A stretch of DNA of 64,000 bases, taken from contig JABDBI010000001.1 of the NCBI GenBank assembly GCA_013288705.1, positions 1 to 64,000 on the forward strand, in the 5' to 3' direction. The notes under the pieces were generated by a model, which made no database searches, was not told the DNA's origin, and worked only from the letters and a program-made list of their open reading frames with translations. Each line of letters begins with the position of its first letter. Position 1 is the stretch's first letter. The position numbers were made by a program, and so were the translations under genes. The DNA comes from Methanobacteriota archaeon. Lineage in GTDB: Bacteria; Myxococcota; UBA727; JABDBI01. Shown in pieces: positions 1-64,000 of this stretch.

Positions 1-2
1 TG

Positions 3-2657
3 CGCCACTTTGATGTGCAGCTCATCGGTGGCATGGTGCTGCATTCTGGCAAAATCTCTGAAATGAAAACAGGCGAAGGCAAAACGCTGGTCGCTACATT
101 GCCGACTGTTCTCAACGCGCTCACAGGCCTGGGCGTACACGTGGTCACAGTTAACGACTACCTGGCTTCTCGTGATGCTGAGTGGATGGGGCGTATCTAT
201 CGCTTTTTGGGTCTCAAAGTAGGCGTGGTAATTCCGCAAACAAGCGATCGGGCAAAGAAAGAAGCTTATGCCTGCGATATCACCTACGGGCAAAACAACG
301 AATTTGGTTTCGACTACCTGCGCGACAACATGAAGTTTTCGCTCGAGGACTACGTTCAGCGCGGCCACCATTTTGCCGTTGTCGATGAAGTAGACTCCAT
401 TCTGATCGACGAAGCGCGTACGCCGTTGATTATTTCTGGGCCGGCGGAAGAAAGCACCGACAAATACAAGATGGCCAATGCGGTGGTACCAAAACTTCGT
501 AAAGATGCAGATTACACCATCGATGAAAAATCCCGTGTCGTGACCATGACCGAACCTGGCATTGAGAAGGCAGAAAAACTTCTCGAAGTGGAAAATCTAT
601 ACGACCCCGTCAATATCGAGATCTTGCACCACTTGAATCAAGCGCTACGCGCCCACTCGCTTTATAAGCGCGATGTGGATTATGTGATCGAACGTGGCGA
701 AGTGATCATTGTCGATGAACACACTGGTCGCTTGATGCATGGTCGCCGTTGGTCAGATGGCCTTCACCAGGCAGTAGAAGCAAAAGAAAACGTGCGGGTG
801 CAAGCAGAAAACCACACGCTCGCGACCATTACGTTTCAGAATTACTTCCGTATGTACAAGAAGCTCTCGGGTATGACCGGTACCGCTGATACGGAAGCGG
901 AAGAGTTTGCCAAGATTTACGATCTGGATGTGATGGTCATTCCAACCAATCGCGCCATGGTGCGTAAGGATGAGCAAGACCAAGTCTATAAAACTGAACA
1001 GGAAAAAGTTGAAGCTATTTTGCAAGACATCGAGGAAAGCCACAAAAATGGGCAGCCTGTCCTTGTGGGAACGGTGTCTGTTGAAAAATCTGAAGTGCTT
1101 TCCAAGCGGCTCACCAAACTGGGGATTCCGCACAGTGTGCTCAATGCCAAGCAGCACCGCGATGAAGCCGGTATTGTTGCACAGGCCGGACGGTTGGGTG
1201 GAGTGACGATTGCCACCAACATGGCCGGTCGTGGTACCGATATTATTCTCGGTGGCGATCCAGAGTTTATGGCGCGAAGTGCCGTGGCCAAAGCGCTCCA
1301 TGAATCAGCTGAGCAAATTGCAGAGTTTGGCTTTTTAACTGGCCGCGCAAGCTTGATTAACATTGAGAAGTTGGCTCTACGCGACAAAGAAGACCCGAGA
1401 TTTCTCACCGAACCAGAAGAAACCAAAGAACAAGTCTATCAAAAGCGTAAAGCGTTTTACGAAAAAGCTGTTTCTCTCTACGCAGAGCATCTCAGCCAAT
1501 GCGAGCAAATCTGCGCGGCTGAAAAAGAGAAGGTGCTTGCAGCTGGTGGCCTTCGCATTGTTGGCACAGAGCGGCATGAGTCTCGACGTATCGATAACCA
1601 GCTGCGTGGGCGTTCTGGCCGCCAAGGTGACCCGGGTTCGAGTAGCTTTTATTTGTCGCTGCAAGATGACCTCATGCGCATCTTCGGCTCCGATCGTATG
1701 ATCGGACTGATGGAAAAGCTGGGCATGGAAGATGGCGAGCCCATCGAGCATCCCTGGGTGAGCAAATCGATTGCCAACGCACAAAAGCGCGTTGAGGGTT
1801 TTCACTTCGATAGCCGCAAGCAGCTCATTGAATACGATGACGTGATGAATCAGCAGCGTAACGCCATTTATACAGCGCGTCGCCAGGTGCTTGGTGGCGA
1901 GAATATTCGCAATTTGCTGTTTGATTTGGTGGAACAGGCAATTATTAGCTTGGTGTCTATTTCTGCACCAGAAAAGACTTCGCCCTCAGAATGGAAACTA
2001 ACGGCGCTGCAAGATGAGTTGCATAACCTGCTTGGCGTGCGGGTGCATTTGGAGAAATTTGTTGGTGATAGAAGCGATTTGATGGATTTGCTTTATCGCG
2101 AAGTCGAACGTTTTTATGCCGAAAAAGAAAAAGCGGTTGGGGTAGAGCTGCTCAGGCAGGTTGAGCGATTTATTTATTTGCAAACCATCGATCAGCGCTG
2201 GAAAGAGCACTTGCAGGCGATGGATCATTTGCGCGATGGGATTCATTTCCGTGGCTATGCGCAGAAAGATCCGAAGCAAGAATATAAGCGGGAAGGCTTT
2301 AACCTGTTTACTGCAATGACGTTTCAGATTCGTAACGAAGTGCTGGAGAAAGTATTTAAGGCGCAGATCCAGCAATCTTCGCGCGAGCGTGTGGAAAGTG
2401 ATTTGCATCGCTTGGAAGAGGCGAGACGACAAGAAGCAGAGCGTCTGCAAAAGCAGCAGGTGCTCGGCCATGGTCAGCTACCCAACGGCAATGGCAAGCC
2501 CGCTGCCGCTGCGCCGGCACCGTCGCTGCCCTTGGGCCGTCCGATGCCGATGGAGCAAGGCCGCGGCGAGCCCGACGCAGGGATGAATCGCCACCAGCGT
2601 CGCTTCATGAAGGCGCAAGAGCGTAAAGATAAGCGCCAAACAGGCAAGCATGTCTAG
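3..2657 (+). CDS. secA: Preprotein translocase ATPase SecA (5' partial)
   Basis: Motor of the Sec export pathway: hydrolyses ATP to push unfolded preproteins through SecYEG at the inner membrane. The frame is open from the first full codon at base 3, so roughly the first 75-80 residues lie outside the window and 884 residues are visible. Seen: RHFDVQ, Walker A TGEGKT, Walker [10 protein letters not shown], the preprotein cross-linking region, [10 protein letters not shown] and [15 protein letters not shown] in the second nucleotide-binding domain, then the helical scaffold (YDDVMNQQR). The tail is Ala/Pro-rich, then basic, and has no Cys, so the usual C-terminal zinc/SecB-binding motif is missing. 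The stop overlaps rsmA by 8 bases, implying coupled translation. Confidence 0.97.
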
Positions 2658-3468
2658 CGTCGAAAGCCCGAAAGACATTTTGCAGCGCAAAGGTTTGCGC
2701 CCGAAAAAGTCGTTCGGGCAAAACTTCTTAGTCGATGAAACCCATTTGCACGCGATCGCCAGACGCGTCAAAATGTTCTGCACAAAGAGCGACACCCCTG
2801 TCTTTGAAATCGGCGCGGGCCTCGGCGCCCTCACCGGAGCGCTGCGCAACGAACACCTCCTCGTACATGCCATCGAGCGCGACCGCGATCTCATCCCGCT
2901 TCTCCGAGAAAAATTCGGCCAAACCATCACCCTGCATGAAGCCAATGCCCTCACATTCGACTTCTCTCAAGTGGCCAGCGATTTCGTCCTATGCGGAAAC
3001 CTCCCCTACCATCTCACCAGCTCCATCCTATTCAACGCCCTCGACAACTATGAACACCTGTGCGGCGCCGTCTTCCTCGTACAGCAGGAAGTCGCTGATC
3101 GTATCCTTGCACCACCAAACAACAAAACTTACGGCCTTCTCTCTGTGCTCCTACAAGCACGATTTTCCGTAGAATATGTGCGCAACGTTCCCAAAGGTGC
3201 TTTTTGGCCGGTGCCCCAAGTTGATTCCACAGTTATCGCACTCGGACCAAAACCGCCCAGCGAGAGAGCGCAGGTCGACTGGCCATCTTTTGTAACGCTG
3301 GTCAAGAAAGCATTTTCGCAGCGACGAAAAACGCTGCGCAACACCTTGGCTTCTATTGCTGGTATTCGCGAGGTACTGGCAGCCGCCCAGATAGATGATG
3401 GATTACGTGCAGAGAATTTATCATGGCAGGATTTCGCGCGCCTTGCGCAGGAGCTTGCACGTGCCTGA
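2650..3468 (+). CDS. rsmA: 16S rRNA dimethyladenosine transferase RsmA (KsgA)
   Basis: SAM-dependent enzyme that dimethylates two adjacent adenosines in the 3'-terminal hairpin of 16S rRNA during late 30S assembly. Seen: [11 protein letters not shown] near residue 20, the SAM-binding [11 protein letters not shown], and the family's catalytic [11 protein letters not shown]; the length of 272 residues is normal. The ATG at 2650 overlaps the 3' end of secA by 8 bases, and its own stop is overlapped by the mutM start, so secA-rsmA-mutM form one tightly coupled run. Family assignment is certain from the motifs. Confidence 0.97.
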
Positions 3469-4288
3469 AGGACCCGAGGTCGAAACGATTCGCCGTACGC
3501 TTGAGCCGCAGCTCCTCGGGCGCTCCCTGCATGAGCCATGGACGAGCGGGCTCAAGCTGCGCAGCAATCAGAATGAAGGGGCACTCAAAGCGCTTGAGCA
3601 CAAACCGATCAAAGCACTCGGTCGTCGAGGCAAACTCATGTGGATAGACTTTGCTGGCGATATGAGTTTGCTCGTGCGACTCGGAATGACCGGGCGCCTA
3701 TATGTGAAAAATCGCGCTGAACCTACAGAATCACACACACATTTTAGAGCGCATTTAGATCGCGGGGAACTCGAGTTGCGCTTTGTGGATCCTCGACGCT
3801 TTGGCGATTTGCAGGTTGTCGATGCAGCAAGAAAGCAACATGAGATAAACCGAATTGGGCCAGATCCTCTGAGCTGGAAAGAAGAAGAGAAGTTAGCGCT
3901 TGTAGCACGCGTACGGGCAAGTGATCGCACTATCAAAGACATCTTGCTTGACCAATCTGTGCTCGCTGGTGTGGGTAATATTTATGCATCGGAAAGCTTA
4001 TTTGCTGCACGCATTCACCCACAAGCGCGCGGGTGCCAACTATCGAAGCCACGCATTGGCAAGCTGCTGGAACATACTGCAGCGGTGCTCGAGCTTGCGG
4101 TTCGCCACAACGGCACGACGTTTTCCAACTATGTGGATGGGGCGGGGAAAAAAGGCGATAATCTTAATTTCGTGAACGTATTTCAGCGTACGGGCGAGCC
4201 TTGCTATGTATGCCAAAAACCTATAAGACGTGCGGTGCAATCGGGGAGAAGTACCTTTTACTGTATGAAATGCCAGAAATGCACCTAA
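3461..4288 (+). CDS. mutM: Formamidopyrimidine-DNA glycosylase MutM (Fpg)
   Basis: Bifunctional base-excision repair enzyme that removes 8-oxoguanine and formamidopyrimidines and then nicks the abasic site. The GTG at 3461 is chosen over an in-frame ATG at 3395 because the enzyme needs Pro as residue 2 (catalytic nucleophile): the protein then begins (M)[11 protein letters not shown], with Pro2 and Glu3 in place. Further seen: GRRGKL with the catalytic Lys, the helix-two-turn-helix region (AGVGNIYASE), and a C-terminal zinc finger with CYVC and CMKC pairs plus the GRSTFYC arginine loop. 275 residues, full length. It overlaps rsmA by 8 bases and the next gene by 10. Confidence 0.97.
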   Translation: MPEGPEVETIRRTLEPQLLGRSLHEPWTSGLKLRSNQNEGALKALEHKPIKALGRRGKLMWIDFAGDMSLLVRLGMTGRLYVKNRAEPTESHTHFRAHLDRGELELRFVDPRRFGDLQVVDAARKQHEINRIGPDPLSWKEEEKLALVARVRASDRTIKDILLDQSVLAGVGNIYASESLFAARIHPQARGCQLSKPRIGKLLEHTAAVLELAVRHNGTTFSNYVDGAGKKGDNLNFVNVFQRTGEPCYVCQKPIRRAVQSGRSTFYCMKCQKCT

Positions 4289-5235
4289 CTCTGAAACATG
4301 GGTTCATCTTTCTCCCAGTATTCACGCTTATGCTTTGCTCTTCCTGCGAACCCTGTTCCAGCGGCAGTGATGCAGAAATCGCTCAGTGCCTGCGAACAAC
4401 ACCCAAAGAGGACATCCAACAAGACCAGGAAGTCAGAAGCTACCTATCTCGCCACAAGGTTTACATTTCGCTCACCACATCCCCCACGCGCATTTCTAAG
4501 ATTTTGCCCGTATTGCAGGCACTTGATACCGAATATGTAGAGAACATCTTTTTGGCCTTGCCGGATAGATATCGTAATTCTGAAAACTATGTGATTCCAG
4601 CCGAGCTGGACCAATTTCCTAAGCTCAAGATCCTTCGCACACCTACCGACCTAGGTCCGATCATGAAACTCTTGCCTGCTGTTCTTGCAGTGAAAAGTGA
4701 TCCTGATGCAATTGTGTTAACCGTCGATGATGACACCGGCTATCCTTTCGGCATGGTAGGGCAACTCATCAAAGCAACAATCAAACAGGGGGCCGCTTCA
4801 ACAACACTGGGAACCAACATCGACCTTTGGGGAATTGATCGCTATGGGCGATGGCCTGAGAAGATTCCTGCGCTTCCAGACTGCTACAGCGGCGCAGAGA
4901 TTTCATTTTGCGATGTCGTTCAAGGCTATGCGGCGGCTGCCTATAAAACGAGATGGATCGATGCGAAGCTCATGGTGCAGCTGGGCGAACTCGATATCAG
5001 CTGTAAGATGTCAGACGATCTTGTCATCAGCTTTGCGCTCGCGTTGCAACACATTCCAAGGGTGTCTGTCTTTAACAAATTTGCCTCTCACCCAATTGGA
5101 TTTTCCTATAATTCTGGTGCTGACGCGCTGCATTTAGGATCCGGTTCCCAGAGGACATCAAGCGCTTCAAGTACCAATGCACCGCGCTATCAGAAGTGCA
5201 TTGAAATTATGCACAATTGGACTATAAGCAATTGA
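4279..5235 (+). CDS. Exported GT-A glycosyltransferase-like lipoprotein, paralogue 1
   Basis: Unnamed protein of 318 residues, first of three tandem paralogues. ATG 4279 overlaps the mutM stop by 10 bases and gives a hydrophobic signal ending LCSSC, a plausible though imperfect lipobox. After it come a Cys-rich stretch and CLRTTPKED, then a GT-A-like core: ISLTTSPTRI, NIFLALPDRYR, FPKLKI, LGPIMKLLPA and a DxD-type acidic triad VDDDTGYP (Asp150-152). The SLTTSPTRI...VDDD arrangement resembles uncharacterised bacterial glycosyltransferases; that fold assignment is inference. Donor sugar and acceptor are unknown. An exported glycosyltransferase would lack cytosolic nucleotide-sugar, which makes the predicted location odd. 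Closest relative in the window is paralogue 3. Confidence 0.8.
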   Translation: MHLTLKHGFIFLPVFTLMLCSSCEPCSSGSDAEIAQCLRTTPKEDIQQDQEVRSYLSRHKVYISLTTSPTRISKILPVLQALDTEYVENIFLALPDRYRNSENYVIPAELDQFPKLKILRTPTDLGPIMKLLPAVLAVKSDPDAIVLTVDDDTGYPFGMVGQLIKATIKQGAASTTLGTNIDLWGIDRYGRWPEKIPALPDCYSGAEISFCDVVQGYAAAAYKTRWIDAKLMVQLGELDISCKMSDDLVISFALALQHIPRVSVFNKFASHPIGFSYNSGADALHLGSGSQRTSSASSTNAPRYQKCIEIMHNWTISN

Positions 5236-6168
5236 ATGCGTTCTATTGCTATTTCTATCATTTTATCTATGGGAACCGCCTGTCAGATTTGCACACTTCC
5301 AACAGTGGAAGAGACTTTGACATGCCTGCGTGAGCAGCCCAAAGAAGATGTGAAAGAAAAATATGCTGAAGCACGAAAACACATCGACAACCACAAAACG
5401 TATTTCTCTCTCACAACTTCGCCAAAAAGAATTAGAGACAAAGGGTTTCTGCTGGTATTAGAGACACTTCAGTCCGAATATATCGACAGTATTTTGCTTT
5501 TTCTGCCTGAAAAATACAAGGACCGTGAGCCCTATGTCATCCCTGATCAGGTCAGGAACTTCCCCAAACTTCAAATTATCCAGGAAGGCAAAGACTGGGG
5601 GCCAATTATGAAAATTTTGCCTGCACTTGAACGGTTTCAAAATGATCCTGACGCCATCATTATTGCTGTCGACGATGACACTGGCTACAGCGCGGGAATG
5701 GCGGGGCAACTCATAAAATCGGTGGCGATGCATGACACCGTAGTCGGTAACTTCGGACATAACCTGGGGCACTGGGGAGCGAGACAGCAATTTTGGCCAG
5801 ACCCATCGGAACGCACCTCAGCTTGCGAAAATGGCGAGGAAAATCTCTGCGATATTCTCGAAGGATTTGGTGGCGTCGCTTATAAGGCGAAGTTCTTTGA
5901 TGTGAACCGCTTGAAAGAGCTTTCACAATTGAGCCTCGCTTGCAAAACTTCTGATGATTATGTGATCCACCACGCCTTGGCAGAAAAAAATGTGCCACGC
6001 CGAAGGATCCAAAATACTTACATTCCAGGCGTACACCAATTTTACTTTGGATTTAAGTCAGACGCTCTTCACCAAGGAGCCGGCTATCGAGGTCACGCGT
6101 TCACAAACAAGCAAAGGTATCGAGCCTGCCAGCGGGATATCCAGAGAAAGAAGGATAGCGCGAAGTGA
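5236..6168 (+). CDS. Exported GT-A glycosyltransferase-like protein, paralogue 2
   Basis: 310 residues. The ATG follows directly on the stop of paralogue 1. The short hydrophobic N-terminus ends GTACQIC, so it is probably exported and perhaps lipidated at Cys16. It shares the paralogues' CLREQPKED block, FSLTTSPKRI, GPIMKILPA and the acidic triad VDDDTGYS (Asp146-148), followed by CDILEGFGGVAYKA and the late KTSDDYVIHHALA motif. It is clearly more divergent than paralogues 1 and 3 are from each other. The last bases form a GTGA overlap with paralogue 3. Function is inferred only from the GT-A-like motif order; no substrate can be proposed. Confidence 0.78.
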   Translation: MRSIAISIILSMGTACQICTLPTVEETLTCLREQPKEDVKEKYAEARKHIDNHKTYFSLTTSPKRIRDKGFLLVLETLQSEYIDSILLFLPEKYKDREPYVIPDQVRNFPKLQIIQEGKDWGPIMKILPALERFQNDPDAIIIAVDDDTGYSAGMAGQLIKSVAMHDTVVGNFGHNLGHWGARQQFWPDPSERTSACENGEENLCDILEGFGGVAYKAKFFDVNRLKELSQLSLACKTSDDYVIHHALAEKNVPRRRIQNTYIPGVHQFYFGFKSDALHQGAGYRGHAFTNKQRYRACQRDIQRKKDSAK

Positions 6169-7136
6169 AGACGCAATTCTTCTCTCTTTGTTTTTTAGCT
6201 TTGGTGCTGGTCACGTGTGCGTCCTGCGAGCCCTGTGCGGGCAATAGCGATGAAGATACAGTGCTGTGTCTTCGGGGACTTCCGAAAGAAGACATTTTGC
6301 AGGATCAAGCTATAAAGCAATACCTATCCAAGCATAGGGTTTATGTTTCTTTATCGACTTCACCGACTCGTATTTCTAAGCTTTTGCCCGTCTTACAAAC
6401 AGTGGATACAGAGTATGTGGAAAATATTCTACTAGCGCTGCCTCAGAGATACCGCAATAAAGAAGACGGACAGTATGTCATCCCACCGGAGATAGCGAAT
6501 TTCCCCAAACTTAAAATCATTCGCAGAGATCAAGACTTAGGTCCAATCATGAAGCTAATTCCTGCTGTTGAAGAAGTGAAAGCAAGTGATCCTGAGGCAA
6601 TTGTCATCACGATCGACGACGATACAGGGTATCCAGCCGGTGTCTTCGGTCAGCTTATCAAGGCAGCCATTAAGCAGGAGACAGTATCCGCCGCAATTGC
6701 AAGAAACCTAGATATATCGGGTTTGGATAGGTACCAACTGATGCCCTCCAAAACTCTGCTGTCCAAGCCGGAATGCTATAGCGGACATGAGATTTCATAT
6801 TGTGACCTAGTGTTTGGCTACGCAGGGGTCGCCTACAAAGCAAAATGGGTAAACACTGACTTACTCACGACACTATCAACCTTGGATCCGAGTTGCAGAA
6901 CATCTGATGATCTCGTCATCAGCTTTGGGCTGGCTTTGCAAAATATTCCGCGCGTGTCTGTGTCAAATCAATATACGCCTCTTCCAACTCAGTTCGCTTT
7001 TGGATTTAGAGCGGATGCATTGCAGCGAGGATCTGGATCACTGCAAGTGGCAAGTAATTCGGATGTCACGTCCTTGCGATATCGGACATGCGCAAAAATT
7101 ATGCATGAATGGGTTCAGAAAAATATCTTGTTTTAA
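6165..7136 (+). CDS. Exported GT-A glycosyltransferase-like lipoprotein, paralogue 3
   Basis: 323 residues, starting at a GTG that overlaps the stop of paralogue 2 by 4 bases. The signal peptide ends VTCASC, followed by EPC as in paralogue 1. Conserved blocks: CLRGLPKEDI, VYVSLSTSPTRIS, NILLALPQRYRN, LGPIMKLIPA, the IDDDTGYP triad (Asp151-153), CYSGHEISYCD and RTSDDLVISFGLALQNIPRVSV, the last nearly identical to paralogue 1. Cys residues around positions 200-215 and in the late CRTSDD segment are shared, which would suit disulphides outside the cytoplasm (inference). Same tandem operon; same uncertainty over substrate. Confidence 0.8.
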   Translation: MKTQFFSLCFLALVLVTCASCEPCAGNSDEDTVLCLRGLPKEDILQDQAIKQYLSKHRVYVSLSTSPTRISKLLPVLQTVDTEYVENILLALPQRYRNKEDGQYVIPPEIANFPKLKIIRRDQDLGPIMKLIPAVEEVKASDPEAIVITIDDDTGYPAGVFGQLIKAAIKQETVSAAIARNLDISGLDRYQLMPSKTLLSKPECYSGHEISYCDLVFGYAGVAYKAKWVNTDLLTTLSTLDPSCRTSDDLVISFGLALQNIPRVSVSNQYTPLPTQFAFGFRADALQRGSGSLQVASNSDVTSLRYRTCAKIMHEWVQKNILF

Positions 7137-7151
7137 TTGGAGAATTATTTC

Positions 7152-7715
7152 GTGAAAGTAGTTTTATTTATATTGATAGGCTTTGGAATTGTGCATCACG
7201 TAAATGCTCTGCCAGTTCGACCAGGCGCTGATTTTCTGAGACCCGGAACAATGTCGCTCGCCGGTGCAGTGAAGGCTCCACTCTCCTTCGACACGATGGG
7301 CCATACGTCTCTGGGTCTCGAGTTCACCCCGGAGTGGAGTTATTTTCCGCTGCGCGGTTTTGAATTTTCCATCGGATTATTGCTGGCTGGCGGCATTGCA
7401 GCAGAACCGATCGAATATCAACAATACGGGCCTTTGCGATGGGGCGCAAAATTTGGCACACGTTACTATTTTGACGTTGGTCAAATTTTCTTTCCCTTTG
7501 TTGGTGTGAGCTTCGGAGCAGACATCGTTAGTAATTTTGTTCAGAGCTTTCACTTTTGGGTAGAAATCCCCGCAGGGCTCCTCATAATGCTCAATGAACA
7601 TGTGGGCCTTCAGGTTGGCGCACCGTTAAAAATAAATGTAGTTCCCCCGCTGCGTCTCGGGGTCGGCCGATTTGAATGGACACCCGGCTATCTTGGCGTG
7701 CAAGCCTTTTTTTAA
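7152..7715 (+). CDS. Small outer-membrane beta-barrel protein A
   Basis: 187 residues. The GTG at 7152 is preferred over a TTG at 7137 because GGAG at 7139-7142 lies at normal spacing and the product then begins with a clean Sec signal (MKVVLFILIGFGIVHHVNA). The mature part alternates aromatic and small residues as in transmembrane beta-strands (LGLEFTPEWSYFP, KFGTRYYFDVGQIFFPFVGV) and ends with an aromatic terminal strand (YLGVQAFF), the usual outer-membrane assembly signal. It is a paralogue of the protein at 10404-10976: same strand order, the RWG...G.(R/N)YYFD motif, and VGxxxGxPLxI. Sits directly after the three glycosyltransferase-like genes. Confidence 0.7.
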   Translation: MKVVLFILIGFGIVHHVNALPVRPGADFLRPGTMSLAGAVKAPLSFDTMGHTSLGLEFTPEWSYFPLRGFEFSIGLLLAGGIAAEPIEYQQYGPLRWGAKFGTRYYFDVGQIFFPFVGVSFGADIVSNFVQSFHFWVEIPAGLLIMLNEHVGLQVGAPLKINVVPPLRLGVGRFEWTPGYLGVQAFF

Positions 7716-7733
7716 ATCGTGGGTATTGGCAAT

Positions 7734-8279
7734 ATGAATATTCGAACTCTTTTCTTTGTGCTCATCTCAACCATTGGTTGGGCAGAAAAAGCCTTGCCGG
7801 ATAGAGCACATGCAATATCTGTTGACGTCGCGGCTATTCCCTTTGGTGAGCTCAGCCTAATATATCAACACAAAACAATGCCATTCTTAAACTTGGTATT
7901 TCCTCTAGATATCCAATCTCTGTCCGTCTTTTTGCTGCCCCAAGAAGTCATCACCGTACAAAGAACCACGTTTGGTTTTGGTATTCTGCCTGACCTCACA
8001 GTGGCAAGCGGCATCGGGGTTAAGCTGCACTATTCCGGTTGGTATGTGGAGCCACTTCTTGGTCTTGGCTATGCGCGAATCGATTATCCATCTCGATATG
8101 GCACGCGGCATTTACTGATGATCAAACCTGCCTTGTTGCTTGGATATCACACGACATTTCCCTTCGGCATGTATCTCGATGTTGGGATTGGACTTGCGGG
8201 AAGAATCTTTATCCCCACTGCTGATGCGAACGCGCTTATTCAGCCAAATGGACGAATCGCGGTGGGCTATGCTTGGTAA
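7734..8279 (+). CDS. Predicted secreted beta-barrel-like protein B
   Basis: 181 residues from ATG 7734 (a GTG at 7719 is in frame but gives a poorer signal). Begins MNIRTLFFVLISTIGWAE, a signal peptide, with predicted cleavage around AHA at 31-33. The rest is rich in alternating hydrophobic strands (LNLVFPLDIQSLSVFLL, GWYVEPLLGLGYARI, GMYLDVGIGLAGRIFI) and ends in GRIAVGYAW, with a terminal aromatic as in outer-membrane barrels. It is not obviously similar to proteins A and C. Its stop is overlapped by 11 bases by the PLOD-like gene. Function unknown; presumed outer-membrane partner of the exported enzymes around it. Confidence 0.62.
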   Translation: MNIRTLFFVLISTIGWAEKALPDRAHAISVDVAAIPFGELSLIYQHKTMPFLNLVFPLDIQSLSVFLLPQEVITVQRTTFGFGILPDLTVASGIGVKLHYSGWYVEPLLGLGYARIDYPSRYGTRHLLMIKPALLLGYHTTFPFGMYLDVGIGLAGRIFIPTADANALIQPNGRIAVGYAW

Positions 8280-9423
8280 TCTTTTAGCCTGTTGTCTAGC
8301 AATCCTTTGCACCGGTATGAGTTGCTTCTCGATGCCGCAGGAGTGTCGCGGACCGGGAAAGACGCGCACCGTCGATCTTCATGCGGGAGATCCAAATAGT
8401 GAACTCGCGGTCGTCAGCATTGATACAACACCTGGCCCAGCGTCACAAATGTATGAAGCAACTCTCAATCATTTTGGCTATGAACATTACTTGCTGGGTT
8501 CAACAAAGGAAAAACCACAGCCACCGTCGAACGGTGTATTTAGATTGGCATTCTGGCACTACCGGTACCAAAGATATTTGGAGACTGTTCAACAAATTGC
8601 CAAAACGAATCCGCGAAAAATCATTATCCTGTCGGATGCCAATGATGTTCTCTTTGCTGCTCCACCAGCAGAACTGATCCAGAAATTCAAACAGACGGGC
8701 AAAGAGATAATTTTGACTGGCCATATGAGCTGCTGCAACGTTCGCCTCTACGAATATGTCAGGGAAGAGGCTAAGAGTTTACATTTTGAAGAAAGTGACC
8801 TTTTTAGCACAGACCCCAAAATCAAAGATTCAATTGGTCTCTTGCAATTTCTTCTCGCGGTACAAGGAAGAAAATATGGCGATAGCGATGGGCCTCTCTA
8901 TCTTTGGACTCCCGCTGCGCAGCGCGAGATGAAACTCATTAAGGCGATCCCCATGGTGACAAAATACCGCTACGTCAATGCAGGCGGAGTTATGGGATAT
9001 GCCAACAGTTTGGCAAAGGCAATGACTGAGCTTAACATGCAGCCCTTCGATGACGATGAGGAACAATGGACACTCTGGTACGCCGGAGCAAATGGCGGTT
9101 ATCATTCTCAAAGGGCCTTGCTCGACTATCAAAGAGACATGTTCGCACTTGTCGATGACTTCGTTGAAGGTGAAACCGATAAACTCCGTGTACTCTTTGA
9201 TGATCAACCAGAATTACCCACAGGGAAATTTTTCAACTTTACGCTTGATGCACAAAAGAACCGGTGGAAAACAGAATTTGGAACCTACCCGGTAATTTTC
9301 CATTGTGCTGGCTGCAACGTGTCTTCAGAAAAAATGCGCATATTTCATGAACGCATCTTACGTGTCATGGATGCTCAGAGTTTTCTTTCACCTGCGCTCT
9401 TTCAATATGTTGGAAAATGCTAG
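8269..9423 (+). CDS. Exported PLOD/collagen-type glycosyltransferase domain protein
   Basis: 384 residues from ATG 8269, overlapping the preceding gene by 11 bases. Hydrophobic, Cys-containing N-terminus (LLACCLAILCTGMSC) suggests export and possible lipidation. The mature protein reproduces, in order, the landmarks of the glycosyltransferase domain of animal procollagen lysyl hydroxylases (PLOD): LSDANDVLF (Asp123, Asp126), a PPAELIQKFKQTG helix, YVNAGGVMGYA, the acidic FDDDEEQWTLWY block (Asp261-263), LLDYQRDMF and a final VIFHCAGCN matching the metal-binding VVHGNG. No lysyl hydroxylase domain is attached. Established: in PLOD this domain transfers glucose or galactose to hydroxylysine-linked sites. 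The acceptor here is unknown. Ends flush with the convergent gene at 9424. Confidence 0.75.
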   Translation: MLGNLLACCLAILCTGMSCFSMPQECRGPGKTRTVDLHAGDPNSELAVVSIDTTPGPASQMYEATLNHFGYEHYLLGSTKEKPQPPSNGVFRLAFWHYRYQRYLETVQQIAKTNPRKIIILSDANDVLFAAPPAELIQKFKQTGKEIILTGHMSCCNVRLYEYVREEAKSLHFEESDLFSTDPKIKDSIGLLQFLLAVQGRKYGDSDGPLYLWTPAAQREMKLIKAIPMVTKYRYVNAGGVMGYANSLAKAMTELNMQPFDDDEEQWTLWYAGANGGYHSQRALLDYQRDMFALVDDFVEGETDKLRVLFDDQPELPTGKFFNFTLDAQKNRWKTEFGTYPVIFHCAGCNVSSEKMRIFHERILRVMDAQSFLSPALFQYVGKC

Positions 9424-10404
9424 CTAGCGACACTCCTGAATGGCCGTCTGATTGTTCTCATAGCTATCGCCACCTTTCTCTTTAAAACAATCTGTCAGCG
9501 CCTTGATCGCTTTATGCTTCTGATCAGCGATCGCAAAGTGCTCAATAAAATCTCCAGGCTCCCACACCACATCCTCCCCATACGCAAAAAGGGTAATCAT
9601 TCCACTTCCCGGGTAAAACGCTGTCAAATGCCGTTGCGGTAGTATGATTGCTTCCTTCGCAACAAGAGAGGGGTCGTAATATTTCTGCTCCACAGGTGTA
9701 TAGCTCAGCTCCCCCCGCCCATCCTTGCCTATAAAACCAAAGATGTAGTCTTGAAGCGCCTCTTGCTCTGGCTGATTGTGGTTTCTGTAATAGGCGTAGC
9801 TCCGTGCAACCGTTGCCAACATTTCTCTCGACCATGGATCATTCTTTAATAGAAAAATACCCGCGTTGATCTTCATGTAGGGCTCTCTCGATACCAAAAA
9901 TGATTTACCGGGGTGCTTCGCGGTTATCTCCTCAAGCGGGATTGTGAAATTGGTGAAAAGCGCATCTGCATCCACCCACATCACCCAGCCATAGCGACGT
10001 TTTTCTGGGTCATGGCTGCGCGCATCGCGCTCCTCGAAAGCAGCCTGAACGGCGAATATTTTTTGCCAATAAAGGCCCAGTTGAAACACCTTGCTGGACG
10101 CGAACCTGTCAATAAACTGCTCGGTTAATAGGTTGTTGCGCAAGATATAATCATAGCCAAATTTTCTGGCATATCGCTGATGGACATCCTTCGCCAAGTC
10201 CAAATATTTCACATCCAATGTGGAATGGCTCACGATGGCGATGCATGGCTTGCTGGCATCACCCGGGTTGCACTGAATAATTTGATCGCTCAGTCGTTGA
10301 CTTAGATCTTCTGTAACGCGCTCAAATTGCTCTGGCTCACAGCCAAGCAATAGTGCGGCCATGGCCAATGGACACAACCAAAATCCTACAGTATCAGTAC
10401 GCAA
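9424..10404 (-). CDS. GT34-like (galactosyl/mannosyltransferase) lipoprotein
   Basis: 326 residues. The N-terminus has a textbook lipobox (ALLLGC, Cys22), so it should be an exported lipoprotein. The core resembles GT34 (GMA12/MNN10) enzymes: CIAIVSHS, ARKFGYDYIL, a KIFAV helix, WVDADALF (Asp145, Asp147; the DxD metal and nucleotide-sugar site), KINAGIFLLKNDPW and EQEALQDY, then a late FYPGSGMITLF. Family assignment is from motif order. The TTG start at 10404 is chosen because later starts leave too few residues before Cys22; it abuts the divergent ATG at 10404, leaving no intergenic space. Third glycosyltransferase type in the same block. Confidence 0.72.
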   Translation of the reverse strand: MRTDTVGFWLCPLAMAALLLGCEPEQFERVTEDLSQRLSDQIIQCNPGDASKPCIAIVSHSTLDVKYLDLAKDVHQRYARKFGYDYILRNNLLTEQFIDRFASSKVFQLGLYWQKIFAVQAAFEERDARSHDPEKRRYGWVMWVDADALFTNFTIPLEEITAKHPGKSFLVSREPYMKINAGIFLLKNDPWSREMLATVARSYAYYRNHNQPEQEALQDYIFGFIGKDGRGELSYTPVEQKYYDPSLVAKEAIILPQRHLTAFYPGSGMITLFAYGEDVVWEPGDFIEHFAIADQKHKAIKALTDCFKEKGGDSYENNQTAIQECR

Positions 10405-10976
10405 TGTTTTATCCCTATTTCACTCTCAAATTTCGGCAGCATCTCTTATTGGCGCTATTGTCTTTGAGCGCCCAAAAAATCAATGCAGACCCTACACCAT
10501 TTTTGTCCAAGGGCAAAATGCATGTAGGTGGGTTTCTCTCTTTTCCTTTTGAATACGATAATACAAGGACGTTTTCACTCGGCCTTCGACTTGAGCCCGA
10601 ATATGGCTATTTTGTCATAAACCAGCTTGAGATCGTTGGTGCGGGGTTTGCGCAGACGCAAATTTACCGCTCCGATGAACCACCGGGGCGGGCCAAATTT
10701 GTGCGCTGGGGCGGGCAGGTTGGGGCGAACTACTACTTTGACCTGCACAGCTCTTTTTTCCCATACACCGGCCTTCACTTCGGCGTTCATGTCAACAATT
10801 TGGATGCTCAAACCGGGCAGTGGTTTTTTGAAGTTCCCGTTGGGGCACTCTTTTTGATCAACGATCGTGTTGGCATTCGAGCCGGTTTTCCTCTACAACT
10901 GATCTTTTGGACCAACTCTATTTTTCACAAAATCACCGCGGGCCCTGTGTTTTTGGGTGTTATGGTCTTCTTCTAG
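10404..10976 (+). CDS. Small outer-membrane beta-barrel protein C
   Basis: 190 residues from ATG 10404 (MFYPYFTLKF...), with a signal peptide ending near INADP. Paralogue of protein A at 7152-7715: both have FL..G.M...G, a long FSLGL(R/E)xxPE(Y/W)xYF strand pair, RWGxxxGxxYYFD, (F/P)F(P/V)xxGxxFG, an E(V/I)PxGxLxxxNxxVGxxxGxPL block and a final LGVxxFF. The C-terminal Phe-Phe is the expected barrel-assembly signal. It lies between the divergent GT34-like lipoprotein and dnaE and closes the accessory block. Function unknown; outer-membrane location is inference from strand pattern and C-terminus. Confidence 0.7.
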   Translation: MFYPYFTLKFRQHLLLALLSLSAQKINADPTPFLSKGKMHVGGFLSFPFEYDNTRTFSLGLRLEPEYGYFVINQLEIVGAGFAQTQIYRSDEPPGRAKFVRWGGQVGANYYFDLHSSFFPYTGLHFGVHVNNLDAQTGQWFFEVPVGALFLINDRVGIRAGFPLQLIFWTNSIFHKITAGPVFLGVMVFF

Positions 10977-10995
10977 CGCCTTTGGAGTTCCGTTC

Positions 10996-13900
10996 GTGTC
11001 TGCCAACGACTTCACCCATCTGCATCTGCACACCCAATACTCCTTCCTCGACGGTGCCATTCGCATCAAGGATCTGGTCAAGCGTGTGAGTGAGCTCGGC
11101 ATGAAACAAGTGGCTGTCACCGATCATGGCAATTTGTTTGGCGCGCTGGATTTTTATATGCAGGCAAAGAGTGCTGGCATCAGGCCCATTCTCGGAATGG
11201 AAGCCTATGTAACGGGCAAAGCCAAACATACCGACAAAATCCGCGAGAACTTTCACCTGGTGCTACTTGCCGAGAATAACATCGGCTACGACAACTTGCG
11301 CAAACTGAGCTCCAAGGCATTTCTGAATGGCAAATTTTATTATCCACGCGTCGATAAAGATTTGCTCTATGAACACCGCGAAGGATTAATTGCCACCACC
11401 GCATGTCTCGGCGGCGAGGTTGGTAAGAAGTGCGCAAAAGATGATCTCGATGGTGCGCGGGAAGCCGCACGAGATTTCAAACGCATTTTCGGGCCCAATA
11501 ATTTCTTTCTCGAAGTTCAGCCCAACGGCATTGAGGTGCAAAACAAAGTCAACGCTACTCTCGTGGAAATGGCAAAGGACGAAGGGCTGCGCACCATTGC
11601 CACCAACGATTGCCATTATGTGACGCGCGATCAACATGACGCGCAAAATATTCTGATGGCAATTCGTCAGCAAAAAGCTTGGAACGACCCGACGCTGCAT
11701 AAACACGAAACCGATGCTTTTTATATTCGCTCCGGCGAGGAAATGTGGGGGCTTCTCAAAGACGACCACGCTTCTGCTTTTGAAATGGCTTGTGAAATCG
11801 GCGCTCGATGTAAAGTTGATCTCGATCTTGGCAAAACTTTTCTTCCCCCGTTTCCGTGTCCAGACGGATACAAGGATGAGGTTGATTACATTCGAAGCCT
11901 TGCACAAAAAGGGCTTGAACGTAGGTTTAAAGAAATCTCTTACATCGTCGATCGCGACCAGTATCAGCAGCGGCTCGATAGCGAAATCGCCGTGATCATA
12001 GGGATGGGATTCTCCAGCTACTTTTTGATTGTGCAAGATTTCATCAACTGGGCCAAGAATAACGGCATTCGCGTAGGCCCGGGACGTGGTTCAGGAGCAG
12101 GTAGCCTTGTCGCTTATGCGCTGCGCATCACTGACATTGATCCGATCCCTTATCATCTGCTATTTGAGCGCTTTTTGAATCCCGAGCGCGTATCCATGCC
12201 TGATTTCGACGTGGATTTCATGCAGGCGCGAAGAGGTGAGGTAATTCAATACGTCGCCGATCATTATGGACGTGATCACGTTGGGCAGATTGCCACCTAT
12301 GCGGCGTTGAATCCAAAGAGTGCGATCAAAGATGTGGCACGCACTTTGGGTGTCCCGTTCTCGGAAATTAATGAGCTGACCAAACCCATGCCCCTCTTGG
12401 TCGATGGCAAAAAACCCGATCTCGAACATGCGCTCGAATATGCCCCCAAGCTGAAAGAGAAAGCCCTCACCGATCCAACTTACCGTCGTGTGCTGGATAC
12501 GGCGCGCGTGCTCGAGGGCCTATATCGGCAAGCGGGTATGCACGCAGGTGGCGTCGTAATTGCCGAGAGGCCACTTGTAGATTACGTACCTGTTTTTGCT
12601 GGGCAGAATGGGGAGCTCGTCACTCAGTTTGATAAAGATAAGGTAGAGGCCGCGGGCCTGTTGAAATTCGACTTTTTGGGGTTGAAGACGCTGGATGTTA
12701 TTCATCAGGCGGAAATTTTGATTAATGAGCGCGTCGCAATGGAGAACAAGCTTTCTTCGGACGCGCGGGCAGAGGCGGCGAAGAAGCATCCGCATATGCG
12801 GTCCACCCTCACCGCCACCGAGATTGCGCCACTGGTTGTTGAGTTGCTGCATCCGGAGGAAAGTGATGTTTATGAGTTGATTAGCTCTGGGGATACGCTC
12901 GGGGTGTTTCAAGTCGAGTCTTCGGGCTTTCAGGATCTGTGCAGGAGACTCAAGCCCGATTGTTTTGAAGATATCATCGCCGCTGTGGCGCTTTATCGTC
13001 CGGGCCCGATGCAGTCGGGCATGGTGGACGATTTCATTGATCGAAAACACGGACGCAAAAAAGTTGAATATCCGCATCCACTTCTCGAGACGGTACTGAA
13101 ACCTACCTACGGCACCATCGTCTATCAGGAACAGGTGATGCAGGCCGCGCAAGTCTTGGCAGGCTACACGCTCGGTAGCGCTGATATTTTGCGACGTGCC
13201 ATGGGCAAAAAGAAACTCGAAGAGATGCAAGAGCAGCGTTCGGCTTTTATCAGCGGTTCACAAGCAAATGGCGTGGATCCAAAACAGGCTGGCGATATTT
13301 TTGATTTGATTGAGAAATTTGCCGGTTACGGTTTCAATAAAAGCCACTCGGCAGCCTATGCACTCATCACCTATCAAACAGCTTATCTGAAATGTTTCTA
13401 CCCTGTCGAATTTATGACGGCACTGTTAACCACGTCTTCGGATTCCACTGATGACGTCGTAAAATACATCTACGAAGCACGCACCACGGGCATCAACGTG
13501 CTCCCGCCAGACATAAACGTCTCTTCGCGCAGATTTACTGTCGACTACCTGCAAAACCCGCCGACACGACGAAAGAATGCACACACTGCTTACGGGCAAA
13601 TTCGTTTCGGGCTCGAAGCCGTCAAGGGTCTAGGTGATGCAGCGCTGGATGTGATTTTGGAAGCACGTGCCGACAAGGGTGCCTTCAAAAACCTGTTCCA
13701 GTTTTGCGAAAGTGTGAGCCTACAAAAAATCAACAAGAAAGTTCTGGAAGCGTTGATTACCTCTGGAGCCATGGATGGATTTGGCCACGCGCGCAAACAG
13801 CATTTCATGGCTATCGAAAGGGCAATGACCGCTGCACACAGCACCCAGCGCGATGCAGCAGTGGGTCAGACAAACTTGTTTAGCTTATTTTCGGGGCCAC

Positions 13901-14616
13901 AAGAATCCAGCCCGACGCATGAAGAATACGACGCAGTGGGCGAATGGCCCGAGAAAGAAAAGCTGAGTCTTGAACGCGATGCTATTGGCTTTTATCTCTC
14001 TGGGCATCCCCTGGATCGGTATATCAAGGAAGCCAAGAAACTTGGTGCAATTCCAACAGTTCAGCTGGTCAATGCGAAGCACAATGACAGCGTGCTGATC
14101 GTGGGTATCGTTGCTGATTTACGTGAACGACCGATGAAAAATGGCGACGGCCGTTGGGCAATTGCAACCATCGAGGACAACTTTGGGCAAGCTGAAGTGC
14201 TGTGCTTCAGCAAAGTCTACCTAGAGGCAGAGGGCCCTTTGAAGAGTGGAGAGCCGTTACTCATCAAGGGACGTGCGTTGATCGACGACATCGATGACGA
14301 TGGCAGGCAAGCCACGCCAAAAATGCGGCTGGAGAGCGTGATTTCCTTGAGCAATGCGCAAAAAGAGCGCACACGCTGTTTGGAACTTCGCATCAAACTT
14401 TCTGATCAACCCTTGGATAACGATCATTTGTTTGCGCGCATTCAAGAGATCTGTGCAAAGCATAAGGGCAATAAGCCCCTGCAGTTTGTACTCCTCACCG
14501 CAGATGGATGCGAAGTACTGGTACGTGCTGGAAAAGAACTGGCTGTGGAACCAAATGATGACCTCGTCATGGCCCTAGAAGTGTGCACAGGCATTACGCA
14601 GGTGTCACGCGTCTAG
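10996..14616 (+). CDS. dnaE: DNA polymerase III alpha subunit DnaE
   Basis: Replicative DNA polymerase catalytic subunit, 1206 residues. The GTG at 10996 is chosen because GGAG at 10984-10987 sits at good spacing and the protein then opens (M)SANDFTHLHLHTQYS, the PHP domain; an ATG at 10957 lies inside the previous gene. Seen: PHP motifs HLHTQYSFLDG and TDHGNLFG, GPGRGSGAGSLVAY, the catalytic aspartates in PDFDVDF, AGMHAGGVVI, YRPGPMQSGM, GFNKSHSAAYALI, and a C-terminal OB-fold region (VGIVADLRERP). Normal length for a proteobacterial-type DnaE. Its 3' end overlaps the convergent DUF2058 gene by 12 bases. Confidence 0.98.
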   Translation: MSANDFTHLHLHTQYSFLDGAIRIKDLVKRVSELGMKQVAVTDHGNLFGALDFYMQAKSAGIRPILGMEAYVTGKAKHTDKIRENFHLVLLAENNIGYDNLRKLSSKAFLNGKFYYPRVDKDLLYEHREGLIATTACLGGEVGKKCAKDDLDGAREAARDFKRIFGPNNFFLEVQPNGIEVQNKVNATLVEMAKDEGLRTIATNDCHYVTRDQHDAQNILMAIRQQKAWNDPTLHKHETDAFYIRSGEEMWGLLKDDHASAFEMACEIGARCKVDLDLGKTFLPPFPCPDGYKDEVDYIRSLAQKGLERRFKEISYIVDRDQYQQRLDSEIAVIIGMGFSSYFLIVQDFINWAKNNGIRVGPGRGSGAGSLVAYALRITDIDPIPYHLLFERFLNPERVSMPDFDVDFMQARRGEVIQYVADHYGRDHVGQIATYAALNPKSAIKDVARTLGVPFSEINELTKPMPLLVDGKKPDLEHALEYAPKLKEKALTDPTYRRVLDTARVLEGLYRQAGMHAGGVVIAERPLVDYVPVFAGQNGELVTQFDKDKVEAAGLLKFDFLGLKTLDVIHQAEILINERVAMENKLSSDARAEAAKKHPHMRSTLTATEIAPLVVELLHPEESDVYELISSGDTLGVFQVESSGFQDLCRRLKPDCFEDIIAAVALYRPGPMQSGMVDDFIDRKHGRKKVEYPHPLLETVLKPTYGTIVYQEQVMQAAQVLAGYTLGSADILRRAMGKKKLEEMQEQRSAFISGSQANGVDPKQAGDIFDLIEKFAGYGFNKSHSAAYALITYQTAYLKCFYPVEFMTALLTTSSDSTDDVVKYIYEARTTGINVLPPDINVSSRRFTVDYLQNPPTRRKNAHTAYGQIRFGLEAVKGLGDAALDVILEARADKGAFKNLFQFCESVSLQKINKKVLEALITSGAMDGFGHARKQHFMAIERAMTAAHSTQRDAAVGQTNLFSLFSGPQESSPTHEEYDAVGEWPEKEKLSLERDAIGFYLSGHPLDRYIKEAKKLGAIPTVQLVNAKHNDSVLIVGIVADLRERPMKNGDGRWAIATIEDNFGQAEVLCFSKVYLEAEGPLKSGEPLLIKGRALIDDIDDDGRQATPKMRLESVISLSNAQKERTRCLELRIKLSDQPLDNDHLFARIQEICAKHKGNKPLQFVLLTADGCEVLVRAGKELAVEPNDDLVMALEVCTGITQVSRV

Positions 14617-15102
14617 ATCTTTCAGGACCCTCACCCATTGGGGAAAAACCTCTCGCACATCTTCCGCAATATCCCTGGGCACCACGCAATGCGCGGCCCC
14701 ATGATCGGACATATACGCGATAATGCCCGCCTTGCCAGCATTCACAGCGCCACAAACATCCGCCTCGAGCGTAAGCCAACTAATCGTGTTATCTTCCTTC
14801 TGGAAAAAATAACGTTCACTATTCTCCGATAGCGGACTCACCTGTTTGTCGAGGCGATTTCGATTGACCCAACGCCTAATCAAACCATATTGTTCGTTGC
14901 GGCCCATCGCTTTGAGTTCAGCAAGCTGCTTCGCTCTCTGCCGCGCTTCAAAGTCTTCATCGCTCTCCACCACCAGCTCCACAGATTTCTCAGCTCTCGG
15001 CCGGGCGCTCTGGCGATGGTTCTTTTGCCGATCTTCAACTTCCTTCACACGTTCTTCAGTGACCAAACCAGCCTTCAGCAATTGCGCCTTCAGATTAAAC
15101 AT
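14605..15102 (-). CDS. DUF2058 (YaiL-like) protein
   Basis: 165 residues from the ATG at 15102, which has a strong GGGAGGG upstream; longer in-frame starts are disfavoured because the family begins, as here, with a short N-terminal helix (MFNLKAQLLKAGLVTEE). A charged, Arg/Lys/Glu-rich central part is followed by the family's conserved ISWLTLEADVCGAV and CVVPRDIAEDVREVFP segments. E. coli YaiL is a nucleoprotein of unknown role. Last gene of a five-gene minus-strand operon; start overlaps the DUF971 gene by 8 bases. Confidence 0.85.
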   Translation of the reverse strand: MFNLKAQLLKAGLVTEERVKEVEDRQKNHRQSARPRAEKSVELVVESDEDFEARQRAKQLAELKAMGRNEQYGLIRRWVNRNRLDKQVSPLSENSERYFFQKEDNTISWLTLEADVCGAVNAGKAGIIAYMSDHGAAHCVVPRDIAEDVREVFPQWVRVLKDLDA

Positions 15103-15445
15103 GTTCAGCCCTCCCACTAACGAGTGATTCTTCAGGTACTCCCCAACGTAACTCTTCGCTTTGATCAAGTTTGCGCAAGATGTCAAAGCGAAAGATCCCC
15201 AAAGCATGATTGTCACTGAAGCGGAAACTCACCGCGTAGCGACCTACCAAATCTGCTCCAGAAATCGTCTGCACTCTGTTCTCGTGAAACCGCACAATGC
15301 GCTGGTGCCCCTGGCATTCGGCGCAAGGACAATAGCCTCTTAAGCGCGTAATGGGTAACCGGCTGATATGGCCATCGGCCCACGTGATGGCAACAAGATG
15401 TTGATCGTTTTGCACTTGAATATCGACGGGAGTAAACTCTTTCAT
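15095..15445 (-). CDS. DUF971 (gamma-butyrobetaine hydroxylase-like N-terminal) protein
   Basis: 116 residues from ATG 15445, which forms an ATGA overlap with the upstream gene and has GAGG at proper spacing. The DUF971 core is seen: ITWADGHISRLPITRLRGYCPCAECQGH, in which three Cys and a His form the family's zinc site, and a late FRFSDNHALGIFRFDILRKL. Domain members are linked to iron-sulphur or carnitine-type enzymes, but stand-alone proteins have no firm function. Translationally coupled on both sides within the 14605-19271 operon. Confidence 0.85.
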   Translation of the reverse strand: MKEFTPVDIQVQNDQHLVAITWADGHISRLPITRLRGYCPCAECQGHQRIVRFHENRVQTISGADLVGRYAVSFRFSDNHALGIFRFDILRKLDQSEELRWGVPEESLVSGRAEHV

Positions 15446-16194
15446 GAATACATCCTCATCCATAGCCGTGCCCGCTGGTTGTGATAAAAACGCCGCAGAA
15501 AACTCATAGGCCACATGGCGTACCAAGCGCTTAAAAACGCTCCGGCCCAAGTTGGGCGATAGCATTGCTCGTCTTGATCAAAAAACAATCCACCCATTTG
15601 CTCTTGTTCTTTCAGATCCGTCACCAAACTATTTTGCACTTCAGAGAGTTCTTCTCCCTCTGTGATCAGCGTTGGAGTCCCGCCTTTTTTGACGAGCTTT
15701 CGCAGATAAAACTGATGAATGCGCACCAACAATTTTGGCTCTTTAATCATTTGCCACCCCCGACAAATCTTCCTTTTATTATTAATCGGCATTCCTGCTA
15801 AATCACTGTTATAGGTGCAAAGCTCAGTACCATCAGAGAAACGTGACGTCATTTCCAAAAATGCATGAAGTAATTGTTCTTGATGCTCCTCGGCAACAAG
15901 CGCTGTAGCCAGCGCCATGATTTTTTGCTGCCGATGCACCAGCCCACGCATATAAATGCGCATATTGGACACTTCGTCGTAAGTCACCGCATCGAAACAA
16001 TACAAAAAACCCAAACTCTCAAGGCTCTTGGCACTGGCATCAAATGTGGCGCGCACACTAGGCGGCGCAAAGTCGCTCAAAATGGATCGCAAAAGGGGCT
16101 TTGGCGCAAGGCGTTGCGTTCGCCGCACCATAATTGGCACCGCAACATACCATGCAAGGATCGCGATTATCGCAAGCAACAAAAGATTCGACAT
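15442..16194 (-). CDS. Membrane-anchored protein of unknown function
   Basis: 250 residues. One N-terminal transmembrane helix (LLLLAIIAILAWYVAVPIMV) followed by a basic segment and a soluble, mostly alpha/beta region facing the cytoplasm by the positive-inside rule. I do not recognise the family. Recognisable local features are a helical TALVAEEHQEQLLHAFLEM stretch and a Trp/Tyr-rich C-terminus ending in basic residues. It starts 9 bases after the REC-EAL gene and overlaps DUF971 by ATGA, so it is probably made with them. Confidence 0.7.
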   Translation of the reverse strand: MSNLLLLAIIAILAWYVAVPIMVRRTQRLAPKPLLRSILSDFAPPSVRATFDASAKSLESLGFLYCFDAVTYDEVSNMRIYMRGLVHRQQKIMALATALVAEEHQEQLLHAFLEMTSRFSDGTELCTYNSDLAGMPINNKRKICRGWQMIKEPKLLVRIHQFYLRKLVKKGGTPTLITEGEELSEVQNSLVTDLKEQEQMGGLFFDQDEQCYRPTWAGAFLSAWYAMWPMSFLRRFYHNQRARLWMRMYS

Positions 16195-16203
16195 GAGGAT
16201 GGA

Positions 16204-17403
16204 TCAATCGGAAAAAAGCGCGTTTTGCAAAGGGGGAGCTGGATGCCTATCAAACCACCCAGAACTGGTAAGCTCCATGGCCGAAAGGGGGGGGCAAAAA
16301 TAATAGCCTTGCGCGCAGCGAACCCCAAGCGTCATGGCGGCTTGTAACTCTCGATCTGTTTCAACGTTCTCCAGAATCATCGGTATTAAGAGTTGGCTGG
16401 CCATGTGAGAAGCTGCCCCTACAATCACTTGTTTTGTCGCATCGGTATCGAGAGAGCGGCAAAATGCGCCCGACAGCTTAATATAATCGGGCTTTAGCTC
16501 CTGCAGTAATTTGAGATTGGCGTAGCCCTCACCAAAATCGTCAAGGGCAATGCCAAAACCACTATCCCGCAATAAGGTCACAGTTTGGGAAAAGGCCTCT
16601 TGATTTAGAATGCCCTGCTGTTCAGTCAACTCAAATACAATGTCCGTATGTCTAAAACTTGTGCCCTGCAGCAGCGATGTCATTTTTGAGAAAAAACTTG
16701 GATTAATCAAGGATCGCGGGCGTACATTCATGAATAATCTGCACCCATGACGCAATTTTTCCGCCTCCTTCAAAGCGGCCTGCAGACAATGCAAATCTGT
16801 CTCGAAAAGCATCTCTTTGCGCTCAGCATAAGCGAACAAAATCTCCGGCGTCCATCGTGGCGCATTTTTGGGCGCACGCGCAAGACTCTCGACCCCAAGG
16901 GTTCGTGGGGTCGAGGCCATTTTATCAAACCCCACAATCGGTTGCAACAAAGCCTGCATGGCATAGGATTTTAGAAACTGCTCCAGCTTCATGAAATGAC
17001 AAACATCCACATGGCCGCTCAACTTTGTTTTTTGTTTGTCCGTCGCAATTGACTGAAGCACGGACACATCGATGGGCTTTTCAAGCACATGTTGGCCACC
17101 AGCCCCCTGCACAAGATCACGGATCTCTGCGCTGGCCTCTGCAACTGCTGCAAAAATAACCGTTGACGGAAAATGCGTGCGCACATGGTGAATGAGTTTC
17201 AAACCCTCAAAACCACCTAATTCAGAGAGTTGCAAGTCTGTCACAACCGCCGCGAATTGGTGATGCGAAAGCAGGGCCTCCGCAGCTTCAATTTCTTCGC
17301 AAACAAAAAAGCAAATATTGTGCGCATCCACCTCTTTCGCCGCGGCAATCAGCTCGTTCGGTTCAGATGTCATCAACAAAATGCGTTTGATCGAGGCACT
17401 CAT
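16204..17403 (-). CDS. Response regulator with EAL domain (c-di-GMP phosphodiesterase)
   Basis: 399 residues from ATG 17403, an ATGA overlap with the upstream gene. N-terminal REC domain (about 1-125): AVVTDLQL carries the phospho-acceptor Asp and LEKPI the conserved Lys. C-terminal EAL domain: LGVESLAR (EAL-equivalent Glu), MNVRP (Asn), VFELTEQ (Glu), LDDFGEGYANL (metal-binding Asp pair), YIKLSGAF (Lys), ILENVETDREL (Glu) and CAQGYYF (Gln). All catalytic positions I can check are kept, so hydrolysis of c-di-GMP to pGpG is likely. No GGDEF domain is attached. The phosphorylating kinase is not in this window. Confidence 0.9.
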   Translation of the reverse strand: MSASIKRILLMTSEPNELIAAAKEVDAHNICFFVCEEIEAAEALLSHHQFAAVVTDLQLSELGGFEGLKLIHHVRTHFPSTVIFAAVAEASAEIRDLVQGAGGQHVLEKPIDVSVLQSIATDKQKTKLSGHVDVCHFMKLEQFLKSYAMQALLQPIVGFDKMASTPRTLGVESLARAPKNAPRWTPEILFAYAERKEMLFETDLHCLQAALKEAEKLRHGCRLFMNVRPRSLINPSFFSKMTSLLQGTSFRHTDIVFELTEQQGILNQEAFSQTVTLLRDSGFGIALDDFGEGYANLKLLQELKPDYIKLSGAFCRSLDTDATKQVIVGAASHMASQLLIPMILENVETDRELQAAMTLGVRCAQGYYFCPPLSAMELTSSGWFDRHPAPPLQNALFSD

Positions 17404-19265
17404 AGAAACTGGCCCAGATTTCTCAGGTAGTCCCAGTCGATGTAACCAAAGTAATTCGCAACAGCAACCCAGGCTGCGGCGACAGTTACCGTCGCCATGA
17501 TAAAAGCCCCGATACGTCGATAACTCCGTTTTTTCGAACATCGAATTGGATCTCGCATGAGTTCCTTAAGCCGTTCAACGCGCCCATCTCCTGGTGACAA
17601 CCTATCCAGGCGACGAAGAAGCTTTCGAAAAAGCCGCAAGCGCCCAAACACGATGGACGCTTCCGCGCCGGCAAGCTGCACTTCAGCCACGTCTGGCTCT
17701 TGCTTGCAGAGCTTCACCAAACCTTTGAATGCTGCGTTTTGCTCACCAGAAGTTGCGCCAGCATAAATTTGTGCCAACAAAACCCATGCTTTTGCTTCTG
17801 CCTCGCTCGGAAAGAGATTTTGATAGTGCTCCGCATAGGGCAAAATTTCTGAATATTTTTTCTCGTCTAAAGCTCTGGGAATGGCCGATCGCAAATATTC
17901 TCTCTCGAACATGCGATGAAGCTCGGCATCATGCTCAATATCGACGCCCATTTCCTTGGCGCGCAAAATAATAAAGCGCTCCACCGGATCAGAAATCCAT
18001 TCGCAAATAGTCTCAAAACGATCGCGCATCTTCTGCCGCAATGGATCGCCCATCGGCAGGGACTTAATCGCAGCCCGAATGCGCTCACGCACGGCATCTA
18101 AAATTCCTTCAATCTGTGTTTCTCGCGTCTCGAGAGAAAGCGGAACCAGCGCCAAAAATCCGCTCGAAAGCAGACAATCCGCCAATTCATAAACCTCGCG
18201 TAATGGCCTTTCGTCAGCGAGATACGTCGCACGTGCAGCGCACATCATCATGATAGCCCGTTCAATTTCCAATGATGAATCAGGCTGTTCTCGACGCAAA
18301 ATCTGGGCTATTTCTCGAAGTGGTTTCCCTCCTTGGGCTAGCACGACGACCCTGCGCTCCGTGTCCGTCATTTCATCTGTAGAAATAAGGGCATCTTGGC
18401 CATCTAACGCACATAGATAACGTGCTTGATCGGTCAAAATTGCGGTGACGAGAGTCTGCTCGCGGCAAAGTTTCACCGTAGACATGGCAATAGAATTGCT
18501 GTCTCGCTCGGCAATGACACTTTCCTCAAATAACGCATCGCCATTGGTCAAAGAAAAAACTTCTGCAACTTCCTCTTTGGCACTCGTTCCACTCGCATCA
18601 GAATAGACACAATAGACGGCCCCTCTCACAATAGACATTACTTTGACGCAATCTCCAGATTGGACCTTGAGCCAACCGCTCTTTTGCTCTTTTGCCAGCC
18701 GCAATAGAATCGGAGAAATGCCGAGAACATCCAATTCATGTCTCTGAAATGTGGCTGTGCTCTCCCGCCGTCCAAAAAGCTCCAACGCTGCATAAAAAAA
18801 TGGGAACTCTCTCAGCGGTCTAAAATCCCCGGCTACGGCCTCGGAAAATTCTTCCTGACCGCTTAAAACTCTGTTTTTTATCTTCTGCCAAATGGCGTTT
18901 TGATCATAGGGACCGAGGACGCGCCCATCTTTTAGGCGCACATGCAAGCTAGCGCCTACTTGCTGCGCTGGCTCAGCCTCTAGCTGGTAAAAGCTCTCGC
19001 TGAGGGCCACGGAAAAAGCACGTTCAATTTCCTCATCGTGAACGCTCTCAAAGCTCTGTGATGCGTGCAAATGAAGAGGTGCGGTATCCAAATCGTCAGA
19101 AGCAGAAAGAAAGGTCCTCAGCGGCACATCGGCAAATGGTGCTGGAATCACTTTGTCGTGCGGTCCCACGCGGCCACCAGCACGCATCGCATCAAGCTCT
19201 TGCGCAGTGACTGGCGTGGAAGATTGGTCTTCTTTGATGACGAAGAACCGACTATCTAAGGCCAT
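17400..19265 (-). CDS. GYF_2-like/DUF4388 protein with C-terminal membrane anchor
   Basis: 621 residues. ATG 19265 is chosen because GGGAG lies six bases upstream; a second ATG at 19271 is too close to it. N-terminus has two GYF_2-like motifs: VTAQELDAMRAGGRVGPHDKV (about 18-40) and DGRVLGPYDQNAIW (about 113-126). A DUF4388-like module follows (about 180-270: ISPILLRLAKEQKSGWLKV), then a long helical region and one transmembrane helix near the C-terminus (IMATVTVAAAWVAVANYF). Such mosaics are typical of myxobacterial signalling or gliding proteins, a family-level remark only. First gene of the operon with the REC-EAL protein; it may feed a signal to it (inference). Confidence 0.75.
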   Translation of the reverse strand: MALDSRFFVIKEDQSSTPVTAQELDAMRAGGRVGPHDKVIPAPFADVPLRTFLSASDDLDTAPLHLHASQSFESVHDEEIERAFSVALSESFYQLEAEPAQQVGASLHVRLKDGRVLGPYDQNAIWQKIKNRVLSGQEEFSEAVAGDFRPLREFPFFYAALELFGRRESTATFQRHELDVLGISPILLRLAKEQKSGWLKVQSGDCVKVMSIVRGAVYCVYSDASGTSAKEEVAEVFSLTNGDALFEESVIAERDSNSIAMSTVKLCREQTLVTAILTDQARYLCALDGQDALISTDEMTDTERRVVVLAQGGKPLREIAQILRREQPDSSLEIERAIMMMCAARATYLADERPLREVYELADCLLSSGFLALVPLSLETRETQIEGILDAVRERIRAAIKSLPMGDPLRQKMRDRFETICEWISDPVERFIILRAKEMGVDIEHDAELHRMFEREYLRSAIPRALDEKKYSEILPYAEHYQNLFPSEAEAKAWVLLAQIYAGATSGEQNAAFKGLVKLCKQEPDVAEVQLAGAEASIVFGRLRLFRKLLRRLDRLSPGDGRVERLKELMRDPIRCSKKRSYRRIGAFIMATVTVAAAWVAVANYFGYIDWDYLRNLGQFL

Positions 19266-19335
19266 GTGCATCTCCCTGTCGGCCAGTTCTACTTTTAATT
19301 GCGCCCGAGGTCAACGCATTGGCCAATGCCATCTT

Positions 19336-19365
19336 TTGCTTTTTGCCAAAACGTTGTGCTAAACT
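19336..19365 (+). promoter_or_regulatory. Candidate sigma-70 promoter for the NHLP peptide gene
   Basis: TTGCTT at 19336-19341 and TAAACT at 19360-19365 with an 18-base spacer and an extended -10 TG at 19356-19358 region. A transcript would begin near 19372, leaving about 30 bases before the GGGGA-preceded ATG at 19402 and little room for the ATG at 19375, which supports the shorter protein. Confidence 0.45.
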
Positions 19366-19401
19366 CGAATAAAGATGGGTCATCGACTTTTGGGGATTGG
19401 A

Positions 19402-19704
19402 ATGTGGAAATCAAGACGAGACTTTGAAGCAGAAATCATTGCGAAGGCATGGGAAGATAAAAACTTTAAAGCACGTCTCTTGGCTAATCCCAAAGCTATC
19501 GTGGAAGAGATGAGCGGTGAAAGTCTCCCCAAAGAAATGCAAGTCAGCGTTTTTGAAGAGAGCCCCAAGAAAGTCTGCGTGGTCTTGCCTAAAAACCCAG
19601 ACGAAGAACTCAGTGAAGATGAACTAGAGCAAGTCGCTGGCGGCGTGGGCTACAGTCCGGAAGACAGAGCGGGATACATCAACAGTGTGTTTTCTCGGTT
19701 ATAA
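19402..19704 (+). CDS. NHLP-leader (nitrile hydratase-like) RiPP precursor peptide
   Basis: 100 residues from ATG 19402 (GGGGA just upstream). The N-terminal 80 residues are a nitrile-hydratase-alpha-like leader: DFEAEIIAKAWEDKNFKARL followed by NPKAIVEEMSG and a VVLPKNPDEE segment, ending LSEDELEQVAGG, a double-Gly cleavage site of the NHLP/TOMM leader type. The predicted core is the 19 residues after GG (VGYSPEDRAGYINSVFSRL); it has no Cys and only two Ser, so heterocycle or lanthipeptide chemistry looks unlikely. Established: such leaders direct natural-product maturation and export by peptidase-containing ABC transporters. No maturase or transporter lies in this window, so this is an orphan precursor. 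It stands alone between divergent and unrelated genes. Confidence 0.85.
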   Translation: MWKSRRDFEAEIIAKAWEDKNFKARLLANPKAIVEEMSGESLPKEMQVSVFEESPKKVCVVLPKNPDEELSEDELEQVAGGVGYSPEDRAGYINSVFSRL

Positions 19705-19716
19705 AAAAAACCCGTA

Positions 19717-19742
19717 TTGACATAATAGCTATCTCTTATAGA
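19717..19742 (+). promoter_or_regulatory. Weak candidate promoter for the M61 peptidase gene
   Basis: A perfect -35 TTGACA at 19717-19722 is followed by TATAGA at 19737-19742, but the spacer is only 14 bases, shorter than normal. It lies between the NHLP gene and ATG 19772 in an otherwise AT-rich gap of 67 bases. Confidence 0.3.
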
Positions 19743-19771
19743 ATTGCCAGAATTCACCCTATTATTATGCA

Positions 19772-21550
19772 ATGCCCCGGGTTAAGCTATTGAAAAATAA
19801 TACTTATACCTACCTACTGATAGGGCTCGTTGCCCTCTTGAGCGCATGTGATCAGTGCGGTGTGGCGTATTGGCAGCCGCAGCTAACCAATGTCACAATG
19901 TCTCCTGCTCAGGCACAGGTTGAAGACAATTCACCTCTTCGCTTTACCGTTGAGCACCAACGTTCCCGCACAGGGGATCCCTCCCTTGTGATTAACCTCC
20001 GCTATAAAATGTCTCAGCGGTTTTCCAACGGTTATATCGATTTTCCTCAGCATATTGCACCTGCACGAATTGAAGAAATTGAACTTCTGACACCCGGGAC
20101 ACGGCTTCTTGATACGAAGGACGGGCAGGTCAAAGAAATCCAGCATGGGGGACATCACGATGTGCATTTGCGTTATCGCATCGTTTTAGCAAACAACGAA
20201 CAGGACGTTCGCTCTCGCACGCCGGTGATTCGCGGAAACTATGTGCAAGCAGCAGCCAAGACAATACTCGCTTTCCCGCAATCCATTGGTACAAAAAGAC
20301 TTGCCAGGATTGAATGGAGTGCACCGAGCGGCTGGCAGATCTTTTCAAGCTTTGGCGAATATACGGCTTCCCACATTGAGCAGAATGCGCAAACAATTTG
20401 GGAGGCGCTTTTTGTTGCCGGCGAGAACTTACGTGTCCACAAAACCTTCGCCAATAGCGACAAGCTAGAAAATAGGCGCGCACTTACTGTCGTCGTCAAT
20501 GGCAATTTTCGTTTTCAAGATGATGCGTTTATCGCGATCGTCACCCGCATCATTTCTTCTCAGCGAGATTTTTTCCAAGATTATGCCTACCCGAACTATC
20601 TCATCAGCCTGTCGGAGAGTGGGCGGCGTGGAGCAAAAATTGGTGGCACCGCTCATCACAACGCCTTCAAAGTGCTTCTGCACACAGACACGCCTCTGTC
20701 TAACGGTGAGACGGCCCACCTTTTGAGCCACGAAGTTTTTCACAACTGGAATGGGTTTGTCATCAAGAAGGCACCAAAATGGTTTCGCGAAGGTTTTACC
20801 GATTATTATGGATTAACGCTCGCTTTTCGCGCGGGCTTGATTCCACGCAAGAAATATGTCGAGATTTTCAACAAGTGGCTTTGGACATATTACGCGTCGC
20901 CTCTACGCAATGAGCTCTCCAATAGAATGGAAGATATGGTCGATGACGATGATGAGCTCTTCGATATCCCCTATCAGCGTGGTGCAATTTTTGCCGCTAG
21001 GCTCAATGCACAAATTCGCGAGAAATCGAACGCACGACATTCTCTCGACAATATAATGCGGGATCTTGTTCAGGCTGCAAGAACCGGAGACAGTGCGGTA
21101 ACAATTGAGAAAATCAATGCGCTCGCTAAACTGTACGGCAGCGGTGGCGACATCGCGCAAGAAATGGCACAATTGATGGATGATGGCAGAGATTTCACGC
21201 CACACGGGCAAGAACTCGGTGAATGCTACACATTGGATCCTGAGCGCGTTGGTACTGACTTCGAGCTTGGATTTGCTCTTCATCCTAATAGCGGCGTTGT
21301 TACCGGCGTAAAGCGCCAGAGCGCGGCTGCGCAAGCGGGCCTGCGCCCTAGCGATGTTCTCTCTCGCTATGAATTCGCCCAGGGGGCTCCCCATTTAAAA
21401 GCAACTGTCGAGCTCGCATTTAACCGACGCCGGATTTCTTTCTTTCCCGTCAAGCTTGAGACGACGAGAGATGGCTTTCAGTTTTCTGAGAACGCGGCGC
21501 ATTGGCAGAACAAGCCAGATTTCTGTGAGCAGTCACTTATAGTTTGGTAG
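19772..21550 (+). CDS. M61 family (glycyl aminopeptidase-like) lipoprotein peptidase
   Basis: 592 residues. Lipoprotein signal with lipobox LLSAC. M61 architecture: N-terminal beta-sandwich (to about 250), a zinc-metallopeptidase domain with HEVFHNWNG near residue 320 (HExxH, two zinc ligands and catalytic Glu) and the third ligand in [11 protein letters not shown] about 20 residues on, and a C-terminal PDZ-like module ([24 protein letters not shown], about 505-530) as in other M61 peptidases. Active-site residues appear intact. Probably anchored in the envelope and acting on extracytoplasmic peptides. Downstream of the NHLP gene; its 3' end overlaps the convergent yyaL-like gene by 14 bases. 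Confidence 0.88.
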
Positions 21551-23381
21551 TCGAAAGAGGTGGTCGTTCACAGGCAGCGCCCTCACAAACATATGCCATT
21601 GGCTTCGTGAGCATAAAATGCACAGCGATAAGCATATTGGAAAAAGCTTGCGGATAACGTGTCAGCCCATCGCTAAATGCTTCGATGGTGCTGCACGCGC
21701 GCTGCCGATACGTGTCCTGGTCACTCAGGCCAGACAAGCGAAGCAAATTGAGGGCGTGCACAGAATTACCCGACGGTTCAGCTCCATCCTGCGATGGCTT
21801 TTCCCGCACCAGCAGTTTCTCATGGGCATCGCTCGTCATAAAAAAGCCACCAGCCTCTTCGTCTTCAAAACGCGCGCGCAAAATATCATCAAGCTCTACA
21901 GCCCGCTTGAGCCAGACCATCTCTTTCGTTGCCTCATAGAGATCAATTAAGCCTGCGCACAAAAATGCATAGTCGTCGAGAAAACCCAATGACCCTGTTT
22001 TTCCATCTTTGCGACTATGAAAGAGAACGCCTTCTTTGAAACAATTTTGCCAAATCCAATCAGCTGTATCCCTTGCAATTTGCACAAATTCCGGCCGCTT
22101 CAAAACAAGCCCAGCCTTCGCAAAAGCAGAGATCGTTAGGCCGTTCCACGAGGTCATAATCTTCTCATCACGATGAGGTTGCGGCCGCTTGTTGCGTGCT
22201 AGAAGCAAAATCGACCTTGCACGGTCAATCTTCTCGCTTGGCAGGGAAAGAGGAGCTGTTAGGTGCAAAATATTGCGCCCCTCAAAACTGCCCTCTTCGG
22301 TCACACCAAAATGTGCTTTGACGATTTGCGCGTCTTGACCAAGAATGTCTTCCAATTCTTTTGGCGTCCACGTGAAATAATACCCTTCGTCGAGATGGTC
22401 ATCTGGGGTCAAGCTGTCGGCATCCGTTGCGGCATAAAAACCGCCAGATGGAGCCATCATGTCACGCTGCAGATATTGCAGGATGTCTGTCGCTACAAAC
22501 GCGAATTCGGCAAGACCTGTAGCCTGATATCCCTCCACGTAAGCGATGGCTTGCAACGCATTATCGTAGAGCATCTTTTCAAAATGTGGGATCTGCCATT
22601 GTGCATCGGTGGCGTAGCGATGAAAGCCGCCGGCAAGTTGATCGTAAATACCACCTTCTGCCATTTTCTGCAGCGTATGGGTCGCCATGGCAAGCAGCTG
22701 CTTGTCTTCCACACAAAGCAACGTTCGAATGGGTAAGCTGCTGGGAAATTTCGGTGCACCAGAAATGCCGCCCGAGATTGGATCGTAGTGATTTTTGTAA
22801 TGTTGCAATGCGCTAGCGAGAGCCTGCGGGTAATCAAGCTCTCCTTTCGTCGTGGTTGATTTGCTCGCTTGCACTGCTTTCACAAGCTGCGCTGATGCTC
22901 GAGCAATTCGCGATGGATCCTCATCGTACATCTCTTTCAAGTCTTTTAGCAAAGACAGGAAGCCTTTTCCTGCACCACGATCGCCATTCCTGGCAGGAAA
23001 ATACGTGCCACCAAAAAACGGCTTTTTGTCGGGGTCTAGCCATACCGACATCGGCCAACCGCCAGCACCGGTGATCAGTTGCACAGCAGTCATATAAGTT
23101 GCGTCGATATCTGGCCGTTCCTCGCGATCAACTTTGATAGAAATAAAGTGATCATTCAAATAGCGCGCGATCTCCTCATCTTCAAACGACTCGTGCGCCA
23201 TCACATGGCACCAATGACAAGTGGAGTAACCGATGCTCAAAAAAATGGGCCGATTATGCTTTTTCGCTTCAGCAAAAGCCTCTTCGCCCCAGGGAAACCA
23301 ATCCACTGGATTGTGTGCGTGCTGGACAAGATATGGGCTGGTCTCATGAATCAATCGATTGGTGTGCGTCTTCGTTGTCAT
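21537..23381 (-). CDS. YyaL/Spermatogenesis-associated protein 20-type thioredoxin-like protein
   Basis: 614 residues. N-terminal thioredoxin-like domain (DUF255): [39 protein letters not shown] with the CxxC, and GGWPMSVWL with FFGGTYFP. The remaining 400 residues form an (alpha/alpha)6 barrel like N-acylglucosamine 2-epimerase ([16 protein letters not shown]-type motif, [10 protein letters not shown]). The family is widespread; its reaction is unproven. ATG 23381 is chosen because the family begins a few residues before NRLI; an ATG at 23447 would add an unrelated leader. Shares 14 bases with the convergent M61 gene. Confidence 0.9.
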
Positions 23382-23461
23382 AGCGAGCGAGATACCGCAC
23401 TTGCCCGAAACAGAAAAGCACTTTATGATGCATTTTTTATTTTCCAATTCATGGCTAGTTT

Positions 23462-24664
23462 ATGTTGTTTAAAATATCGAAAGAATCACCGCTTGTGCCC
23501 ATTTGTCTAATGGTCTTGTTGGTCGTTTGCTGGATGGAAGTCGATCTCTATGCGCCCAGCTTTCCACTCCTCAGACAATATTTCGGCACCACACAAGAAG
23601 CCATTCAGTGGACGTTGTCTGTTAATTTCATTGGTTTTTTTGTCTCTAGCTTATTTTGTGGACCGTTGTCTGACAGCTACGGGCGCAGGCCTGTGCTTAT
23701 CTGGGGTTCACTAATTTTTGTGTTTGGTAGCCTGCTCTGCATCGCTGCACCAACGATCGAGATCTTATTGGCAGGGCGACTGATTCAAGGTCTCGGTGTG
23801 AGTGCGCCGATTACCGTCTGTGTTGCAGTCATTGCCGATATTTACACCGGCGAGCGACAGGTCAAGATGATGTCGTTCGTGAATAGTGCGATTACCATCG
23901 TGATGGCGATGGCGCCCCTGATCGGCGCCTATCTGTCAGACGCGTTTGGCTGGCGTGCTAACTTCATGTTCATTTTTGCAACAGCCATTTTGGGAACGCT
24001 CCTCATCTCGTTCATTTTGCCTGAGACACATGCAGCCGATCGGCGACAACGCTTTTCTCTCAGGCAACTGGCCTTGAATTACACGACCCTTCTACGCAGC
24101 AGAGTATTTATGGCGACCGTGATAGGTTCGATTTTTCTCACGACCCCCTATTTCGTGTTCATCGCCGTGATTCCATTTTTATTTATGGAGCAACTACAGC
24201 TGCCCTTATCGCAATACGTTTACTACCAAGGATCTGTTGTCAGTCTTTTTGCATTTTTAAGTTTGGCGATACCGACGATGATAGGGAAATTTGACGCAGA
24301 TAAATTGAACTTGCGAAGCATAGGCCTGTCGCTAATTGGCATCACGGTCCTATGCATGCATGGTATGTTTTTTGCAGATCATGCGCTGACCATCACGATC
24401 CTGATGTGTATCTATGTAGCGGGACTCGTGTGGCCTTGCTCCTCGTTATTTAGTGCATCGCTGGAACTCTTTCCGGACCTGCGCGGGAGCGCAACAGCGC
24501 TATTCATGAGCTTGCGCATGCTCGTGATGTCGCTGGCGATTTCCCTTTCGGGGCGCGTCTATAACGAAACATTTATGCCCGTTGGAATTTTAAACTTTGT
24601 CCTCGTTGCAATGGCGATTCCCTTGATCTTGTGGGCAATTCGCTTAAGGCAAGAGCAGTCATGA
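23462..24664 (+). CDS. Bcr/CflA-type MFS drug exporter 1
   Basis: 400 residues, twelve predicted transmembrane helices. MFS signature GPLSDSYGRRPVLIWGS between helices 2 and 3, the proton-drug antiporter motif VIADIYTGERQVKMMS in helix 4-5, and EVDLYAPSFP in helix 1, which is typical of the Bcr/CflA (DHA1) subfamily. Expected role: proton-driven efflux of small molecules at the inner membrane; substrate unknown. Its stop overlaps the second exporter by ATGA. Confidence 0.88.
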   Translation: MLFKISKESPLVPICLMVLLVVCWMEVDLYAPSFPLLRQYFGTTQEAIQWTLSVNFIGFFVSSLFCGPLSDSYGRRPVLIWGSLIFVFGSLLCIAAPTIEILLAGRLIQGLGVSAPITVCVAVIADIYTGERQVKMMSFVNSAITIVMAMAPLIGAYLSDAFGWRANFMFIFATAILGTLLISFILPETHAADRRQRFSLRQLALNYTTLLRSRVFMATVIGSIFLTTPYFVFIAVIPFLFMEQLQLPLSQYVYYQGSVVSLFAFLSLAIPTMIGKFDADKLNLRSIGLSLIGITVLCMHGMFFADHALTITILMCIYVAGLVWPCSSLFSASLELFPDLRGSATALFMSLRMLVMSLAISLSGRVYNETFMPVGILNFVLVAMAIPLILWAIRLRQEQS

Positions 24665-25860
24665 ACACAGCGATGCCAGCTATATGGCTTTTAATTGTCA
24701 TTGTGGGTCTCCCACAACTCTCAGAGACTGTTTATACGCCCGCCCTACCTGACATTGCCCGCGCGCTCTCAGCGTCGGATTCCTGGGTCGAATACACACT
24801 CACCATCTATCTGCTCGGCTTTGCCGTCGGCACGCTTTTTTGGGGCAAGCTATCCGATAGATTTGGGCGAAAGCCTTGTCTTCTGCTCGGCTTACTCATT
24901 TATGTGCTTGGTTGTATTGGCTGCTATTTCTCACCGTCAATCGAATGGTTGCTTTTCAGTAGATTCGTACAAGCCTTCGGTGGAAGTACCGGCAGTGTGC
25001 TCGGGCAGGCGATTTGCCGAGATGCATTTCATGGCCCAGCTCTAGGCAAAGCCTACGCGACGGTTGGCAGCGCTCTGGCTTTTTCACCTGCCATCGGACC
25101 GGTTATCGGTGGCATCATTGACGAGGCTTTCGGCTGGCAGGCCATTTTTCTCGCGCTCATTGTTATCGGGCTCATGGTTTGTATAGCCGTCTACGCGAGC
25201 CTTCCTGAAACTCACCCACATGCGAGCAAATCGACTGTCTCGGTCAAAGACACTGCAATCAAGCTGCTCAAAGACCGCACCGTGCTTGCCTATGGCATCT
25301 TAGTGGCGGGTGGCAACGGCATCATGTTTAGTTATTATGCAGAGGGTTCATTTTACCTCATAGAGCTTTTGGGCCTTTCACCAGCCATTTATGGTGCAAG
25401 TTTTTTAACCATCGCCTCCACCGGCATACTAGGCAGCTGGCTGTCACGCAAAATGCTAAACCGGTTACCGGCAGAAACTATCTTGATGCGGGGAATTTGG
25501 CTCATCCTGCTAGGCTGCTTCTTCTTTTCAGTTTTCACCATGGCCTTCTCTCTTATTTCTGCCAGCAAGCTGGCGTCCATTTTGCTTACCCTTGGGAGCA
25601 TGATGTTGACCACAGTAGGAATCGGCATGACCCTGCCTAACGCCCTCTCTTTGGCGCTGCAAAACCACCGACAGGCCATCGGCACGGCATCGTCGCTATT
25701 CGGCTTCTTTTATTACATGTTGATTTCTGCGCTCACTCTCGGCATGGGCTCACTGCACAACGGCACACTTTTCCCTATGCCTCTCTACTTTTGCGGCATT
25801 GCCATGCTGATGTGGGCAGTTTCACGGATGTGGATTGACTTTAATAAAAGAATGCCATAG
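24661..25860 (+). CDS. Bcr/CflA-type MFS drug exporter 2
   Basis: 399 residues from ATG 24661 (ATGA overlap with exporter 1). Twelve-helix MFS protein with ETVYTPALPDIARAL in helix 1, GKLSDRFGRKPCLLLG between helices 2 and 3 and QAFGGSTGSVLGQAICRD in helix 4, again Bcr/CflA type. It is related to but well diverged from its neighbour, so this is an old tandem pair or two separately recruited genes. No regulator gene is adjacent. Confidence 0.88.
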   Translation: MNTAMPAIWLLIVIVGLPQLSETVYTPALPDIARALSASDSWVEYTLTIYLLGFAVGTLFWGKLSDRFGRKPCLLLGLLIYVLGCIGCYFSPSIEWLLFSRFVQAFGGSTGSVLGQAICRDAFHGPALGKAYATVGSALAFSPAIGPVIGGIIDEAFGWQAIFLALIVIGLMVCIAVYASLPETHPHASKSTVSVKDTAIKLLKDRTVLAYGILVAGGNGIMFSYYAEGSFYLIELLGLSPAIYGASFLTIASTGILGSWLSRKMLNRLPAETILMRGIWLILLGCFFFSVFTMAFSLISASKLASILLTLGSMMLTTVGIGMTLPNALSLALQNHRQAIGTASSLFGFFYYMLISALTLGMGSLHNGTLFPMPLYFCGIAMLMWAVSRMWIDFNKRMP

Positions 25861-25870
25861 GGGTATGGCA
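25853..25870 (+). terminator. Candidate hairpin after the exporter pair
   Basis: Perfect 7-base stem TGCCATA/TATGGCA with a GGGG loop spanning the stop codon of exporter 2. A run of six T's starts 12 bases later (25883-25888), further away than in a standard intrinsic terminator, so termination is plausible but weak. Confidence 0.35.
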
Positions 25871-25931
25871 GTTAATATAAACTTTTTTACCGCGCGATGA
25901 AGCAATAAAGCGTATTGCGCCCAGGCACAAG

Positions 25932-27200
25932 ATGACAAATTTCGCCTCTTTGGGGGTATCCCCATTCCTCGTGCAATCGCTTGAGCGCATGCGCATTTCC
26001 ATTCCTACCCCCATTCAGGTCGGCGCCATCCCCCCTGCGCTAGAGGGCCACGATATTTTGGCCTCCGCGCAGACAGGAACGGGCAAGACCATCGCTTACC
26101 TCATGCCTCTTATCACGCACTTGCAGGCCCACCCACAGAGTGGCGCACTGGTGCTGTGCCCCACGCGAGAGCTTGCGGCGCAGGTGCGAGACGCTACGCA
26201 GCAGTTATTCGATAGGAAAACACCCTTCGATATCGCTCTGCTTATTGGTGGAGACCCAATTGCCAAGCAATTTGCGGCGCTCAGAAGGCGTCCGCAGCTA
26301 ATTGTGGGTACGCCAGGACGTATTCTTGATCATATCGACCGACGTACGCTGCGTTTGCAAGAGACGGGCTTTTTGGTTCTTGATGAAGCTGACCGCATGC
26401 TCGATATGGGATTTAGCCAGCCTCTAGAAGAAATTGTGCATGAGCTCCGCAAGGAACGTCAAACGCTGATGTTTTCGGCAACGATGCCGCCGAGTATCAT
26501 GAAGTTGTCGCAGAAGTATCTCACGAACCCCAAACAGGTTTCGGTAGGTTCATCGACGCAAGCAGCGCCTCAGATCAAGCAAGAAACGCTACAGACAAAA
26601 ACCGCCGATAAGTTTCCGAGCTTACTCAATGCACTGAACACGCGCGAAGGTACAGTGATCGTATTTGTGAGGACCAAGTTTGGGGCCGCGCAATTAGCCG
26701 AGAAGCTGAGACGTCAGGATCATCAGGCGGATGCCATTCATGGTGACTTGCGTCAACGACAACGCGACCAGGTGCTCAAAAGCTTCAGAAACCTAGAAAG
26801 TCGTATTTTAGTTGCGACCGATGTGGCGTCGCGTGGGCTCGACATTCCGCACGTGAAGCACGTGATTAACTACGATCTACCAGAGTGCCCAGAAGACTAT
26901 ATCCACCGTATCGGCCGAACTGGCCGTGCTGGCATGGAAGGAAATGCGCTTTCGTTTGTGTCGCCGGAAGAAGGCGGCAAATGGCGACTCATCCATAAGC
27001 TGATGCATCCGAACGCGCCACAACCAGATATGGGCGGCAGCAGAGATCGCCCCGGGCAGTCGAGAAGACGTCACAACTACAATCAAAACGCGTCGCGCAA
27101 ACCAGGATCTTATAAGCCGCAACGCAAAAGCCCGCCTCGAACTGAATCGGGGTCAGGATCTGCACCCGCCTCGAGAAGCCGTCGCTTCACGGCACGCTAA
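25932..27200 (+). CDS. DEAD-box ATP-dependent RNA helicase (RhlE-like)
   Basis: 422 residues. Two RecA-like domains with all helicase motifs: Q motif (IPTPIQVGAIPPAL), I (AQTGTGKT), Ia (PTRELAAQ), TPGR, II (LDEADRMLDMGF), III (SATMP), IV (VIVFVRTK), V (TDVASRGLDIP) and VI (HRIGRTGRAG). A basic, Arg/Ser/Gln-rich tail from about 355 likely binds RNA, as in RhlE proteins. Role: unwinding or remodelling of RNA, usually in ribosome assembly or mRNA decay. Convergent with the PhzF gene, sharing 14 bases. Confidence 0.94.
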   Translation: MTNFASLGVSPFLVQSLERMRISIPTPIQVGAIPPALEGHDILASAQTGTGKTIAYLMPLITHLQAHPQSGALVLCPTRELAAQVRDATQQLFDRKTPFDIALLIGGDPIAKQFAALRRRPQLIVGTPGRILDHIDRRTLRLQETGFLVLDEADRMLDMGFSQPLEEIVHELRKERQTLMFSATMPPSIMKLSQKYLTNPKQVSVGSSTQAAPQIKQETLQTKTADKFPSLLNALNTREGTVIVFVRTKFGAAQLAEKLRRQDHQADAIHGDLRQRQRDQVLKSFRNLESRILVATDVASRGLDIPHVKHVINYDLPECPEDYIHRIGRTGRAGMEGNALSFVSPEEGGKWRLIHKLMHPNAPQPDMGGSRDRPGQSRRRHNYNQNASRKPGSYKPQRKSPPRTESGSGSAPASRSRRFTAR

Positions 27201-27984
27201 TATCCCCAGTCAGCACGGTGATCGCAGTACCAGCAATGAGTACGCGATCTTGCTGAAGCCGAACATGCAGGATGCCACCCCGAGGAGAAGCCTGGTAGGC
27301 GATGAAATCTAGCTTACCAAGCTTTTTTGCCCAATAGGGGGCAAGCTTACAGTGGGCAGAGCCTGTTACGGGGTCCTCCAGCACACCCTCCCGCGGCGCA
27401 AAAAAACGCGACACAAAATCATATTGGCCACCACCACTTCTGGCGGTGACAATAATGCCGCGGCAATTAAACTTCCGCAGTATTTGCATGTCGGGCGTGA
27501 GTCCACGTAGCACCGGCTCGCTTTCGACCTCGACCAAACAATCGTCGTAAGCGCGACCCACAAAGAGCGGCTTGGTGCCTAATGCTTGGGTCAGTTCAAC
27601 AGATTCAAAGGGTTCGAGCGCCGGCTGAGCAGGCAAGTTGAGCGTCATCATCTTGCCATCAATTTCTTTGGTCACCGTGAGTGGTCCACTCAGCGATTCG
27701 AAACGAATAGGATCCTTTGCATTGGCAAACTTCTCTTGCCACAAAATATGCGCCGAAGCCAAGGTGGCGTGGCCGCACAATCGAACCTCTACCGCCGGTG
27801 TAAACCAACGAACGTGAAAATAGTTGCCTGCCAATCTCACGACAAAAGCTGTTTCGGAAAGGTTCATTTCTGTGGCAACGCTTTGCATAAACGCATCAGC
27901 AGGGAAGAGTTCCACAACGCAAACAGCTGCCGGGTTTCCGGAAAATAGCTTGTCTGCAAAAGCATCAACAGTCCATATTCTCAT
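27187..27984 (-). CDS. PhzF family isomerase/epimerase
   Basis: 265 residues from ATG 27984 (GGAAGA just upstream; an in-frame TTG at 27996 is part of that site). Two-domain diaminopimelate-epimerase-like fold: VDAFADKLFSGNPAAVCV at the N-terminus, NLSETAFV with the catalytic Glu, EVRLCGHATLASAH, and DPVTGSAHCKLAPYW in the second domain. PhzF in phenazine pathways isomerises a dihydro-hydroxyanthranilate, but most homologues, including this isolated one, have unknown substrates. Confidence 0.9.
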   Translation of the reverse strand: MRIWTVDAFADKLFSGNPAAVCVVELFPADAFMQSVATEMNLSETAFVVRLAGNYFHVRWFTPAVEVRLCGHATLASAHILWQEKFANAKDPIRFESLSGPLTVTKEIDGKMMTLNLPAQPALEPFESVELTQALGTKPLFVGRAYDDCLVEVESEPVLRGLTPDMQILRKFNCRGIIVTARSGGGQYDFVSRFFAPREGVLEDPVTGSAHCKLAPYWAKKLGKLDFIAYQASPRGGILHVRLQQDRVLIAGTAITVLTGDISVP

Positions 27985-28111
27985 AAATTCTTCCAACCCG
28001 TCACGACGTCTATAGTGTGCTCAGTTTAAGAGATCAATATCCCTGCCACTGCCACCTTGTTCAGTAAGCGCTGCTGTGCTAGAACGCCACAGCACCTAAT
28101 GGAGAGCCATC

Positions 28112-28537
28112 ATGAAAAACGATATCGCCATGTTATTGCTCCGACTCAGTTTTGGCACCACACTGTGTGTTGCACATGGGTGGTCGAAGCTGATGACCTA
28201 CGCAGAGCATGCTGCCACGTTCCCCGATCCTCTTGGTGTGGGCGCCCCAGTCAGTTTGGCGTTGGTCATTTTCGCGGAGTTCTTCTGTGCATTGGCTGTT
28301 GTGGCTGGATTGTTCACCCGGTTGTCAGCGGTTCCCGTCATTATTACAATGCTGGTAGCGTTCTTTGTTATTCATGGACACGATACTTGGGCAACCAAGG
28401 AAGCGTCTTTTGTCTACGCTGCAGCATTTCTATGCATCGCTGTTGCGGGCGCTGGAAATTTTTCCCTCGATTACGTTCTCTCGCAGATGAAGCAAAAGTC
28501 ATTCACCATTAAATCGCCAACGACGGCCTCCACATGA
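28112..28537 (+). CDS. DoxX family membrane protein
   Basis: 141 residues with four predicted transmembrane helices, the DoxX core pattern (RLSFGTTLCVAHGWSKL; LALVIFAEFFCALAVVAGLFTRLSA; ITMLVAFFVIHG). Members are linked to quinone oxidation, redox balance or, as BufD, to bufferin clusters. GGAGAG precedes the ATG. It overlaps the cyclophilin by ATGA, so the two are made together. It lies 6 kb from the bufferin-like genes at 34268-36024, so a link to them is only a possibility. Confidence 0.85.
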   Translation: MKNDIAMLLLRLSFGTTLCVAHGWSKLMTYAEHAATFPDPLGVGAPVSLALVIFAEFFCALAVVAGLFTRLSAVPVIITMLVAFFVIHGHDTWATKEASFVYAAAFLCIAVAGAGNFSLDYVLSQMKQKSFTIKSPTTAST

Positions 28538-29058
28538 GAAAATTTACCGTGCAAGATTTAAAAGAAAACGACAAACTCTATGCGACCTTTCATACCAACA
28601 TGGGCGACATGATGGTTGAACTATACTGGGACAAGGTCCCCAAAACGGTGCAGAATTTCATCGATCTTGCGCAGGGCAAAGACGACAAGAAGCCGCTGTA
28701 CTCAGGTACTATTTTTCACCGAGTGATTCCCGGATTCATGATTCAGGGTGGTGATCCCCAGGGCACAGGCATTGGCGGGCCAGGGTACAAATTTGCCGAT
28801 GAGTTCCACCCGAGCCTTCGCCACAACGCGGCGGGTATTCTTTCCATGGCCAATTCTGGGCCAAATACCAATGGCTCTCAGTTTTTTATTACAGAAATCC
28901 CCACCCCACATCTTGATAATCGGCACAGTGTGTTTGGCAAAGTGATCGAGAATATTGAGCTCGTGAAACAAATTGCCAATGTGAAACGCGATGCGCGAGA
29001 TAAACCGCTTCATGACGTCGTGCTAGAAAGCGTATCGATCACCAACACGCTAGTTTAG
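28534..29058 (+). CDS. Cyclophilin-type peptidyl-prolyl cis-trans isomerase
   Basis: 174 residues, no signal peptide, so cytoplasmic. Cyclophilin motifs: FHRVIPGFMIQGGDPQGTG (with the catalytic Arg), LSMANSGPNTNGSQFFIT and LDNRHSVFGKV. Catalyses prolyl isomerisation in protein folding. A short N-terminal extension (MRKFTVQDLKEND) precedes the domain. Start codon forms an ATGA overlap with the DoxX gene. A large inverted repeat follows 16 bases after the stop. Confidence 0.94.
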   Translation: MRKFTVQDLKENDKLYATFHTNMGDMMVELYWDKVPKTVQNFIDLAQGKDDKKPLYSGTIFHRVIPGFMIQGGDPQGTGIGGPGYKFADEFHPSLRHNAAGILSMANSGPNTNGSQFFITEIPTPHLDNRHSVFGKVIENIELVKQIANVKRDARDKPLHDVVLESVSITNTLV

Positions 29059-29074
29059 ACGCCAATTTCCCGTC

Positions 29075-29126
29075 GCTGCGAATAAGTCATTTGGAGAAAT
29101 CAAATGGCTGGTCTCTTATTCGCAGC
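29075..29126. promoter_or_regulatory. Nested inverted repeat with internal Shine-Dalgarno and mini-ORF
   Basis: Perfect 12-base arms GCTGCGAATAAG (29075-29086) and CTTATTCGCAGC (29115-29126) enclose a second perfect repeat CATTTG (29088-29093) / CAAATG (29101-29106). The RNA would fold into a long hairpin. GGAG at 29093-29096 and ATG at 29104 lie inside it and start a nine-residue ORF (MAGLLFAAG, stop 29131-29133) ending four bases before the TTG start of the next gene. No T-run follows, so a simple terminator is unlikely; a translational control element is an inference. Confidence 0.6.
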
Positions 29127-29137
29127 TGGGTAAGCAA

Positions 29138-30304
29138 TTGCACTCCAGAGAAGTCGAACTATTACTAGCTTGCGCCCGTACCGGGATAGGCGAGCAATCG
29201 GTTGTTGATGGAAATGCTCCAATCGACTGGGATCGCTTCATGACGTTGCTGGTAGAGCATCGGCTTTCTTGGACTGTGGCGCGTTACTTGAGCGGTGCAT
29301 ACTCTGGCCAGATTCCCGCATCTTTCCAAAAGCGCCTTCGCGCGCATCGAGAATATCGCACGCGGCGAGCGCTCGCGCATGCAGCAGAGCTCGCACGGCT
29401 CATGAAGATCTTTTATGCAGAAGGAATTTTCGCCCTTTCGATCAAAGGTCCTCTTCTCTCTCTGCAGCTTTTTGGCGATGTTGCCGCACGTGCAGGGAAA
29501 GACCTCGATATTTTTATCAAACCTCAAGATATTGAGAGAGCCCATAAAATTTTGTGGCGCGAATCATATCGCTTTGCCGAACATGATGCATCTTGGACGC
29601 CCAAACAGATAGCTTCCTATCGACGCTGGAGCAAGGACTATGCTTATGTGGGTTTGCACAATCGCGTTTGCATTGAGTTGCATTGGCGCTTTTTTAAAAA
29701 CCCCCATGTGTTTACCCTAACGGAGCAAGGACTGGAAGGCTGCGTTGTAAAAACCCAGGTTTTAGGTGCAGCCATTTGTCATTTTGATTGGGAAACCAAC
29801 CTCATCTATTTGTGCTGCCATGGAGCCGTTCATACTTGGACGCGGTTGTTTTGGCTCGTCGATATTGCGACCTTGATGACAAAACATACTTCTGTTTTTG
29901 ATTGGAATGCCGTCATGGATAAAGCGAACACGCGTGACGCCAGGCGTGCGCTCTTAGAAGGAGTGGTTTTAGCTGCCACTTTGCTAGGCAGCCCCTTACC
30001 CGAGCCCATCGAGCAAGCAGCTAAAAGTGATGGTGCTTTACAATGGCGACTGAGAACGTCGTTACGCAAAATGGAGGCACTGCCGCGATTTGATGTTGTG
30101 GGAGGACTGATATTAGCGCGGCGAACACTCAAGATGCATAGCACCTCCAAGCACAAAATATTTTCTGCGACACGTTATTGGCACCCAAGCTTCGAAGACT
30201 GGGACATGGTTCGCTTACCGGACCGTTTTTTTGGACTGTATTATGTTCTACGTCCTTTTTTGGCCACCATTCGCTACTGCCGACGTAAATGGCGGAGGGG
30301 GTGA
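29138..30304 (+). CDS. Uncharacterised nucleotidyltransferase (NTP_transf_5-like)
   Basis: 388 residues. Resembles the PF14907-type nucleotidyltransferases: an N-terminal helical part, then LSIKGPLLSLQLFGD, a metal-binding GKDLDIFI (Asp-x-Asp), and CIELHWRF followed by LIYLCCHGAVHTW. Such proteins often occur in polysaccharide or peptide-modification loci and their substrates are unknown. The TTG start at 29138 is the first usable one; it may depend on the mini-ORF in front. The last five codons run antisense through the 3' end of the tRNA-Ser gene. Confidence 0.72.
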   Translation: MHSREVELLLACARTGIGEQSVVDGNAPIDWDRFMTLLVEHRLSWTVARYLSGAYSGQIPASFQKRLRAHREYRTRRALAHAAELARLMKIFYAEGIFALSIKGPLLSLQLFGDVAARAGKDLDIFIKPQDIERAHKILWRESYRFAEHDASWTPKQIASYRRWSKDYAYVGLHNRVCIELHWRFFKNPHVFTLTEQGLEGCVVKTQVLGAAICHFDWETNLIYLCCHGAVHTWTRLFWLVDIATLMTKHTSVFDWNAVMDKANTRDARRALLEGVVLAATLLGSPLPEPIEQAAKSDGALQWRLRTSLRKMEALPRFDVVGGLILARRTLKMHSTSKHKIFSATRYWHPSFEDWDMVRLPDRFFGLYYVLRPFLATIRYCRRKWRRG

Positions 30305-30379
30305 GATTCGAACTCACGGTAGCGTTACCGCTACGCTGGATTTCAAGTCCAGTGCCTTAAACCGCTCGGCCACCCCTCC
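30290..30379 (-). tRNA. tRNA-Ser(TGA)
   Basis: Reads GGAGGGG acceptor, a long variable arm (GCGTAGCGGTAACGC) as in class II serine tRNAs, anticodon loop CTTGAAA with anticodon TGA, T-arm GTGAG-TTCGAAT-CTCAC, and encoded CCA after discriminator G. The gene lies 29 bases downstream of pth and may be co-transcribed with it. Its 3' end overlaps the convergent nucleotidyltransferase-like CDS by 15 bases. Confidence 0.97.
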
Positions 30380-30408
30380 AAAATTCTGCTCAATCCGTGG
30401 CAGTTTCT

Positions 30409-30948
30409 TCAAAGTTTGACAAGAGACTTTTGCAAAATCTCACCCACAGCCGCGCAAGCCGTCTCTATCTGTGCGGCCAAAAGTGGCTGCTCGTCGCTGC
30501 GATAATTCGCCAGCACATAGACATCTGCAGCGCCCTTCACGGGCGGTCGGCCCACGCCCACGCGAATGCGAATAAAATCGCCGCCAATCGCCCGAATAGT
30601 ATCTCGCACTCCATTGTGCCCAGCATGACCACCCGTGCGCTTAACGCGAACCTCACCAAAAGGCAAGTCAAGCTCATCGTGAATCACAATAATGCGCTCT
30701 GGAGGAATCTTATAAAACGCCGCAGCGGGTTGAATAGACTCGCCCGATCGGTTCATGAACGTCTGCGGCTTCAATAACAAGCAGGGCTGGCCGGACAATA
30801 AAGATTTTGTCGCCAGCCCATGAAAGTCTTTGTGAAACGCTTCACCATGGACGAGCCTATGCAAGGCATCCACCACCATGAAACCGACATTGTGGCGGGT
30901 CCTTGCATATTGTTCACCTGGATTGCCCAAGCCTGCGATTAGCCACAT
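30409..30948 (-). CDS. pth: Peptidyl-tRNA hydrolase
   Basis: 179 residues. Cleaves the ester bond of peptidyl-tRNAs released from stalled ribosomes. Seen: the N-terminal IAGLGNPGEQYARTRHNVGF signature with the catalytic His, LLKPQTFMNRSGES, HDELDLPFG with the conserved Asp, and GGHAGHNGVRD. Full family length. It follows rplY by 9 bases, the common Ctc/L25-Pth pairing, and is followed by tRNA-Ser. Confidence 0.96.
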   Translation of the reverse strand: MWLIAGLGNPGEQYARTRHNVGFMVVDALHRLVHGEAFHKDFHGLATKSLLSGQPCLLLKPQTFMNRSGESIQPAAAFYKIPPERIIVIHDELDLPFGEVRVKRTGGHAGHNGVRDTIRAIGGDFIRIRVGVGRPPVKGAADVYVLANYRSDEQPLLAAQIETACAAVGEILQKSLVKL

Positions 30949-30957
30949 GTGTCGCTA

Positions 30958-31677
30958 TTATTTCTTCGCAGGCTTCGCAGCAGCGGCAGGTTTCGCACCC
31001 GCAACCGGCGTCGCTCCCGCTGCAGCACCAGCAGCAGGTGCACCCGCAACGGCTGGAGCAGCGCCAGCAACTGGGGTCGCTTCAGCTTCTTCTTTCTCGG
31101 CCTTCGGAATACGGATAGTGACCACGGCTTCTAGTGGATCCTCTTCCAATGCAACGCCCGATGGGAGCTTGACTTCGCTGGCATGGGTCGAACCAAACTT
31201 CAGGTCGGTTACATCGAGCTCAACCTTCTCAGGAATCTCTCCAGGCAACACACGCACATGGATCGCACGCTTGATTTGATCAAGCTTGCCACCACCAGTT
31301 GTCACTGCGGTACTCTTACCAATCAAAATCAATGGAATGGCGACTTTCATCGGCAGTTTCGGATTCACTTCGATGAAGTCAACATGCTTGAGGTCGCGCC
31401 TGACGGGATCAATTTGCAAATCGCGCACCATCACAGTTTTCGTCAACGCCTTGCCAGCGGTACTATCGGTGAGATGCAAGTGAATCATCTGGTTGCGGCG
31501 CAACGGACCCTTGAGCATCCGCGTGGCATCTTTGGGGCTCACGGCAATCGAAGTCGCTTCCTTACCACCGCTATATACAATCGCGGGAATCTGCCCGGCT
31601 TTACGCAGGCGATGGGAGGGACCTTTCCCGGTCTGGCCACGAAACTCAGCGAAAAGCTCATAGAAATTATTAGACAT
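30958..31677 (-). CDS. rplY: 50S ribosomal protein L25/general stress protein Ctc
   Basis: 239 residues. Binds 5S rRNA. N-terminal L25 domain (GPSHRLRKAGQIPAIVYSGG; VSPKDATRML) and a C-terminal TL5/Ctc domain (LKHVDFIEVN; VRVLPGEIPEKVELDVTDLKFG), then an Ala/Pro-rich low-complexity tail over roughly the last 35 residues ending in Lys-Lys, common in deltaproteobacterial L25. GGAAAGGA precedes the ATG. The 98-base gap to prs holds small hairpins (GCTGG/CCAGC; GGCG/CGCC) but no clear terminator. Confidence 0.95.
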   Translation of the reverse strand: MSNNFYELFAEFRGQTGKGPSHRLRKAGQIPAIVYSGGKEATSIAVSPKDATRMLKGPLRRNQMIHLHLTDSTAGKALTKTVMVRDLQIDPVRRDLKHVDFIEVNPKLPMKVAIPLILIGKSTAVTTGGGKLDQIKRAIHVRVLPGEIPEKVELDVTDLKFGSTHASEVKLPSGVALEEDPLEAVVTIRIPKAEKEEAEATPVAGAAPAVAGAPAAGAAAGATPVAGAKPAAAAKPAKK

Positions 31678-31775
31678 CTTTTATCCTTTCCCTCGATAAC
31701 GCTGGTGAATCCAGCCTCGCAGGAGCAAAAAACATGTGACCTTATGGCGTAAAAGCGCCCCAGAGTCAACTCAGG

Positions 31776-32738
31776 TTAAAGAAACAGGCTGGAAATGCTG
31801 GTGCCAGTATGGACGCGCCTGATAGCCTCACCGACCAAGGGCGCACAAGACAGCTGGCGAACTTTTTGGGAGCTCAATGCGCCATCCTGGAGCGGGATGC
31901 TGTCGGACACCACCACCTCTTCCAGGGCCGACTTCTCAATGCGCTCCACTGCAGGTCCAGAAAACACTGCATGGGTCGCATAGGCCCAGACCCCTGCGGC
32001 ACCCCTTGCCTTAATGGCCTCCGCAGCTTGGGTCAGGGTGCCGGCCGTGTCGATCATATCATCGATGATAATCGCTCGTTTGCCCTCTACATCGCCAATG
32101 ATATTCATGACCTGTGCGATGCCAGGAGCAGGCCTGCGTTTATCGATAATGGCGAGGCCTGCATGCAGTCGCTTGGCGTAAGCGCGCGCACGCTCCACAC
32201 CTCCCGCATCAGGTGAGACAACTACGACGTCACTTGCCTGATCCTCCGCTGCACAAAAACGCTTACGAATGTCCTCGATAAAAATGGGTGTGGCATAAAG
32301 ATGGTCGAAGGGCACATTAAAAAAGCCCTGGATTTGGGCTGCGTGCAGGTCGAGGGAGATCATGCGGGTGATCCCGGCTGCTTCCAATAAATCAGCCACG
32401 AGCTTGGCCGTAATCGGCTCACGCGGCGCCGCTTTTCGATCCTGGCGGGCATAGCCATAGTAGGCAACCACAGCGGTGATTTCAGCTGCGGACGCACGTT
32501 TTAACGCGTCGATCATCACCAACATTTCCATCAAATTTTCGTTCACTGGCGGTGAAATAGACTGCACGATATAAGTGTCTGAACCACGCACACTCTCGTT
32601 GATGTTGACCGAAATTTCTCCGTCAGAAAAACGCACGACCCTGGCTTCGCCAAGTGGCATCTGCAAATAGTCGGCGATTTTTTTTGCTAAGCTGGGATTA
32701 GAATTCCCAGCAAATAGCTTAATGGATCCTTCTGACAT
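31776..32738 (-). CDS. prs: Ribose-phosphate pyrophosphokinase
   Basis: 320 residues. Makes PRPP from ribose 5-phosphate and ATP for nucleotide, His and Trp synthesis. Seen: KLFAGNSNPSLA, FSDGEISVNINESVRG, YYGYARQDRK, SLDLHAAQIQGFF, VVSPDAGGVERA and the PRPP-binding IIDDMIDTAGT. Normal length. It lies 17 bases downstream of tRNA-Gln on the same strand, so the two are probably co-transcribed; AAGG immediately after the tRNA serves as ribosome-binding site. Confidence 0.97.
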   Translation of the reverse strand: MSEGSIKLFAGNSNPSLAKKIADYLQMPLGEARVVRFSDGEISVNINESVRGSDTYIVQSISPPVNENLMEMLVMIDALKRASAAEITAVVAYYGYARQDRKAAPREPITAKLVADLLEAAGITRMISLDLHAAQIQGFFNVPFDHLYATPIFIEDIRKRFCAAEDQASDVVVVSPDAGGVERARAYAKRLHAGLAIIDKRRPAPGIAQVMNIIGDVEGKRAIIIDDMIDTAGTLTQAAEAIKARGAAGVWAYATHAVFSGPAVERIEKSALEEVVVSDSIPLQDGALSSQKVRQLSCAPLVGEAIRRVHTGTSISSLFL

Positions 32739-32755
32739 GATTTATAACCTTTTTG

Positions 32756-32827
32756 TTGGGGCGGAAGGATTCGAACCTTCGCATGTCGGAACCAAAAACC
32801 GATGACTTGCCGCTTGTCTACGCCCCA
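32756..32827 (-). tRNA. tRNA-Gln(TTG)
   Basis: 72 bases: acceptor TGGGGCG pairing with CGCCCCA, D-arm GAC/GTC, anticodon arm TCGGT-TTTTGGT-TCCGA (anticodon TTG), T-arm GAAGG-TTCGAAT-CCTTC, discriminator A. Unlike the other four tRNA genes here, the 3' CCA is not encoded (the DNA reads ACAA). The innermost anticodon-stem pair is T-T instead of T-A. It directly precedes prs. Confidence 0.95.
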
Positions 32828-32910
32828 TCAAGTATGGCACACCTTAAAAACACGAAATGAACACGTCAAGACATGAACAGCACCAAACGCATATGATCCC
32901 CGGAGTACCG

Positions 32911-34251
32911 ATGAACCATCCCGCCACATTTCCGCTCAATAAAGTTGCTGATTTATCCCTCAAAGACTGGGGCCGCAAAGAAATTGCGATCGCAGAAAGT
33001 GAAATGCCTGGCTTGATGGCGTTGCGCAAAAAACTAGGTGCAAAAAAGCCGCTGAAGGGCGCACGCATTGCAGGTTGCCTGCATATGACCATCCAAACAG
33101 CTGTGCTTATCGAAACCTTGCGGGACTTGGGCGCAGAAGTCACATGGAGCTCTTGCAACATCTTTTCGACGCAAGATCACGCAGCAGCAGCGATCGCAGC
33201 AGCAGGCGTATCTGTATTTGCGTGGAAAGGCGAGACTGAAGAGGAATACGACTGGTGTATCGAACAGCAGCTGCTATCATTTGCAGGCGGAAGAGGCCCC
33301 AACATGCTGCTTGATGATGGCGGCGATCTCACCAAAGTCGTGCATGAAAAACACGCCAAGCTATTTGGTGGCAGTGACCCCATTCGCGGGCTTTCCGAAG
33401 AAACTACCACCGGCGTGCATCGACTTTACGAAATGGAAAAAGCCGGCACGCTGAAATGCGCTGCTATCAACGTCAATGATTCTGTGACCAAATCAAAATT
33501 TGACAATCTCTACGGCTGCCGCGAGTCGTTTTTAGATGGTATCAAACGCGCCACAGGCGTGATGATGGCGGGTAAAGTGGTCGTTGTCTGCGGCTATGGC
33601 GACGTGGGCAAAGGTTGTGCCCAATCTGCCCGCGGAATGGGTGCGCGCGTGCTCATCACCGAAGTCGATCCGATTTGCGCCCTGCAAGCAGCGATGGAGG
33701 GCTATCAAGTTGTCACTATCGAAGAGGCAGCGCCTGTCGGCGATATATTTGTGACAGCAACAGGTTGCTGCGATGTGATTACCGGCGATCACATGCTGCA
33801 GATGAAGGACCAAGCCATTTTGTCTAACATTGGCCATTTTGACAGCGAAATCGACGTGGCCTGGCTCGAAAGCGCTCCAGGGATGAAGGAAGAGAACATC
33901 AAGCCACAAGTGGACCAGTTCATCTTCCCAAATGGCAAACGTCTCACCTTGCTTGCACGCGGCCGATTGGTGAACCTTGGCTGCGCAGCTGGTCATCCTT
34001 CCTTCGTCATGTCGAGCTCGTTTACCAATCAAGTTCTCGCACAGATAGCACTTTGGGAAGACTGGCAAGCCGACGCCAAACAATTTCAACCAGGCAAAGT
34101 GTACACGTTACCAAAAGCGATGGACGAAGAAGTTGCGCGTTTGCATCTCGACAGGGTCAATGCTAAGCTCAGCAAGCTCACACCCAAACAGGCTAAATAC
34201 CTTGGCGTGTCGAGGGATGGGCCATATAAGCCAGATTTTTATCGCTACTAA
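32911..34251 (+). CDS. ahcY: Adenosylhomocysteinase (SAH hydrolase)
   Basis: 446 residues from ATG 32911, chosen because GGAG at 32902-32905 precedes it; an in-frame ATG at 32857 lacks a site. Splits S-adenosylhomocysteine into adenosine and homocysteine, clearing the methylation by-product. Seen: [32 protein letters not shown]-binding [20 protein letters not shown], and a C-terminal [16 protein letters not shown] that keeps the Lys and Tyr contributed to the neighbouring subunit, though the usual His of KPDHYRY is Phe. Confidence 0.96.
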
Positions 34252-34267
34252 CAAAGAGGTCAAAGTC

Positions 34268-34522
34268 ATGAAACGTCGCAATACACTGCTGCTTGGTCTA
34301 GGTACTGCCGCTGCTCTTTTGACGGCACCCATTTTGTCTTCTGGTTGTGTCACTACCAAGTCCGCAAACGGTGCGCATGAAGGCAAATGCGGATCTGAAT
34401 GCTGTGGCAAAAAGAGATGCAAAGAGGGCAAATGCTGCGGCAAGAAGGAAGGATCTTGTTGCAGCAACAAAGACAAGGGTGAAGGCTCTTGCGGCGAAAA
34501 TTCCTGCAATGGCAAAAAATAG
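34268..34522 (+). CDS. Cys-rich bufferin/oxazolin-type RiPP precursor
   Basis: 84 residues from ATG 34268 (AAAGAGG upstream). N-terminal Sec-type signal ending PILSSGC (Cys27, possible lipobox). The mature part carries ten further Cys at 41, 45, 46, 51, 56, 57, 64, 65, 75 and 80, arranged as EGKCG, EGKCC, EGSCC and EGSCG units between lysines. EGKCG repeats are the hallmark of MNIO-modified precursors (HvfA/bufferins), in which the Cys becomes an oxazolone/thioamide or thiooxazole-type copper ligand. The next two genes encode the matching enzymes and overlap it. Predicted role: copper sequestration in the envelope (inference). The CC variants and possible lipidation are unusual. Confidence 0.85.
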   Translation: MKRRNTLLLGLGTAAALLTAPILSSGCVTTKSANGAHEGKCGSECCGKKRCKEGKCCGKKEGSCCSNKDKGEGSCGENSCNGKK

Positions 34523-35348
34523 ACCTTCTGGTGTTGGCATAGGTCTTAGGCTGCAGTTTGCCGAAGAGCTTGTGTCAACTAAGGCGACCAATGCGAGTTT
34601 TGTAGAAATCGCACCAGAAAATTATTTGGGCGTCGGTGGCTACAGGGCTCGTTTGCTTGCAATGGCCAAGGAACGCTGGCCCGTGGTTTGCCATGGGCTT
34701 TGCGGTGATTTGGCCGGCGCCGCACCACTCGACCAAGAGTATCTCACCGAGCTAAAGCAATTTCTACGCGACGCTGACGTGCACTGGTATAGCGATCATC
34801 TTTGTTACACGCATCTTGCTGGTGTCGAAACGCACGATCTCATTGCGCTTCCGCTTCATGAGGGCGCAGTGCGGCGGGCGGCCAAACGTATTCGCGAAGT
34901 GCAGAGCTTTCTTGAACTTCCAATGGCGATAGAAAATGTTTCTGCATACATGCGAATGCCTGGCAGCGAAATGCGCGAAGAAGACTTCGTCGCTGCCGTG
35001 GTGCGAGAAGCAGATTGTCATTTGCTTCTCGATATCAACAACGTTTATGTTAACTCGATTAATTTTGGATTCGACGCAAAGTCCTATGTAGACGCACTAC
35101 CACTCGAGCGTGTGCTGCAGATTCATATTGCTGGCCACCATCGGGAGAGCGAAGATCTTTTGATCGATACTCACGGTGCCTCCATTGCTGATCCGGTCTA
35201 TGACTTACTTTGCTACACCTTGCGCAAAATGGCTGCCGTGCCACCCATACTACTTGAGCGCGACAGCAACATTCCGCCACTTATCGAAATTGAACAAGAG
35301 TTGGAAACGCTGCGAATCTGTGTCGAGCAATGTCATGCAAGAGCTTGA
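34509..35348 (+). CDS. bufB: MNIO (DUF692) RiPP-modifying enzyme BufB
   Basis: 279 residues from ATG 34509, overlapping the precursor by 14 bases. Multinuclear non-haem iron oxidase with a TIM-barrel fold. Seen: GIGLRLQFAEEL, VEIAPENYLGVGG, WYSDHLCYT (His ligand), MAIENVSAYM (Glu), LLLDINNVYVNS, QIHIAGHH and ILLERDSNIPP, which hold the metal-binding His, Asp and Glu residues of the family. Established: such enzymes oxidise Cys in the precursor. The overlap with precursor and partner ensures joint synthesis. Confidence 0.93.
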   Translation: MAKNRPSGVGIGLRLQFAEELVSTKATNASFVEIAPENYLGVGGYRARLLAMAKERWPVVCHGLCGDLAGAAPLDQEYLTELKQFLRDADVHWYSDHLCYTHLAGVETHDLIALPLHEGAVRRAAKRIREVQSFLELPMAIENVSAYMRMPGSEMREEDFVAAVVREADCHLLLDINNVYVNSINFGFDAKSYVDALPLERVLQIHIAGHHRESEDLLIDTHGASIADPVYDLLCYTLRKMAAVPPILLERDSNIPPLIEIEQELETLRICVEQCHARA

Positions 35349-36024
35349 ACAAGCGCTGCGCGATTTGGTGTTCAAAAGAGATCCGGCATGGCTCGTTGGC
35401 ATAGCCAAAGAGCGGCAGCTCGTTTATCGCCGCTTGATACACAACAATCTGTATGACGTCATCATTAGCCTTCTGCCACTTACGTACCATTTTGCTGGCG
35501 CAGAAAAATTCCGACAATGGATTGCCACCTGGCTCGAAGAGCAGGGGCCTAAGCAGCGCATGTATTGGATGATTCCCGTCGAATTTGCGGCATGGCTCAT
35601 GGAAAACATCGTTTCAGAGAATCTATTACTCGCGGAGCTCGCCCATTTTGAAGCGATGCAGCAGTGTGCGGAAAACGCCCCTAACACCCATCTGAGCTGC
35701 AAACTTGGCATCTACTATCATTCAGTGCATTTGATCTCTGACGAGAATTCCACCCTGCCGCTAAAGCTTGAGCGCCCGATTTTTCTCCTGATCTATCGCG
35801 CTGACGAAACTGTCCGCTGGTTAGAGATTGAACCGCAGGTCGCACAACTTCTCGCAAAGCTTGCGGAGGGAGCATCTCTTAAAGAATCTTTAGACTCTTT
35901 GAGCGAACTCTATGCAGATCTGGATCGCGCATATTTGACTGCCCAACTGGCTGGTCTTTCCCATCGCGGCTTAGTGTCGATATCAGAGACGCATCCAAGA
36001 GATGAGTCGGCTGTATATTCTTGA
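35335..36024 (+). CDS. bufC: DUF2063 partner protein BufC
   Basis: 229 residues from ATG 35335, overlapping bufB by 14 bases. N-terminal DUF2063 helical domain (LVYRRLIHNNLYDVIISLLPLTYHFAG) followed by a winged-helix-like C-terminal part (RPIFLLIYRADETVRWLEIEP; QLLAKLAEGASLKESLD). In bufferin clusters this protein binds the precursor leader and delivers it to BufB. The last 146 bases are read antisense by ttcA, an unusually long convergent overlap in which both products look intact. Confidence 0.88.
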   Translation: MQELEQALRDLVFKRDPAWLVGIAKERQLVYRRLIHNNLYDVIISLLPLTYHFAGAEKFRQWIATWLEEQGPKQRMYWMIPVEFAAWLMENIVSENLLLAELAHFEAMQQCAENAPNTHLSCKLGIYYHSVHLISDENSTLPLKLERPIFLLIYRADETVRWLEIEPQVAQLLAKLAEGASLKESLDSLSELYADLDRAYLTAQLAGLSHRGLVSISETHPRDESAVYS

Positions 36025-36784
36025 GCGCGTGCAACATCACTGCACGCACATCGGGAATCGTTTGCTCGAGATCACCTATGAGCTTAGTCATCGCCTCGCG
36101 CTTCAGGCCTTCTTGCGAACCGCATAGGTTACAAGGCAAGATTGGATAATCTTCTCGCACCGCGTGTGCAGCGATGTCGCTCTCCGCGCACTCAATCAAC
36201 GGCCGAATCACCTCAAAGCGACCATCATCGGTGGTATACTTTGCCGGCATCGCTTGTAGCTTGCCCGCATAAAATAAGTTGAGAAAAAATGTCTCCAACG
36301 CATCGTCACGGTGATGCCCAAGCGCAACTTTATTACATTCCAGTTTCTCTGCGGTGGTGTACAAAATTCCCCGACGCAGACGCGAACAAAGAGAACAATA
36401 TGTTGCACCTGGCTTGATCTTCTCCATCACCACTGAATACGTGTCTTGCTGAATAATCTGAAACGGAATGCCGCTTTGTAGAAGCCATCGGCGCAGTGAC
36501 GTGCCATCATATCCGGGTTGCACTTGGTCGAGATGCACAGCCATCAAAGAAAAATCAAATGGCGCCTTTTGCTTGGCGCGCCACAGCAAGTCGAGCATGG
36601 TGTAGCTATCTTTGCCACCAGAAATCGCCACCAAAATGCGATCATCAGGTTTGATGAGCTCGTATTCCACGATCGAACGCATCATGGTGCGGGTGAGCTT
36701 TTGCGCGCGTTGGCTCTTGTGCTCGCTGACGGCGTAACCTTGCCAATGGGCGTTGGTTGGCGCTGAAATTGTTTGGGTTTCCAT
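35879..36784 (-). CDS. ttcA: tRNA 2-thiocytidine synthetase TtcA
   Basis: 301 residues. Installs 2-thiocytidine at tRNA position 32 using ATP and a [4Fe-4S] cluster. Seen: the PP-loop ISGGKDSYTML, GATYCSLCSRLRRG and CNLCGSQEGLKREAM, which supply the cluster cysteines, ALGHHRDDALETFF and HALKNIQPTHLLD near the C-terminus. The start is uncertain: ATG 36784 is used, but a TTG at 36811 is in frame and neither has a clear ribosome-binding site. Overlaps bufC by 146 bases. Confidence 0.94.
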   Translation of the reverse strand: METQTISAPTNAHWQGYAVSEHKSQRAQKLTRTMMRSIVEYELIKPDDRILVAISGGKDSYTMLDLLWRAKQKAPFDFSLMAVHLDQVQPGYDGTSLRRWLLQSGIPFQIIQQDTYSVVMEKIKPGATYCSLCSRLRRGILYTTAEKLECNKVALGHHRDDALETFFLNLFYAGKLQAMPAKYTTDDGRFEVIRPLIECAESDIAAHAVREDYPILPCNLCGSQEGLKREAMTKLIGDLEQTIPDVRAVMLHALKNIQPTHLLDASLISTLSRDGKDQPVGQSNMRDPDLHRVRSKSLKIL

Positions 36785-36838
36785 GGGTGGGGATGATGTC
36801 AGAAGGAACAAAAATCACAATAAGCGCCCGCACACCTA

Positions 36839-36867
36839 TTGACGGGGTCCATTAAAAACCCTCCAAT
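36839..36867 (+). promoter_or_regulatory. Promoter of the tRNA-His/tRNA-Arg unit
   Basis: TTGACG at 36839-36844 and TCCAAT at 36862-36867 with an exact 17-base spacer, placing the start about six bases before tRNA-His. This is the normal geometry of a tRNA promoter. Confidence 0.55.
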
Positions 36868-36880
36868 GTGCCCTTGTGCG

Positions 36881-36957
36881 GTGGGTGTAGCTCAGTTGGT
36901 TAGAGCACCAGGTTGTGGCCCTGGGGGTCGAGGGTTCAAGCCCCTTCACTCACCCCA
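36881..36957 (+). tRNA. tRNA-His(GTG)
   Basis: Acceptor GTGGGTG pairs with CACTCAC, anticodon arm CCAGG-TTGTGGC-CCTGG with anticodon GTG, discriminator C and encoded CCA. The base before it (36880) is G, giving the G-1:C73 pair required by histidyl-tRNA synthetase. Confidence 0.97.
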
Positions 36958-36982
36958 TAATTTTTTCGCTGTATATTCGTCG

Positions 36983-37059
36983 GCGCCCGTGGCTCAGTTG
37001 GATAGAGCACCGGACTTCGGTTCCGGGGGTCGGGAGTTCGAATCTCTCCGGGCGCACCA
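36983..37059 (+). tRNA. tRNA-Arg(TCG)
   Basis: Acceptor GCGCCCG pairs with CGGGCGC; anticodon arm CCGGA-CTTCGGT-TCCGG gives anticodon TCG; T-arm GGGAG-TTCGAAT-CTCTC; discriminator A and encoded CCA. It lies 25 bases after tRNA-His and is probably processed from the same transcript. Confidence 0.97.
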
Positions 37060-37140
37060 AATTTCCAAACGAATTTCGAAATATCTGGACGGCAACCTGC
37101 GTTCCCCCATCATCCTACGTTGGATTTTGAGGAGGACTCA

Positions 37141-37650
37141 GTGTTACGTAAAAAAATAGGACTCACGACGTTTTTTCTTGCGCTCTTGGTCGGTCTAGCG
37201 GCGAACGCGGATGGTTATGAGCGCGTAGAGCTTGAGAGGCGTGCTAGAGAATTTAGCCAGTTGGCAAACAATTTTCATAATCGCGCTGCCGCCGAATTGC
37301 GGCTACATTTTATGCATCCCAGCTGTAACAACATCGTCACTTTGTCTGGGCAACTTTTTTCCAGAGCGGCTGGTTTTCGTGAAATGGCCGGTCGTCCACG
37401 TGATTTTTTGGAGCATGAGCTGGAAGGACTTAGAGGAAGCTATTTTGGCATCGTAGAAGCTGCTAAGTCCTGCCCCGCAATGAACCCTGGGCTGGGTAAT
37501 GAGATGCTTGCGCTAGGCAATAACCTAAGAATGATCGGGTTCTATGTGTCTCCAGATCACGGCGATTGGGGCGAGGACCATTGGCGAGAGCGCCATGGTG
37601 GATGGTGCGACCCGCACTTCGGCTGGGGCCATGCTGGTTTCAGACACTAG
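37141..37650 (+). CDS. Secreted protein with His/Trp-rich C-terminal tail
   Basis: 169 residues from GTG 37141, decided by AGGAGG six bases upstream. Signal peptide MLRKKIGLTTFFLALLVGLAANA with cleavage near ANA-D. The mature part is helical with three Cys (PSCNNI, KSCPAM, and one in the tail). The last 30 residues are Gly, Trp and His-rich, containing six His and four Trp (DHGDWGEDHW... GWGHAGFRH), a pattern seen in metal-binding tails. I do not recognise the family. The end overlaps the next gene by 20 bases. Confidence 0.72.
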   Translation: MLRKKIGLTTFFLALLVGLAANADGYERVELERRAREFSQLANNFHNRAAAELRLHFMHPSCNNIVTLSGQLFSRAAGFREMAGRPRDFLEHELEGLRGSYFGIVEAAKSCPAMNPGLGNEMLALGNNLRMIGFYVSPDHGDWGEDHWRERHGGWCDPHFGWGHAGFRH

Positions 37651-38725
37651 AAACATTTATCCGAAGCTGGCACTCCTTGGCGTGCCAGCTTCCCCCATGT
37701 CAGGCCTGCTTGACGATCCCAAATACACATCGTTTCTCGCTCGCACACACCCGAACCTCGATATCTGCTCTGATCGTTTTGTAGCTCCCACCTACGTTGC
37801 CTCTTTCGACATTTCCGAAGTGCTCATTTCCAATTTTTTCAAAACAGTCATTGCAATAGCCGGCCATATTGCACCTAGAATTCCTAAACCCAGAGCACTG
37901 TTTGTAGGAACTCCATTTGAGCGTTATGAACAGACAAAATTGCTCGACCAGATCAAGGACCCAGGCGAGGCAGCGCATGCTCTTCGCCATGCAGCAACGC
38001 AGCAAAGTCTAGATCTTGTGGTTTGCACCAATGTCTCAGTCTCGCACCCAGGAATACAGACATGGATCGACGCTGGCTTCCTTGCATTGCCAAGTTTTCC
38101 AGACATGGTTGTCGATGTCAAAGCGACGTCCTTCGAGGGCCATCTCGCCAACCTCGCTCCGCGAGCCCGCGAGTCGATTCGCAGAAATTTAAGGCTCTTT
38201 GATCGCGCCGGATTTCGTCTGCAAAGGCTCGACGAAACGGCTTTGTCTGCTGCAACTCTGCATACTGCTTACCGTCAGTTTTATGATCGGGCTATCGTAC
38301 GTTGGCACCCTTATTCTGAAAGCTACTTTGCTGAAATCGCTGGCCTAGATGAGCGCGCTCATGTGACTGCAGCCGTCACGAGCAGCGAAGAGATCGTCGG
38401 GTTTATTATCAATTTCGCCGACAACAATTGTTGGCAGGCAGGGCGAATCGGAGTGGTACCGAGTCACTTCAGAAAGAGTGCCATCTACTTTCGGCTTCTC
38501 TATCACAGCATTGAAGAAGCAATCCTTCACGGTGCAAAAACACTCTCCCTCGAACCGACTGGCTACCTCACCAAACGTCGGCTGGGCGCACACATGAATC
38601 CTCTCGTGAATCTGGTTCTCGGTGTGAGTCCCTTGTGGAAAATGTTGTTTAAAACCTCTGGTTTTCTTGCCAGACGCGCGCTCGCGCATTTGGAGGACAG
38701 GCAACTGCTTGAAGCTCATTACTAG
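37631..38725 (+). CDS. FemAB/GNAT-like acyltransferase (BioF2-like domain)
   Basis: 364 residues from ATG 37631 inside the end of the preceding gene (GGGG just upstream). C-terminal half has a GNAT-fold pattern as in FemAB/BioF2-like proteins: ARESIRRNLRLFDRAGF, LDETALSAATLHTAYRQFYDRA, EEIVGFIINFADNNCWQAGRIGV and a PSHFRKSAIYFRLLYHSIEEAI helix followed by SLEPTGYLTKRRLGA. These enzymes transfer acyl or aminoacyl groups; the acceptor here is unknown. No signal peptide is evident. Assignment rests on motif pattern alone. Confidence 0.62.
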   Translation: MLVSDTRNIYPKLALLGVPASPMSGLLDDPKYTSFLARTHPNLDICSDRFVAPTYVASFDISEVLISNFFKTVIAIAGHIAPRIPKPRALFVGTPFERYEQTKLLDQIKDPGEAAHALRHAATQQSLDLVVCTNVSVSHPGIQTWIDAGFLALPSFPDMVVDVKATSFEGHLANLAPRARESIRRNLRLFDRAGFRLQRLDETALSAATLHTAYRQFYDRAIVRWHPYSESYFAEIAGLDERAHVTAAVTSSEEIVGFIINFADNNCWQAGRIGVVPSHFRKSAIYFRLLYHSIEEAILHGAKTLSLEPTGYLTKRRLGAHMNPLVNLVLGVSPLWKMLFKTSGFLARRALAHLEDRQLLEAHY

Positions 38726-38810
38726 AACTTTGACAGGCATTGACGGTTAAAGCGCGTTTATGCAACTTACATCGTTCGCTAAGCAGGCAAAAATAGCAAA
38801 AGGAATTCGT

Positions 38811-40211
38811 GTGCAAGTTCTCCATCGGCAAGTCATACTTATCTTGCGTGTATGCCTCTCCATTGGCTGCTTCTTGCTTGGCTGCGCAACGCACGATCAA
38901 CGCGATCCACCGCCCGTTGACACGCCCTATTATCCGGGTGCAATCAATCAGCTCAATAATCAACTGATTGTCGTCTCGCGTAACGGCAACGATCGGTTCT
39001 CAAACGGTAACGTTCTTTTCGTCGACCTCAACCAGGTTGATCGTAGCCTGCAAAAGTTCCCCGCAACGACTGATGTCATGTTGCGGCAAGTCATAGGCCC
39101 TGGCCTCGTCACAGGCTCGGTGCTGAGCCCAACATTAGGCATTGCACCTGCGCTCTCTTCTGACCAGGCACTCTTCGTGCTCGGGGGAGAAAAAAATCAG
39201 CTCGTTAAAATTCCTCTGGCAAACGGGAATCCGAACTGCGCCCCAAACCCAATAGGCAATCCCCTACTTGGACAGCAGTGTCTTGCTCCGAATTCGGTTC
39301 TACAACTCAATGCAACTAATCCTTTTTTCCTTATACTGACCTCGGGCGTGTCCAACTTGAGCAACCAAGACAGCGGACTCATCGCCTTCAAATTCAGCCC
39401 TGAATACCGCGCACGGCAGCCGGGCAAAGAAGACGCCTATGCTGGTGAGCTGCAAACTTTTATTTGGCCTAAATCCCAAACTGCCCCTCCACAGGTGGTA
39501 AACACATACTCACTTGCCAGACTTGTTCGAAACACTGACCAAAACAGTATCGTCGACAAAGTTCTAGTGAGCGACCTCAAGATTTCTAACAACTACGTCT
39601 TTGCTGCTTTTCAAACCGCGAAGGCAATAGATCCAGCGATATCAACCGCCGATCCCTATGCCTTTATTGTGTGGTTTCCGTTATCGGAACTGCAAAATCC
39701 AAGCGGAATCGATTCTACAAAAGTGAGATTTCTCAATCTCACATTAACCTACGGCGCAAAATTTGTCGCTGGCCTTGACGTGGTGAATGCTGGCAACGGC
39801 CTGATCAAGCTGATAGCCATTACCCAAGCGCCCAATGGCATTTTGCAGGTGCACATTCCTTCGCTCGGCGGCAACGGGCAAGCCTTTGTCTACCAAAGTC
39901 AAAGCACATGTGCAGACCCCGTCGACGTTCGACTCCTACCTGGTAGCTCGCGTATCTTTGTCGCTTGCTTCGACGGCAGAGGAAAGATAGCCGAGTATGC
40001 GCTCGATACTTTGATGCAGACAAGAGAACACACTGGCTTTGGTCGAGGCCCTTTCCAAATGTGGTTTGATACGCGGCCTGGCACATCTAGACTCTATGTG
40101 AGCTATTACCTCGAAGGAACGGTCGGCGTATTTGATGTCTCGCCAAGATTGTCTCCGCTCGGGCGCATTTTCCAAACTTCTGCGCCGAATCAGGAAGGTG
40201 GCCAAGGATGA
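38811..40211 (+). CDS. Propeller-like lipoprotein 1
   Basis: 466 residues from GTG 38811 (AAGGA upstream); an ATG at 38760 without such a site would extend it. Lipobox FLLGC. The mature protein is a run of short beta-strands with repeats such as LIVVSRNGNDRF, QALFVLGGEKNQLVKIPL, RIFVACFDGRGKIAEYAL and RLYVSYYLEGTVGVFDVS, the spacing of YVTN/beta-propeller surface proteins. No enzyme motif is visible. Probably an outer-membrane or periplasmic binding protein. Overlaps the next lipoprotein by ATGA. Confidence 0.65.
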   Translation: MQVLHRQVILILRVCLSIGCFLLGCATHDQRDPPPVDTPYYPGAINQLNNQLIVVSRNGNDRFSNGNVLFVDLNQVDRSLQKFPATTDVMLRQVIGPGLVTGSVLSPTLGIAPALSSDQALFVLGGEKNQLVKIPLANGNPNCAPNPIGNPLLGQQCLAPNSVLQLNATNPFFLILTSGVSNLSNQDSGLIAFKFSPEYRARQPGKEDAYAGELQTFIWPKSQTAPPQVVNTYSLARLVRNTDQNSIVDKVLVSDLKISNNYVFAAFQTAKAIDPAISTADPYAFIVWFPLSELQNPSGIDSTKVRFLNLTLTYGAKFVAGLDVVNAGNGLIKLIAITQAPNGILQVHIPSLGGNGQAFVYQSQSTCADPVDVRLLPGSSRIFVACFDGRGKIAEYALDTLMQTREHTGFGRGPFQMWFDTRPGTSRLYVSYYLEGTVGVFDVSPRLSPLGRIFQTSAPNQEGGQG

Positions 40212-41458
40212 TAATGCTGCGTCAAATCGTGTTCTGTTGCAGCACCGCCGCATTGCTCGGATCGAGCTGTGGGCAGAACCAAACTCTTTCTGGCTCGATC
40301 AATCAAATCAAGGATGCGGTCCTGGTGGACTGTCATACATACCCCATACCAAATCGTCCGCTAACGGAGAGCGACAAGCACACCTGTTTGGTGTATGCCG
40401 ATTCTACCGCACAGCAGCTCGGCGTATTTGATGTGTCGATAGCACAATTTGTGCTGAACTCGAGCGGCTATAGTGGTCTTGCGGGTCAAGTGGGTGAACA
40501 AACATCCCGACTTGCAGCCAAATCCAGCGTAAGTCCTTTTGTCTATGCACTTGATGTAGCTGAAAATAAAATTTTTGCGACCCGTACGCTCATTGATATC
40601 AACATCAATCAAACCTCTTTTGGTACGCCAACCGCCATTGATCTGGCGGCAGGCCAGATCCCCCTGGACATTGCGGTCATGGGCAACTCGCCTTTTGTGG
40701 CTCTCATCGCGAGCACAACCGGCCTGCAGGTAATAGAAATTGAACCCACTACCGGTCAACCTAAACAGTTAAGCACACTCAATAAGCAGTTTGCAGTGGG
40801 CCCGTTGTCTACCATTGCCGTGGATCCTGATGAGAATTTCGTTTTGCTGGCCCAGCAAGGAAGCACACAAATCCGAGTTCTCAGCACTTCCCAGATTCTG
40901 CAACCTTCTAGCACAATGTCATTGGACTCAGGCTTCACCGTCGACAACATCGAGAGTCCAATCAGAAAGATGGCCATTGGGACACTCAATGGCCAAGCGG
41001 TTGCAGTGATCCTGCGTGATTCCTTGAATGCAGATTTGCGCAAAATCGATCTAAGCGCAAAAAGTGCGCCGCTGCTTGCGACCCTGACTTTTAGTGCTCA
41101 GCCAAAAACTGTCTATTTCCCCAAAGACTCGCCCGCGATGGTAAACAACAGCACATCATGGCTCGCGGTCGTTACGGAAATAGGCACACTGGAATATACA
41201 TCTCTTGCCACCGTACAATTCAGTGGGCCCGTCACAACTATCGCAACGGCTACAACTGCCACCTTGTCCGCTGACAGCGACATACCAATCTACACCACAG
41301 AAGAGGTTTTGCTATCCAGCGCAATCGCTGGGGGTCAGATCAGGCAATCAAGCAGCACCTGCGGCACCCGCCTAGTATTGCTCGCATTTGGAACGGGCAT
41401 GCTCGCCAGTATCTGTGAAGGAAACATAAAGCTCACCATCTATAACAACTACAATTGA
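40208..41458 (+). CDS. Propeller-like lipoprotein 2
   Basis: 416 residues from ATG 40208 (ATGA overlap; a second ATG at 40214 is also possible). Lipobox LLGSSC. Like its neighbour it is built of short strands (DSTAQQLGVFDVSIAQF; VYALDVAENKIFATR; FVALIASTTGLQVIEIEP; FVLLAQQGSTQIRVL) and shares the GVFDVS motif with it, so the two probably have related propeller folds and may act as a pair. Overall sequence similarity looks low. Function unknown. Confidence 0.65.
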   Translation: MIMLRQIVFCCSTAALLGSSCGQNQTLSGSINQIKDAVLVDCHTYPIPNRPLTESDKHTCLVYADSTAQQLGVFDVSIAQFVLNSSGYSGLAGQVGEQTSRLAAKSSVSPFVYALDVAENKIFATRTLIDININQTSFGTPTAIDLAAGQIPLDIAVMGNSPFVALIASTTGLQVIEIEPTTGQPKQLSTLNKQFAVGPLSTIAVDPDENFVLLAQQGSTQIRVLSTSQILQPSSTMSLDSGFTVDNIESPIRKMAIGTLNGQAVAVILRDSLNADLRKIDLSAKSAPLLATLTFSAQPKTVYFPKDSPAMVNNSTSWLAVVTEIGTLEYTSLATVQFSGPVTTIATATTATLSADSDIPIYTTEEVLLSSAIAGGQIRQSSSTCGTRLVLLAFGTGMLASICEGNIKLTIYNNYN

Positions 41459-41473
41459 GATGGCGAGCGTGTG

Positions 41474-41992
41474 CTAAGCAAGGCCTCTCTGACGCTTCAG
41501 CTGGGCAACTACGCGGGGATACTCAATGTCCCATTCAGGCGAGCCCTCTCGCAAGTTCTTTAAACGTGCCCGAGCATCGCGATCCAATTCTTCTGGAACC
41601 GAAAGATACTTCATAATGATCTCTTTGATCACTTTGCGAAGATCATGATCTTCTGCAAAGATCTCAGCGATATTTTTTGAAGAAAATAGCGCTTCCAAAA
41701 GCTGAGCAAGCACGTAGTCAAGGCCTTCTTCGCCAACCTTAATTCCTCGTGCGTCGCCAATGCTTTTCTTCAACTGAGCAAAACGCTCCTGACCAAGTCC
41801 ACGCCTAGCCAAAACGTCTCTGGCCTCTTTGGCAACGCGATCTTCAGCATTGAGGTATTCCACCATCACTGCGGCAAGGTCAAGCTCGGCTTCTTCCATT
41901 CGCCCGTCTTCCACTTCGATAAGCTGCTGAGAAGTGAACGTGCGAATCACATCGCGCGCAATTTTAGGGACAACCTTGCGATAAAGGTGCAT
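41474..41992 (-). CDS. DUF507 protein
   Basis: 172 residues, highly charged and helical: MHLYRKVVPKIARDVIRTF, DLAAVMVEYLNAEDRV, ARRGLGQERFAQLKK, then DYVLAQLLEALFSS and EIIMKYLSVPEELDRDARARLKNL. This matches the small DUF507 family of deltaproteobacteria and related phyla, whose role is unknown. It is 102 bases downstream of tRNA-Gln(CTG) on the same strand. Confidence 0.8.
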   Translation of the reverse strand: MHLYRKVVPKIARDVIRTFTSQQLIEVEDGRMEEAELDLAAVMVEYLNAEDRVAKEARDVLARRGLGQERFAQLKKSIGDARGIKVGEEGLDYVLAQLLEALFSSKNIAEIFAEDHDLRKVIKEIIMKYLSVPEELDRDARARLKNLREGSPEWDIEYPRVVAQLKRQRGLA

Positions 41993-42094
41993 AGCAACCT
42001 CTTAAGTTCTTGAAATTTCGATACACAAACGCCGTATATGGTACTTCGTACCCACAAGATGTCAACGGGCGGAAGGGAAAAACAATGCAGAAAA

Positions 42095-42168
42095 TGGCTG
42101 GGGAACTAGGACTCGAACCTAGATCGACGGAATCAGAATCCGCTGTCCTGCCATTGGACGATTCCCCA
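42095..42168 (-). tRNA. tRNA-Gln(CTG)
   Basis: 74 bases: acceptor TGGGGAA with TTCCCCA, anticodon arm GCGGA-TTCTGAT-TCCGT with anticodon CTG, T-arm CTAGG-TTCGAGT-CCTAG, discriminator G and encoded CCA. It reads CAG codons, complementing the TTG isoacceptor at 32756-32827. Confidence 0.97.
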
Positions 42169-42201
42169 ATACCCCTTTTTTGTGAAATTAAGGGACGCTT
42201 T

Positions 42202-42207
42202 TGTCAA
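42202..42207 (-). promoter_or_regulatory. Candidate -35 element of tRNA-Gln(CTG)
   Basis: A perfect TTGACA on the minus strand lies 33 bases before the tRNA 5' end, the usual distance. The expected -10 position (CACAAA) is a poor match, so only the -35 is supported. Confidence 0.35.
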
Positions 42208-42284
42208 GTGGACTAAGCTTTGTGTTTTTCAACCGGGCATTGTACAAGCTCTGCCACAGGCGACTTTAGGAGGCAACGATTCCC

Positions 42285-43016
42285 ATGGGGCTTTTTGGAT
42301 TATTTGGCTCAGGTAAAATTACCGAGAAAGACATCGCGAAACAAGTCGCCCGCATCAAGGAGCGCTACGCGCAAACAGACTATCGCAAAATGGCCATGGA
42401 AAAGCTGCTTGATTGGAACACCCCTGAAAGCATGGAAGCCGTCCTTGGCCGCTTCAGTATTGTCGCACAATCTCCACATTGGGATGAAGACGAAAAGCAC
42501 TGGCTGATTGATGAACTCGTCAAGAGGCCAGACACTGCCAAGCCGGCTTTGCAAAAGTTTGTCAAAACAGGCAACGAGGTCACGCACGCTATTTTGGCCC
42601 TATCTAAATTGTGTGTGGACCGGGCAGAATTTTCGCAGATTTTGATCGATGCCCTAAAAGCAAGATCTCCCGAAGATCACAGAAGTGGGCAGAGCAAAAT
42701 GGAACTGATCGCGTCCTTCATGGAACACGATATCCCCAACTTGCCCGATGTTCTGTTGCCATACTTGGATGACCATAATGACGATGTGCAGTGCATTGCC
42801 CTTGATCTTGTGGCGTCAAAGAAACTTGAGTCGCTTTATGGCAAAATTGCGCAGATCTTGTCCGACGTAAATCGCTCAGCGCGTGTGTTACGCCACAGCG
42901 CAAACTATGTATTCACCTTACGCATTCCAGTCGACATGGAGAGGCCACTTGCTCCGGAAGTCGCGGAAGACTACGGCATCAGCGATGGCAAGCTAAAGCC
43001 TCTTCATCGAGGCTAG
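42285..43016 (+). CDS. HEAT-repeat-like protein
   Basis: 243 residues; AGGAGG precedes the ATG by ten bases. The N-terminus is Gly/Phe-rich ([11 protein letters not shown]), then helical pairs spaced like HEAT or armadillo repeats: [66 protein letters not shown]. The C-terminal [18 protein letters not shown] is less regular. Such repeats serve protein binding; partner unknown. It lies 11 bases ahead of aspartokinase and is probably co-transcribed. Confidence 0.65.
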
Positions 43017-43027
43017 CTTGCATTTTT

Positions 43028-44218
43028 ATGATTGAGAACAAACCGATCATCGTGCAAAAATATGGTGGATCTTCAGTGGCCACGACTGAGGCTATCCGCC
43101 AGGTTGCCAAACTCATTGCCGAGCGACAAAGAAGCGGATTTCGCCTCTGCATAGTGGTATCTGCCATGGGCAAAACCACCGATCAATTGCTGAGTCAGGC
43201 CAAGGAAATTTGCGCGAATCCTTCTCGTCGAGAACTTGATATGCTGCTCACTTGCGGGGAAAGGGCATCTATGGCGCTTTTAGCCATGGCACTGGAAGAT
43301 GTGGGTGTCCCCTCCATGAGCTTAACAGGCAGCCAGTCAGGGATTATCACAGATGATGTGCACTCAGGCGCCAAAATTATTGAAGTTCGACCAACCCGCG
43401 TAAAAGAAGCGCTTCTACAAGGCAAAGTTGTGATCGTCGCAGGCTTTCAGGGCATCTCGACACAAAAAGAGATCACCACTCTTGGCCGCGGCGGCTCTGA
43501 CACCACCGCTGTCGCTCTCGCCGCAGCCCTGCAAGCAGAGGCATGCGAAATTTATTCAGACGTGGCAGGCGTCTTTAGCGCGGATCCACGCATTGTTCCG
43601 GATGCGCATAAGCTCGATCAAATTTCATTTGAGGAAATGGAAGAGCTTGCCTCCGCTGGCGCAAAAGTGCTCAATGCCCAAGCCGTGCAGTTTGCCAAGA
43701 AGCAAGGCATTGCTATCCACGCCATGAGGACCGGCGATGACAAAGACAAAACGATTATTAGCGATCAGAACATTGAGGCTCTTCGATCTTTGACTGCCAT
43801 TGCACATAAAGAAAAGTTGCATGGCATTTTGTTGCCCGATATCAGCGCTCTTGGCACCCTGCTTGGCATTCTGCAAAAGCAAGGTATAGCACCGATGCGC
43901 ATCTTCGGCCATGGCACTTCCTATATTTGCCTGATTGCGCGCGAGGACACCCATGGTCTCGATAGACTTATTCAAACACTCGCACCGATCGGCGAATATA
44001 CAGCTGCCTTCGGCTCTCTGTCTCTCGTCGGGAAGGGTTTATCAGATGCGCCGGCACTCCTAAATAAGGCACTCCATACGCTTGCCAACCTTCAGATCAA
44101 AGTATTTGGCCTTAGTTGTTCGACCATGCGTGCGGATATTTTGCTCCGTTCTGAAACCGTGGAGTCAGCAGTAAAAGCGCTTCATCAAACGCTCATAGTG
44201 GAACATTCCGAACCCTAG
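43028..44218 (+). CDS. lysC: Aspartokinase
   Basis: 396 residues. Phosphorylates aspartate, the first step to Lys, Met, Thr and diaminopimelate. Seen: the N-terminal [56 protein letters not shown] and [15 protein letters not shown] in the amino-acid kinase domain, followed by two ACT-like regulatory repeats ([46 protein letters not shown]). Monofunctional: no homoserine dehydrogenase part. The ACT repeats imply end-product feedback. Confidence 0.95.
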
Positions 44219-44370
44219 AGCGCGTAATCTATTTCACACCGCCACACAAAAATTGGGAACTGACACTTATAAACATACTTTAAATTTACGTGGTTACAAA
44301 TTTTTAGCAAAATGGTTTCATATTTGCTTGTTATGCCAAGGTCGTCAGCATTTTAGAAAAGGAAACTTTC

Positions 44371-45489
44371 ATGCACGGAACTGTGGCCATTGGCCATCGC
44401 CATTCCTACGCGAATAAAACTGCCTTTGTCCTCAATGCACACGCGAAGAGAGTCAGCGACTCTCTCGTCAGCCAGCTTGTCAATGTCATACCAACGGGCG
44501 ATTTGTTTTATTCACGCACTTTCGCTGACGCTGAAAATTATTATCGCACTGTACTTAGGCGTGGCTACGGCCAGGTGTTCAGCGGGGGCGGGGATGGAAC
44601 CATCATCAATACCATCAGCCTGCTGAAACGGATCGCCAAAGAAGAGGGCATTCACCAGTTGCCCCATATTGGCGTCCTCCGACTTGGTACTGGCAATGCT
44701 TTGGCCTCTATTGCAAGTGCTGGACGCCCATTTTCGGACGTCAACCACGTTGTGAGGGGTGGCAAATTTGACACACGGCCTCTTGATTTGATTGAATGCG
44801 ATAACGGGGGTTTTACCCCTTTTGCCGGCCTCGGCTACGACAGCGAGATTCTCGACGATTATATGCAGCTTAAAAAAGCACACGAAGGTACGGTACTTGC
44901 CCCGGTTGTCAAAACCGTGCTGGGATACCTTTGGGCTGGCATCATGCGCACTGCACCACGCAATTTCAAAAAAGAAACAAATCACATTCGGATCTTTAGT
45001 AAATCGGCCGCCTACAAAATGGTTTATATCGACGGAGAAGATCGCGAAATCAAAATACCAGCAGGGACTCTCCTTTTCGAAGGTCCAGCACCCGCCGTTT
45101 GTGTAGGCAGCATTCCCTACGTTGGATATGGCCTTAAGATGTTTCCCCATGTGGGCAAAAAAGACGGATTTATGCAGCTTCGCGTTTACGACGGGAGCAT
45201 TTGGTCGATCTTGATGCGTCTTTACCCGGGGGTTTGGAACGGAACTTGTCGGCATAAAAACCTGCATGACTTCCTGGTACAAGACGTTCAGATTGCATGT
45301 GAAAAGCCTCTTCCTTACCAGATCGCTGGCGATGTCATGGGCCTTCGCTCTTCAGTTTCTTTTAAAGCTGCTCCTCGCGCCGTCAATATGGCGGTGCTTG
45401 CACGATCGAAGCAAAAAGAGATTGGACGTGCTTCCCAGGTAGCACAAATTGGCGTTGTCGATTATAATCGAGCGTATGAATCGGCATAA
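44371..45489 (+). CDS. Diacylglycerol/sphingosine kinase-like lipid kinase
   Basis: 372 residues; AAAGGAAA precedes the ATG. DAGK catalytic domain: FVLNAHAKRV, then VFSGGGDGTIINTI (nucleotide-binding GGDGT) and GVLRLGTGNALASIA, followed by the lipid-binding half with PFAGLGYDSEILDDY. Members of this family phosphorylate diacylglycerol, ceramide or sphingoid bases; the lipid here is unknown. A 152-base AT-rich gap precedes it. It overlaps a lipoprotein gene and is two genes ahead of mlaE, suggesting a role in envelope lipids. Confidence 0.85.
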   Translation: MHGTVAIGHRHSYANKTAFVLNAHAKRVSDSLVSQLVNVIPTGDLFYSRTFADAENYYRTVLRRGYGQVFSGGGDGTIINTISLLKRIAKEEGIHQLPHIGVLRLGTGNALASIASAGRPFSDVNHVVRGGKFDTRPLDLIECDNGGFTPFAGLGYDSEILDDYMQLKKAHEGTVLAPVVKTVLGYLWAGIMRTAPRNFKKETNHIRIFSKSAAYKMVYIDGEDREIKIPAGTLLFEGPAPAVCVGSIPYVGYGLKMFPHVGKKDGFMQLRVYDGSIWSILMRLYPGVWNGTCRHKNLHDFLVQDVQIACEKPLPYQIAGDVMGLRSSVSFKAAPRAVNMAVLARSKQKEIGRASQVAQIGVVDYNRAYESA

Positions 45490-46000
45490 TCAAATTTTGC
45501 GCTGGATCTTATTGGCAGGCTTTTCCCTAAGTCTTGCGTCGTGTTACGCGAAAGGCACGTTGAAGAACGGGGAGTTTGTCGGCAAAAACGTGCAATATCA
45601 CATTGGCGCACCTGGTCCAGGTTGGCAGAAAATCAGTATCAAAGGTGCTGATCTTGCTTGGCTTCAGAAAGAAACCGGCTCCATCATACTGATTAACTCT
45701 TCATGCAAGAGTTCTGACGAAGCCCCTCTCGAAGCGTTGACCGCGCATTTGCTCATCGGCATGACCGAACAAGAGGTCATTGAACAGAAGCATATTCCCC
45801 TGTCCGATAGGGAAGCCCTAGAAAGTTTGATTACTGTGAAAGTTGATGGTGTGCCGCAAAAGATGAAAATACTGGTGCTGAAAAAAGACTACTGCGTCTA
45901 TGATATTGTGTTTTCATCACCCCCGGAGGCGTTCGACGCCTTGTTACCAGCCTATACTTCGGTGTTAGACCAATTCAGCGTGGCGGGGAAAAAATTATGA
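45476..46000 (+). CDS. Lipoprotein of unknown function in the mlaE operon
   Basis: 174 residues from ATG 45476, overlapping the lipid kinase by 14 bases. Signal peptide and lipobox SLASC. The mature part reads like a mixed alpha/beta domain (HIGAPGPGWQKISIKGADLAWLQ; ALTAHLLIGMTEQEVIEQ; KILVLKKDYCVYDIVFSSPPEAFDALL), which resembles lipoproteins that accompany MlaE-type permeases in myxobacteria. That resemblance is impressionistic. ATGA overlap with mlaE. Confidence 0.75.
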   Translation: MNRHNQILRWILLAGFSLSLASCYAKGTLKNGEFVGKNVQYHIGAPGPGWQKISIKGADLAWLQKETGSIILINSSCKSSDEAPLEALTAHLLIGMTEQEVIEQKHIPLSDREALESLITVKVDGVPQKMKILVLKKDYCVYDIVFSSPPEAFDALLPAYTSVLDQFSVAGKKL

Positions 46001-46842
46001 ATAGCTCAGACAACACCGAAAGCGAATCGCCTCCAGAAAAAGGGATCATTCCGCTTGCACCTCTTGAATTTGCGGGCAGCAAAGCGCTGTACTTTTTTCA
46101 GTACCTGGGTCAACTTGCACGACTCACTTGGTATTTTTTTCATCAAGCCTTAGTTCGACCGGTGGGCTTGTCAGAAATTCGCATACAGTGTGAGCAGATC
46201 GGTCTTCTTTCTTTGCCCATCGCCGCCATTACGATGCTCTTCGTTGGCTTGGTGTTTGCCTTCCAGTTTGGCATGACGCTACGCACAATGGGCGCCGTGA
46301 TGTATATCGGCAAAGTAGCCAGTCTTTCTGTAGTTCGCGAGCTTGGCCCCGCATTTACGTCGCTGGTGGTAGGCGGCCGCGTGGGCGCTGGCATGGCGGC
46401 TGAGCTGGGCTCCATGCGCGTCACCGAACAGATTGACGCCATCCGAGCACTCGGCGCTAATCCCTACAAAAAGCTGCTGGTCCCTCGTGTCATTGCGACC
46501 TCGCTCATGATGCCCATCGTCACAATCATTGCCAGCGTCGTCGGGATCTTCGGGGCCATGATGATTAGCTGGCTCGAATTCAATGTAAACCCTGTCGCGT
46601 TCTATAATTCCGCCGTGGCAACTGTCACACTCAATGACATGCTATCAGGTTTTTCCAAACCACTTTTCTTTGGTTTTGGCATTGCCGTCATCGGCTGTCA
46701 CCAAGGCTTTGAATGTGGCAACGGCACGGTTGGCGTTGGCCAAGCAACGACACGGGCAGTGGTAAATGTCTCTCTGATGGTCGTATTCGCCGACTTTGTG
46801 TTAACGCGTTTCTTTGCCATCTTACCCGACATAGGGCCTTAA
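45997..46842 (+). CDS. mlaE: MlaE family phospholipid ABC transporter permease
   Basis: 281 residues, six or so transmembrane helices. MlaE/YrbE signature: QIGLLSLPIAAITMLFVGLVFAFQFGMTLR, VRELGPAFTSLVVGGRVGAGMAAELGSM, VTEQIDAIRALGANPYKKLLVPRV and GCHQGFECGNGTVGVGQATTRAVV. Role: inner-membrane permease of the Mla lipid-trafficking system. The expected MlaF ATPase and MlaD substrate-binding genes are not adjacent. Its end overlaps the convergent porin by 4 bases. Confidence 0.93.
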   Translation: MNSSDNTESESPPEKGIIPLAPLEFAGSKALYFFQYLGQLARLTWYFFHQALVRPVGLSEIRIQCEQIGLLSLPIAAITMLFVGLVFAFQFGMTLRTMGAVMYIGKVASLSVVRELGPAFTSLVVGGRVGAGMAAELGSMRVTEQIDAIRALGANPYKKLLVPRVIATSLMMPIVTIIASVVGIFGAMMISWLEFNVNPVAFYNSAVATVTLNDMLSGFSKPLFFGFGIAVIGCHQGFECGNGTVGVGQATTRAVVNVSLMVVFADFVLTRFFAILPDIGP

Positions 46843-48626
46843 AACGCGATGCCACCAAAGAACTGAAAGGTGTAAACGTTTCTCGCCGTGCCAAACCCTT
46901 GAAATGCCCTGGCGCCAATTCCGGGAAATGAGCCGCTTGGGTCCTGTAAATGGCTCAAGCCATCAAATGGAACCAATAGCCCATATTGCGCCATCAAGTA
47001 GAGGCCATCTTCACTCTGATAAAAAACAGTGGCGTCAAATTCAAGCCCGAGAACATTGCTGTTTCCAGTCGTTGAACCCGCAAAATTGGTAAACGAAGAG
47101 ATAATTTCCCCTCGCACGCCTAGGTGATCTGTAAACATGTAACCAACATGCGGCCGGAAGTAGAATGCGTCGGATATTGTCCCCAATATCTCTCGGAACA
47201 AGAGCAAGTCGACTTGGTAGTTTGGATTGAAGCGAAAGTTGGTAATCAAATTATCGCCAGCGCGCCCAAATTGCTGGCCGTCCGCGTCGCCATAGTTGGG
47301 GCTTTTGTTGATCCCGGGACGAATTCCGAAACCCGGCGCCGTGTCGCCGGATGCCCAGCCAAGATCGAGCCCTACCTCGAGGCGGTTTTGCAAGAATCCG
47401 TAGCGCGATTTAATTGCAGCGCCGCCCTGCACAAGCCATATCTGCTGGTCAATTGGAGCCCATGCTTGTTCATCCCATACCTGATCTTGGGCATTACCAA
47501 TAAAACCAAAGATACCCGCTAGTTCTGCTTCGATGTGCAGCTTGTCCCATTGGACGCTGCCCCAGAGAGAACCGTATCCCGCTTGCGCATTACGATCGTT
47601 TAGAACTTTGCCGATCCTATAATCATTATTCGCAACCTTCGTCTGAAATTTGTCTTTTAGCTGGAATCGATAAGAACCCATCACGCCGTAATTGACCACC
47701 GTGTTTCCATGTGCCAGCAGCGCTTTGATGTCCTTCTCTTTGTCCTTCTTGGCGATCGTAAGGTAAAATGAATAAACGTTGTCGGAAGGATCAAGGTCAT
47801 ATCTTTGACCATCTTCAACAGCCAAATAAGGCTGGCCATTGTCTCCGCCACTGCCCAAGCCACCACCACGCGCAACATCACCGACATACCCGATGGAAAA
47901 CGCTGGAATCACATAGTGCCCTAATACGCGCGACGCGAACAAAATACCGTCGATATTGTCCGTATAGTCATCGGTAATTTGGTTGCCGCCATTGAACAAA
48001 ATGCCCAACCCAAAATGCAGTGGCATGCGACCAAAACGAAGCTCTCCCACCGGCGTCGAAACTTCACCCCATAGACGCTTTACGAGCAAAGATCCGTAAG
48101 GGTTGTTGATGCCAACCAGCGGCGGCAATTCTGTGTTCGAGAGGAATGCGAGAGGATAAGTTGGGCTAAATCGGTCATTCCCGGCTAAATAAGCTGGCGT
48201 CGATCCCAAAACCAAATTATCAAACACATCTAGCGTGGCCTTGATGCGAATGTCCTCTGAAATATTCAGCGTCGGATCTACCCGCAGACGCATGTTGCCC
48301 GAAAAAAGCACGTGGGAGCGCGCGGAGGAGGGAACATTGTTATCATTGTAGGCTAAATAGGATTCTGGCGGCGGGCACATCGAGGTCCCGCGACCAAGGG
48401 GGGCGCTGGGGATCAGCCCGGGTGGTATGAACGTGCTCAGATCACAGCCGTTCATCAGATTAAAACGCAAACGAAAATAACCATCAAGCTCGACGAAGTT
48501 GAGTTTGGGCTTTGTCTCCTGTTCCCATTCTTTTCCCTCCGCCAGCTGAGTCTCAGCCGCAGCGCCCATCGAGATAACAATCAAAGGCAAAAAAAATACG
48601 ATGATCCGACGATAGACAAATTGCAT
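46839..48626 (-). CDS. Large outer-membrane beta-barrel (porin-like) protein
   Basis: 595 residues. Signal peptide cleaving near AAA-ETQ. The mature part is strand-rich and aromatic: LDGYFRLRFNL, LFSGNMRLRVDP, IKATLDVFDNLVLG, VGELRFGRMPLHFGLGILFN, DNIDGILFASRVLGHYVIPAFSIGYVGD, FYFRPHVGYMFTDHLGVRGEIISSF and a C-terminal TFQFFGGIAF ending in Phe. It resembles large uncharacterised outer-membrane proteins of myxobacteria; I would not name a substrate. Downstream of a structured leader (48644-48695) and convergent with mlaE. Confidence 0.78.
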   Translation of the reverse strand: MQFVYRRIIVFFLPLIVISMGAAAETQLAEGKEWEQETKPKLNFVELDGYFRLRFNLMNGCDLSTFIPPGLIPSAPLGRGTSMCPPPESYLAYNDNNVPSSARSHVLFSGNMRLRVDPTLNISEDIRIKATLDVFDNLVLGSTPAYLAGNDRFSPTYPLAFLSNTELPPLVGINNPYGSLLVKRLWGEVSTPVGELRFGRMPLHFGLGILFNGGNQITDDYTDNIDGILFASRVLGHYVIPAFSIGYVGDVARGGGLGSGGDNGQPYLAVEDGQRYDLDPSDNVYSFYLTIAKKDKEKDIKALLAHGNTVVNYGVMGSYRFQLKDKFQTKVANNDYRIGKVLNDRNAQAGYGSLWGSVQWDKLHIEAELAGIFGFIGNAQDQVWDEQAWAPIDQQIWLVQGGAAIKSRYGFLQNRLEVGLDLGWASGDTAPGFGIRPGINKSPNYGDADGQQFGRAGDNLITNFRFNPNYQVDLLLFREILGTISDAFYFRPHVGYMFTDHLGVRGEIISSFTNFAGSTTGNSNVLGLEFDATVFYQSEDGLYLMAQYGLLVPFDGLSHLQDPSGSFPGIGARAFQGFGTARNVYTFQFFGGIAF

Positions 48627-48643
48627 TATATCAACCTCAACAC

Positions 48644-48695
48644 TTCACAGATTGGCCTACATGCCGAAACCCTCTTCGTAAAGAGAGTCTGTGAA
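48644..48695. promoter_or_regulatory. Inverted repeat between porin and sigma-factor genes
   Basis: Perfect arms TTCACAGA (48644-48651) and TCTGTGAA (48688-48695) flank an inner hairpin CTCTT-CGTA-AAGAG (48672-48685). It lies in the only 162-base gap between the divergent porin (start 48626) and sigma-factor (start 48789) genes, just ahead of both. It could be an operator or a leader hairpin; no T-run follows. Confidence 0.45.
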
Positions 48696-48788
48696 CGCAA
48701 GGTAAAGTGACTTTGTAGCGCAACAAACCTAAAAGGACGGCGAACATATAGCAACCAAAGCCAACTCCGCCAAAAGAGGAGCTCTCCC

Positions 48789-49475
48789 ATGTTGCGTGAT
48801 CCACAGTTATTGCTTGCTTACCGAAACGGCAACTCAAAAGCCTTCGAAGCTCTTTTTGAGCGCTACGCCACACCACTTCGTCGTTTCCTGCAAGGCGGAT
48901 TTAGTTTTTCAAGCCAGGGAAAACTCTGCCGTTTTCGCGGTGCGGACTCCGGCATGGACGTCGATGGCTTGGTGCAAGAAACATTCGCTCGTGCATTTGC
49001 CAAAACCACGCGTGAAAATTACGACGGCGTGAGACCCTTCCAAACCTACTTGTTTTCCATTGCAAAAAATCTGGTGCTGCGCGAGTGCCACTACCGAGAA
49101 CGTTTGGTTTCCACCGATTACGTCGAGGAAAATGGCAACGATAAATCTGCTTTTTCTGGAACAACCGAGAGTCACATTGGCGAGAGCCCCGAGCGCAGAG
49201 CATCTAATAAGCAACTGCAACAGATTACCCAAGGGTTCATCGACACGCTCAATGCAGAAGAAAAAGTCTTTTTTTCCGTTCGCTTCGCCAAAGGCCTCAC
49301 CCAAGAAGCCACAGCAGAACGCATGAGCACAACCCGTGCACGCATAAAACTCTTAGAGAAAAACGTCCGACGCAGGTTTTTAGATGCGCTGCGCACCAGT
49401 GGCTACTTTTGCGACTACGTACCGAACCCACGCTGGAAGAGGCAAGCTCAGGACCTCAAAGTGGCGCACGGCTAG
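48789..49475 (+). CDS. Sigma-70 family (ECF-type) RNA polymerase sigma factor
   Basis: 228 residues, GAGGAG before the ATG. Region 2: FEALFERYATPLRRFLQ, MDVDGLVQETFARAFAK and FQTYLFSIAKNLVLRECH. Region 4: IDTLNAEEKVFFSVRFAKGLTQEATAERMSTTRARIKLLEKNVRRRF, a helix-turn-helix binding the -35 element. The region between 1.2 and 2.2 is enlarged (a GFSFSSQGKLCRFRGADSG insertion), and there is a basic tail of about 25 residues. No anti-sigma gene is adjacent; a membrane protein follows. Target genes unknown. Confidence 0.88.
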   Translation: MLRDPQLLLAYRNGNSKAFEALFERYATPLRRFLQGGFSFSSQGKLCRFRGADSGMDVDGLVQETFARAFAKTTRENYDGVRPFQTYLFSIAKNLVLRECHYRERLVSTDYVEENGNDKSAFSGTTESHIGESPERRASNKQLQQITQGFIDTLNAEEKVFFSVRFAKGLTQEATAERMSTTRARIKLLEKNVRRRFLDALRTSGYFCDYVPNPRWKRQAQDLKVAHG

Positions 49476-49504
49476 AATGGTCCACATTGCTTTTCACTGG
49501 TGCC

Positions 49505-49960
49505 ATGTTAAACGTATTCACGATGCAAAAAATGGCGCCAGATTGGAAAGCAAAATGCTGGGAGTGGTCCCTGCGCTATGGTCCCGCCGAGATCTGCGGA
49601 ACTATAACGGCTTATTTGGGCTTCTTTGCTGTTAACAGCCTTTTTGAACAGACAGTTATTTCAGCGTTTGGTGGCGCACTCTGCGAAAATCTCGGCTACT
49701 ATCTTATGATCTGGTGGATGAGACGAAAGACATCAGCGCAAACAACGACTCGCCTTTGCATCGAAATTCTAACCGAATTTGGCCCTAGTGAAATTCTCGA
49801 CAGCTTTTTGATGCGCCCGCTTTGCTTAGCACTTGGTGCGCATTGGTTTGGACCTGGCCTTGGCGTCCTGTTTGGCAAATTAGCTGGGGATGTGTTATTC
49901 TATATTCCAGTAATTGCTACCTACGAGTTTCGAAAAAGAAAGCGCGCTGCAGCCTCATGA
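49505..49960 (+). CDS. Small multi-helix membrane protein
   Basis: 151 residues from ATG 49505 (start uncertain; ATG 49523 is possible). Hydrophobic segments AEICGTITAYLGFFAVNSLF, ALCENLGYYLMIWW, ALGAHWFGPGLGVLFGKLAG and VLFYIPVIATYEF suggest three or four transmembrane helices, with a basic C-terminal tail. I do not recognise the family. It lies 29 bases after the sigma factor and could be its membrane partner (inference). Shares 40 bases with the convergent beta-lactamase-like gene. Confidence 0.6.
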   Translation: MLNVFTMQKMAPDWKAKCWEWSLRYGPAEICGTITAYLGFFAVNSLFEQTVISAFGGALCENLGYYLMIWWMRRKTSAQTTTRLCIEILTEFGPSEILDSFLMRPLCLALGAHWFGPGLGVLFGKLAGDVLFYIPVIATYEFRKRKRAAAS

Positions 49961-50922
49961 AAACTCACACGCAGGTGCTTAATTCCGGTCTTCTTGCCGC
50001 CATTTTGGTAGCGATTGGACAGTAAAATATAGACAGCCTGGCTTTGTGGATCAAGCCACAGCGACGTCCCTGTAAACCCAAGGTGCCCCACACTGCGCGG
50101 GGAAAGCGCATTGCCAGTGGAACCTCCGATTGAGACTCGGTCAAAGCCAAGGGGACGCTTTCCGTTGTGCGTCGCAAATTGTCGCACCAGGCCCGGCAAG
50201 CCCTGTTCGTTGCCACAGATTGCATCAAGAAAAAAACGCGCGGCGCTCTCGACGTCCTTTGCGCAGCCAAATAGGCCCGCATGCCCAGAGACGCCACCCA
50301 TTGCATAACAGTTTGCGTCATTGACATCGCCACGTAAAACTCTCTTGCGCCAAGGGCAGTAGTCTGTTGGCGCTACAAGCAACGGATCTGGATGAAAGGT
50401 CAGCGCTGTATTGCCATAGTGACGTTGAGCAACGTCGATAAATAGGACATCGAGCTTGTTGCCCAAACGATTTTGCAGCAGATCACCTAGCGCGATGAAG
50501 CCAAGATCAGAATAAACAACCTGCACGCCAGGCAAATTCGTTGGCTTTGTCGCCAATACCTGCGCCAGCACATCGTGCGGCGTGCGGCGGTAGAAGGGCG
50601 CCCAGGCGGGCAACCCCGACGTATGTTCTAGCACGTGCAGCACACTCACGCCCGGCCAACTAGGCCATGGCTTCTCTAAAATATCCAGCTTACCCAATTG
50701 GATCGCATGACAAGTTAAGAGTGTGGTGCATAGAACTTTGGTCAACGATGCAAGATCGTAGATCGTTTCGTCTGAAACAGCCTCTTGTGCACCATAGCCA
50801 AGTGTTCCCTTGACCAAGCGCAGAGCTTGCTCCTCAGCACCTGCCACGAAGATGTTTGCAGCCAATCCCGGCGTGACGCGCTCTTCCACAGCGCGTTGCA
50901 AAATCTGCTCTACTTCAACCAT
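49921..50922 (-). CDS. Serine beta-lactamase-fold hydrolase
   Basis: 333 residues from ATG 50922, overlapping ldcA by 8 bases. Beta-lactamase/DD-peptidase-like fold: DLASLTKVLCTTLL with the SxxK pair, VVYSDLGFIALGD with the Tyr-x-Asn-like YSD, and GHLGFTGTSLWLD with the HxG motif. This pattern is typical of class C/esterase-EstB type enzymes acting on peptides or cell-wall fragments. No signal peptide, so probably cytoplasmic. Co-transcribed with the LD-carboxypeptidase, which points to a murein-recycling role. Confidence 0.85.
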   Translation of the reverse strand: MVEVEQILQRAVEERVTPGLAANIFVAGAEEQALRLVKGTLGYGAQEAVSDETIYDLASLTKVLCTTLLTCHAIQLGKLDILEKPWPSWPGVSVLHVLEHTSGLPAWAPFYRRTPHDVLAQVLATKPTNLPGVQVVYSDLGFIALGDLLQNRLGNKLDVLFIDVAQRHYGNTALTFHPDPLLVAPTDYCPWRKRVLRGDVNDANCYAMGGVSGHAGLFGCAKDVESAARFFLDAICGNEQGLPGLVRQFATHNGKRPLGFDRVSIGGSTGNALSPRSVGHLGFTGTSLWLDPQSQAVYILLSNRYQNGGKKTGIKHLRVSFHEAAARFLFRNS

Positions 50923-51805
50923 AAATCTCTTCGCACACCTGCAACTGCGCCTCGTCTTCTTCAATTGTCAAACGCACTAAAGCACCAAAGGGAACCGCAA
51001 AATTGGGAGATTCATGCCCAACTGGCATGCCACTGAACACAGGCAGACCAAACGACGACAGGCGCTCCACACACACATCCATGGGCTTATCTGAATCGTG
51101 CTCCTGGCAGCGTGTCAAATGACCCACAATCACAGCCTTGACGCCATTCAACGCCTTGCTGTGATAAAGCTGCGTGAGCATGCGATCAATACGGTAGGGC
51201 CGCTCTCCGACTTCCTCGATCAGCAGAATACAGCCTTCCAAGTTCGGCATCGACGATGTGCCAATCAGGTGTGTCAAAACACAAAGATTCATAGCCACCA
51301 GGGGACCCATAAATTCGCTAGGAGCATGAGGTGGAACCAAATTTACGTGCAGGCGAGGGTACACAATCTCTTTTGCTCTCCCCGCAATAATTTTTTGCAG
51401 CACCGCAAACGAGGCCTCTGGCTCAGCGCTGAGACTGATGACACCCGGCCCGTGAATGCTCTTTAAACCATGTTGCCGCCACAGTTGCGCAAGCAATGCG
51501 CTTGCATCGGAAAAGCCGATAATAATTGGCAACGTCGCTGAAGAGCAGCGTAACTGCGGCAAGATGCGCGTCAATCCGTAGCCACCTCGAATCAGCCAAA
51601 CGATATCATCCTTTTGTGAAAGGGCTTTTTGCAGCTCCTCGAGGCGAACGGCATCAGACCCATTCAAATAGGCAGGCTCAGAAGCCCGCAAAGGTGAGCG
51701 GCTTACAATTTCATATCCGGCTGATTCCAAACGTTTAATTCCCTCTTCACAGGCTTTCATGGAAAACCCACTAGAGGGGGCAATGAGGTGTACTTTTTTC
51801 TTCAT
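50915..51805 (-). CDS. ldcA: LD-carboxypeptidase (S66 family)
   Basis: 296 residues. Cleaves the L,D bond to D-Ala in murein tetrapeptides during cell-wall recycling. Seen: HLIAPSSGFSM at the N-terminus, WLIRGGYGLTRILPQL, IIGFSDASALLAQLW with the catalytic Ser, SIHGPG, LLIEEVGERPYRIDRML with the catalytic Glu and GHESPN with the catalytic His. Cytoplasmic. First gene of a pair with the beta-lactamase-fold protein. Confidence 0.93.
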   Translation of the reverse strand: MKKKVHLIAPSSGFSMKACEEGIKRLESAGYEIVSRSPLRASEPAYLNGSDAVRLEELQKALSQKDDIVWLIRGGYGLTRILPQLRCSSATLPIIIGFSDASALLAQLWRQHGLKSIHGPGVISLSAEPEASFAVLQKIIAGRAKEIVYPRLHVNLVPPHAPSEFMGPLVAMNLCVLTHLIGTSSMPNLEGCILLIEEVGERPYRIDRMLTQLYHSKALNGVKAVIVGHLTRCQEHDSDKPMDVCVERLSSFGLPVFSGMPVGHESPNFAVPFGALVRLTIEEDEAQLQVCEEIYG

Positions 51806-51843
51806 TTTGCGCTTACCGGTCCGAGTCGTTAAATAATCATATC

Positions 51844-52044
51844 ATGAAGTTCACGGACGCCAAGCTGCGGGGACTGCTGCAAACCACTTTCGGGGATCTG
51901 ATCACGTCTGTCTTCGATAGTGCATATGAAGAGTTTGCCGACGTTTTTGTAGCCCGCAGGATTGCCGCCCGCATGCTGCTGCGCAAATTGCGTCGGCAAG
52001 AAAAACATCCTGAGAGTGTTGCCTACTGGGCAAAGCATGTCTAA
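51844..52044 (+). CDS. Small basic protein, unknown
   Basis: 66 residues: an amphipathic N-terminal part (DAKLRGLLQTTFGDLITSVFD) and a very basic C-terminus (RRIAARMLLRKLRRQEKH). No ribosome-binding site is evident before the ATG. No family recognised. It overlaps the next ORF by 8 bases and lies divergent to ldcA. Could be a spurious ORF. Confidence 0.42.
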   Translation: MKFTDAKLRGLLQTTFGDLITSVFDSAYEEFADVFVARRIAARMLLRKLRRQEKHPESVAYWAKHV

Positions 52045-52522
52045 AAGTTCAACTTGCCAAATTGATTTTGTCTCGGATAACTTATTTATGACGCAAATAC
52101 GAATTGTCAAAAACAGTGTTCCCGCACATGCACCTCAGCAGGCAGAGTTGCAAACGCCTGCTGTTGCACTTAGCACCGTTATCGATCATTTTGAGGCAGC
52201 AGACCAAAATAACTTGGCTACACAACAAAGGGGGGCACGAGCATCCCTCAATTGCGAGCCAGACCTGCAAACAGTGTTTTCCCTCTTCCTCGAAGAGAGA
52301 AGGAACAAGCCGAAGTCCTTTGTACTACGGCAAGCGCGCCAAGGGCCATCAATTGAAACCAAGAGCAATTGGTGGCAAGGGCTTGAAAACCGAGAACATT
52401 TGGCTCGACGAGCCAAGGGAGTTGTCGAGAACAAGCCTCTCAACACTCAGCTTTATAATTTGTTGTCTCTGATCGGCGGCAACGATCAGATTCACCAAAA
52501 GCTGGTCATTCAGCTCCCTTGA
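52037..52522 (+). CDS. Hypothetical hydrophilic protein
   Basis: 161 residues from ATG 52037 (a later ATG at 52088 is possible). Low in structure-forming pattern at first, then helical and charged (QTVFSLFLEERRNKPKSFVLRQA; LENREHLARRAKGVVENK; LNTQLYNLLSLIGGNDQIHQKLVIQ). No family, signal peptide or membrane segment recognised. Shares 17 bases with the convergent secreted-protein gene. Confidence 0.5.
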   Translation: MSKSSTCQIDFVSDNLFMTQIRIVKNSVPAHAPQQAELQTPAVALSTVIDHFEAADQNNLATQQRGARASLNCEPDLQTVFSLFLEERRNKPKSFVLRQARQGPSIETKSNWWQGLENREHLARRAKGVVENKPLNTQLYNLLSLIGGNDQIHQKLVIQLP

Positions 52523-52925
52523 TTTCGCTAAAGCCGTTTGGATTGAGCAGCTCAAAGCTATCATCACCCGCATGAGTCGCATATACCATAACCTTCTGTG
52601 AACCTCTCATGCGGTCTCTTTGCCCGGTATTCCCTGTCCACCCACCTTTGGGGAACTTACGCCAGTAGCCAACTCTGACCTCGCTACCTGTCATTAGAAA
52701 GTCTCCCTTCATAAGCATAGTCACCTTCACTCTGGCGCTATGAACTGTATCGGTTCCACCTCTAGATTGCACCTCCCGGCTGGTGTCCGAAATCACTTGC
52801 CCCGCGAATATGTGGGTAGACATGCTCCAACGTTGCTCTTCTGTGAGCGGCGGCACTGCGGCATGCCCCATGGCGGCAAAGATCATGGCGCCGATGGGCA
52901 ACATGAACAGATATCTTTTCAGCAT
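52506..52925 (-). CDS. Secreted protein of unknown function
   Basis: 139 residues from ATG 52925 (AGGAG eight bases upstream). Signal peptide MLKRYLFMLPIGAMIFAAMGHAA. The mature part is a compact, mostly beta protein (HIFAGQVISDTSREV; RVKVTMLMKGDFLMTGSEVRVGYWRKFPKGGWTGNTGQRDRM; VMVYATHAGDDSFELL) reminiscent of small OB- or SH3-like envelope proteins. No family recognised. Divergent from the phosphopantetheinyl transferase, with 35 bases between starts. Confidence 0.7.
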   Translation of the reverse strand: MLKRYLFMLPIGAMIFAAMGHAAVPPLTEEQRWSMSTHIFAGQVISDTSREVQSRGGTDTVHSARVKVTMLMKGDFLMTGSEVRVGYWRKFPKGGWTGNTGQRDRMRGSQKVMVYATHAGDDSFELLNPNGFSEIKGAE

Positions 52926-52960
52926 ATATTCTCCTAGGTATAATCGCCTGTCCAAACGAT

Positions 52961-53647
52961 ATGCAGCACACAAACATTCCAGCACTCGTCGAAAAGGACG
53001 TCCATTTATGGCTTATTCCACTCGAGCGAAAGCACTCGTTTGTCGATGGTCTCGCAAAACTACTTGATGATGAAGAAACAGCGCGCGTCGAGAAATTTCG
53101 ATCCGAGCAGCTCAGGCGTCGTTTTATTGTCAGCCATGGGAGGTTGAGAGAAATTTTAGGAGTTTACGCCGATAAATCACCCAAATGGCTCTCTTTCACA
53201 TACCAAAACGGCAAGCCCTCTTTGAAAGACTGCAAATTTGAATTTAACCTTTCCCATTCACACGAAATGGCTGCGCTCGCGATCACGCGTGGGATTCCGA
53301 TTGGTATCGACATTGAAAAAGTGCGCCCGATTCCAAACTATTTGGAAATCGCTCAACGTTTCTTTACCGAAGATGAAGTGCGCAAATTGCGTAACTCGCC
53401 AGCGACAGATCAGCTCAGAACTTTTTTTCTGGTGTGGACGCACAAAGAAGCTCGCGCCAAGGCAACTGGCGAGGGGCTCTTCTCAAGCAGCGAGAGGCAT
53501 ACGGCAGATGAAAAGCCCAAACTGATTCATACTTTTTGCCAAGCTGATTATGTCGGTGCTATCTGCATCGATCAGCATTCATTTGCCAATGCAAAACCGA
53601 CTGAAGATCAGGTTGAGGACATCCTCGTTCAAACTTTTACCCAATAA
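52961..53647 (+). CDS. Sfp-type 4'-phosphopantetheinyl transferase
   Basis: 228 residues. Transfers 4'-phosphopantetheine from CoA to a carrier-protein Ser. Seen: RRRFIVSHGRLREIL, FNLSHSHEMAALAI, the Mg-binding GIDIEKVRP and FFLVWTHKEARAKATGEGL, the second Sfp signature. Length and motif order fit the Sfp/Gsp group (about 220-240 residues), not the smaller AcpS. No carrier-protein, polyketide or peptide synthetase gene is near, so its target lies elsewhere. Its 3' end overlaps mnmE by 69 bases. Confidence 0.9.
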   Translation: MQHTNIPALVEKDVHLWLIPLERKHSFVDGLAKLLDDEETARVEKFRSEQLRRRFIVSHGRLREILGVYADKSPKWLSFTYQNGKPSLKDCKFEFNLSHSHEMAALAITRGIPIGIDIEKVRPIPNYLEIAQRFFTEDEVRKLRNSPATDQLRTFFLVWTHKEARAKATGEGLFSSSERHTADEKPKLIHTFCQADYVGAICIDQHSFANAKPTEDQVEDILVQTFTQ

Positions 53648-54919
53648 GCGATCCAGTGCTTTCCCAGCCTGGCGAAGTTCAGAGGCGACAATTTCATCTA
53701 CCTGCTCTTCGATCAGCGCTTGGCTTGCGGCAATAAGTGCCTTTGTGGTGAGCTCCACTTCTTCTTTCTGCCGAACCCTCGTGAGCAACACTTCACTCGC
53801 TTCCGGTATATGTGCAGCGAGAAGATTTGCCACTTTCCCAATAAGCCTATCGAGACCGTAACCGGTTTTCGCCGAGATCCACAAAGTAGCCCCACCTGTG
53901 TCTGCTCGCATGTGAAGATCTGCTTTCGTAAGGACCTCGAGAATTGGAACCTGCAATGCAGCCATCTCAGGACTTAGATCATCCATGGCATCACTGCTCC
54001 TAAGCCAGATGACTGCGTCAGCGCGCAGAAGTTCTTTTCGAGCGCGTGCAATTCCCATCGCCTCAACTGGATCGATATTCTCTGCCTCCCGCACACCCGC
54101 AACATCAACCAGGGTGACGGGAATGCCCCGCACAAGCCATGTGCTCTCTAGCACATCGCGGGTTGTTCCAGGTGCGTCGTGTACGAGTGCGCGCTCTTCT
54201 CCGAGCAGCGCATTTAGCAATGTTGATTTGCCGACATTCGGTTTGCCGAATAAAACCACACGTGCGCCTTGCGTAAGCCGTTCACCAAACTGGGCACCGC
54301 GCAGGAGCTTTTCGAGCTGAGCGACATCTTCTGCTAATTTTTTTGCTAGTCTTCGCCGGTCTGCGTTCCCCAGATCTTCATCAGGAAAGTCGAGGCGCGC
54401 CTCAATTTCACATAAGACATCCACAATATTTGTGCGGATAGGATCCAGATATGCAGCGAGGCCGCCCTTGAGCGAGCGGAGGGCAATTTGCGCAGCCTCT
54501 TCAGAGCGCGCTCCAATCAGATCACACACAGCATCAGCCTGGCACAGATCAATTTTGCCAGTAAGCACTGCTCGCATGGAAAACTCGCCGGGCTCTGCCG
54601 CGCGACATCCACTTTCTTGCAAAAGCCGCAGCACACTCTTCACAATCACTGGGCTGCCGTGCAAAAATAATTCAAACGCATTTTCGCCGGTGTAGCTCTT
54701 ACCCTCTGGGTAGGCCACGCAAATCGCCTCATCGATCAACTCTCGGCCTTTTATATCGCCCAGCATCGCGACAAATAGATTTTGTTCTTTTCGCTTTGGA
54801 AAAAAAATCTGCTCTTTGACCGCGAGCGCATTCTGACCACTCACGCGCACAACAGCAATGGCACTTGCCATCGGTGGCGTGGCGAGGGCAAAAATAGTAT
54901 CTCTGCGCAATACATCCAT
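53579..54919 (-). CDS. mnmE: tRNA modification GTPase MnmE (TrmE)
   Basis: 446 residues. Works with MnmG to make 5-carboxymethylaminomethyl-uridine at the tRNA wobble position. N-terminal TIFALATPPMASAIAVVRVSG and SYTGENAFELFLHGSP formyl-tetrahydrofolate-binding domain; G domain with GKPNVGKSTLLNAL (G1), DAPGTTRDV (G2), DVAG (G3) and TKAD (G4); conserved C-terminal FCIGK. Two bases downstream of mnmG. Confidence 0.97.
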   Translation of the reverse strand: MDVLRRDTIFALATPPMASAIAVVRVSGQNALAVKEQIFFPKRKEQNLFVAMLGDIKGRELIDEAICVAYPEGKSYTGENAFELFLHGSPVIVKSVLRLLQESGCRAAEPGEFSMRAVLTGKIDLCQADAVCDLIGARSEEAAQIALRSLKGGLAAYLDPIRTNIVDVLCEIEARLDFPDEDLGNADRRRLAKKLAEDVAQLEKLLRGAQFGERLTQGARVVLFGKPNVGKSTLLNALLGEERALVHDAPGTTRDVLESTWLVRGIPVTLVDVAGVREAENIDPVEAMGIARARKELLRADAVIWLRSSDAMDDLSPEMAALQVPILEVLTKADLHMRADTGGATLWISAKTGYGLDRLIGKVANLLAAHIPEASEVLLTRVRQKEEVELTTKALIAASQALIEEQVDEIVASELRQAGKALDRLLGKSLNEDVLNLIFSRFCIGK

Positions 54920-54921
54920 GG

Positions 54922-56814
54922 CTAATCTTTCCGCAGCGCAATTGCCAGCAAACTGACAGCAGCGGGTGTGATGCCACTAATGCGTGAGGCCTGCCCAAGT
55001 GTCCTTGGGCGAATGCTGCGTAATTTTTCAAAGACCTCGTTGCTCATTCCCGGAAGTCTTTGCGCAAACAGGTGCTCAGGAATTACGACTTCATCCATTT
55101 CGCCTTGTCTTTCAATGGCGCGATTTGCCCGATCGATGTAGCCCTCGTATTTGCTTTCTACCGCGGCGCGAAACCGAACACGCGCATCATCATGGGGAAT
55201 GCCGCCAGCAGCTTCCTCAATAGATGCGATGGTTTCTGGACCGATTTCAGGTCTCTTGAGCAAACTCAAAAGCGTGGTTGGTTCCTCCAATTGAGATGAA
55301 CCAATCTGCGACAAGAGTGCTTGAACGCCGTCACTAATGGTTACCTTGGTGCTCTTTAGACGCTGGATTTCAAAACCTACGGCTTGCTCAAATGCCTTCA
55401 TTCGTCCATGCCGATCAGCATCGAGAAGGCCACTCTGCAAACCAATGTCAGCGAGCCGCTGATAAACATTGTCCTCCCGCAAAACAAGCCTGTGCTCGGC
55501 ACGCGAAGTGAACATGCGATATGGCTCTTCCGTGCCAAGCGTGACAAGATCATCGATCAACACGCCAATGTAAGCCAGATGACGCGGTAATATGATGGGC
55601 TCTTTGCCGAGTAGGGACATTGCAGCGTTGAGACCGGCGATCATCCCTTGAGCTGCAGCCTCTTCATAACCAGTTGTACCGTTGATCTGCCCAGCACAGT
55701 AAAGTCCTTTCACATCTTTGACCTCAAGCGAAGGAGAAAGTTGCGTCGGCTTCACGAAGTCATATTCAACCGCGTAGCCCCATCGCGTCACTTCCACCTC
55801 TTCAAGTCCGGGAATGGTACGCAAAAATGCCAGCTGAACGTGAGGAGGCAGCGACGTTGAAAGCCCGTTTGGATAAATTTCGTAGCTATCGAGGCCATGC
55901 GGCTCGAGAAAAATCAGATGGCTCTCTTTCTCTGCAAAGCGCGTCACCTTGTCTTCTATGCTTGGGCAATAGCGTGGCCCCGTGCCACCGATTTGGCCGT
56001 TGTAGATCGGCGCCATTCCATCAGCAACTGCACCAGAAATGACATCGTGAGTAGTCTTATTCGTATACGTGATATGGCAAGAAACTTGAGGCAGAGGCGG
56101 GACCGTGCTGTCAAAAGAAAAAAGAGGCGCAGGCAACTGAGGTGGCTGCCCCTCGAGCAAGTCAAGTGCAATCGTGCGCCCATCAAGGCGAGGACACGTT
56201 CCAGTCTTAAGGCGCCCAAGCTCAAGGCCAAGAGACTGCAAAGACTGCGAAAGTCCTGCGGAAGGCGCTTCACCCACTCTCCCACCTGGCGTCTTCTGTG
56301 CACCCTGGTGTAGCTGCCCCCCCAAAAATGTTCCCGTCGTTAAAATAACTCTACGCGCGAGAATTTCTCCGGAAAGACGCGTTTTAATTCCACGCATATT
56401 TTTATCGTCGTCAAACAGCAACCCTACGACGTCATCTTGGCGCACACGCAATCCCGGCGTGCCAAGCACAACCTGGGTCATGGCTTGACGGTAACGCTCC
56501 ATATCGCTCTGGCATCGCGTGGCCTGCACGGCTGGTCCGCGAGAAGAATTCAGTGTGCGAAAATGAATGCCGGTCGCATCGGCGATTTTGGGCATTTCAC
56601 CGCCCAGTGCGTCCATTTCTTTAACTAAATGTCCTTTGCCCACTCCGCCAATCGCTGGGTTACAGCTCATAGCCGCGATACGATCGATGGATCCAGTCAC
56701 GAGAAGCGTTTGCAAGCCGAGGCGCGCGCAGCATAGCGCCGCTTCGCAGCCAGCATGGCCTCCTCCGACAATCACAACATCATACATCAAACTTTTGAGT
56801 AACCCAGCATTCAT
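54922..56814 (-). CDS. mnmG: tRNA uridine modification enzyme MnmG (GidA)
   Basis: 630 residues, FAD-dependent partner of MnmE in wobble-uridine modification. Seen: [21 protein letters not shown] (FAD/Rossmann), [22 protein letters not shown], the [16 protein letters not shown] motif, [23 protein letters not shown], and [20 protein letters not shown]. Normal length. ATG 56814 or 56787 (before YDVV) may be used; neither has a strong ribosome-binding site. Confidence 0.97.
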
Positions 56815-56921
56815 ACAATACTTTTACGGTCTTTTTTTCTCTGCGCAAGGGCCCTGCTCGATGATCGCGGGAGGATTTATGGCTTCTGGTGGGTTATCCA
56901 TGCTGCGCAGGAGATAAATCG

Positions 56922-57509
56922 ATGCGAAAAACTTGCAAGAGTTATGCTTGTCAGCTCGTTGTTGCCTCAGCATTGCTCTTTTTCTCGAACGCGGTAAATG
57001 CGCAGCATTTCGGCAAACAAGTGTTTCGCGTACCTGTTGTCGGCTGGCTTTTAGCCAATTCTTCTCTGCCCTTTTTAAGCAACGGCTCGCCGCAGATCAA
57101 ACTAAACGACGAGTTTTTAACAGGTCTTGGTTACAGTTTTTCCGTTTACGACTACAAACTATGGATCACCACCGAGTTTGATGTTGGCTTTGGCACCCTC
57201 GCGCCTGATAACAGCAGAGTGGTCAGCATCAATGCATCGACAGGGCTAAGATATAACTTTCTGGACCAAAAAATTCGACCCTTCGTCGGCCTCACGTTCG
57301 AGTATTTTCAGGCGTTTACGTCGAGCAATAGTTTTAATGGCTACCAGCTGCCAGCATCCTTTGGGTTTCGGCCAAATGGAGGTTTGGAATGGATTTTCGC
57401 CAGCGAAATGAGTTTTCAGGCAGAGCTCGGCTTCTTGGTTCTGTTCAATCTAGATGGTCTTGATCAGCAAGCGGGTAGTCTGCGTATATCTTACAATCTA
57501 TATTATTAA
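56922..57509 (+). CDS. Outer-membrane beta-barrel protein
   Basis: 195 residues from ATG 56922 (AGGAG eight bases upstream). Signal peptide ending VNAQ. Mature part has alternating strands (FLTGLGYSFSVYDYKLWITTEFDVGFG; VSINASTGLRYNFLDQKIRPFVGLTFEYFQAF; FGFRPNGGLEWIFASEMSFQAELGF) and ends LRISYNLYY with terminal aromatics. A distant relative of, or analogous to, the small barrels in the 4-11 kb block. Function unknown. Confidence 0.68.
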   Translation: MRKTCKSYACQLVVASALLFFSNAVNAQHFGKQVFRVPVVGWLLANSSLPFLSNGSPQIKLNDEFLTGLGYSFSVYDYKLWITTEFDVGFGTLAPDNSRVVSINASTGLRYNFLDQKIRPFVGLTFEYFQAFTSSNSFNGYQLPASFGFRPNGGLEWIFASEMSFQAELGFLVLFNLDGLDQQAGSLRISYNLYY

Positions 57510-57667
57510 CACCGTCGCTTTTTTTGCACTGCCAACAGGCCCTTGGCTAGGTTGCTGCCAATCTGAACGGGTGGCGAAGGGGGCGTTTTTGCAAAAATAA
57601 AGCGCCGCACAAGATAATAACTTGCACAAGTCACGATGAGCAATACAAAAAGCAAATCAACGTTCAT
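57506..57667 (-). CDS. Small single-pass membrane protein downstream of feoB
   Basis: 53 residues: N-terminal transmembrane helix MNVDLLFVLLIVTCASYYLVRRF, a Pro-rich linker, then a basic end with final Cys (KKRRC). It starts 7 bases after the feoB stop, with AGGTGA as ribosome-binding site, so it is made with FeoB. The position matches the small FeoB-associated proteins seen in many feo operons, but the usual Cys cluster is missing. Too short for many gene finders. Its 3' end overlaps the convergent outer-membrane protein by 4 bases. Confidence 0.62.
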   Translation of the reverse strand: MNVDLLFVLLIVTCASYYLVRRFIFAKTPPSPPVQIGSNLAKGLLAVQKKRRC

Positions 57668-57674
57668 GGGTCAC

Positions 57675-59564
57675 CTAAAAACCAAGAAGCGTGCCAGCTT
57701 GAAACACCGTGAAAGAACATAGCCAGGCAATCACCGTCATGTAACCAAACTGAAAAACAGGCCAGCGCAAACTCTTCGTCTCTTTCCTGACAACGGCAAG
57801 CGTGCTCATGCATTGCATAGCAAGCGCAAAAAATACCATGAGTGATAGCGCCACCAGCGGCGTATAAACCGGCTTTCCCGTCCTCGGATTAATGTCATGA
57901 GCCATCGCTTTTTGCAATGGTACAGGCGCGTCTTCGCCATGCTGGCGAAGGCCATAAACAACGCCCAGCGTTGATACCAGTACTTCTCGCGCAGCAAAAC
58001 TAGCAACGAGCCCCACGCCAATTTTCCAATCGAATCCAAGCGGTGCAATTACTGGTTCGATCAGTTGCCCAAACCGGCCAGCATAGCTAGCCTTCATCTG
58101 CTCAGCCGGCGACAGATCATTGTGGCGCGGAAAAGTAAAAAGTGCCCAGAGTATGATAGTCATCGCCAAAATGACTGTTCCTGCTTCACGCAAAAAGACT
58201 TGGACGCGCAATAGAACTCCCCTGAGCAGCGAGGACATCCTGGGCAGCCGATAAGGGGGTAGCTCCAAAATCAGCGCAGGCGACTCCCCCTTTAGCAAAA
58301 ACCGTTTAAGTAGAAATGCGATCAGCAATGCCACAACAATGCCAATAGCGTACATCGCAAACATGACGACAGAGCCCACTTCAACCAAACCCCAAATCGG
58401 GGGTGCCGACGAAAACACGACGGCAATGAGCAAACCATATACCGGTAGCCGGGCGGAACACGACATCAACGGGGTCACCATCATGGTCAGCAGACGCTCT
58501 CTGCGAGACTCGATCACGCGCGTCGACATAATCGCCGGAACTGCGCAGGCAAATCCCGACAGCAGGGGAACAAATGCGCGCCCAGGAAGACCGACTCTGG
58601 ACATTACCCGGTCAAGCAAAAAGGTCGCCCGCGCCAAGTACCCCGAGTCTTCCAAAATACCCAAAAATAAAAATAGGATGGCAATCAAGGGCACAAAAGC
58701 GATCACACTTCCAACACCAGCGATGATCCCATCTGTGACCAAAGAGCCTAATAAGGAGCCCTCCGAAAACAAAGGCAGGACAAAAGTTGTCGCACCTCCT
58801 TTGATTAGGTCTAAGGTCTCGACAATAGGTTTTGCCCAAACAAATAGCGCGTTGAACATCACGGCAAAAATACCGAGCAAGAGGATTGGCCCGAACACCG
58901 GATGCAATGCCACCGAGTCGACTCTATCGGTCATAGTCTCAATCACCGGCGGTTTCTGGTACGCCCCATCAAGCCAATGCTCCACCTGGGCATATCGCTT
59001 CCTCACTTGCTCTGGCGAAGTGGAGATGGATATGCCCATCAACGTCGTGGAACACTCATCTATGGCATCTAAAAGCTGCGGGATCCCCTCGTTGGTCAGC
59101 GCACAAACAGGGACAATCGCAACCCCAATACGCTCGGAAAGCACCTCTGTATGCACCAAAATGCCTTCAGCTCTTGCTGCATCCATCATCGTCATGGCAA
59201 TCAAAAACTGAACCTTCGCCTCAAGAAGCTGACTGACGAGATAGAGATTCCGCTCCAAATGTGTGGCATCGACGACGACAACAACAAGTCGTGGCCCATG
59301 ATGCTTTTGGAGGACCTGCTCGATGCTATCAATGGTAAGCTTTTCATCGTCCGAACGAGGGCACAAGCTGTATGTGCCAGGCAAATCAACCAGGCTCGCG
59401 CGCGGATGGTTCTTCAGATCGATTTGTCCTCGACGACACTCTACGGTTACCCCGGGGTAATTTCCAACTTTCCCATGCAAACCCGTGAGACGATTAAAAA
59501 GCAGAGTCTTACCGGCATTTGGATTGCCAACAAGTAAGATCTCCTTTTCTGCAGCGACCTGCAC
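57675..59564 (-). CDS. feoB: Ferrous iron transporter FeoB
   Basis: 629 residues from GTG 59564, chosen because TAGGAC precedes it; a TTG at 59606 lies inside feoA. N-terminal G-protein domain: VGNPNAGKTLLFNRLTG, GNYPGVTVECRRG, DLPGTYSLCPRSDDE; followed by two Gate domains (FVPLIAILFLFLGILEDSGYLARATFLLDRVM; SGFACAVPAIMSTR; ARLPVYGLLIAVVF) and a C-terminal membrane part. Takes up Fe2+ at the inner membrane under GTP control. Full length; operon feoA-feoB-small protein. Confidence 0.96.
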   Translation of the reverse strand: MQVAAEKEILLVGNPNAGKTLLFNRLTGLHGKVGNYPGVTVECRRGQIDLKNHPRASLVDLPGTYSLCPRSDDEKLTIDSIEQVLQKHHGPRLVVVVVDATHLERNLYLVSQLLEAKVQFLIAMTMMDAARAEGILVHTEVLSERIGVAIVPVCALTNEGIPQLLDAIDECSTTLMGISISTSPEQVRKRYAQVEHWLDGAYQKPPVIETMTDRVDSVALHPVFGPILLLGIFAVMFNALFVWAKPIVETLDLIKGGATTFVLPLFSEGSLLGSLVTDGIIAGVGSVIAFVPLIAILFLFLGILEDSGYLARATFLLDRVMSRVGLPGRAFVPLLSGFACAVPAIMSTRVIESRRERLLTMMVTPLMSCSARLPVYGLLIAVVFSSAPPIWGLVEVGSVVMFAMYAIGIVVALLIAFLLKRFLLKGESPALILELPPYRLPRMSSLLRGVLLRVQVFLREAGTVILAMTIILWALFTFPRHNDLSPAEQMKASYAGRFGQLIEPVIAPLGFDWKIGVGLVASFAAREVLVSTLGVVYGLRQHGEDAPVPLQKAMAHDINPRTGKPVYTPLVALSLMVFFALAMQCMSTLAVVRKETKSLRWPVFQFGYMTVIAWLCSFTVFQAGTLLGF

Positions 59565-59575
59565 ACGACGTCCTA

Positions 59576-59818
59576 TTATGAGGGAAGGGGTTTTACGGGG
59601 AAACAAGCGGCCTCACGTCGCCGCAGACAAAGCCGTGTGCCACGCACGACAACCAATAGCGGCCCGCCCATGGGCCCCCTGCGAATGAGCTGTATGGTAG
59701 CGCCCTCTGTCATGCCCATTTCGAGCAAGCGAAGAATACAAGAACTGACAATCGCCGGGGCACGTAAAACACCATGCTGTCCCACTAAGAGTTCAGATAT
59801 GTTGGTTCGGTTGGCCAT
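59576..59818 (-). CDS. feoA: Ferrous iron transport accessory protein FeoA
   Basis: 80 residues from ATG 59818. SH3-like FeoA domain: VLRAPAIVSSCILRLLEMGMTEGATIQLIRRGPMGGPLLVVVRGTRLCLRRREAACFPV, matching the family's G..A.I..........LL.LGL..G..I....PLG.P..V...G. .L.LR..A pattern. Cytoplasmic partner of FeoB, 11 bases upstream of it. Divergent from the TPR lipoprotein. Confidence 0.9.
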   Translation of the reverse strand: MANRTNISELLVGQHGVLRAPAIVSSCILRLLEMGMTEGATIQLIRRGPMGGPLLVVVRGTRLCLRRREAACFPVKPLPS

Positions 59819-59930
59819 TTTAGTCCGGGCAAAACTAGCGCCTTTCCGCACCAAGCGCAATCACCCATCCGCACAACATCTTTGGCCTCCATTGCTTTCG
59901 CCGGTTCAATCCTCAATATGTGACGCATCC

Positions 59931-60980
59931 ATGGCACAGATTTACTTCACACTCTTTTTCGCATGCGTTCTTTGTTTCGCGCCAGCTTGTCAGCGAAAGT
60001 CAAAGCCTGCACCTGCAGCTGCACCGTCCGCCATGCAAGCTGTGGCACCAATGGGATCACAGACAACCAACGTTGCCTTTGCCAAGCGTGTGAAGCTGCT
60101 CGAAGATCTCATGGATGGTAAAATCGCCAAAAACCAAACCGATCCGGCGCAAAAGCCAATTTTTGACGCCATCGATATCAAGGCTCTCGATAACATCCCG
60201 GTGGCACAGGGACTCTCACGAGATATTTTGCTCGCGCAACTTCATTTTCACGAACATCGCTTTATCGATGCTTCCCTTCTACTCTCGCGCATATTAGACA
60301 AAAACGCTGTTTTCCCGCGCGCGCGTAATCTGCTCGCGCGATGCTTTTTCTTTTTAGGAAACCCCGATAGAGCAGTACAAGAATTAGCATTTGTGCTGTT
60401 GAATCAATCCAAAGATCCGGAAGAATTTCTCGATGCTTTATTTTTGCTGGGAGCTGCAGTACACGAGTCAGCGTCGTATTCTCCAAAAAATCTCAAGAAA
60501 GCGATCTATGCTTGGGACACTTATCTGAAAGTTGTGCCCGAGTCGCCATACAAAGATAAAGTGGTAGCAGGCCTTGCACAAATGCGAGAAGCGCTGCGTT
60601 CGCCAAAGTCCGTCGGCTTTCAAAGCAAAGCTCTGGCCCTTAAGGCATTTGCAGCCAAAGACTTCAAGGCCGCCGAAACAACGCTTAACCGCGCAAAGAA
60701 AGAACTCCCCCATGATCCAGAAATCACGACGACATTGGCACGTATCTATCTACAAACGGGCAGAGCCAATGAGGCATTGGCAGAATTTGATCAGATCACC
60801 AAGCTACACCCAGGCTATATGCCTGGATGGCACTATAAAGGCATGGCGCACATACTCACCGGCCATCCCGAGCTTGCCGTAGCGGCCTGGGAGCAGGTGA
60901 TGGAGCGAGACAGAGGCTATGCCTCCCGCTTTCAGTTGCAATCACGCATAGCGTCAGCAAAAAAGATGCAAAACAATTAG
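59931..60980 (+). CDS. TPR-repeat lipoprotein
   Basis: 349 residues from ATG 59931; in-frame reading further upstream would run over feoA antisense and is rejected. Signal and lipobox FAPAC, then an Ala/Pro linker. Tetratricopeptide-like helical pairs: ILLAQLHFHEHRFIDASLLLSRIL, ARNLLARCFFFLGNPDRAVQELAFVLL, LKAFAAKDFKAAETTLNRAKKEL, TTLARIYLQTGRANEALAEFDQIT, WHYKGMAHILTGHPELAVAAWEQV. Probably an envelope scaffold. It lies 10 bases ahead of chdC, which may be co-transcribed. Confidence 0.82.
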   Translation: MAQIYFTLFFACVLCFAPACQRKSKPAPAAAPSAMQAVAPMGSQTTNVAFAKRVKLLEDLMDGKIAKNQTDPAQKPIFDAIDIKALDNIPVAQGLSRDILLAQLHFHEHRFIDASLLLSRILDKNAVFPRARNLLARCFFFLGNPDRAVQELAFVLLNQSKDPEEFLDALFLLGAAVHESASYSPKNLKKAIYAWDTYLKVVPESPYKDKVVAGLAQMREALRSPKSVGFQSKALALKAFAAKDFKAAETTLNRAKKELPHDPEITTTLARIYLQTGRANEALAEFDQITKLHPGYMPGWHYKGMAHILTGHPELAVAAWEQVMERDRGYASRFQLQSRIASAKKMQNN

Positions 60981-60990
60981 GAGATATCGC

Positions 60991-61767
60991 ATGACTGAAG
61001 GATTTTCCACGCTTGAAGGCTGGTACACGTTACATGATTTTCGCACCATGGATTGGCCAGCATGGAAAGCGCTCGACCCGCGAGAAAAGGCTCTTGTGCA
61101 AGAGGAGCTTTTTTCTCTTCTGCACCGTTTTTGCGCTATCGACGAAAAACGAGAAGGGAGTTTTGGGCTCTTCGATGTCGCTGGTCATAAGGCAGACTTT
61201 CTATTCCTGAATTTGAGGCCAACACTCGAGGAGATTACCAGCCTTGAGCGGGATTTAAACAAGACGCAATTCGCCAGATATGCAAAGCCGGCTTACTCTT
61301 ACGTGTCCGTGGTGGAAATAAGTAATTACTTGCACGGCCAAGAGAAAAAGCCGGAAGACATGCTCCAAGATCCATATGTGCAGTCTCGTCTTTATCCAGT
61401 GCTACCAAAGGTCAAAGCGATTTGCTTTTACCCCATGAATAAGAAGCGTGATGGCCAAGATAATTGGTATACGTTGCCCGTAGAAGAGCGCCGCGCACTC
61501 ATGCGTGATCACGGTATGACGGGGCGAAAATTTGCTGGCCAGCTCACGCAAATGATCGGCGGATCCATTGGCCTCGATGATTGGGAATGGGGTGTGACGC
61601 TTTTTGCCAACGACCCTGTAGTGTTTAAAAAAGTGGTCACTGATATGCGTTTTGACGTCGTCAGTGCGCGCTACGCAGAGTTTGGTGCTTTTTTTGTGGG
61701 CAACGCACTCGACAACGACCAATTAATTAAGGCGCTCGATGGCACGTGTCATTCCACATCGAAATAA
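60991..61767 (+). CDS. chdC: Coproheme decarboxylase ChdC (HemQ)
   Basis: 258 residues; TTAGGAGA precedes the ATG. Last step of the coproporphyrin-dependent haem pathway: oxidative decarboxylation of coproheme III to haem b. Nearly diagnostic motifs: CFYPMNKKRDGQDNWYTL (with the catalytic Tyr and Lys of YPMxK), MRDHGMTGR (proximal haem His), QLTQMIGGSIGLDDWEWGVTLFA and VSARYAEFGAFFVGN. No chlorite-dismutase Arg-type site is evident, so chlorite dismutase is unlikely. Cytoplasmic, next to feoAB, consistent with haem and iron metabolism. Confidence 0.94.
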   Translation: MTEGFSTLEGWYTLHDFRTMDWPAWKALDPREKALVQEELFSLLHRFCAIDEKREGSFGLFDVAGHKADFLFLNLRPTLEEITSLERDLNKTQFARYAKPAYSYVSVVEISNYLHGQEKKPEDMLQDPYVQSRLYPVLPKVKAICFYPMNKKRDGQDNWYTLPVEERRALMRDHGMTGRKFAGQLTQMIGGSIGLDDWEWGVTLFANDPVVFKKVVTDMRFDVVSARYAEFGAFFVGNALDNDQLIKALDGTCHSTSK

Positions 61768-62302
61768 CCCGAGCCTCTCTCTCATATCCGAGCACGCTCA
61801 GCGAGGCAGTAGATAGATAAAGCATGCGACCCTCGCTTGGCGCTAGCCCGACCCATCTCGCTGCCAGAATTCGCAGAATATGGCCGCTCGAGATCAGCGC
61901 CACATCGCCCTTGGCCTCGAGCGCCAACTGGATTATGCCATCGGCGCGCTCGCCTACCTCAGCAATGGTCTCACCATTAGGCACACCATCGGCAAACACC
62001 GTCCATCCTGGTTTATCCTTTCTAATTTGTTCTGAGGTGAGACCTTCATAATCGCCATAGTTCCACTCAACAAGTTCGGGTCGCATTTCGGCAAGACCAT
62101 CTAGGCCCACAATCGTACAAGTTTCTCGCGCACGCTGTAGCGGACTGCAAAAAACTTTGGCAAACTGGCGTTTCTGCACTTTTTGTTTCAATTGCAAAGC
62201 CTGTGCGCGGCCTTCGTCGGTTAAACCAATGTCACTGAGGCCCGTGTGCCGGCCAGACTTTGTCCACTCGGTTTGACCATGCCTAATCAACACAATTTCC
62301 AT
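61727..62302 (-). CDS. Histidine phosphatase family protein (PGM-like)
   Basis: 191 residues from ATG 62302 (GGGAG upstream). N-terminal LIRHGQTEWTKSGRHTG with the phospho-acceptor His of the RHG motif, FCSPLQRARETC, PELVEWNYGDYEG with the acid residue and ALISSGHILRILAARW with the second catalytic His. Could be a broad phosphatase or a phosphoglycerate-mutase-like enzyme. Convergent with chdC (41 shared bases) and divergently overlapping the next gene by 24 bases. Confidence 0.85.
   Translation of the reverse strand: MEIVLIRHGQTEWTKSGRHTGLSDIGLTDEGRAQALQLKQKVQKRQFAKVFCSPLQRARETCTIVGLDGLAEMRPELVEWNYGDYEGLTSEQIRKDKPGWTVFADGVPNGETIAEVGERADGIIQLALEAKGDVALISSGHILRILAARWVGLAPSEGRMLYLSTASLSVLGYEREARVISMWNDTCHRAP

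Positions 62303-64000: not shown

What the first reader, a model, noticed from the sequence alone, without database searches (positions are those of the whole stretch)
4279..10976. Block of five exported glycosyltransferase-like proteins with small outer-membrane barrels
Seen: five genes encode predicted exported or lipidated proteins with three kinds of glycosyltransferase motifs (DDD GT-A paralogues, PLOD-like, GT34-like), interleaved with three secreted barrel-like proteins, inserted between the housekeeping genes mutM and dnaE. Known: nucleotide-sugar donors are cytosolic, so extracytoplasmic Leloir enzymes are unexpected. Inference: the block may glycosylate surface, prey or host molecules with an unusual donor, or the enzymes reach another compartment through a secretion route. 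I know of no described system with this make-up.
Basis: partly seen in the sequence, partly recalled or inferred. Interest (0 to 1): 0.85.

Follow-up and report, generated by a model that had tools for sequence, protein, structure and literature searches.

The report
Cassette of exported sugar-transfer enzymes
A small-genome bacterium related to likely intracellular symbionts carries a gene block for five sugar-transfer enzymes that seem to work outside its cytoplasm, where their fuel is normally missing, unless a host cell supplies it.

Summary
Between mutM and dnaE lie genes for three GT-A paralogues (DDD motif), one PLOD-type and one GT34-type glycosyltransferase, all five with lipoprotein-type N-termini, plus three exported barrel-like proteins. 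Three of the 7 other genomes of the family carry variable versions of the cassette beside other genes, with the same kind of lipoprotein start. One of these versions adds a LicD lipoprotein and an exported cytidylyltransferase-type domain fused to one of the barrels; a second locus adds GT90 (POGLUT-like) lipoproteins. The family (8 genomes, 0.3-1.8 Mb) looks host-dependent: full-strength ATP/ADP translocases in 5 of 8, one of them in two pieces (none found in the window's own 74%-complete genome), and type III secretion genes in at least 5 of 8. Best explanation: nucleotide-dependent enzymes working at the cell envelope, fed by host nucleotides and nucleotide sugars that cross the outer membrane, which build or modify envelope glycans. 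The single families are known; I found no description of the exported set in my literature searches.

The parts
4279..5235 (+). DDD GT-A paralogue 1, predicted lipoprotein; its start overlaps the end of mutM
5236..6168 (+). DDD GT-A paralogue 2, predicted lipoprotein
6165..7136 (+). DDD GT-A paralogue 3, predicted lipoprotein; GT-A fold modelled
7137..7715 (+). small exported barrel-like protein 1, 35% identical to number 3
7719..8279 (+). small exported barrel-like protein 2; homologous to the barrel part of an exported cytidylyltransferase-type fusion in G004
8248..9423 (+). PLOD-type glycosyltransferase, predicted lipoprotein; begins (ATG 8248 or 8269) inside the end of the preceding gene
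9424..10404 (-). GT34-type glycosyltransferase, predicted lipoprotein, convergent to the PLOD-type gene
10404..10976 (+). small exported barrel-like protein 3 (longest ORF 10353-10976, likely start ATG 10404), Pfam OMP_b-brl below cut-off

Best explanation
The block is a lineage-specific envelope glycosylation cassette of a bacterium from a reduced, probably intracellular family. Its glycosyltransferases are exported by Sec and anchored as lipoproteins in the periplasm or at the outer membrane. They use ordinary nucleotide sugars that come from the host cell: in a bacterium that takes up host nucleotides through inner-membrane translocases, host nucleotides must already cross the outer membrane, so periplasm and surface are not empty of donors. 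The enzymes most likely decorate the bacterium's own envelope (the co-encoded barrels or outer-membrane lipids); action on host molecules from the surface is the second choice. Shown: gene content, families and one fold, motifs, lipobox-type starts kept in relatives, conservation of the cassette, export-type starts on a cytidylyltransferase-type and a LicD protein in one relative, translocases and T3SS genes in the family. Inferred: acylation, location, host donors, acceptor, and that the window's own species lives in a host.
For: Lipobox by rule in 17 of 20 GT/LicD enzymes of the family against 14 of 158 other ORFs of the same stretches, barrels and fusion left out. DDD enzymes: 11 of 11 in the family, 0 of the 3 outside relatives tested, of 7 outside loci held. 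Cys 244 and 309 in 11 of 12 aligned DDD proteins, both absent in the signal-less L026. Cassette versions in G007, G004 and G002. GT90 lipoproteins in G002 (POGLUT2 8.6e-24). In G004 a LicD lipoprotein next to an exported CTP_transf_like domain fused to a barrel (PDB best ethanolamine-phosphate cytidylyltransferase 1.2e-23). Full-strength translocases in 5 of 8 family genomes, at most 83.6 bits elsewhere among 195 phylum genomes; TIGR00769 590 bits, cut-off 387; PDB 9j3n 530.7 bits. T3SS export genes. PLOD-type in 3 of 195 phylum genomes, all of this family, own included; GT90 in 1 of 195.
Against: The window's own genome shows no full-strength translocase (74% complete; only a 40-bit relative), nor do G006 and G001. 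The NTT paper I opened reports such genes in free-living organisms too (PMC5381601, passages), so they do not prove intracellular life. galU-like genes ring in 7 of 8 family genomes, none over the curated cut-off, four strongly (158-315 bits): the cytoplasm may make UDP-glucose itself. The LicD and cytidylyltransferase pair is in one genome only; NCBIfam's best match of that domain, below cut-off, is the ATP-using heptose-phosphate adenylyltransferase domain, so the nucleotide is uncertain, and the LicD match covers 39 residues. G005, the most complete genome (99%), has one DDD enzyme and no PLOD- or GT34-type match. Export rests on my own rule. No passage of nucleotide sugars through the outer membrane was shown, and no acceptor is known.
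Confidence: 0.45

Rival explanations
1. The lipoproteins sit on the outer face of the outer membrane, or are released, and glycosylate host proteins or membranes, as surface-bound effectors that use host UDP-sugars.
For: PLOD and GT90/POGLUT are families that eukaryotes use on proteins in the ER (family matches; location recalled). The repertoire varies between genomes, as for effectors. Named top viral structural matches of the DDD enzyme are mostly giant viruses.
Against: Surface-display machinery was not looked for. In G004 the cytidylyltransferase-type domain sits N-terminal to a barrel; in common 8-stranded barrels both ends face the periplasm (recalled), which favours periplasmic work. 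A Sec signal argues against direct type III secretion.
Confidence: 0.25
2. The enzymes work in the periplasm with lipid-phosphate-linked sugars made in the cytoplasm, without host input.
For: This is how known extracytoplasmic glycosyltransferases of bacteria solve the donor problem (recalled). galU-like genes show that the family may make its own UDP-glucose.
Against: Such enzymes are normally GT-C membrane proteins (recalled). Here the fold is GT-A with acidic motifs, and the solved PLOD relative R699 binds UDP and Mn (PMC11838735, passages). A nucleotidyltransferase-type enzyme with an export start is not explained by lipid donors.
Confidence: 0.12
3. The proteins are exported but have lost transferase activity and serve as surface lectins or adhesins.
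For: Divergent paralogues (58% and 43% identity to the third).
Against: DDD 151-153 and SDD 247-249 are invariant in 12 of 12 aligned DDD proteins; D166, D169, N280, D305, D306 and H388 in 3 of 3 PLOD-like proteins; D145 and D147 in 3 of 3 GT34-like proteins.
Confidence: 0.1
4. The hydrophobic N-termini are membrane anchors that leave the enzymes facing the cytoplasm.
For: Export was predicted by rule only; one GT34 paralogue (L025) has a hydrophobic start without a Cys.
Against: 17 of 20 carry a lipobox by the rule; cysteines are conserved; the interleaved barrel-like proteins would need export.
Confidence: 0.08

Closest known systems
PLOD/LH3 glycosyltransferase domain and mimivirus R699
   Same: Pfam GT_PLOD above cut-off and aligned acidic motifs; R699 is a collagen glucosyltransferase solved with Mn and UDP (PMC11838735, a preprint, passages seen)
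   Different: Bacterial, predicted lipoprotein, no lysyl hydroxylase domain (no such Pfam hit at E up to 1); no collagen substrate known here
GT34 (xyloglucan xylosyltransferases, MNN10)
   Same: PF05637 above cut-off, XXT5 the best PDB match
   Different: Bacterial, predicted lipoprotein; the family paralogues L024 and L025 have hydrophobic starts without lipobox
KfiA, heparosan synthase and EXTL2-type GT-A enzymes
   Same: Fold matches of the DDD enzyme, weak profile matches to heparosan synthase and KfiA
   Different: KfiA acts in the cytoplasm (recalled); here a lipoprotein-type start and conserved Cys
Protein O-glucosyltransferases (GT90, POGLUT/Rumi)
   Same: Two exported GT90 proteins near a DDD enzyme in G002
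   Different: Not found in the window's genome; bacterial, with lipoprotein-type starts
Lic-type phosphocholine decoration (cytidylyltransferase plus LicD)
   Same: The same two kinds of enzyme side by side in G004
   Different: Both have export-type starts here; in the known Lic system they act in the cytoplasm (recalled); specificity uncertain
Glucosylating effectors that use host UDP-glucose in the host cytosol (Legionella Lgt and others; recalled, not compared)
   Same: Host nucleotide sugar as donor, as proposed here
   Different: Those are injected or secreted; these carry Sec lipoprotein-type signals and are encoded with barrel-like proteins

Membership tests
PLOD glycosyltransferase domain (PF25342) | Score above the curated cut-off | tested here: met
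   52.2 bits, cut-off 27
PLOD glycosyltransferase domain (PF25342) | DxxD, poly-Asp and active-site Asn and His kept | tested here: met
   DxxD, Asn and poly-Asp align with LH3 and are invariant in 3 of 3; kinds of residue from R699 in PMC11838735; the His is matched by my reading only, outside the HMM alignment
Full-length PLOD lysyl hydroxylase-glycosyltransferases | Lysyl hydroxylase domain | tested here: not met
   No such Pfam hit
GT34 (PF05637) | Score above cut-off and DxD | tested here: met
   44.3 bits, cut-off 23; DAD invariant in 3 of 3
GT-A nucleotide-sugar transferases (DDD paralogues) | GT-A fold with acidic motif | tested here: met
   Fold for paralogue 3; motif in 12 of 12
GT-A nucleotide-sugar transferases (DDD paralogues) | Transfer activity with a nucleotide sugar | not testable with these tools
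   needs enzymology
Bacterial lipoproteins | Signal peptide with lipobox | tested here: met
   5 of 5 in the block by my rule, 17 of 20 in the family set; no SignalP
Bacterial lipoproteins | Acylation and membrane anchoring | not testable with these tools
   needs labelling or fractionation
Outer-membrane beta-barrels | Barrel fold | tested here: inconclusive
   One Pfam hit below cut-off; model of the G004 fusion, mean pLDDT 46.3, eight strands in the barrel part at block means of 48-85; last residue F or W in 8 of 9 proteins
Intracellular nucleotide parasites with canonical translocase | Full-strength ATP/ADP translocase in the genome family | tested here: met
   4 of 8 whole, a fifth (G003) in two half-length pieces on different contigs
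Intracellular nucleotide parasites with canonical translocase | The same in the window's own genome | tested here: not met
   Only a 40-bit relative; genome 74% complete

The most novel reading that the evidence does not exclude
Intracellular bacteria of this family have turned their periplasm or surface into a second nucleotide-using compartment: host NTPs and nucleotide sugars flow in, and exported, often eukaryote-type enzymes (glycosyltransferases, a cytidylyltransferase, LicD, perhaps AAA-ATPase-like proteins) run glycosylation and phosphocholine-type decoration entirely outside the cytoplasm.
Probability: 0.33. Interest if true: 0.9.

Novelty: new variant of a known kind. Interest (0 to 1): 0.74.

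Why it matters
Bacteria are thought to keep nucleotide-sugar enzymes in the cytoplasm, where the donors are. A family that exports several kinds of them, and in one genome a nucleotidyltransferase as well, would show that a bacterium living in a host can do nucleotide chemistry outside its own cytoplasm with the host's supply. It would also suggest how enzymes of ER and Golgi type, which fold in an oxidising compartment, can be taken over by a bacterium. It can be tested directly: which side, which donor, which acceptor.

Tried and rejected
Phage or plasmid origin: no tblastn match of the third DDD enzyme in phages or plasmids, nor of the PLOD-like protein in plasmids; no PHROG hit for five proteins, four of them from the block. 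Defence system: no PADLOC hit for five of the eight block proteins. Virus link: the PLOD alignment gave no relative in IMG/VR; the DDD alignment gave 6 loci, of which L029 lies among sugar-modification-like genes by my reading and L030 has a hydrophobic start without lipobox. Naming the organism: the genome-contig scan named two relatives only, Myxococcales nzgw262 and Deltaproteobacteria NORP243.

Translocase as a simple mark: PF03219 rings in 89 of 195 phylum genomes, so presence alone means nothing; only the full-strength matches (610-626 bits; in G003 two pieces of 279.5 and 256.5) set the family apart. Many weak ones lie in long open frames and may be NTT-HEAT fusions as in PMC5381601 (passages). 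The control (0 of 14 named genomes) was therefore too kind. Own UDP-glucose synthesis as a discriminator decides nothing.

Exported AAA-ATPase-like proteins (PF09820): a first script mis-oriented the minus-strand loci; corrected. There 5 of 16 family copies have a signal-like start against 1 of 12 outside, and that one (L058) looks like an overlong frame. 28 of the 32 rows were analysed; two had no locus, and I dropped L076 (a fragment) and L063 (below cut-off). Literature: searches listed no title or abstract start about this cassette or about an intracellular myxococcotal family with such translocases; I saw listings, and passages of PMC5381601 and PMC11838735 only. The Fisher value (1e-12) overstates, because paralogues are not independent and some background ORFs are not genes. 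The fusion model was too weak to search. pdb_via was not used.
Full report
What is there. The stretch 4279-10976 between mutM (ends 4288) and dnaE holds eight genes in the order DDD1, DDD2, DDD3, barrel 1, barrel 2, PLOD-like (all +), GT34-like (-), barrel 3 (+) (mutM and dnaE named by reading). Plus-strand neighbours overlap or lie within a few bases of each other, so 4279-9423 reads as one operon (inference). G+C is 46-48% across the block against about 50-53% on either side.

The enzymes. The DDD paralogues have no Pfam hit above cut-off. The model of the third has mean pLDDT 81.7. Foldseek against the PDB puts KfiA first (E 1.6e-7, TM-score 0.48 by query length), followed by GalNAc-transferases, heparosan synthase and, lower, EXTL2, with some nucleotidyltransferases of similar fold in the list. 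DDD 151-153 and SDD 247-249 are invariant in 12 aligned proteins. In the library of viral models the top match has no name; the named ones next are Bandra megavirus, a pithovirus, Sylvanvirus, Yasminevirus and Chrysochromulina ericina virus, with phages further down from rank 11. The PLOD-like protein matches GT_PLOD and LH3 and keeps the DxxD, the Asn before GG and the poly-Asp; in mimivirus R699 residues of these kinds bind Mn and sugar (PMC11838735, passages). The GT34-like protein matches PF05637 and XXT5.

Export. A simple lipobox rule rings in 5 of 5 enzymes of the block and 3 of 57 other window ORFs. Over the family set it rings in 17 of 20 enzymes against 14 of 158 other ORFs, barrels and fusion left out. 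The misses are one GT90 (LSAGC, which my rule excludes at position -3) and two GT34 paralogues (L024, L025) with hydrophobic starts but no Cys. All 11 DDD enzymes of the family have it; of the 7 outside loci that I held I tested three (L026, L030, L034), and none has it. Cys 244 and 309 are present in 11 of 12 aligned DDD proteins and absent in L026, which has no signal; Cys 204 and 213 agree (both or neither) in 10 of 12. This fits disulfides in an oxidising compartment, but no disulfide was shown.

The cassette in relatives. Of 58 genomes searched, own included, the DDD family occurs in 6, of which 5 belong to the same family; GT34-like in 2 and PLOD-like in 3. Over 195 genomes of the phylum GT_PLOD occurs in 3, all of this family. 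G007: DDD, barrel 2 homologue, PLOD-like, another barrel-like protein, convergent DDD. G004: barrel-like protein, LicD lipoprotein, a fusion, PLOD-like, barrel-like protein, convergent DDD. G002: two DDD, barrel-like protein, convergent DDD. None of the three lies between mutM and dnaE in the stretch fetched. G002 has a second locus with a DDD lipoprotein among GT90 proteins (POGLUT2 8.6e-24). The G004 fusion has a signal-like start, a CTP_transf_like domain (1.2e-14; ethanolamine-phosphate cytidylyltransferase 1.2e-23) and the barrel 2 domain, 67% identical to the G007 protein; it follows the LicD gene directly. NCBIfam, below its cut-offs, puts the heptose-phosphate adenylyltransferase domain first, so the nucleotide may be CTP or ATP. 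An exported enzyme of either kind needs nucleotides outside the cytoplasm; this is the strongest single hint, but it comes from one genome.

Lifestyle. The 8 family genomes hold 0.3-1.8 Mb at 73-99% completeness, against 2.0-9.4 Mb for the other 50. Full-strength ATP/ADP translocases (610-626 bits) occur in G002, G004, G005 and G007, and in two half-length pieces on different contigs in G003; elsewhere among 195 phylum genomes the best match has 83.6 bits. NCBIfam calls the two that I scanned NTP/NDP exchange transporters (about 590 bits, cut-off 387), and one aligns over its length with the solved ADP,ATP carrier protein 1 (530.7 bits). SctV of type III secretion is above cut-off in G002, G005 and G006, and SctR in G004; the fragment in the window's own genome scores 166.8 as SctV against 91.3 as FlhA; the FHIPEP pieces of G007 I did not classify. 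Against this: the window's own genome shows no full-strength translocase in its 74%, and the NTT survey reports such genes in free-living organisms as well (PMC5381601). G001 is one contig of 311,743 bases; two 20-kb stretches have 31% G+C and hold an ATP synthase beta gene, like an obligate endosymbiont.

How it may work. PMC5381601 calls these transporters plasma membrane-located. For host ATP to reach them it must cross the outer membrane. UDP-sugars and CTP are of similar size (recalled), so they may follow. Exported enzymes would then find donors in the periplasm or at the surface. The co-encoded barrels are candidate acceptors, partners or anchors. I give this 0.45; host-directed action from the surface 0.25. 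Not shown: location, donor, acceptor, and that the window's own species lives in a host.

Novelty. Each enzyme family is known. The set of lipoprotein-type PLOD, GT34, GT90, LicD and GT-A enzymes with an exported cytidylyltransferase-type domain was not met in searches, which cover an open-licence library only. I rate it a new variant of a known kind; the boldest reading is in the section on the most novel reading.

Noticed in passing
L090 and L091 (G001:C1): A single-contig genome of 311,743 bases in the same family, 31% G+C in two stretches, with secA and rsmA side by side (by reading) and an ATP synthase beta gene: looks like an organelle-like endosymbiont.
   Followed up: partly
L022:16771-18876 (= L086), L084, L087 (G005); L062, L067 (G002): AAA-ATPase-like proteins (PF09820) with a signal-like start just before the domain: 5 of 16 family copies analysed; G005 alone has 15 matches in 1.3 Mb.
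   Followed up: partly
L088:8202-10565 and L088:10587-12116 (G000:C30): Two long proteins (787 and 509 aa) that begin with double-glycine-like leaders (recalled kind of motif); no NCBIfam match above cut-off.
   Followed up: no
L025:8932-9915 (G000:C5): Second GT34-type gene of the window's genome, with a hydrophobic start but no lipobox.
   Followed up: partly
L023:7840-8901 (G002): Lipoprotein-like protein without Pfam or NCBIfam hit between a GT90 gene and the DDD gene.
   Followed up: no
window 19772-23447: An M61-peptidase-like lipoprotein (19772-21550) next to a thioredoxin/DsbH-type protein (21537-23447, minus strand).
   Followed up: no
L029:4065-5831: A 588-aa protein on a 167-kb IMG/VR contig whose C-terminal half is a DDD relative (36% identity), among genes that by reading look like sugar and LicD-type functions.
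   Followed up: no

Follow-up and report, generated by a model that had tools for sequence, protein, structure and literature searches.

A captophorin-type MNIO gene cluster with a lipoprotein-type, EGKC/EGSC repeat precursor in a myxococcal genome

The cluster analysed here consists of three genes on the forward strand, which encode a precursor peptide, an MNIO (DUF692) enzyme and a DUF2063/RRE partner protein, and each gene overlaps the next by 14 bp (Table 1). The window, that is, the whole stretch of 64,000 nucleotides that was analysed, had been annotated in a preliminary description as containing three ORFs that overlap by 14 bases each, and our ORF analysis reproduced these overlaps to the base. 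This layout had been called the known bufferin arrangement. The cluster class was named correctly, but a 14-bp overlap is not a defining trait of it; in most relatives the precursor stop codon lies tens of bases 5′ of the MNIO gene, unlike in the window. The partner gene also overlaps by 146 bp (35879-36024) with a convergent ttcA-like gene (35879-36811, minus strand). The family matches of the two encoded proteins meet near 35950, and the shared stretch therefore corresponds to their unconserved tails.

Table 1 Features of the cluster, with positions in the window.
Feature	Position	Strand	Basis
Precursor peptide gene, 84 aa	34268..34522	+	ORF; termini of mature part resemble those of relatives' lipo-EGSCG precursors
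Signal peptide MKRRNTLLLGLGTAAALLTAPILSSG, lipoprotein type	34268..34345	+	PROSITE-like lipobox pattern; position and residues alike in relatives
Cys27, predicted lipid-modified N-terminal residue of mature peptide	34346..34348	+	Lipobox pattern, relatives
Unit EGKCG, aa 38-42	34379..34393	+	
Cys45-Cys46 pair in SECCG	34400..34405	+	Absent from preliminary description
Unit EGKCC, aa 53-57	34424..34438	+	
Unit EGSCC, aa 61-65	34448..34462	+	
Unit EGSCG, aa 72-76, with conserved tail EGSCGENSCNGKK	34481..34495	+	
MNIO (DUF692) enzyme, 279 aa from ATG 34509	34509..35348	+	PF05114, model fold, conserved metal/catalytic residues
MNIO Leu15 = FonB Arg16 position	34551..34553	+	Alignment
MNIO Ser253 = FonB Phe250 position	35265..35267	+	Alignment
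DUF2063/RRE partner (PME-type 1, HvfC/BufC-like), 229 aa from ATG 35335	35335..36024	+	PF09836, PF22106, model fold

Neighbouring genes were also considered. The ahcY gene, 16 bp upstream, was rejected as a conserved partner because it is absent from the cluster region of every relative. The preliminary description had noted that no DoxX gene is adjacent and had placed the nearest at 28112. Indeed, none adjoins the cluster; the DoxX-family gene is real (58 bits) and lies at 28130-28378 (plus strand), flanked by genes for a PhzF-like protein and a cyclophilin. It was rejected as a cluster member because it is 5.9 kb upstream with unrelated genes between. A DoxX gene is frequent in bufferin clusters without being obligatory, and the fon cluster likewise has none (PMC13097082). 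Recent horizontal gain was rejected because the composition shows no sign of it (GC of 0.49-0.51 in the three genes vs 0.50 in the window), and a promoter and terminator scan yielded nothing exceeding shuffled sequences. Further downstream lie two neighbouring ORFs (38760-40211, 483 aa, and 40208-41458, 416 aa) that match no Pfam family; the second carries a lipobox.

In Pfam, the enzyme matched PF05114 (E 8e-92), the partner matched DUF2063 (PF09836, 2e-7) and NGO1945_C (PF22106, 3e-8), both over the cut-offs, and the precursor matched no family, DUF2282 included. In NCBIfam, the Hvf and Buf families were the closest for all three proteins, yet every equivalog cut-off was missed: the enzyme scored 308.6 of 360 bits for HvfB and 275.6 of 310 for BufB, and the partner scored 75 of 142 bits for HvfC. 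As for the comparison with HvfA and bufferin precursors suggested in the preliminary description, the peptide reached only E 0.16 and 12.6 of the 95 bits needed for HvfA, and its cysteine layout is not that of Buf2. AlphaFold2 models built from the relatives' alignments had a mean pLDDT of 92 for both the MNIO and the partner. When these models were compared by Foldseek, the top match of the MNIO was 3BWW (the Histophilus HvfB relative, E 3e-24), followed by TglH and MbnB, and that of the partner was NGO1945 (3DEE), followed by TglI, MbnC and stand-alone RRE domains. A comparison of sequences only hardly linked the partner to 3DEE (E 0.8).

The precursor contains the units EGKCG, EGKCC, EGSCC and EGSCG, in agreement with the departure from EGKCG repeats described previously; the exact EGKCG is one of the four, and shuffling the mature part 20,000 times did not once produce four EG[KS]C units. 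Ten of its 11 cysteines follow the lipobox cysteine, and two (RC-K and SC-N) lie outside the repeats. Two Cys-Cys units, EGKCC and EGSCC, had been reported and were confirmed, but the number of pairs is three, as SECCG had been overlooked. Cys-Cys occurs in the mature part of 2 of the 139 collected precursor rows, those of the window and L013, and was absent from all other precursors of the window's MNIO clade. Furthermore, three pairs are within chance for 10 cysteines in 57 residues (P 0.18). With this P value and the lack of pairs in the relatives, the pairs are unsupported as a selected feature, and they may be drift within the repeats. The different ligand set that the preliminary description had attributed to them is possible but speculative, because the pairs are neither shared by relatives nor above chance. 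L013 itself (G016:C36, another Myxococcota family) is a lipo-precursor of an unrelated clade with a regular KKCC/KKCG alternation (ADKKCCADKKCG), and no pair was found in L014, its nearest relative.

Relatives were sought in genomes of the same order and the same phylum and in named species. The MNIO type of the window was found in one of the eight genomes of its family, namely the window's own; another of them, G004, encodes an MNIO that is less closely related. The MNIOs nearest to that of the window, at 46-63% identity, come from other families of the same order, and three of them follow precursors with a lipobox, a linker, EGSCG repeats and the tail EGSCGEGSCG (L002/L200, L005 and L006). 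The order precursor-MNIO-partner is conserved in the relatives, and large genomes of the same phylum share the precursor type with named Myxococcus species (L075 and L105); on this ground the phylum is taken to be Myxococcota. No recognisable Cys-rich precursor was found near L003 and L004. The MNIO-partner pairs at these two loci (also L201 and L202), which are among the closest to that of the window (57-61% identity), follow a conserved small protein (RYVVSF...VERWW...VRAVPGV), which looks like a protease propeptide by eye and has no Pfam match.

The specificity residues of the enzyme were also examined. In a maximum-likelihood tree of 110 MNIOs, the window enzyme was placed in a clade of 6 rows (SH-aLRT 99). 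The canonical EGKCG enzymes form a clade of 54 rows (99) that does not include it. The metal and catalytic residues were invariant in all 110 aligned MNIOs, window included, and the equivalents of HvfB N175, D242 and H244 and of FonB D249 are kept. In FonB, Arg15, Arg16 and Phe250 have been tied to substrate reading, and Asp249 acts as the base (PMC13097082). The canonical clade has Arg/Lys at position 16 in 54/54 rows and Phe/Tyr at position 250 in 50/54. All six members of the window clade have Leu, Phe or Ala at 16 and Ser, His or Lys at 250, with Arg15, Asp249 and the metal residues kept. The window enzyme lacks the Lys-Cys signature (Arg16 and Phe250) of the EGKCG/oxazolin subfamily proper.

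The FonB R16A variant showed lower turnover when position 1 was charged and handled acidic position-1 residues worse (PMC13097082). Because Arg16 is lost in the window clade and R16A is poor with an acidic position 1, the reading of Glu by these enzymes is puzzling. The residue before Cys is Lys in 77% of canonical cores and Ser in 14/14 cases in the other window-clade precursors; the window itself mixes Lys and Ser. That the loss of Phe250 is a strict result of a Lys-to-Ser change in the core was rejected, because KCG cores occur together with Gln250 in some Myxococcaceae (L141, L150 and L011). This combination suggests that the shift in residues and cores is largely a phylogenetic lineage pattern and not a proven one-to-one adaptation. 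The window branch offers a natural experiment on substrate choice, in which enzymes without the proposed Glu1/Lys3 readers stand beside EGSCG-type peptides, and the Cys-Cys units raise the question of whether such an enzyme makes adjacent heterocycles.

The signal peptide ends in ILSSG followed by Cys27, with Ser and not Leu, Val or Ile at the -3 position. The lipobox was called by pattern match with calibration on the window's own genes, and comparable lipoboxes occur in other genes of the window. In the precursor table (139 locus rows for about 130 distinct loci, some entered twice), 43 rows show a signal of the lipoprotein type; 42 of these (36 distinct loci) are myxococcal or delta-type and one (L064) is likely a false positive. 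No canonical EGKCG precursor in the table, whether from Pseudomonadota, Bacteroidota or other groups, showed such a signal. The relatives share the lipobox region L-[AS]-[ST]-G-C-x-[ST]-[ST]-K, and LSSG-C-VTTKSA of the window fits the Myxococcus pattern LATG-C-ASTKSA. When the 10 residues after the cysteine and the last 24 residues were compared with the relatives, the scores exceeded those of all 2000 shuffles. Another 24-mer of the peptide scored 56.5 against the relatives' tails, vs 59.3 for the real tail; hence, the tail signal partly reflects repeat composition. A profile HMM built from the other lipo-precursors was rejected as proof of homology because the window scored no better than shuffles, and alignments of the terminal segments were used instead.

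Lgt is encoded twice in the genome of the window. LspA was not found in its 74%-complete assembly; it is present in 5 of the 7 other genomes of the family. In the same assembly, the best score for a Cu-transporting P-type ATPase was 111.7 of 397 bits, under the TIGR01511 cut-off. Incompleteness of the assembly may explain both the missing LspA and the missing ATPase. Lipidation of Cys27 is likely, as judged from the lipobox in relatives, the terminal matches, the other lipoboxes of the window, the two Lgt genes and LspA in the family genomes. Accordingly, the membrane anchor considered in the preliminary description appears well supported by the relatives.

The locus is a captophorin-type (bufferin/oxazolin-like) MNIO-PME1 cluster and a genuine member of the class: it has an MNIO with the metal and catalytic residues, a PME-type 1 partner with DUF2063 and RRE, and a Cys-rich precursor with a Sec-type signal directly 5′ of the MNIO. 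The class is further characterized by 5-thiooxazoles (-4 Da per Cys, about 305 nm) and copper binding. The DAG-RiPP mark, a signal peptidase II-type signal with a lipobox cysteine, is present by pattern match and conserved in relatives, and acyl groups on the N-terminal cysteine of the mature product are the further criterion of that group. A lipidated EGKCG-type product is already known, namely NedA of Neisseria dentiae, the 'DAG-RiPP' of NedABC, which is tri-acylated and shows -4 Da per motif (PMC12636315). In NedABC as in the window, an MNIO and a partner accompany a precursor that has a lipoprotein-type signal and EGKC repeats. The three motifs of NedA are canonical EGKCG, whereas the window peptide mixes EGKC with EGSC and contains three Cys-Cys pairs; the window enzyme probably belongs to another clade.

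The oxazolin system HvfABC of Haemophilus influenzae and the fontiphorin system FonABC share with the window the ABC gene order, the MNIO fold (3BWW), the DUF2063/RRE partner and repeated EGKC. However, HvfA and FonA have SPI signals and EGKCG repeats (PMC13097082, PMC13419390), whereas the window precursor has a lipoprotein-type signal and mixed units, and in the HvfB/FonB clade position 16 is Arg or Lys and position 250 is Phe or Tyr, where the window has Leu and Ser. The lipo-EGSCG clusters of Myxococcaceae (L075 and L105 of Myxococcus, and L144-L167) resemble the window in L-A-T-G-C followed by A-S-T-K-S-A, in SCG-type cores and in tails similar to SCGEGSCGGKK. Their MNIOs keep Arg16, have Gln at 250 and form a separate clade, and their precursors have no Cys-Cys. 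The bufferins Buf1 (DUF2282) and Buf2 (6/12 Cys) share the MNIO-PME1 core and a Sec-type signal (PMC12452194). The window differs from them in its cysteine layout and in having no DoxX gene in the cluster; Buf1 precursors carry DUF2282 with four conserved cysteines, and the window peptide has 11 cysteines and no DUF2282. For about 16% of the Buf2 bufferins, a lipoprotein is predicted (PMC12452194). The myxococcal branch, including the lipo-EGSCG clusters, is undescribed in the main texts of the surveys consulted. If the lipid-anchored reading is right, copper peptides made by MNIOs are not chiefly a matter of Pseudomonadota and SPI signals, and Myxococcota possess a widely distributed form of them that is held at the membrane and normally carries a lipid anchor.

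In studied relatives, the partner and the signal peptide steer recognition, a mixed-valent diiron MNIO forms 5-thiooxazoles, and the products bind copper (PMC13419390, PMC13097082). By analogy with them, the locus is probably a captophorin-type RiPP operon making a lipid-anchored, 5-thiooxazole-containing, copper-binding peptide. The DUF2063/RRE partner would bind the precursor and present it to the diiron MNIO, which would oxidise repeat cysteines in the cytoplasm to 5-thiooxazoles, with an expected -4 Da each. The likeliest sites would be the cysteines before Gly (41, 46, 57 and 75), and the least likely would be Cys51, before Lys. After Sec export, Lgt would put diacylglyceryl on Cys27 and signal peptidase II would cut, and the peptide would stay anchored in the membrane facing the periplasm, where it would bind and buffer copper. 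Against this reading stand the missed NCBIfam cut-offs, the loss of Arg16 and Phe250, the failure to find LspA in an assembly that is 74% complete, Ser at -3 and the lipo-precursor profile that misses the window. Copper protection is also doubtful for one studied member, bulbicupramide, whose authors were hesitant about it (PMC12538549), and is not certain for every member of the class.

It is also conceivable, albeit unlikely, that modification and export of the peptide take place without lipidation; the product would then be cut by signal peptidase I and be soluble in the periplasm, as expected for HvfA and Caulobacter bufferins. Most EGKCG precursors indeed have ordinary SPI signals, Ser at -3 is a non-strict lipobox residue, and the incomplete assembly yielded no LspA. 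However, the lipobox region is conserved in the relatives, the residues after the cysteine match theirs above all shuffles, and LspA occurs in sister genomes, all of which argue for the lipid-anchored peptide.

The remaining alternatives concern the fate of the cysteines. Full oxidation of the Cys-Cys units to joined thiooxazoles, or to thiooxazole-thiol pairs, would create a chelating set unseen in known captophorins; if both cysteines of a pair were oxidised, directly joined heterocycles would result. The pairs are rare in the family, coincide with altered specificity residues, and have a small residue (Cys, Gly or Ser) after each cysteine. Nevertheless, three pairs are not above chance, and neither the clade's other precursors nor L014 contain any, which makes this improbable. 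We consider it very improbable that an MNIO without the Arg16/Phe250 pocket converts these pairs in this way, so that a lipid-anchored peptide carries a new chelating ligand set of joined bis-thiooxazoles or of thiooxazole-thiol pairs. Least probable of all is a metallothionein-like lipoprotein that is barely modified or unmodified, its free thiols binding metal and the divergent enzyme acting elsewhere or poorly. A Cys-rich peptide with Cys-Cys pairs and an enzyme without Arg16 and Phe250 would suit it, whereas the three overlapping genes, the precursor-MNIO-partner order conserved in relatives and the fully kept metal and catalytic residues argue for modification by the MNIO.

A second MNIO-DUF2063 cluster was observed in the same genome (L025/L205, G000:C24:1-16000), with its MNIO gene at G000:C24:6826-7605 on the minus strand. 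Its precursor is of the Cys-Lys type (CRGKGGC, CKGKNSCKGKGGC) with an SPI-type signal, and its MNIO has Thr and Asp at the positions of 16 and 250, as published for Cys-Lys enzymes. The other genomes of the window's family (G001-G007) measure 0.3 to 1.8 Mb, vs 5-14 Mb in most relatives, and one genome of the family is a single contig of 0.3 Mb with 87% completeness. These small genomes suggest host-associated reduction.
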